Shown in pieces: positions 1 through 20,485 of a stretch of DNA of 20,485 nucleotides. Origin of the DNA: a virus. The notes under the pieces were generated by a model. It was not told where the DNA came from. It saw nothing but the letters and a program-made list of their open reading frames with translations, and ran no database searches. A program made the position numbers and the translations under genes. Where the stretch lies: IMG/VR virus record IMGVR_UViG_3300032315_000017, positions 1 through 20,485 of that record, one strand, 5' to 3'. Position 1 is the stretch's first letter. Every line of letters starts with the position of its first letter.

Positions 1-984
1 AAACTCTTCTTCACCACCACCATTGACAAGCCACCAGCTAAACGTAGCAGGGTCAACCTTACCAGCAGCCCACTGCCTAATTACAAACGAAGAGTTTGAG
101 AATGTCTTAGCCCAGTCTCTGTTAGCATTGTCTTTGAAAGACCTATCCACAATCGTAGAGTTAGCCTCAAGCATACTAATCAAGGCATCATACTGAGTCA
201 TGAATGTTTCAGGCTTGACTGTTGTAGGATCAAGACCATTCTTATTAATCTCTGAAGTAATAGAACCAAGGACAAAGGCTCTCTGTGCCTTGGCTGCATC
301 AATAAGAGACAGAGAAGGAGACTCACCAGACTTCAGGATAGCATCAATGTTCTGTTGCTTAAACATTTTCTGGTATTCTTCATCCACTCTGGACTGGAAC
401 ATGGGCCTAGCCCTAAGTTCAAAAGCTTCCTTCTTACCCTGTGATTCCTTCTGAAGAGCAGCCATGTTGGCTTCAAATGTCTGTTGCTTGTGATAAGCAG
501 CAAAGATCATATCCTGCTGTACTTCGATATTACCCGGGGCAGACATCATTGCATCTGACACAGCAAGCTTACCTTCAGGCGATTCCTGCGCCCACTTAAG
601 TCTGTTCTCTTTGTTGATGTCTTCAATAGAGATACCTGTAACAGGATAAATCTCACCAGACACTTCACCAAAGAACTTGTTAAGATCATCCACATACATT
701 GGATATTCACGGTAAGCATTCTGCTGAAGAGACTTGAAAGTCACAGCCTTACGGGTAGGATCTTCAATCTGGTCAATCTTCATCATGTTAGAAGAGACAA
801 CCCTAAGAGCTTCAGCCTTCCTCTCAGCCTCAGTAGGAGCCTTTACTTCCTTCTCTTCTGTTGCTGTTCTAAAGATCTGACCCACAGAAGAGATAACCCC
901 AGAGTAGTCCATACTGGGTGGGGTATAGGCAGTTACATTAGTACCACCAATCTCTCTTACTTCAGGTTTAAAAAGTTCAGCCAT
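1..984 (-). CDS. Probable internal virion protein, partial (C-terminus beyond the window)
   Basis: An ATG at 984 opens a frame of 328 codons with no stop down to base 1, so the gene is cut by the window edge. It begins MAELFKPEVREIGG and follows the 1451-aa internal protein after a 5-base gap. A GGGAG ribosome binding site lies about ten bases upstream of the ATG. The visible part is hydrophilic and mostly helix-forming, rich in E, K, Q and A, with no signal peptide or membrane segment. Position in the ejection block suggests an internal core protein, perhaps the counterpart of T7 gp15, which otherwise has no candidate here. That assignment rests on synteny and general character; I see no diagnostic motif. 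The reading frame and start are secure, the function is not. Confidence 0.75.
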   Translation of the reverse strand, partial: MAELFKPEVREIGGTNVTAYTPPSMDYSGVISSVGQIFRTATEEKEVKAPTEAERKAEALRVVSSNMMKIDQIEDPTRKAVTFKSLQQNAYREYPMYVDDLNKFFGEVSGEIYPVTGISIEDINKENRLKWAQESPEGKLAVSDAMMSAPGNIEVQQDMIFAAYHKQQTFEANMAALQKESQGKKEAFELRARPMFQSRVDEEYQKMFKQQNIDAILKSGESPSLSLIDAAKAQRAFVLGSITSEINKNGLDPTTVKPETFMTQYDALISMLEANSTIVDRSFKDNANRDWAKTFSNSSFVIRQWAAGKVDPATFSWWLVNGGGEEEF

Positions 985-989
985 ATTAT

Positions 990-3900
990 TTATTCTCCCA
1001 ACTTCTGGAACTGTCTAGACAGACCCTGCTTGGCTGTCAGGCTATCCTGTTGAATAGCAATTTCACTCAGAGACTTCCAACTTTCTTGACTTCTTTTGAT
1101 TACGTCTTTCTGTTGGGCAAAGTTCAATGGGGCCAACAAGGACTTGATCTCATCCCTGATTCCTTCCGCAGAACGATAGTCTCTTTCTTGGATATACTTA
1201 CCTTTCAGTCTGGTAAGTTCACGTACTCTGTCAGTAACACTGGCAATCATGTCTTTCTCTGCAAACAGTGTCTGCTTCATATCGTAGTACATCTCAACTT
1301 CTTGGAAGGGGATACCCAAGGTGTTCCACAAAACATTCCAAGGATTCATACCTTCAGCTAGAACCTGACCCTTCTTATTCACAAACTCTCCGGTCTGCAT
1401 AAGATAGTAAGCCTGAGTAGCCTTGTTCCAAGTAGAGATATTTCGGAGGACCTTATTCAGATCATACTGCTTAAGTGTAATATCTGAGGTAAAGATAGAT
1501 CCTACCAGACCAATAGCACCCATGCCAGAATCATAAGCAATGGAACCAGCAGGACCGCCAAGAATCTCTATAAAGTTCTTGTCCATGATGTCTTGCCAAA
1601 GCTGGTTAAGACCTTCGCCTGTGCCGAGTCTTGCGCTCAAGGCAGTGTCTTCACTCGTCACATTTGACAGAATTAAGTCTAGCATACCATATCTAAGAGT
1701 TGTATACAAGTCTTTATTTATACCCTCAGAGGTTTGATCCACAAAGGCATTAAGACCCACACTGGCAAACGGGACACCAGCAGCACCAAAGAAAGCAATC
1801 TGGCTAAGACCAAGCCTTGTCTTTTCAGCACCACTCAGGTTTCTGCCAAAGAAGATATTCTCCATCAGTCTTGCCTGATAACCAAGCCACTGCGTAGGCA
1901 AAGACCAGAAGCCTTGTTGCCAAGGTGCAGCAGAGGCTCTTGTCATATTCATTGTCAGAGTATCAGCCCTCTTGGTGATGAACTCATCCATGATCCTATA
2001 GCCAGAATCTGTGGCAATATCCAATGTAGGATAAGCCTTTCTGAAATCCCTATAGGCCACATTCGTAGCCATGAGTCGGCCAATTCTGTCACCTTCATTA
2101 AAGAACATACGACCAGATTCTCTGATGTTTCTGATTACACCACGGGTCATATCATAGGTTGAGTTAATCTCAGAAATATTCTGGTTAACCTGAAACCTAC
2201 CAGACTTGTACATATAGTCTACGACTTCAAGGAAGTCCTTCTCAGGCATACCAATAAAAGCACTAGACCTTTTATACAAAGCCTTAAGTACCTCAGGGTT
2301 TCTGTTGATCATGGCAATACGCATAGGGAGATATGCAGCAGCAGCCTTTAGACCATGCAGAGGAGAAACAGCCATGATAGACAAGGCAGCAGAACCTTGG
2401 ACAAGAAGCTGATCGATGTTGAATAGACCCATCTTAAGGTCAAAGGCAAAGGATCTAAGGGCCACATCCGGCCTGAAGCTCATCTTGTCGATGACATCAA
2501 TACCAGACTTCTCAAAGATGAACTCGCCAAAGCCAGTCATTCTTCTATTCCAAACTTGAGCAAAGTCATTTGTCTCATTAAGTCTGTTCATGATAACTCT
2601 TCTTTCAGTTCTGAAGAGATCACCAGCCTTGTTGTTGGCAAACTTGGCCTGTCTTAACTGCTCAACAAAAGGAAGCTTTTCAATCTGGCTAAGATTGGTA
2701 ATAGCATTATTAGCCCTAGCCCCTTTTAGGAAACCTTCAATAGCCTTATAAGAGTACTCTCTTTCAGCAATGTAGTTGATACCCTTGGCAAAGTCTCTTT
2801 CAACTGAGACAAGAGAATCAACTTGCTTAAACTGTCCACTGCCATAACCATAGATTACATCATTGTCTAAGTTACCCTTGGCATACAGTTCTTCGTATGT
2901 GGTAAACTTACCAAGCCTATAGTTCTCAAACTGACCAACACCAACTGAGGGTAGTTCAGCGCCCTTAGTCACAATCTCTACATCTCCTTCAATACCAGAC
3001 TTTGCAAGGTACTTTTCAAAGAGATCGATGTCTTCGATGTTGGGGTTAAATCCGTTGTTAGCCTTGACAAGATCATCAGCCGCAGACTTGCTAATTGCCC
3101 CAGATTTTAAGTCTGCAAGGGTCTTCATCAAAGACTTAATATCCTTGGCAGCATCGGCAAGTTCCTTTGCTGTTCTACCCACAAACACAATACCGGGAGT
3201 CAAGTTAAGAACATTACCAGAAAGATCTGATCTGATTTTTCTAGAGGCAAGAAAACCATGAATATTCCCTGTCTCCCTATACCCACCAGCAATCTTGGGT
3301 ACAACATCTGACAGAGTTACAGGTCTAGAAGACTTCAGAGAACCCGTGGCATATAGAACTTTCTTACCATCAATAACCGGGGCATTGTCCACATCCACGA
3401 TCTGGTAAAGATTATTCTGCTTCTTGTTCCTCTTCAGAGCAAACAAAGTCTTTCTGTCGATTACCTTACCTGTGCTAAGGTCAAGAACAAAGTTCTGGGG
3501 ATACTCTTTAGTAGACGGGAGATTACCAACATCATCCAGCTTCTTCATCCGGTAGAAGTTAATGCCATCACCAGTACCCATGAACTGGCCGTACCTCTCA
3601 CCAGATGTTCTCTTCAGGACCTTATCAGCATCAAGCCAACGTGCAGTCTCAGAGAGCTTGTATGTAGAGACATACGCATCCTGAACTTCCTGTGTAGCCT
3701 CACGCCCAGTCTGCTTACGATACACATCCTTGAACTCAGAGAGATCATACCAGTCACTGTCTTCAATATTCAGCTTAGAGATAACCTGATCAAGACCTCT
3801 CTTGTCAGCCCTAGAGACCTTCTTCAAAAGGTTATTGTGTTCTTTCACAATCTCTGATTCGACATAACCAATCTGCTGAAGACCTCTCTTCAGAGTTGTG

Positions 3901-5345
3901 TTAAGTCTATCGGAAGAGGTAATCTCAGGAGAGGCAAACCAATCAAAGACAGAAGATCTAAGTTCTGAAGCTTCTGTGGCAGAGGCCAGTCCCTTCATAC
4001 CAAGGTTTCTCTCAAGGGCTACAACATACCCCTCAGGGCCATCACCCTTGGCATTAACACCATACGGTTCTACCTTACCACCAAAGGGCTTTGCAAACTT
4101 CTGAGCATTAGCCCAGTCGTTGAACGGTACACCGTCTTCTCTGCCAAGAGTAATCTTCACGGCAAAGTTATCCAGACCTAAGTCTCTTTCCTGAATATCC
4201 AAGACATGGAACTTGTTCTTTTTCTCAAGGTAATTCTTGTACCTTGTCTTTGAAGCCTGAAGCATCTCAGGTGAATAGATACCACGGTAAGCCGCAGCAA
4301 CCTTTTCAAAGTAATCGTTGGCTACTTCATTAGCCAGAGTAGGTTTAAGGGTGGCACCAAGGCCATTAGAACCCACAGCAGAAGACCCGGGAGCCGCATG
4401 AGTGGCAAGGTTGACTGATGTCTGCCCAGTACTCAAGGCATTGTCTACCACAGCATTAGCCGCTGCTTTGCCTCCTGTAGCCTCTGCTACCTGTGCAGCA
4501 TCCGTAGCCAAAGAAAGCTTTGCAGTTGTACCTGTTGTCCTTGCTACGGCTTTACCAGCAGTAAGAACCTTACCAATAGGAACAAAGCCAGCCACATCAG
4601 CAGCCAGCCAAAGACCTTCGTTCTCTGTTGTACCCATCGTATTGATTGTGTTAAACCGGGACCAGTACAGAAGAGAATTATCACCAAAGATACCTAGCTC
4701 TTTGGCCTTTTGAGCAAACTTTCTGGCAAGCATTCTCTTCTTGTTTAGATCAGTCTCAAGGAAGATCTCCATGTACTGTTCTCTGCCAAGCTGAGACTTA
4801 CCCATCCAGTCTCCAGCACTTGTTTCTGTAACGCCAAGGAAGTTCTCAGCAACACCTACAGTGGCTTCTCTGGCAAACATACCAAGGAAAGATCCAACAT
4901 ACCCAAGCATGGACTCATCCGGGGCATTGGCCTTAAACTCTTCAGACAGGATAGCCATCGTCAAAGCAGTCTGATCCACATCAGGATTAAATCTGTCTAC
5001 GACAATATTCTCAATTACGTCTTTGCTTTCCTGTGCATTCTCAATGTACTGGGTATTCTTCTGATAAGTATTCAGAGTTTGTCTAAAAGATTCTGGTGTA
5101 AAGTTTTCTGTATAAGCCTTCTCAACAAGATCAGGCTGTTCCTTTTCCATGAAGATATCGTAGTACTTTCCGTCTTCAACAGCAGTCAAAGCTTCTTGAA
5201 CAGGGATGTTGTTATGCTGTGCATACCTCTCTGCCAAAGAGAGCTTGTACTTCTTGCTCTTCTCAACCTTTTGAGAGACTTCTTCCTCGCTAGGAAAAAG
5301 ACTTTCTACTACCTCAAAGGTTCCATCTTCAGGGAAAAGGCTCAT
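990..5345 (-). CDS. Giant internal virion / DNA ejection protein (T7 gp16-like by position and size)
   Basis: At 1451 aa this is the largest gene in the window, close to the size of T7 gp16 (about 1.3 thousand residues). It follows a small gp14-like protein through a TAATG overlap at 5345. The N-terminal 230 residues are charged and helical. A hydrophobic segment near residues 245-262 leads into an Ala/Thr/Gly-rich linker to about 330. Soluble mixed sequence follows. The C-terminal third has amphipathic or hydrophobic stretches near residues 965-1015 and 1180-1205, as expected for a protein that enters or crosses membranes during genome ejection. I see no lysozyme or lytic transglycosylase motif at the N-terminus, where T7 gp16 carries one. 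Known of the family: such proteins are packaged inside the capsid and ejected to form a channel across the envelope. That this one does so is inference from size, place and neighbours. Confidence 0.8.
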   Translation of the reverse strand: MSLFPEDGTFEVVESLFPSEEEVSQKVEKSKKYKLSLAERYAQHNNIPVQEALTAVEDGKYYDIFMEKEQPDLVEKAYTENFTPESFRQTLNTYQKNTQYIENAQESKDVIENIVVDRFNPDVDQTALTMAILSEEFKANAPDESMLGYVGSFLGMFAREATVGVAENFLGVTETSAGDWMGKSQLGREQYMEIFLETDLNKKRMLARKFAQKAKELGIFGDNSLLYWSRFNTINTMGTTENEGLWLAADVAGFVPIGKVLTAGKAVARTTGTTAKLSLATDAAQVAEATGGKAAANAVVDNALSTGQTSVNLATHAAPGSSAVGSNGLGATLKPTLANEVANDYFEKVAAAYRGIYSPEMLQASKTRYKNYLEKKNKFHVLDIQERDLGLDNFAVKITLGREDGVPFNDWANAQKFAKPFGGKVEPYGVNAKGDGPEGYVVALERNLGMKGLASATEASELRSSVFDWFASPEITSSDRLNTTLKRGLQQIGYVESEIVKEHNNLLKKVSRADKRGLDQVISKLNIEDSDWYDLSEFKDVYRKQTGREATQEVQDAYVSTYKLSETARWLDADKVLKRTSGERYGQFMGTGDGINFYRMKKLDDVGNLPSTKEYPQNFVLDLSTGKVIDRKTLFALKRNKKQNNLYQIVDVDNAPVIDGKKVLYATGSLKSSRPVTLSDVVPKIAGGYRETGNIHGFLASRKIRSDLSGNVLNLTPGIVFVGRTAKELADAAKDIKSLMKTLADLKSGAISKSAADDLVKANNGFNPNIEDIDLFEKYLAKSGIEGDVEIVTKGAELPSVGVGQFENYRLGKFTTYEELYAKGNLDNDVIYGYGSGQFKQVDSLVSVERDFAKGINYIAEREYSYKAIEGFLKGARANNAITNLSQIEKLPFVEQLRQAKFANNKAGDLFRTERRVIMNRLNETNDFAQVWNRRMTGFGEFIFEKSGIDVIDKMSFRPDVALRSFAFDLKMGLFNIDQLLVQGSAALSIMAVSPLHGLKAAAAYLPMRIAMINRNPEVLKALYKRSSAFIGMPEKDFLEVVDYMYKSGRFQVNQNISEINSTYDMTRGVIRNIRESGRMFFNEGDRIGRLMATNVAYRDFRKAYPTLDIATDSGYRIMDEFITKRADTLTMNMTRASAAPWQQGFWSLPTQWLGYQARLMENIFFGRNLSGAEKTRLGLSQIAFFGAAGVPFASVGLNAFVDQTSEGINKDLYTTLRYGMLDLILSNVTSEDTALSARLGTGEGLNQLWQDIMDKNFIEILGGPAGSIAYDSGMGAIGLVGSIFTSDITLKQYDLNKVLRNISTWNKATQAYYLMQTGEFVNKKGQVLAEGMNPWNVLWNTLGIPFQEVEMYYDMKQTLFAEKDMIASVTDRVRELTRLKGKYIQERDYRSAEGIRDEIKSLLAPLNFAQQKDVIKRSQESWKSLSEIAIQQDSLTAKQGLSRQFQKLGE

Positions 5346-5836
5346 TAAGGATACCCCATCCCAAGACCTCTGGACTGAATCGGGTTAGCCATCTTGCCAA
5401 GTTGCTTCATACCAGAGTTGTAAAGACCAGAGCCAAGATACCCAAGTTCACCACCAATAGATGCAACACCCTGTGCAATACCAGCGTTGGTCTGATACTG
5501 AGCGGCATTGTTAAGGAAGCCCTGCTGCTTGTCAACAGACCTGGCCGACATCTGCTGGAACCCAAGGGTAGACAAGACCTGATTCTGTAGGCCACTCAGG
5601 CCACCAGTAAGACCTGTGCCGCCCATACCACCAATCTGTGCAGCCACATTGACTGTCTGCCCTGCGGCAATAGCCTGTGATCTGAGAAGCTGTCTACGCT
5701 CCCTTTCATCAGCAGCCCTCTGAAGTCTACGCTGTTCCTTCATGGCCTTCTGCTGCTCTTCCATAGCCTTCTGTTGGGAGTACATCCCAAAGACACTGGC
5801 ACCAATGCCAATAACCGCTCCTGCTGCTTGCGCCAT
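5345..5836 (-). CDS. Small internal virion protein, T7 gp14-like
   Basis: This 163-aa protein starts with MAQAAGAVIGIGASVFGMYS, a small-residue hydrophobic segment (about residues 4-19). A strongly charged coiled-coil-like region rich in Q, E, K and R follows (about 20-58), then a Gly/Ala/Gln-rich tail. This architecture is typical of short internal core or ejection proteins encoded just before the giant internal protein, as gp14 is in T7. Its ATG directly abuts the TAA of the upstream acetyltransferase gene, and its own TAA shares one base with the ATG of the 1451-aa gene. The three genes are therefore almost certainly translated as a coupled unit. The role is inferred from composition and context; no catalytic motif is present. 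Confidence 0.75.
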   Translation of the reverse strand: MAQAAGAVIGIGASVFGMYSQQKAMEEQQKAMKEQRRLQRAADERERRQLLRSQAIAAGQTVNVAAQIGGMGGTGLTGGLSGLQNQVLSTLGFQQMSARSVDKQQGFLNNAAQYQTNAGIAQGVASIGGELGYLGSGLYNSGMKQLGKMANPIQSRGLGMGYP

Positions 5837-6301
5837 TTAAATATCCTTCCAATAAATAACTTCTTTTTCTGAGTACCCTAGCCCTTTATAAAGTCTACCC
5901 AGATTCTTTGGGCTAAGGTTTGTGAAAGTACTAACAGAAAGTACGTCTGCTTTCTTGTATCTACCCCATGCCTCAAAAGCCTTGAGCATTTCTTTTCCGT
6001 ACTTCCGATATTCTTCCTCTACAAAGATCGACATACAGTATGCCATCATGGAAGAATGAAAGTAATGCGGGGTCAGGTAGCCAAAGACATAACCTTGGAC
6101 TTTGCCATTGATGACAAGCGAGATACCAGTAGCGCTGTCATTCTTCAGGGCTTCTTTGAATAGGGCTTCTATCCGGTCTTCCTCAAACTCTCTGTCTGGT
6201 ACAGCAGCTTTGACAGGAACCTTGGATAGTCTTACGATGTCTTCATAGTCTTCTGGTCTGAAGTATCTTATACTGACGTTAGTATCTTGGATTTGATCCA
6301 C
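5837..6301 (-). CDS. GNAT-family N-acetyltransferase in the tail/ejection operon
   Basis: The predicted 154-aa protein has the GNAT layout: an N-terminal strand with SIRYFRPEDYEDIVRL (residues 10-25), a central strand pair around SLVINGKVQGYVFGYL (61-76), the beta4 segment CMSIFVEEEYRKYGKEML with an acetyl-CoA pyrophosphate-loop-like RKYGKE (99-104), and a C-terminal NLGRLYKGLGYSEKEVIYWK (133-152). The start is GTG at 6301, overlapping the end of the tail tubular B-like gene by 23 bases; no in-frame ATG gives the full domain. GNAT enzymes move an acetyl group from acetyl-CoA to an amine. The substrate here is unknown. It sits between the tail tubular B-like and gp14-like genes, exactly where T7 has gene 13, so it may be a virion or assembly protein as well as, or instead of, an enzyme. 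Confidence in the fold is high, in the role low. Confidence 0.8.
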   Translation of the reverse strand: MDQIQDTNVSIRYFRPEDYEDIVRLSKVPVKAAVPDREFEEDRIEALFKEALKNDSATGISLVINGKVQGYVFGYLTPHYFHSSMMAYCMSIFVEEEYRKYGKEMLKAFEAWGRYKKADVLSVSTFTNLSPKNLGRLYKGLGYSEKEVIYWKDI

Positions 6302-8705
6302 TTACAATTTCCCAACCAATAAGATAGAAATCCTTGCCAGCTTGAGACTCAAAGCGCATACGCATTACTCTGCCCTTACCTCTGATTTTAGTCCTAGCAA
6401 CAATTGTATCATATGGATAAGTAAATGTCAAATCATCTGGATCAACCGTAGGATAGTTTATAATTCGGTATACCTCACTCGGGTTACTCCACCGGGAACT
6501 ATCACCAGACAGGTCCCATTTAACTGTCAGAAGACATCCTGAGGGGTAGTCAGCCGTATACCCACCACCCACAGCTACAAAGTTCTGTTCTGTCCTCTTG
6601 AAGTATGTGGTGATATACGGGGTATTCTTCTTCAGCGTAGCAGAACCCATGAAATCATATCCAGTCTCTGCATACGAAGAGTAGTCAGCAGATCCCCAAT
6701 CCACAAAGTCTCTGTTTCTAAACTCTGCAAAGGTAAGCTTACCAGAAGCAGTCCTGACAATAAACTTTACTTCTGTCAGATTAGAGCCAGAAGAAGTAAT
6801 GGTCTGGATAACATTGTCTGAAGCTGCGGTAATAACATTATCAGCATTGACAAGGATATCATAGTCTACAGGAGAAGATCCAAGACCGGAAAGGAAAAAG
6901 GCATCAAGAATATACGGACTTGTACCAGTTGTATTCTCAACTTGCCAAGGGAAATAAGCTTGGAGTGTCATATCCAAGATAAGGATATTGGTTTTCTTAT
7001 GCTCCACAGTTTCAGTTTCAGAAGGATACATCCAGTAAATACGGTTATTCAACCTGTCATAGACTGATGAAGCCTCAATCTTTTTCTGATTACTAATCCC
7101 GTCATAGAATGTCTTGATAGTCTCTGAGATATTGGTAACAGCAGGGGTACTGTTTTCATTCGAGATTGCAAAGATACCAGACACACCCCAATAGATCGGA
7201 GTACCGGATACGTTTACCAGAGTCTTTCTGTCCACAATACCAAAGTTAGAGATCTTACTGACGTAGTACTCAGTAGCCTTAAAGACCTGATCAACACCAC
7301 CGATAACCCATACACCATTGCTGGCAAGAACATAAAGAACAGATCCTGTGGTAAACAAGGCTAGGATGTTATTGGCTTCTGGAATAACAATATACCCACC
7401 GTCAGAGTCTACAAGTCCTGCGGTATCTTCTGCGGAAGGATCTGCGTTCTGATAGCAACGTCCAAAGTCTTTCTTATTCTCAATAGTCTTGGTAAAAAAG
7501 ATCTTACCACCGTTCTTTACTGAGTTAAGTCCTGCATACCAAATACGACCAGCATAGGCTTCTGTGCAGTTAAATCTAGCAGTCTCAACAATTGTGGTTA
7601 GACCTGTGATAGCACCCGGAGGAGCATCAGCAGTAGCAGAAGTTCTGTTTTGACTAAAAAAGTTTAATATATAACGACCATTAGGAGCAAGAGTAGACCC
7701 TTGCTTCAAAGCAAAAAATTGATCATCACTCATAGAAGTATTAGTATTTCTACTAACCCACCACGGTTTATTTCTTGGTGGATAATCTGATCTATTTAAA
7801 CCACTGGAATTGCTTCTCCAATAAGTGTATGGACTAGATCTGTTTCCTAAATTAGTTTTTTCAGCCCAACCCATATTATAAAGATCATACTGGTAATTTT
7901 TTGTAATACTTGTAGGAGTCTTTTCAGTAGCAGTATCCCAATAAGTTTCATAAACAAAACCTGTGGCAGACGTTGTAGCCAGATTTGCGCCTGTCAGGGC
8001 ATACGTAAAAGTTGTACTTGTTGGTGTAGAAGCCACCACAAAAGATCCATTAAAGATACCAAGAGAACCATTGACTTGGATTGCATCTCCTACATTAAGC
8101 ACATGCGCTGCATTTGTTGTAATAGTAACAACATTACTTGTTCTTGAAATAGAAGTTATGTTTGAGGACATACCAAGATATTCAAAGTCTCTGACCTTGA
8201 TAACAATAATCTCAACAGAGATTGTATCAGAGGATGGAGTGTACTCAACAGAGATAGGGTTGATAGCCGCAGAAGTAATAATCAAAGAACCAGTAATTGA
8301 CGAAGTACTAATAGGCGTCTCAGACACGCTGTAACTGTTACCAGCAGAGTAGTTGCTAAGGTTGATGCTAAAAGACTTCTCAGAAGCAGAAGTAGTATCA
8401 TAGCTTTTGTCGTAGAAGTAAACCATATTGTTTACCTGTACAACAAGGAACTCTGTACCACCGATACCAGACACATTCTGCCAGTTTTCTTTATGAATAA
8501 AGTCACCGGAGGCTACAGAAAAGCTACTGTCCTGATAGTTAATCTCGTATTCAATACCTCTACGTCTCTGTCTGGCCCCGTTCTTCAACAGGTCACAGTT
8601 AAGTTCATCTGAAGAAGCACCCTCAGGGAACGTCATCACTGTAGCTTCAGTGACAAGTCCCTTGTTGAAGGTGTTTACAGGCTTTAGATTAACTTGCTGT
8701 GGCAA
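6279..8705 (-). CDS. Tail tubular protein B-like tail nozzle protein (T7 gp12-like)
   Basis: This 808-aa protein opens MPQQVNLKPVNTFNKGLVTE, then PEGASSDELNCDLLKNGARQ, the opening pattern of T7 gp12-like tail tube proteins: an initial glycine-containing strand, then a 'D/N ... G ... R' segment. The remainder is beta-rich. Residues about 183-253 look like an inserted beta-sandwich repeat of a type common in phage structural proteins (VVTITTNAAHVLNVGD, FNGSFVV, TTFTYALTG). The start is TTG at 8705 with an AAGGA ribosome binding site eight bases upstream; the first in-frame ATG is about 23 codons in and would remove the conserved opening. It overlaps the 116-aa gene by 17 bases and the acetyltransferase by 23. 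Expected role: distal part of the short tail tube on the particle. The stretch 7680-7920 is more AT-rich than its surroundings. Confidence 0.8.
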   Translation of the reverse strand: MPQQVNLKPVNTFNKGLVTEATVMTFPEGASSDELNCDLLKNGARQRRRGIEYEINYQDSSFSVASGDFIHKENWQNVSGIGGTEFLVVQVNNMVYFYDKSYDTTSASEKSFSINLSNYSAGNSYSVSETPISTSSITGSLIITSAAINPISVEYTPSSDTISVEIIVIKVRDFEYLGMSSNITSISRTSNVVTITTNAAHVLNVGDAIQVNGSLGIFNGSFVVASTPTSTTFTYALTGANLATTSATGFVYETYWDTATEKTPTSITKNYQYDLYNMGWAEKTNLGNRSSPYTYWRSNSSGLNRSDYPPRNKPWWVSRNTNTSMSDDQFFALKQGSTLAPNGRYILNFFSQNRTSATADAPPGAITGLTTIVETARFNCTEAYAGRIWYAGLNSVKNGGKIFFTKTIENKKDFGRCYQNADPSAEDTAGLVDSDGGYIVIPEANNILALFTTGSVLYVLASNGVWVIGGVDQVFKATEYYVSKISNFGIVDRKTLVNVSGTPIYWGVSGIFAISNENSTPAVTNISETIKTFYDGISNQKKIEASSVYDRLNNRIYWMYPSETETVEHKKTNILILDMTLQAYFPWQVENTTGTSPYILDAFFLSGLGSSPVDYDILVNADNVITAASDNVIQTITSSGSNLTEVKFIVRTASGKLTFAEFRNRDFVDWGSADYSSYAETGYDFMGSATLKKNTPYITTYFKRTEQNFVAVGGGYTADYPSGCLLTVKWDLSGDSSRWSNPSEVYRIINYPTVDPDDLTFTYPYDTIVARTKIRGKGRVMRMRFESQAGKDFYLIGWEIVSGSNPRY

Positions 8706-9039
8706 CCTTTAATTCCTTTTTCTTCAGAGGAGGGGCCTTCTCTTCACCAAACATCTTATCCCACTTAGCCTGTTTGGTTTCCTTGGCATGTTCAAGGAAA
8801 AACTTAAGAGCCTTTAGAGCAATCTTTCTTGAGGTAAAAGTCCCTGATAGTTCTTCAGCAACCTCACCACCATTGTCCTGACGGATCTTGAACATCCCAT
8901 ATCCGTCTTCAGGCTTGTAAATAATATACTTTGCTTTTCTCTTAGATGAAGTAACACTCATCAGAGTGCCTTCAGGATTCTCTTCAACAATAATATCAGT
9001 AACTCTTCCTGCGTCAGTAACGCTTTCTTCCATAATCAT
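8689..9039 (-). CDS. Hypothetical phage protein between the two tail tubular-like genes
   Basis: I do not recognise this 116-aa protein. It is soluble and has a compact central part (KAKYIIYKPEDGYGMFKIRQ, then GTFTSRKIALKALKFFLEHA). The last 25 residues are highly charged and Lys-rich. There is no signal peptide, membrane helix or catalytic motif. Two start choices exist, ATG at 9039 or ATG at 9033 (MIME...); the ribosome binding site does not clearly decide between them. It overlaps the upstream adaptor gene by 26 bases and the downstream tail tubular B-like gene by 17, so it belongs to the tail operon. A small tail assembly or minor structural role is possible but unsupported. Confidence 0.7.
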   Translation of the reverse strand: MIMEESVTDAGRVTDIIVEENPEGTLMSVTSSKRKAKYIIYKPEDGYGMFKIRQDNGGEVAEELSGTFTSRKIALKALKFFLEHAKETKQAKWDKMFGEEKAPPLKKKELKVATAS

Positions 9040-9772
9040 TCAGAACTCTCATTTCTCCGGTCTTGGATCTGTTGTTCCTCTGGAAGTATCTGTGCTTCCG
9101 TGCGAACTGTTCTACTTTAGGATCAGCCCCGCCCTTGAACAGGGAAAAGGCCCGTGACTTAACTTCTGCAAGGTAGTAGGGGAAGATCGTATCATCGATA
9201 TCAGGGACAGCAGCATCTGTCAGAGTAAAGCTAGGGATCTTTATTCCAAGGACCATTGTCTTGCTTGTCTGGAGAGTGTTGTCCACAGCAGAGTCATACG
9301 AATCAAAGCAAAGATACCTGTCATCAAAAGAGGTAAAGCTGTCAGGCATCTTGTTGTTAAGGATCGGAAGAGAGATACCTGAGGTAGGGTCAGTAACAAT
9401 GATGACCTCAGTAGCCGTAGTATCTCTTGTGACAATGCTCTTGATAAACTCTTCCGGTGGGACATAGGTGATAAGCTTATACTCAAGCTCACCAACAGTA
9501 TCAGATACGTTGTACCTCAACTCCTTGATCTCTGTAACAGAGTCAGCATCCATGTAGTTAGGACGAGAGGAGTTAGACAGACCAGAGACTGTCATCAACT
9601 CTGTATGCTCTGGAAGATCAACAGTTGTGATTACATCGTAATAGACGCTTTTACAGATATTAGCAATCTGGGTAGCCTCTACTGTATCAGAGATAGAGTT
9701 AACCTCATCAGAGTCTAGGTCATTCAGTACATCCTGAACAACCTCTAGCAATGTCATTTTAATTGTTGCCAT
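9014..9772 (-). CDS. Tail tubular protein A-like head-to-tail adaptor (T7 gp11-like)
   Basis: This 252-aa protein begins MATIKMTLLEVVQDVLNDLD, a helical opening with 'LLEVVQDVLNDLDSDEVNSI' typical of short-tail adaptors that dock on the portal. It continues with 'ANICKSVYYDVI' and ends with a basic, aromatic C-terminus (AEVKSRAFSLFKGGADPKVE, RKHRYFQRNNR). Size and location, directly before a large tail tubular B-like gene, match T7 gp11 (about 196 aa) and its longer relatives in other podoviruses. The ATG at 9772 shares one base with the TAA of the preceding gene (TAATG), giving coupled translation. Expected role: ring between the portal and the distal tail tube. Assignment rests on synteny and sequence character, not on a catalytic motif. 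Confidence 0.78.
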   Translation of the reverse strand: MATIKMTLLEVVQDVLNDLDSDEVNSISDTVEATQIANICKSVYYDVITTVDLPEHTELMTVSGLSNSSRPNYMDADSVTEIKELRYNVSDTVGELEYKLITYVPPEEFIKSIVTRDTTATEVIIVTDPTSGISLPILNNKMPDSFTSFDDRYLCFDSYDSAVDNTLQTSKTMVLGIKIPSFTLTDAAVPDIDDTIFPYYLAEVKSRAFSLFKGGADPKVEQFARKHRYFQRNNRSKTGEMRVLNDYGRKRY

Positions 9773-10395
9773 TACCGTGCCTTATGAACTCTGGCTGTGA
9801 TCAAACCAATGTTAATCAGATTGATAGTACCTGAAGTGGCTTTTGCATAGATTCTGGCTCCATGAGTTACCATAGCAGAAGTTACTGGAAACAAATTAGA
9901 GTCTGTAAGAACCTGTCCTGCCGCAGAGGACTTTAGTGTAATGGTTGATTCACCAAGTAAAGTAGAATAAGTTGTACCGTCAGAAGATCCATACAACTTA
10001 AAATCCATATTAGGAGGAGCGCCAGAAGCACTATAAATTGTAGCTGTGATAGTTAAAGAATGAAGATCCCCGGCTGAGACAAACTGAAGAGTCTCTGTAG
10101 ACAGGTTCATCAGAGCCGTTGTTGTGCCTGTGAGGGAGATCGGAAGCTGGGTGACATTTACGTTGGTATCAAAAGGGATCAGCACCTCAGTTGTACTGAC
10201 TGCCAAAGCAGTTGTACCTACGTAAAAAGCATTAGAGTACTGACCCCAGCCAGTACCCGGAAGTCTGTTAACTGCTGTCCATGCACCAGAGCCAGAACCA
10301 TTGGCAAGATAAGCCGTATTAGCAGCAGCCGTAGAGGCACCCTTAGGTTCATGCAGATTAGGATCAGAAAGAGTTGAATGCTGTACGTTTGCGAT
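9772..10395 (-). CDS. Structural protein with a probable ATC start codon
   Basis: The open frame runs without a stop from 10419 to 9772. The obvious TTG start at 10206 would lack a typical phage structural N-terminus lying upstream in the same frame: ANVQHSTLSDPNLHEPKGAS, followed by ANTAYLANGSGSGAW. The 'DPNLHEPKG' segment and the 'YLANGSGSG' that follows are features I recall from conserved N-termini of phage structural proteins. The only codon placed for initiation is ATC at 10395-10393, eight bases after a strong GGGAGG ribosome binding site (10409-10404). An in-frame TAG sits at 10422-10420. No ATG or GTG occurs in frame between that stop and 10206. From ATC the product is 207 aa, and its second half is beta-rich with repeated strands, like head or tail decoration domains. 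It is the first gene after the promoter at 10481-10508. The ATC start is inference; a base error (ATG read as ATC) would explain it equally well. Confidence 0.75.
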   Translation of the reverse strand: MANVQHSTLSDPNLHEPKGASTAAANTAYLANGSGSGAWTAVNRLPGTGWGQYSNAFYVGTTALAVSTTEVLIPFDTNVNVTQLPISLTGTTTALMNLSTETLQFVSAGDLHSLTITATIYSASGAPPNMDFKLYGSSDGTTYSTLLGESTITLKSSAAGQVLTDSNLFPVTSAMVTHGARIYAKATSGTINLINIGLITARVHKAR

Positions 10396-10403
10396 TTTAG
10401 AAT

Positions 10404-10410
10404 CCTCCCT
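10404..10410 (-). promoter_or_regulatory. Ribosome binding site deciding the ATC start
   Basis: The minus strand reads AGGGAGG here, a near-perfect Shine-Dalgarno sequence, eight bases before the ATC codon at 10395. It is among the strongest in the window and has no ATG, GTG or TTG at a suitable distance, so it marks the true start of the 207-aa gene rather than the TTG at 10206. Confidence 0.75.
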
Positions 10411-10449
10411 TAACTCTCTCTAAAAGACAATACGTTATCCTTTAGATAT

Positions 10450-10463
10450 GGGGTTAACACCCC
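10450..10463 (-). promoter_or_regulatory. Small hairpin in the 5' leader of the tail transcript
   Basis: The minus strand reads GGGGTGTTAACCCC, which can fold as a five-base-pair stem (GGGGT/ACCCC) with a GTTA loop. It lies about 10-20 bases after the predicted transcription start. It may stabilise the mRNA 5' end or be a protein-binding site. It has no following U-run, so it is not a terminator. Confidence 0.4.
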
Positions 10464-10480
10464 GGCTGGCCTATAGTCTT

Positions 10481-10508
10481 ATTATAGCGATTCCAAAAGA
10501 AAAGTCAA
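10481..10508 (-). promoter_or_regulatory. Sigma70-type promoter for the tail/ejection genes
   Basis: On the minus strand TTGACT (10508-10503) and a perfect TATAAT (10486-10481) are separated by 16 bases, close to the ideal spacing for a host sigma70 promoter. Transcription would start near 10472-10475 and run into the 207-aa gene and the tail operon. The -10 box lies inside an inverted repeat (CTATA...TATAG, 10487-10471) that could be an operator. This is one of the few non-coding gaps in the window, which supports a regulatory role. Confidence 0.7.
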
Positions 10509-10529
10509 GGGGGACCTGGAGATCCCCCT
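10494..10529 (-). terminator. Intrinsic terminator after the capsid genes
   Basis: The minus strand reads AGGGGGATC, a TCCA loop, then GGTCCCCCT, a nine-base-pair GC-rich stem with one G-T wobble. TGACTTTTCTTTT follows. It begins 12 bases after the stop codon of the 164-aa gene. It should end or attenuate the capsid transcript. The T-run is interrupted by C, so read-through is plausible. Confidence 0.82.
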
Positions 10530-10540
10530 CAACAAGAGCG

Positions 10541-11035
10541 TTAGTCTTTTTCGATGTACTCGACAATCAGCTTGCCTGTACCCGCCGTAACCGTACCACC
10601 CTTCGTCGTGTAGATGTAGCCATCCGCAGTAGCCGAGAAGTTGGTAAAGACACCAGACGAAGCAGCAGCAGCCGCACCATCACACAGAAGCGACTTAGTA
10701 GCCGCAAGGTTAGCCTGAGTACCCAGAGTAGATGTCAGGATAGCATCATCGTCTGTAGAAGTTGAACCGTCTTTAGTAGACAGACCAACCTTCAGAGTAC
10801 CAGAAGTACCTGTCATCGCGGTCTTACCAATGAGGTAAGCTCTGACAATCTGAGCGCCCGCAGGAATGAAGGCTTCGTGATTATCAGCCGCAGCCGAGAT
10901 GTTTGTAGTGTAGTCAAGGTCCACTTCAAGAACCTTAACAGCACCCAGAGTTTTTAGACCAGCACCAGTCTGTCCCGCTTCCGGGCCTGTGAAACGGACT
11001 TCAAGTCCGTCAGAGTTTGTCCAATCAGTACTCAT
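10541..11035 (-). CDS. Probable capsid decoration or minor head protein
   Basis: This 164-aa protein starts MSTDWTNSDGLEVRF and is rich in A, G, T and S with alternating beta-strand patterns (KVLEVDLDYT, AQIVRAYLIGKTA, GKLIVEYIEKD). It has no membrane segment or catalytic motif. A strong AGGAGG ribosome binding site lies five bases before the ATG. It follows the major capsid gene after 14 bases and is itself followed by an intrinsic terminator, so the two are expressed together at high level. Codon use is GC-richer here and in the capsid gene than in flanking genes, which fits high expression. A capsid surface or stabilising protein is the likeliest role by position, but I do not recognise a named family. 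Confidence 0.65.
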   Translation of the reverse strand: MSTDWTNSDGLEVRFTGPEAGQTGAGLKTLGAVKVLEVDLDYTTNISAAADNHEAFIPAGAQIVRAYLIGKTAMTGTSGTLKVGLSTKDGSTSTDDDAILTSTLGTQANLAATKSLLCDGAAAAASSGVFTNFSATADGYIYTTKGGTVTAGTGKLIVEYIEKD

Positions 11036-11049
11036 ATCTTATCCTCCTA

Positions 11050-12012
11050 TTAAACCGAGGGGTTCGACAGAACAGTAACAAGGTTCTCAGGGCGATAGAG
11101 CTTGACACCGTAACGAGCGGTAGTCACAAACTCTGTGCGCTGGAAGTCTTTGTTATATTCTGTATCAACTTCAGGCATCTGTCTCCAAGCACCAATGAAC
11201 GGAATAACTCCCGCATCAGCAGAGAAGAACAGGTTGGCCTTATAGTTCGCACGCGAAGCACTACCTGAACCATCGGCCAGTGTAAGTGTTTCAGAGACGA
11301 TTGTAGTCAAACGCTGCGAAGTGTACACATCGAAGCCGTAGACGTTACGGACAAAGCGCATACCCGTGGCAATGCCAGAGGACACGATACCATCAAACAT
11401 CGGATTGAAACCCGAAGAACCGTTGATGATAGACGATGTTTCAATCGTATAAGCAACAGACGGGTCAACAATAGCGACACGATTGTTGGCCGACACGTTA
11501 GCCAGATTCAGCGAAAGGTTAGCACGAGCAAAGTCATTTACGCTGATAATACCCGAAGAACCAGAAGCAGCATAACGATGGGGGGCACCGTTAATTGTGT
11601 TGGCATTGCCAGCGGTCTGCTGAGACTGAAGACCAAGAACGGCCTCCTCGACATGCTCCATAATGGCACGCTCCTGTTCCGGCACGAAGCGCGAAACAAG
11701 TTCGTTCATGTAGAACATATCCTGTTCAGCCTTCTTGGTCACATACGTACCCGAAGAAAGGTACTCAGTGATCTGGAAGGTGAACTGACCAGTATCAAGC
11801 GGGCGATACTTTACAGCTTCGTCTTCAGCGTAGTCATCAACATACGCCTGACCAATGCTGGGGATCTTGAAAGTGTCGCCGTCAGGGAACTCCTGAAGCC
11901 AACGAACATACGTCTGAGCCATAAGCTCATCACGAAGAATCTCCTTCAGCTCACGCGACCAAACCTCTGCGCGAGTAAGGAGAGAAACAGTACTAGCTGT
12001 CATACCTGACAT
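11050..12012 (-). CDS. Major capsid protein
   Basis: This 320-aa protein lies directly after a scaffold-like gene and before the 164-aa head protein. Features of a podovirus-type HK97-fold coat protein are visible: an N-terminal helical segment (VWSRELKEILRDELMAQTYV), a spine-helix-like region with MNELVSRFVPEQERAIMEHV (about 102-121), a central ASGSSGIISVNDFARA, and a P-domain-like C-terminus ending RYGVKLYRPENLVTVLSNPS. Start: ATG at 12012 with AAGGAG eight bases upstream is preferred to the second ATG at 12003. Its codon choice is GC-richer than that of the neighbouring genes, as expected for the most abundant virion protein. It forms the icosahedral shell. Assignment is by context plus sequence pattern. 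Confidence 0.85.
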   Translation of the reverse strand: MSGMTASTVSLLTRAEVWSRELKEILRDELMAQTYVRWLQEFPDGDTFKIPSIGQAYVDDYAEDEAVKYRPLDTGQFTFQITEYLSSGTYVTKKAEQDMFYMNELVSRFVPEQERAIMEHVEEAVLGLQSQQTAGNANTINGAPHRYAASGSSGIISVNDFARANLSLNLANVSANNRVAIVDPSVAYTIETSSIINGSSGFNPMFDGIVSSGIATGMRFVRNVYGFDVYTSQRLTTIVSETLTLADGSGSASRANYKANLFFSADAGVIPFIGAWRQMPEVDTEYNKDFQRTEFVTTARYGVKLYRPENLVTVLSNPSV

Positions 12013-12030
12013 TTTTAGTTCTCCTTATGA

Positions 12031-12780
12031 TTAAGATTTGTAGAAACGATCTCCCAATCGGGTCCTATCCTGAAGCATCATATTCTGGACCTTAGGGGAA
12101 TAGTACAAACTCCGGTTATCCTTACGCAACTTCTGATAATAATCAAAGTCACGGTCTTGAGTATTGGAGTTAAAGGTTTCACTTCTGACTGAAGACTGAG
12201 GTGCTGTACCCGCTGTGGGCTTTTGAGCAGATACTCCAATCAACTGGAAAAACGCTGTAGGTGATTCAGCAGCAATCTCCTTAAGCTTGTCCAAGGACAT
12301 ACCAAGTTCCTGACTCTTCGTCTTAAGAACCTGAGTGGCCTTGTCACCGAACTTCTTCTCCATCTCATCACTGACAACAGTAAGGTTCTGAGTAAGAGTC
12401 CGATTCTTTTCCTTCTCCGTGATTACCTTTTCTACAAGGGTTTCGATATCACTCGCGCTCTGAGTGGTGTTCTCAGTATTAGAGGAACTAGAAGTATTCG
12501 GAGGAGGATCGGCCTGTCTAGTCTCAGACCCCTTGCTCATCTGTTCAAGAAGTGACTTGGCATAATCCTGCTTTGCAAGTTCTGCCCGAAGCTCATCAAG
12601 GGTCTTTGTAATCTCACCGATATGCCTATCAGCTTCAAGTTTTCCCTTGGCAAGAGCTTCATAATCCTTGAACTTTTTACCTTCTCCTACCAACTGCGTA
12701 ACAAAAGAATCGTTTGTCTGAGTCTGCTGCGTATCAGTTGTCGTATCTGCCGTGGTCGCGGCTGTAAAAACATCAGTCAT
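12031..12780 (-). CDS. Capsid scaffolding protein
   Basis: This 249-aa protein is acidic, hydrophilic and low in complexity. It has a Thr/Gln-rich N-terminus, then VGEGKKFKDYEALAKGKLEA, a pattern common at the start of phage scaffold proteins. A Pro/Ser/Asn-rich linker lies near 93-110. Coiled-coil-like stretches sit near 40-80 and 110-170, and a charged C-terminus (YYSPKVQNMMLQDRTRLGDR) could contact the coat protein. It lies between the portal block and the capsid gene, the usual scaffold position (T7 gene 9). A GGAG ribosome binding site precedes the ATG at 12780. Expected role: temporary internal assembly core of the procapsid. Confidence 0.82.
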   Translation of the reverse strand: MTDVFTAATTADTTTDTQQTQTNDSFVTQLVGEGKKFKDYEALAKGKLEADRHIGEITKTLDELRAELAKQDYAKSLLEQMSKGSETRQADPPPNTSSSSNTENTTQSASDIETLVEKVITEKEKNRTLTQNLTVVSDEMEKKFGDKATQVLKTKSQELGMSLDKLKEIAAESPTAFFQLIGVSAQKPTAGTAPQSSVRSETFNSNTQDRDFDYYQKLRKDNRSLYYSPKVQNMMLQDRTRLGDRFYKS

Positions 12781-12814
12781 TTGTTCTCCTTGGTCTAGGA
12801 CGCCTTTACGGCTG

Positions 12815-13045
12815 TTAAAACTTTAGAATGTTAAGGACTTCTGTCAAAGCCCTGTTGTAACCGTTCCTGTCAGCCTGTTTATAAGCCCAACTAGGATTAT
12901 TGTAATCTTCTGAAAGAACAACTTCTTTCATCTTAGTCTTTACAATCTCTTCAAGTTTCTCAAGTACATCCTTTGCAGAAGAAACCTGTCTCTTAAAACC
13001 TTCTTGCTGGTCCTTAGGAAGATCCATAAACCAAATTGTTTTCAT
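12815..13045 (-). CDS. Hypothetical protein between portal and scaffold
   Basis: This 76-aa soluble, helical protein begins MKTIWFMDLPKDQQEGFKRQ and ends in WAYKQADRNGYNRALTEVLN. I do not assign it to a named family. Small proteins in this position with a similar WAYKQA..NGYN..L ending occur in other podoviruses as far as I recall, but no function is known to me. Its ATG shares a base with the portal TAA (TAATG at 13045), so it is translated with the portal. It could help head assembly. Nothing in the sequence proves that. Confidence 0.7.
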   Translation of the reverse strand: MKTIWFMDLPKDQQEGFKRQVSSAKDVLEKLEEIVKTKMKEVVLSEDYNNPSWAYKQADRNGYNRALTEVLNILKF

Positions 13046-14793
13046 TAGATACCTTGCTCCATTGCAATCATATTCTCTTCATTTGCAATAAGCTGGACTT
13101 CTTGAATTGTCTTCTGTGTTTCATAGTTCTCGTAGACCGACACGTTCTCAGCAAACAGAGACTTTTCACCAAGCTCTTCTGCAAGAATCCTAGCAAACTC
13201 CTTGCCACTCATGTGAGCCGAGACAGTAGGATCAGTGGCCTTGATCTGCCAAAGCTGCTGGAGGTTCTGAAGTCTCTGCGCTCTCTCAGCAAAGTGTCTG
13301 GCACCCATCGGAACAATCTTACCCTTGGCTGTAATATCTTCCTTGGTGATGGTATCAAAGACCACAATCCCAAGTTCATCATCGAAGACCCGGATAATAT
13401 CAGAAGCATCCATATTTCTTCTGGCAGCTTCAAGCATTGAGTTCAGGATAGGCTCAACAAAGACCTTTTCAAAGTGCTGAGTCTTGTTCTGGAAGATTCT
13501 TCCGGCTGCATTCTGGAGAGAACTGATTTCAAATGCTGTCTTCTCACCCGGGGTTCTGATACCCATAGCTTCTCTGGGAGCGCCAGCAAGCTGTTCCATC
13601 CGGTTCTCAAGCATTGCAATCTGGTTATCAGCAGCAAGGGCAGAAGCATCAGGGACAAGGTAAGAGACATCACCTTCGTCACCACAGTAGATTCTGGAAC
13701 CCGGCTGGAAGTCAAAGTCTTCAACATCACCCTTGATCTTTAGAACAGGGAAGGCAATCTGGTCAAAGACATCGGCTCTGAGGTTCTCAAGATGATCAAT
13801 CCTGTACTGCATACCAACAAGGTTGTCCAAAGGACCCATTGCGTACAAATTGTCAGGTCTTTCTCTCCAACCAACGTGGAAGATAGGACTCTTTCCAAGC
13901 CAAGACGGGTTAGGAATATCACGAAGAATATAAGATCTATCTACAACCTTGATAATTCTATTCTTCAGAAGGGTATTTGTATACTTGTCGTAGATATCAC
14001 CATAGAGTGTCAGAATCTCTACGTAATCAGACTCGTAGTATTCGCGGATAGACCCGAAACCATCAACAATAAAGCCATCGTTCTTGTGCAGATCAGAGTC
14101 TGAGTACCCTTGGATTGCATTTCTAGTCCCAACCATCCGGTCAAAGACCTTGGACATATATTCCTTGTTAGGATCTTCATCAACCATCTTCTTAACTTCA
14201 CCAAAAGTAAGAAGAGATCTGATAATCTTTGGGGTCTTGTAGAAATCAGAAGCAACAGGATTGAAAACAACGTCATATGGAGAGATACGGACAACCTTGG
14301 GACCGATATACCCCGGGATAAACTCACCGTCTTCCATCTCAGTGTAGTTTGTTTCGTAATCAACAGTGGCAAAGCAGTTGCCATAGTCGATATAATCCAA
14401 GACAAGCTTAGACATAGTGATTTCAAAGTCAGACTGCTTGACCTTGTTCTCCATGTAAGCCTGAATGGTCTCACGCTTTATCTTGTTATTGCTTTCCTTG
14501 TCATCACCTGTCCACTTCATCCATCTGTTCTGAGGGAACAAAGCTGCCATATAATTGGCATGGAGATTATCTCTGATCTGAGTCAGCTTGGGGACAGTGG
14601 TAGAGTTCTTCCACGGCAAAGAACTATTGCTTGTCTTTCTGGTATCGGTAGCAAAGAGGTAGTTTCTGAGTTCTTTCCACTCTTCAAGCTTACCGTTTCT
14701 CTGCTGATTCCAGAGACGCCATCTATCAGAAATTTCTGTAGCGATATTATCTGGACTGATAATAAGGCTCATGTCTATGGTATTACCAGCCAT
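13045..14793 (-). CDS. Portal protein
   Basis: This 582-aa protein has the layout of a podovirus portal. The N-terminal part has 'RWRLWNQQRNGKLEEWKELR' followed by a 'PWKNSTTVPKLTQIRDNL' segment. A mixed wing region follows (ISPYDVVFNPVASDF near 170-185; VGWRERPDNLYAMGPLDNLV near 305-325). The stem/crown part contains RTPGEKTAFEISSLQNAAGR near 415-435, a signature seen in many such portals. The ATG at 14793 is joined to the terminase stop by a TAATG. Portals form the dodecameric ring through which DNA is packaged and ejected, and the order terminase - portal - scaffold - coat supports this role. The length is close to T7 gp8 (about 536 aa). Confidence 0.92.
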   Translation of the reverse strand: MAGNTIDMSLIISPDNIATEISDRWRLWNQQRNGKLEEWKELRNYLFATDTRKTSNSSLPWKNSTTVPKLTQIRDNLHANYMAALFPQNRWMKWTGDDKESNNKIKRETIQAYMENKVKQSDFEITMSKLVLDYIDYGNCFATVDYETNYTEMEDGEFIPGYIGPKVVRISPYDVVFNPVASDFYKTPKIIRSLLTFGEVKKMVDEDPNKEYMSKVFDRMVGTRNAIQGYSDSDLHKNDGFIVDGFGSIREYYESDYVEILTLYGDIYDKYTNTLLKNRIIKVVDRSYILRDIPNPSWLGKSPIFHVGWRERPDNLYAMGPLDNLVGMQYRIDHLENLRADVFDQIAFPVLKIKGDVEDFDFQPGSRIYCGDEGDVSYLVPDASALAADNQIAMLENRMEQLAGAPREAMGIRTPGEKTAFEISSLQNAAGRIFQNKTQHFEKVFVEPILNSMLEAARRNMDASDIIRVFDDELGIVVFDTITKEDITAKGKIVPMGARHFAERAQRLQNLQQLWQIKATDPTVSAHMSGKEFARILAEELGEKSLFAENVSVYENYETQKTIQEVQLIANEENMIAMEQGI

Positions 14794-16337
14794 TAGTGAG
14801 CAATGCCTCCGAATCTAGGAGAGTAAACTACATTCGATATGTTTACTCTTCTGTTGATCATATTAGCAGAAGGCTTTACTGCAATCTCAATAGCAGAAGA
14901 CAAAGCATCCTTGATATCATCATGAGGAGGATTCCTTGTCACAAGCTCTTCTTCCAGAAGCTGACAATTACCGCCCTTGTAATGGTAGATCGAAAGGTTA
15001 TCATATCTTGGTTCAAGGATTGCAGCCATTCTTTCTTCCTTTGAACCAGAGTGCCTAGTAGGTCTATGTTCTTCAACCTTTAGCATAAGCCCGTGAGGCT
15101 TGATATAACTGTCTTTCAATTCTTGAACAATTGCAGACTGTGCAGCAGTGACTTCAGCCCTGATCTTCTTAAAATCCCATTTGTTAAGGAGATCAAGAAC
15201 GTGTCTAAAGTACTCAGAAATTTTGTCCGTTCTGAATCGGTCAATGTCAAGAACATAAACATTATTTTCGTAATCTACCCCAATAACAACAATAGCTGTA
15301 TAATCTGCTTTTCTTCTTAAACTATACGCAAAGTCAACTGCGGCAAATACATTTAGTTTTCTGTCCTTATAATACCATGAACCAGCAGTCTTTGTCAAGT
15401 ATTCTTTTTCAAAGTACTGAAACTTATCATAGTCAATAGGTCTATTGTCTGGATCACTTGGATCGTTATAGTACTGCGCTCTGAACTGTGTCTTATCTAG
15501 ATACTGCGCTCTCTTCTTAGCCAAAACTTGGATATCAAAGCCAAAGGACTTACCGTCTTGTCTTGTCTGACGAGGCCAGAGGAACTGTCCTGTGCCATCA
15601 CCAACGTCTTCTACGGCCCTCTCAAAGACTTCGTAGATAGGTTCTGATCCAATTATTTCAGAGGTATTATTATAGATATCTTCTTCCATACTGAGAAGTT
15701 CTGAGTATAAATCCTTGGGGTGATACCTAGTACCAACCACCCACTCTCTGGCATCAGCACCTTCAATAGAAGACAGAAGAGAGTACTGAGACTTAACCCT
15801 GTCTCTGCCTTCTTGGGTATAAGCGTTCTCATAGACAACAACGTCATCAAGGACAGCAATGTCACAGTGAAGACCAGTCAAGGATGTAGTAAGACCACCT
15901 GTAAAGACTGAGGGATCACGGATATGTTCTTCTTTTCTTAGAGGATGATCCAGACTGATTTCAGTCATGGTCCACTTTTCTCTCTTGCCTTCGTCATCAT
16001 GGATATGTTCAGGCCAGTATCTCCGGTGGATGTCAGAGGTAAAAATAGACTTGATAAACGAAAGCTGCTTTTGGGCCAGATTAGATGTGGCTGAGATGTA
16101 CAGAACCCTGAGAGTAGGGTCCTTGGTAAGTTCCCAAGCAACTCTATAAGCAACCATAGCAGACTTACCATGATCTCGTGGGAGGAGAGTAAGCTGATGA
16201 GACTTAGCCTCTTCTTTATTCCACCAGCGGCAAAGCTCTTCATGTACAGAACCAAGTACTCTGTTAGGAGAGACAAGTCTGATAAAAGTAATCAGATCTT
16301 GTTCTGCGGCTTCCCTGATGTCGTGGATACTTGCCAT
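14793..16337 (-). CDS. terL: Terminase large subunit (packaging ATPase and nuclease)
   Basis: This 514-aa protein shows both enzyme halves. In the ATPase domain, LLPRDHGKS (residues 51-59) is the Walker A-type loop, IAVLDDV (160-166) the Walker B, and GTRYHP (202-207) the coupling motif. In the RNase H-like nuclease domain, AAVDFAYS carries Asp335, ADYTAIVVIG carries Asp345, and the C-terminal HDDIKDALS (472-480) supplies the last acidic metal ligands. It cuts concatemeric DNA and pumps it into the procapsid through the portal. It begins one base inside the small-terminase stop (TAATG at 16337) and ends overlapping the portal start. The Walker A is of the R-D-H-G-K-S form. The packaging strategy (direct terminal repeats, cos or headful) cannot be settled from this window. 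Confidence 0.95.
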   Translation of the reverse strand: MASIHDIREAAEQDLITFIRLVSPNRVLGSVHEELCRWWNKEEAKSHQLTLLPRDHGKSAMVAYRVAWELTKDPTLRVLYISATSNLAQKQLSFIKSIFTSDIHRRYWPEHIHDDEGKREKWTMTEISLDHPLRKEEHIRDPSVFTGGLTTSLTGLHCDIAVLDDVVVYENAYTQEGRDRVKSQYSLLSSIEGADAREWVVGTRYHPKDLYSELLSMEEDIYNNTSEIIGSEPIYEVFERAVEDVGDGTGQFLWPRQTRQDGKSFGFDIQVLAKKRAQYLDKTQFRAQYYNDPSDPDNRPIDYDKFQYFEKEYLTKTAGSWYYKDRKLNVFAAVDFAYSLRRKADYTAIVVIGVDYENNVYVLDIDRFRTDKISEYFRHVLDLLNKWDFKKIRAEVTAAQSAIVQELKDSYIKPHGLMLKVEEHRPTRHSGSKEERMAAILEPRYDNLSIYHYKGGNCQLLEEELVTRNPPHDDIKDALSSAIEIAVKPSANMINRRVNISNVVYSPRFGGIAH

Positions 16338-16837
16338 TAGTTAACCAGCTTAAGACCAATTCTTTCAGCGTCATCTCTAAAGGTCTTGCTAGTCTCTACT
16401 TCCTTACGAAGTTCAGCATTGATCTCTTCCTTGCTAGGACGGCCTCTCTTACTTTTCTTGTCGAGGTATTCGTTATCAGCCAGATACTTCATAGCCTGAA
16501 AGGAAAGCTTCTCATCTTCTGTGGCAGCACGGATAATAGATCTCATAGCCCGTGCCTTGAGCTTAAGGTTAAGTTCCTTACGCCACTGATCAATGTGCTT
16601 TCTGATAATCGGAGACTCAACAAGTCTTTCCCAGTGCTTATACGAACCAAGAGTAGCAATGGCAAAATCGTATTCAGTGACGTCTTCCATCTCAAGGTAG
16701 ACCCTCTTCATACTTGTATAGGTCTTGTCAATCACAACAAGGTCCTTTTCCTTCAAAGTCCACTTGGTTCCAAAGATAGGGCGCTCTTCAGGAAGAGTGG
16801 TCTCGTAGAACAAACCTTTGGTTTGATACCCGGCCAT
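16337..16837 (-). CDS. Probable terminase small subunit
   Basis: This 166-aa basic, largely helical protein lies directly upstream of the large terminase with a TAATG overlap. It has an N-terminal segment GTKWTLKEKDLVVIDKTY, a helical middle (HIDQWRKELNLKLKARAMRS), LSFQAMKYLADNEYLDKK, and a basic RGRPSKEEI element near 131-139. Small terminases bind the packaging initiation site, form rings and control the large subunit. The size range, charge and gene order fit. I see no unmistakable DNA-binding helix-turn-helix, so the call rests mainly on position and general pattern. Confidence 0.75.
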   Translation of the reverse strand: MAGYQTKGLFYETTLPEERPIFGTKWTLKEKDLVVIDKTYTSMKRVYLEMEDVTEYDFAIATLGSYKHWERLVESPIIRKHIDQWRKELNLKLKARAMRSIIRAATEDEKLSFQAMKYLADNEYLDKKSKRGRPSKEEINAELRKEVETSKTFRDDAERIGLKLVN

Positions 16838-17064
16838 TATTCACACCTTCTTTTTCTATAGTTCCATTCACCACCACTACGTTGGCATTTACGCCATTCG
16901 GCTTCTTCTTCAGGTGGCATTCTTTTTAACAGATAAGGCAAAATAGCCTTGAACATCACAGTTCCAAGACCTATCCAGAACGTAGGAGATCTTGCAACCA
17001 GTACTCCTCCTGCGAATAATCCAAGGATTAAACTCAGGATTAGTACTGGTTCAACCCAGTTCAT
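16837..17064 (-). CDS. Small membrane protein of the lysis cassette
   Basis: This 75-aa protein has a clear membrane helix at about residues 6-24 (PVLILSLILGLFAGGVLVA) and a second hydrophobic stretch near 29-45. A charged tail follows, with PPEEEAEWRKC and a final RKRRCE; the two cysteines (60 and 74) are 14 residues apart. The ATG at 17064 overlaps the stop of the holin-like gene (ATGA), and its TAA overlaps the small-terminase start. I do not recognise a named family. It could be a second holin-like or spanin-like component, or a membrane factor in packaging; it is short for a typical inner spanin. Function is open. Confidence 0.7.
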   Translation of the reverse strand: MNWVEPVLILSLILGLFAGGVLVARSPTFWIGLGTVMFKAILPYLLKRMPPEEEAEWRKCQRSGGEWNYRKRRCE

Positions 17065-17228
17065 GCAGACTTCTTAGACCAGATAGACCAGCCAGCAGCA
17101 AAGATCGTACCCAAGGCACCAAGAACTGTTTCCAGAGTGCCAGCATCAATTGTACCCTTGGCAACAAGATAGCCACCACCAGCAGCCAGAACCGCACGGG
17201 CAACGCCCCAAATCATTTCCTTTGTCAT
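17061..17228 (-). CDS. Small holin-like protein (Pam3-gp28-like)
   Basis: This 55-aa gene is easy to overlook. Reading from ATG at 17228 gives MTKEMIWGVARAVL, then a glycine-rich hydrophobic stretch (AAGGGYLVAKGTIDAG), a second one (TVLGALGTIFAAGWSIW) and a basic end (SKKSA). Two hydrophobic segments, a short turn and a Lys-terminated tail are the design of small phage holins. The pattern matches what I recall of the Pam3-gp28 holin family (recall, not a search). An AAGGAG ribosome binding site lies six bases upstream. Its TGA overlaps the next ATG (ATGA at 17061-17064), and the endolysin gene ends 25 bases before it. Expected role: inner-membrane pores that time endolysin release. Confidence 0.75.
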   Translation of the reverse strand: MTKEMIWGVARAVLAAGGGYLVAKGTIDAGTLETVLGALGTIFAAGWSIWSKKSA

Positions 17229-17253
17229 GTGTATCTCCTTGACTTTATGTCAG

Positions 17254-17655
17254 TTATGGATATTTAATTTTATTAAGTTCAAAATGAGGGCCATCTCTAA
17301 AACTCTTCCAATCACCGCCCCAAGTAATCGGGATATTTTCTAGTTTAGCAGCTTCCTTCATCAACCCAGATAGTCTTTGGTACAAAGGCCAGTCCCATTT
17401 GACTTTGCCTTTCAACGTCACAGCAAAGTCTATGGCCTTGGCATAGCCGTCTTTGCCGGGGATATGTCTGGAGTTCATGGTCTTAGAAGCCTTACTCTTT
17501 ACCAGAAGCTTTTGCTCTGCCACAGTCCTTACTGTACAAGTAACAACAGCACCAAAGTCAGAGTCTTTATTAAGTCTCTGCATTCTTCTGACAACCTTCA
17601 GAAGATCTGGGTGAAGTCTCTTCAGTTTATTCTCAGATGCTTGATTAAACTTCAC
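17254..17655 (-). CDS. Endolysin, M15-family zinc peptidase
   Basis: This 133-aa protein carries the M15 (LAS-type) metal site: SRHIPGKDGYAKAIDF gives His64 and Asp76, and WGGDWKSFRDGPHFEL gives Asp121 and His124. In the T5 endolysin, an M15 L-alanyl-D-glutamate peptidase, two His and one Asp bind zinc and an Asp three residues before the last His is catalytic. The same spacing (D121...H124) is present here. The His64-Asp76 gap is longer than the seven-residue spacing in T5 but occurs in this family. Length is typical. The start is GTG at 17655, overlapping the previous stop (GTGA). There is no signal peptide, so it should depend on a holin, and holin-like genes flank it. The likely target is the peptide stem of Gram-negative peptidoglycan. 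Confidence 0.92.
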   Translation of the reverse strand: MKFNQASENKLKRLHPDLLKVVRRMQRLNKDSDFGAVVTCTVRTVAEQKLLVKSKASKTMNSRHIPGKDGYAKAIDFAVTLKGKVKWDWPLYQRLSGLMKEAAKLENIPITWGGDWKSFRDGPHFELNKIKYP

Positions 17656-17900
17656 TTAGGTGTACCCCAATAATGCCAAGTACCAATTGCCAGAAGTGTC
17701 AAGATTGCTGTGGTAATCATCTTAGCAATTGTCTGCTGAACTGTTTTCTTTGTGTCTCTCCAAGATTCCAGAAGACTTCTGACTTCTTGAATATCTTTGC
17801 CAGCCTGATCATCATGGAGACCGACTTTACGAAGGGCGTTGTCAGCCCCCTTCTCTGCGGCCTTTTCAATAAGTGTATCAAGATCTTCTGGAGACATCAT
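17652..17900 (-). CDS. DUF6127-like single-pass membrane protein, possible holin
   Basis: This 82-aa protein has an acidic/helical soluble part: MSPEDLDTLIEKAAEKGADN, then ALRKVGLHDDQAGKDIQEVR and LLESWRDTKKT. A single C-terminal membrane helix follows at about residues 62-78 (ITTAILTLLAIGTWHYW), with a short GTPK end. The 'ALxxxGLHDDxAGxDIxExRxLLESWRD' pattern with a terminal helix is what I recall of the DUF6127 family, found in phages and prophages of Alphaproteobacteria. It lies directly before the endolysin (GTGA overlap), so a holin or lysis-regulating role is likely. Start: ATG at 17900, with a second ATG immediately after; AAAGG lies nine bases upstream. Confidence 0.7.
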   Translation of the reverse strand: MMSPEDLDTLIEKAAEKGADNALRKVGLHDDQAGKDIQEVRSLLESWRDTKKTVQQTIAKMITTAILTLLAIGTWHYWGTPK

Positions 17901-18010
17901 TTATACCAGCCTTTATCTAAAGATTTATTAATCTTGCGTTAGAAGTTTTGTAGCAATTATTTGACTGGAAATAAGTTCGTTTTCTGGGTAGACAGTGTAT
18001 CGATATTTTC
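17901..18010 (-). promoter_or_regulatory. Intergenic gap upstream of the lysis/packaging block
   Basis: This 110-base AT-rich gap is the only other clear non-coding space. It holds an inverted repeat on the minus strand, AAGATT-AATA-AATCTT (17935-17920), too AT-rich to be a convincing terminator. A very weak promoter-like TTGCTA with GATTAA 17 bases on is also present. I would expect a promoter or an mRNA processing site for the lysis and packaging genes here, but the sequence alone does not show a strong one. Confidence 0.3.
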
Positions 18011-18976
18011 TTATGCAGATGTGTTGGCAAGAAGGTAGTATACAGTGCCGTTAACGCGGATAGCAATTCGGTGCGTTGCGGTAGCAGTTGCGTTGGAGTT
18101 AACTACGGTGCCTTCTGTGCGGAGCGACAGCATCGTGTTTCCTGCCGAGAGATCGGTGGAAAAAATCTGAATGGTATCGGCGGGTCCCGTGGTAGGCGCA
18201 GTGCCTGTTGCGATTGAAAGAACTGTAGCGGCGGATGTTCCGAAAGTAGAAGTTCCAAGGCCAAAGTTTCCTGTGCTTGTAACGCGAATGCGCTCAACGC
18301 CATTGGTACTTGCAGCAATTGTGTCGGCAGCCGGGAACCACATCCCTGTATTGAGATCGCCAAAGGCCACGATAGACGGGGTGGCTACAGCGCCAGCACC
18401 AAAGGATGCAATGCCGTTGACGGAGAGCAAGGCGTCTGGGGCAGAGGTGCCGATACCAAGTCTTCCACTGCTGTTAAGACGCATTGATTCCGTGCCGCCC
18501 TCAGAAAAGGCAATCGTATCTGCGGCTGGGAAGAAAATGCCTGTGTTTGTATCACCTGTGGGGATAAGCGTAGGGGCAGCGGCAGAACCTGCTGCAATTG
18601 CAATCTGGTTTGTGGTCTTATTAAAGGTAAAGTTACTGTTACCAGCAATAGCCCCAGCGTCATTAAACTGGACCTGAGTGTCTACTCCACCAATCCCCGG
18701 AGTTGGGCCGGGAGGTCCTGTTGGTCCAGTAGGACCAGTGGGTCCTTGTGTGATAGAACCTATGCCTACAAGAATAATATCATTGGCAGTGATCTGATTG
18801 ACATTAAGGATGTCGTTTGAGTTCAGATCCAGATCTGCTTCCATAGCATTGGGCGTAGACCCGTCTCTGGACAGGGTATTTTCAAACTGATTCCTGACAT
18901 TCGTAAAGTTATCATTGATGGTATCAGTAGCCTGATATCCAGTTGCAACGGTACTAATTGTAGGTTTCTTAGCCAT
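18011..18976 (-). CDS. Tail fibre protein with collagen-like repeat and duplicated shaft module
   Basis: This 321-aa protein starts MAKKPTISTVATGYQATDTI, an N-terminal particle-attachment pattern common in podovirus fibres. Residues 78-94 form a collagen-like run (GPTGPTGPTGPPGPTPG). Two related modules follow: residues 135-180 (GDTNTGIFFPAADTIAFSEG, then RLGIGTSAP) and 200-245 (GDLNTGMWFPAADTIAASTN, then NFGLGTSTF), repeating at a 65-residue period. The C-terminus (HRIAIRVNGTVYYLLANTS) resembles a small terminal cap. Collagen-like and repeated beta modules in fibres form trimeric shafts. The ATG overlaps the upstream 130-aa gene by eight bases; AAGGA precedes it. The encoded protein probably projects from the tail and helps recognise the host, but the receptor is unknown. 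Confidence 0.85.
   Translation of the reverse strand: MAKKPTISTVATGYQATDTINDNFTNVRNQFENTLSRDGSTPNAMEADLDLNSNDILNVNQITANDIILVGIGSITQGPTGPTGPTGPPGPTPGIGGVDTQVQFNDAGAIAGNSNFTFNKTTNQIAIAAGSAAAPTLIPTGDTNTGIFFPAADTIAFSEGGTESMRLNSSGRLGIGTSAPDALLSVNGIASFGAGAVATPSIVAFGDLNTGMWFPAADTIAASTNGVERIRVTSTGNFGLGTSTFGTSAATVLSIATGTAPTTGPADTIQIFSTDLSAGNTMLSLRTEGTVVNSNATATATHRIAIRVNGTVYYLLANTSA
18242..18574 (-). repeat. Duplicated fibre module (two diverged copies, 195-base period)
   Basis: Codons 135-180 (18574-18437) and 200-245 (18379-18242) of the fibre gene encode related segments, each with NTG-hydrophobic-FPAADTIA and a G-L/I-GTS ending. The nucleotide copies have diverged, so this looks like an old internal duplication that lengthened the fibre shaft rather than a recent repeat. 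Confidence 0.75.
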
Positions 18977-19361
18977 TGTTGTCCTTTGTGTAGTAATTCA
19001 TCCCACCCGCCCAAATGCGCCGGGGATTGTTCACAGTCTCCGGATCAATCCACTCAACGCCGGGGCCACCTTGAGCCAGCACAGCAGGATTGTGGCCTTG
19101 CGACACGTAGTCTTTTGGCAGCGGGTCAGGAAGCGGCCCCGCGATCTGGATCAGGCGCACATTGACATGGTAGCGGTTGTCCATGACGGCGGGCGTGATG
19201 ATCTCGCCATCGGGGCCAACAACAGCCGGAGTAACAACCACGGGGCCGATTTCGTCAATGTAGCAGCCGTTGGGACGGTCATCATAGGTAAGGCTAACGA
19301 TGGCGGCCCATGCGTCCCATGTGGCTTCGTCGGTGACGCGGTACATCAGGTCACTGCCCAT
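18969..19361 (-). CDS. Small hypothetical protein of the tail fibre block
   Basis: This 130-aa protein begins MGSDLMYRVTDEATWDAWAA and contains a Pro/Val-rich middle (GPVVVTPAVVGPDGEIITPA). YHVNVRLIQIAGPLPDPLPK follows, then a Gly-rich end (GGPGVEWIDPETVNNPRRIW). It has no membrane segment or signal peptide. An AAGGAG ribosome binding site lies six bases before the ATG, and the upstream fibre stop shares a base with it (TAATG). Proteins of this kind are often encoded between phage tail-fibre genes; I know no proven role. A fibre chaperone or a small host-range factor is possible. Base composition is clearly GC-richer than the rest of the window, like its upstream neighbour. Confidence 0.7.
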   Translation of the reverse strand: MGSDLMYRVTDEATWDAWAAIVSLTYDDRPNGCYIDEIGPVVVTPAVVGPDGEIITPAVMDNRYHVNVRLIQIAGPLPDPLPKDYVSQGHNPAVLAQGGPGVEWIDPETVNNPRRIWAGGMNYYTKDNNG

Positions 19362-20485
19362 TATGTGCTCCTTGCGATAAGTTCCGCGTTGGTCAAAGCA
19401 CGCGGAATGTACGTGATCTGGCGGATGTGGCCGTTCAGCGGTTCTGTGGATGATGTACCGCTGCCAAGCCGCATGAGCAGATTGGCTATCGGAAGCGTGC
19501 CGCTGGTGTCCGTTGATGCAGCGCCGCCGTTCACCGACAGGGCGAAGTCATTGACCTTGTACCGCGCCGCCAGTTTGATGTTCGTATTGGCCGCTGGCGT
19601 TCCGGTGGCAATCGCAGCCTGAGACGATCCGCCGTCGATTACCGTGAACAGGCCATTTGGTGTGCTATTGGTGGACAGCGTATAGCGTTCATTCTCTGTG
19701 CCGTCGTCAATCTGCACGGCACGTCTGGCAGCGGCCACGTTGAGCGGAGTGACATTGGCAACGATGCTTCCCTCAGTCTCGCTATACGGAAACTGGCTCG
19801 TTGCCACACTCGCCAGATCGGCGTTGCGGGTGACGGTCGCAGCAGCCGTGGGGATGTAGGAGGTGGCGAAGGCTCCGGCTTCAAGCTGTGCGCCGTAGAG
19901 GTAGATGCCAGAGGTGCCATCTCCGGTGTAGGAGATAGTGCCGTCAGCAGACGCAACATATATGTAGGTTGCAGTTACTGCTGTTGATGTTGCGGCAAAC
20001 GTGATGGAGCAGCGATACCATCCTCCACCAACATTGGTGATAGAGGTTGCTGTAGGCGACCCGTTTGTTACACCTACGGTTCCATTGGACAGATTGAAAA
20101 ACGCATATCGGCTGTCAGCCACTGGCTGAATAACGATAAATGAACGCTCTGCTGCCTTGGCATAAACGGTCGCAGTATAGGTGATACCATTTGTGACGCT
20201 GACTACGCCATTAACTGAGTGTGCGTTGCTGGTATTGTCTTCTACGAGCTTGTCTGCGGTAACTGAACCATCAGGAGACGCTACAGCGTTTGCCGTAACG
20301 CTTGAATTAGTTTTCGTCCATGCCGCGTTATTGAACTGGTCAGAATACGTCAGCAAATTCGTCCTCTGCTCCTCCACCAGCAGCCCCCTTGCGGCCAGCG
20401 TTGACGGGTCGTAGTCAAGGCGCGGGCCATAGGCAGCAGCGGGCGAGGGCGCGGCACCGTAAGAGCCGACATACGGGTCAAGGCT
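19361..20485 (-). CDS. Receptor-binding/fibre protein with carbohydrate-binding modules, partial (N-terminus beyond the window)
   Basis: The frame stays open to the right edge: 36 more codons lie upstream of the GTG at 20377, reading ...YGPRLDYDPSTLAARGLL and then VEEQRTNLLTYSDQFNNAAW. The 'RGLLVEEQRTNLL.YS..F' segment is a recurrent phage structural signature, so GTG at 20377 is internal and the true start is outside the window. The following ~150 residues look like a carbohydrate-binding jelly roll (FVIQ..., VGGGWYRCSITFAA, GIYLYGAQLEAG). The last ~150 resemble a LamG/concanavalin-type sandwich (ENERYTLSTNSTPNGLFTVI, then IKLAARYKVNDFALSVNGGA) ending RQITYIPRALTNAELIARST. Likely role: sugar receptor binding on the host surface. 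The gene is GC-rich against the rest of the window, suggesting exchange. Confidence 0.85.
   Translation of the reverse strand, partial: SLDPYVGSYGAAPSPAAAYGPRLDYDPSTLAARGLLVEEQRTNLLTYSDQFNNAAWTKTNSSVTANAVASPDGSVTADKLVEDNTSNAHSVNGVVSVTNGITYTATVYAKAAERSFIVIQPVADSRYAFFNLSNGTVGVTNGSPTATSITNVGGGWYRCSITFAATSTAVTATYIYVASADGTISYTGDGTSGIYLYGAQLEAGAFATSYIPTAAATVTRNADLASVATSQFPYSETEGSIVANVTPLNVAAARRAVQIDDGTENERYTLSTNSTPNGLFTVIDGGSSQAAIATGTPAANTNIKLAARYKVNDFALSVNGGAASTDTSGTLPIANLLMRLGSGTSSTEPLNGHIRQITYIPRALTNAELIARST

What the first reader, a model, noticed from the sequence alone, without database searches (positions are those of the whole stretch)
9772..10419. Structural gene apparently initiated at ATC
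Seen: the open frame extends 63 codons upstream of the TTG at 10206, through a familiar phage N-terminus (HSTLSDPNLHEPKGAS). No in-frame ATG or GTG lies between the TAG at 10420-10422 and 10206; a CTG sits inside the conserved motif. A strong GGGAGG lies eight bases before an ATC codon, and after it the sequence reads A-N-V-Q-H-S. Established: ATT and ATC are rare but genuine bacterial starts (E. coli infC uses ATT), sometimes under initiation-factor-dependent control. Inference: the gene starts at ATC, which would lower or regulate expression of the first tail-operon protein. An ATG-to-ATC sequencing error or a real mutation is the main alternative.
Basis: partly seen in the sequence, partly recalled or inferred. 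Interest (0 to 1): 0.75.

Follow-up and report, generated by a model that had tools for sequence, protein, structure and literature searches.

The report
Phage spike gene starting at AUC
A virion protein gene of an uncultured phage almost certainly begins with the very rare start codon AUC, left behind together with a ribosome-binding site by a lost homing-endonuclease gene, and relatives of this gene have repeatedly ended up with equally rare start codons.

Summary
The gene at 9772-10395 (minus strand) has no ATG/GTG/TTG between the in-frame TAG (10420-10422) and TTG 10206. Its conserved N-terminus begins at ATC 10395-10393, where relatives have ATG/TTG/GTG. A sequencing error is unlikely: 15 distinct family genes, window included, start at ATC, ATA or ATT; the tree forces at least 7 changes of state; the next gene starts ATG in all 15.

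The closest relative lacks 34 nt here. The insert reads as the end of an HNH endonuclease gene (CLLERVKGGF*), which in four related lineages sits at this start codon. The endonuclease takes over the leader and start; its 3' end supplies a Shine-Dalgarno sequence; the structural gene has TTG, ATC or ATA, not ATG (0 of 8 contexts with the endonuclease, 119 of 153 without). The window is a deletion scar that kept ATC.

The protein is predicted to be a TNF/C1q-like knob behind a conserved anchor. Weak, IF3-sensitive initiation is inferred, not shown. AUC starts are known (infC); I found no report of start-codon takeover by an endonuclease.

The parts
9772..10395 (-). Structural gene, 207 codons from ATC; conserved N-terminal anchor plus predicted TNF/C1q-like knob
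   Evidence: Translation; homologues; AlphaFold2 model mean pLDDT 78 with residues 1-20 under 50; Foldseek Sf6 tail-needle knob 3rwn E 4.3e-6, PRD1 P5 1yq8 E 1.2e-4
10393..10395 (-). ATC, proposed start codon
   Evidence: Column of ATG/TTG/GTG in relatives; no NTG or CTG between the in-frame TAG and the motif's first His
10404..10411 (-). Shine-Dalgarno AAGGGAGG, 8 nt from ATC
   Evidence: Sequence; computed anti-SD duplex energy -11.3 kcal/mol
10397..10429 (-). Remnant of the 3' end of an HNH endonuclease gene, reads CLLERVKGGF* (TGT...TAA, ten codons and stop), one base before ATC
   Evidence: 28 of 35 nt identical to the tail of the L013 HNH gene, 26 of 35 to L148; best of 115 other distinct leaders 18 of 35
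10390..10424 (-). Stretch where alignment with the closest relative L099/L002 breaks; net insert 34 nt
   Evidence: blastn pieces end at 10389 and 10425 in an otherwise collinear 12.8 kb at 93-94% identity; pairwise alignment
10420..10422 (-). In-frame TAG that closes the frame upstream
10428..10430 (-). TTG, apparently the ancestral start triplet (used by L002/L003), now opening a 6-codon out-of-frame ORF that ends TAA just before GGGAGG
   Evidence: Alignment; sequence
10438..10443 (-). Ancestral Shine-Dalgarno AAAGGA, shared with L002/L003
   Evidence: Alignment
10419..10446 (-). Predicted 12-bp hairpin that pairs the old SD region with the endonuclease remnant
   Evidence: whole leader z -1.44, not significant
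10481..10508 (-). Sigma70-type promoter-like site TTGACT-16-TATAAT
   Evidence: 11 of 12 matches (3 sites found in the region, 1.7 expected by shuffling); aligned in most of the 14 relatives, absent in L013 and L018 there
10504..10533 (-). Terminator-like hairpin after the upstream gene
10339..10365 (-). DPNLHEPKG, conserved core of the N-terminal anchor
9014..9772 (-). Adaptor-like (tail) gene, ATG start; control gene
   Evidence: phrog_7592 'tail protein' E 1.6e-74; gene in the same place annotated adaptor in CRP-4 and MEP401
10541..11035 (-). Upstream small gene, ATG start, no family match; possibly a decoration protein (guess)
11050..12012 (-). Major capsid protein gene
   Evidence: phrog_267 E 6.4e-37

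Best explanation
The gene is translated from AUC at 10395-10393 under a strong Shine-Dalgarno sequence. SD and AUC are the retained 3' end of an HNH homing-type endonuclease gene that once sat at this gene's start codon. On insertion the endonuclease took over the gene's leader, ribosome-binding site and start, and supplied a new SD within its own last codons plus a non-AUG start for the structural gene, so that the structural protein was made by ribosomes finishing the endonuclease (translational coupling). In the window most of the endonuclease gene has been deleted, leaving a scar of about 34 nt with SD and AUC. AUC is presumably a weak, IF3-sensitive start, offset by the strong SD, giving low output of a spike/knob protein needed in few copies. 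Shown by sequence: start column, scar, recurrence, association with the endonuclease. Inferred: past coupling, reduced expression, IF3 dependence, copy number.
For: Start column: 56 other distinct N-termini start NTG at the ATC column (52) or within 2 codons (4). Recurrence: 15 distinct family genes with ATC/ATA/ATT, window included; 10 of them have no NTG or CTG between the in-frame stop and the motif. In these 15 phages the next gene has ATG at the aligned start, 15 of 15; over all loci where it could be read, 127 of 127 next genes have an NTG before their motif. Parsimony needs 12 changes of state, at least 7 forced by well-supported branches. Long maintenance: L263 (ATC) and L272 (ATA) differ at dS 1.42 with dN/dS 0.11; L153 and L275 (both ATC) dN/dS 0.03. 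HNH: L013-type, L148, L287 and L219 carry an HNH gene (phrog_2255, E 1.3e-13 to 4.3e-18) directly before the gene; it begins ATGGC or ATGACNAT like the target gene and ends 1 nt before (L013, L148), overlapping (L287, ATAG) or 7 nt before (L219) the structural start. Start by HNH presence: with HNH 0 ATG, 4 TTG, 4 ATH; without 119 ATG, 17 TTG, 4 GTG, 13 ATH. Scar: 28 of 35 nt against 18 of 35 for the best of 115 other leaders.
Against: No expression, ribosome-profiling, read-level or protein data. Of the 15 ATH genes only 3 have an HNH gene and 1 (the window) a scar; 11 have neither in the upstream stretch searched (up to 900 nt; 115 nt for L282), and a search of 13 whole records found HNH only in those of L261 and L219. 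All ATH genes except L153, L219 and the window were found with patterns that demanded the rare start; in the start-blind set ATH is 2 of 145. The eight HNH-bearing contexts are four lineages, not eight independent cases, and ATGGC is a common way for genes to begin. The 26 annotated phage records that I read with a clear start use NTG. For L153, L266, L285 and L293 an in-frame NTG further upstream is not excluded. The TTG-to-ATC step in the window needs two changes or import with the element.
Confidence: 0.72

Rival explanations
1. ATC is an assembly or sequencing error or a recent damaging mutation of an NTG start, so the gene normally starts at ATG or TTG there.
For: Closest relative L002/L099 starts TTG; ATC is unique among 57 distinct N-termini with the nearest motifs; an exact scan for the window leader in IMG/VR found no second copy.
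Against: Fourteen other family genes start ATC/ATA/ATT; three of them recur without a difference in contigs of different metagenome accessions; L148, found through its HNH gene and not through the start, has ATC after the same kind of tail; the gene is intact and dN/dS is 0.16-0.27 against three relatives.
Confidence: 0.08
2. Translation really starts at the downstream TTG 10206 or at CTG 10356 and the upstream frame is chance.
For: They are the next start-type codons in frame.
Against: The first 63 codons hold the most conserved part of the family, DPNLHEPKG, which would be lost or cut; pN is far below pS there against L069; the SD stands 8 nt before ATC.
Confidence: 0.04
3. Ribosomes enter from the out-of-frame 6-codon ORF at TTG 10430 by frameshifting or by termination and reinitiation, and AUC is used only by such ribosomes.
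For: TTG-TCT-TTT-AGA-GAG-AGT-TAA ends 14 nt before ATC; in three of four HNH-bearing lineages stop and start are 1 nt apart or overlap; reinitiation and its sensitivity to IF3 are documented in E. coli (PMC2268962, passages).
Against: The old SD and TTG are predicted to be paired in a hairpin; no slippery site that I recognise (own reading).
Confidence: 0.16
4. The rare starts have nothing to do with endonucleases: this gene is simply under selection for low translation, and ATC/ATA/ATT arise repeatedly; the HNH insertions are coincidental.
For: Eleven of 15 ATH genes show neither HNH nor scar; ATH sites have somewhat stronger SDs (15 against 94 ATG sites, median -6.4 against -5.2, p 0.014, but the set was partly selected for GGAG); TTG is also frequent, 21 of 145.
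Against: No HNH-bearing context has ATG (0 of 8, four lineages); among phages with identical adaptor proteins the HNH-bearing ones have TTG and the HNH-free ones ATG (L090/L103, L079/L113); the window leader itself is an HNH tail.
Confidence: 0.3

Closest known systems
infC (IF3 gene) of E. coli, ATT start, ATC in Streptomyces; and sigR with GTC, repressed by IF3 (PMC5472188, passages read)
   Same: Rare start used by a normal gene; presumed IF3-sensitive initiation
   Different: Here a phage structural gene; the rare start was acquired repeatedly and can follow endonuclease insertion; no link to IF3 shown
Free-standing homing endonuclease genes of T4-like phages, some possibly coupled in translation such as nrdA/mobE UAAUGA (PMC2988022, passages)
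   Same: Small endonuclease gene beside conserved phage genes, variable occupancy, stop and start of neighbours close or overlapping
   Different: Here the endonuclease sits at the neighbour's start codon, takes its initiation site and leaves it a non-AUG start
orf28 of Streptococcus thermophilus phage TP-J34, predicted AUU start, sequencing error excluded by resequencing (PMC3952083, one passage)
   Same: Phage gene with a predicted AUH start
   Different: A single case; the passage seen gives no recurrence or origin
Zobellviridae genomes CRP-4 and MEP401
   Same: Order capsid - this gene - adaptor; N-terminal anchor
   Different: Their copies start ATG and no endonuclease like these was found in the stretches fetched

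Membership tests
Genes with a genuine AUH start (infC-like) | Start column held by NTG in homologues, frame closed upstream, no NTG in between | tested here: met
Genes with a genuine AUH start (infC-like) | Rare start maintained under purifying selection | tested here: met
   Met for relatives L263-L272 and L153-L275; in the window itself it looks recent
Genes with a genuine AUH start (infC-like) | Repression by IF3 / demonstrated initiation at AUH | not testable with these tools
   needs experiment
HNH homing endonuclease element | HNH endonuclease family profile | tested here: met
   phrog_2255 E 3.7e-15, 4.3e-18, 1.2e-15, 1.3e-13 for the copies in L013, L148, L287, L219; Pfam HNH_2 passes its cut-off only for L148 (21.3 against 21), is sub-threshold for L013 and not listed for L287 and L219
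HNH homing endonuclease element | Present or absent at the same site in otherwise closely related phages | tested here: met
   L090 against L103 and L079 against L113 have identical adaptor proteins; L013 leader equals the L005 leader up to the insertion point
HNH homing endonuclease element | Cleaves the empty allele and is copied into it | not testable with these tools
   needs experiment
HNH homing endonuclease element | Window holds an intact copy at this site | tested here: not met
   Only the last ten codons and the stop remain
Zobellviridae | Gene order terminase-portal-capsid-this gene-adaptor and similarity to members | tested here: met
   DNA matches are short (3-5% of the query)
Zobellviridae | Genome-wide criteria | not tested
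   The window is a 20.5 kb fragment
TNF/C1q-like knob of phage needles and spikes | Jelly-roll knob fold | tested here: inconclusive
   Foldseek E 4e-6 to 1e-4 for the phage knobs, TM about 0.45 (query) to 0.58 (target), about 13% identity; no sequence match in the PDB

The most novel reading that the evidence does not exclude
HNH homing endonucleases parasitise the start codon of a phage spike gene. They insert just behind the ATG, use it for themselves and regenerate the gene's beginning with ATG changed to ATC, ATA or TTG. The change both destroys the endonuclease's own target at the 3' junction (immunity) and makes the structural gene depend on ribosomes arriving from the endonuclease (addiction against deletion). 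Many or all AUH starts in this family, including copies without an endonuclease, are relics of or resistance alleles against such invasions.
Probability: 0.27. Interest if true: 0.86.

Novelty: new variant of a known kind. Interest (0 to 1): 0.74.

Why it matters
Gene finders usually accept only ATG, GTG and TTG, so such genes are truncated or missed (as in MW202697.1). A structural gene that repeatedly acquires AUH starts gives natural replicates for asking how phages tolerate or exploit IF3-sensitive initiation. The scar shows how a mobile endonuclease can rewrite a neighbour's start codon and leave it rewritten after the element is lost.

Tried and rejected
Sequencing error, and starts at TTG 10206 or CTG 10356: rejected by recurrence and conservation. 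RF2-like +1 frameshifting at the HNH stop (GGA-TTA-TAA-A): considered because an SD precedes the stop; put aside because the codons before the stop (TTA, ATA, TTC) would re-pair poorly (own reasoning, not computed). Phage-borne initiator tRNA: ARAGORN found no tRNA in 14 of 15 stretches scanned and one tRNA-Trp in L287; the stretches are partial. Exact scan for the window leader in IMG/VR: 0 matches. Scan of bacterial genomes for ATH-start members: 93 stretches, none with the family motif (one search had looked at 80 of them). HNH of L148 against annotated phages: no match at E 1e-3; the L219 HNH found 26 records, all under 60% identity. Hairpin in the window leader: not significant as a whole (z -1.44). 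Solved-structure sequence search: none at E 0.1. A first HNH scan was made before loci L260-L293 existed and so missed the HNH of L287/L261; repeated.

Literature: searches for AUH starts in phage genes and for HNH insertion with start codon and ribosome binding site (7 papers). I read passages, not whole papers, of seven (PMC5472188, PMC6316719, PMC2988022, PMC3952083, PMC6389784, PMC7283392, PMC2268962); the rest I saw as listings only. Among the passages the only predicted AUH start in a phage was TP-J34 orf28. Nothing like start-codon takeover was seen; this covers the open library only. A paper on initiation from all 64 codons that I recalled is not held.

Full report
What the sequence shows. 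On the minus strand the frame that ends at 9772 is open back to a TAG at 10422-10420. Between that TAG and TTG 10206 there is no in-frame ATG, GTG or TTG; the frame reads RELREDSK-I-ANVQHSTLSDPNLHEPKGAS. ATC stands at 10395-10393, 8 nt after AAGGGAGG.

Homology fixes the start. A search of IMG/VR returned 60 related loci. Two motif scans blind to the start codon gave, with those loci and the window, 57 distinct N-termini: 38 ATG, 12 TTG, 2 GTG and 1 ATC (the window) at the window's ATC column; the other 4 have NTG within two codons. The first 63 codons hold the most conserved part of the protein and evolve under constraint (pS 0.24, pN 0.061 against L069; only 2 + 2 changes against the closest relative).

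The rare start recurs. A scan demanding GGAG, 5-9 nt and then ATH before the family's N-terminal motif returned 36 stretches; 17 of them belong to the family, 13 distinct genes; the rest look like chance. With L219 and the window this gives 15 distinct genes starting ATC, ATA or ATT. In 10 of the 15 no NTG or CTG lies between the in-frame stop and the motif; L153, L266, L285 and L293 have an in-frame NTG further upstream and L275 a CTG. Three of the genes were found without a difference (750, 354 and 227 nt compared) in two or three contigs of different metagenome accessions. The large number of ATH genes thus comes from a directed search and is not a frequency. The same scan of bacterial genomes gave 93 stretches, none with the family motif.

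It is specific to this gene and old in places. The next gene (adaptor) has ATG at the aligned start in all 15 of these phages, and an NTG precedes its motif in 127 of 127 loci where it could be read (a loose motif). On a tree of 133 adaptor proteins the ATH state needs 12 changes, at least 7 forced by well-supported branches (quick search, some long branches; changes may be gains or losses). L263 (ATC) and L272 (ATA) have dS 1.42 and dN/dS 0.11; L153 and L275 (both ATC) dN/dS 0.03. Six of 15 ATH starts are directly preceded by a further in-frame ATC, against 0 of 112 NTG starts; which of the two codons starts is open.

Where the window's start comes from. The window is collinear with L099/L002 (start TTG) at 93-94% over 12.8 kb, but alignment breaks between 10389 and 10425, where the window has 34 extra nt. 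In relatives of the L013 type (6 contigs with identical HNH protein) a 143-aa HNH gene (phrog_2255 E 3.7e-15) lies at this place. It begins with the leader and first codons that the HNH-free relative L005 uses for the structural gene itself, and it ends CLLERAKGGI-stop, one base before a TTG start. The window insert reads CLLERVKGGF-stop, one base, ATC. Over 35 nt it matches the L013 tail at 28 and the L148 tail at 26 positions; the best of 115 other distinct leaders reaches 18. The window therefore carries the scar of such a gene.

Other insertions. L148 (62% identical HNH) has the HNH gene followed by TAA-A-ATC; L287/L261 have one whose TAG overlaps an ATA start as ATAG; L219 has one followed by ATC-ATA. 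Each HNH gene begins like its target gene, ATGGC or ATGACNAT; ATGGC is a common beginning, so this alone is weak. Counted over 161 contexts, HNH-bearing ones have 0 ATG, 4 TTG and 4 ATH; HNH-free ones 119 ATG, 17 TTG, 4 GTG and 13 ATH, the window's scar among the last. These contexts are not independent: the four TTG are one lineage and two of the ATH are one phage; many ATH contexts come from the directed search. L090 and L103, and L079 and L113, have identical adaptor proteins but differ in start, TTG with HNH and ATG without. L275, a close relative of L148, has the same ATC without the HNH gene, while its sister L243 has ATG in a nearly identical leader; this may be a second loss. Eleven of the 15 ATH genes have neither HNH nor a recognisable scar, and of 13 whole records searched only those of L261 and L219 hold the HNH gene.

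What the protein is. An AlphaFold2 model has a disordered N-terminus and a beta sandwich from about residue 50 (mean pLDDT 78). Foldseek finds the Sf6 tail-needle knob (E 4.3e-6), the PRD1 vertex protein P5 and TNF/C1q domains. Annotated relatives are mostly called hypothetical protein; some possible or putative head fiber, tail fiber or TNF-like. A knob or spike carried by a short anchor fits; low copy number is inference.

Mechanism. Shown: position, SD, scar, recurrence, association. Inferred: AUC gives weak initiation held in check by IF3, as for infC and sigR (PMC5472188, passages), and the strong SD offsets it. In HNH-bearing relatives the stop-start distance of -2 to 7 nt suggests reinitiation by ribosomes that finish the HNH gene. 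Why HNH alleles avoid ATG is open: immunity of the regenerated site, addiction, or selection for low output.

Annotated relatives. Of 27 records of the phage collection that I chose and read for this gene (read; the searches had listed 72, 65 and 90 records), 26 start NTG; three of the 27 are uncultured contigs and some are near-copies. The exception is MW202697.1, an uncultured contig with ATT behind AAAGGGG, whose annotated gene starts only after the motif. Host and read support of the window are unknown.

Counts were compared with the calls again; one search was added to verify the aligned ATG of the next gene and to cover the 13 genome stretches that one search had left out.

Noticed in passing
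L152 (minus, ATC beginning near 7281), L156, L158 6147: A different gene (N-terminus ANKKISQLP or similar, perhaps tail-fibre-like) also appears to start at ATC behind GGAGGAACTTAAA in three divergent contigs, frame closed by TAA eight codons upstream; the homologue in cyanophage KBS-S-2A starts ATG at that column.
   Followed up: partly
L410 (MW202697.1), 480-875: GenBank virome contig with an apparent ATT start; the annotated CDS begins only after the conserved N-terminal motif.
   Followed up: partly
L193, about 4654-4720 on its minus strand: The upstream structural gene runs out of frame into the DPDIHEPKG motif; the start region of this gene seems deleted.
   Followed up: no
15 ATH loci: Six of 15 ATH starts have an extra in-frame ATC directly before them (0 of 112 NTG starts), giving ATC-ATA or ATC-ATC.
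   Followed up: partly
L399 (PV659690.1), L404 (MT066160.1): The gene is split or its beginning not annotated in some cultured phage records although the frame is open with a TTG or ATG start.
   Followed up: no
window 6279-8705 and 5837-6301, minus strand: The large tail appendage gene is read from TTG and the GNAT-like gene from GTG in the ORF list; not checked against relatives.
   Followed up: no
L160 2897-3655: A repetitive, possibly endonuclease-like ORF (Cys motifs, many YYVENKAA-type repeats) lies between the terminase and portal genes of an ATC-start phage; identity judged by eye only.
   Followed up: no
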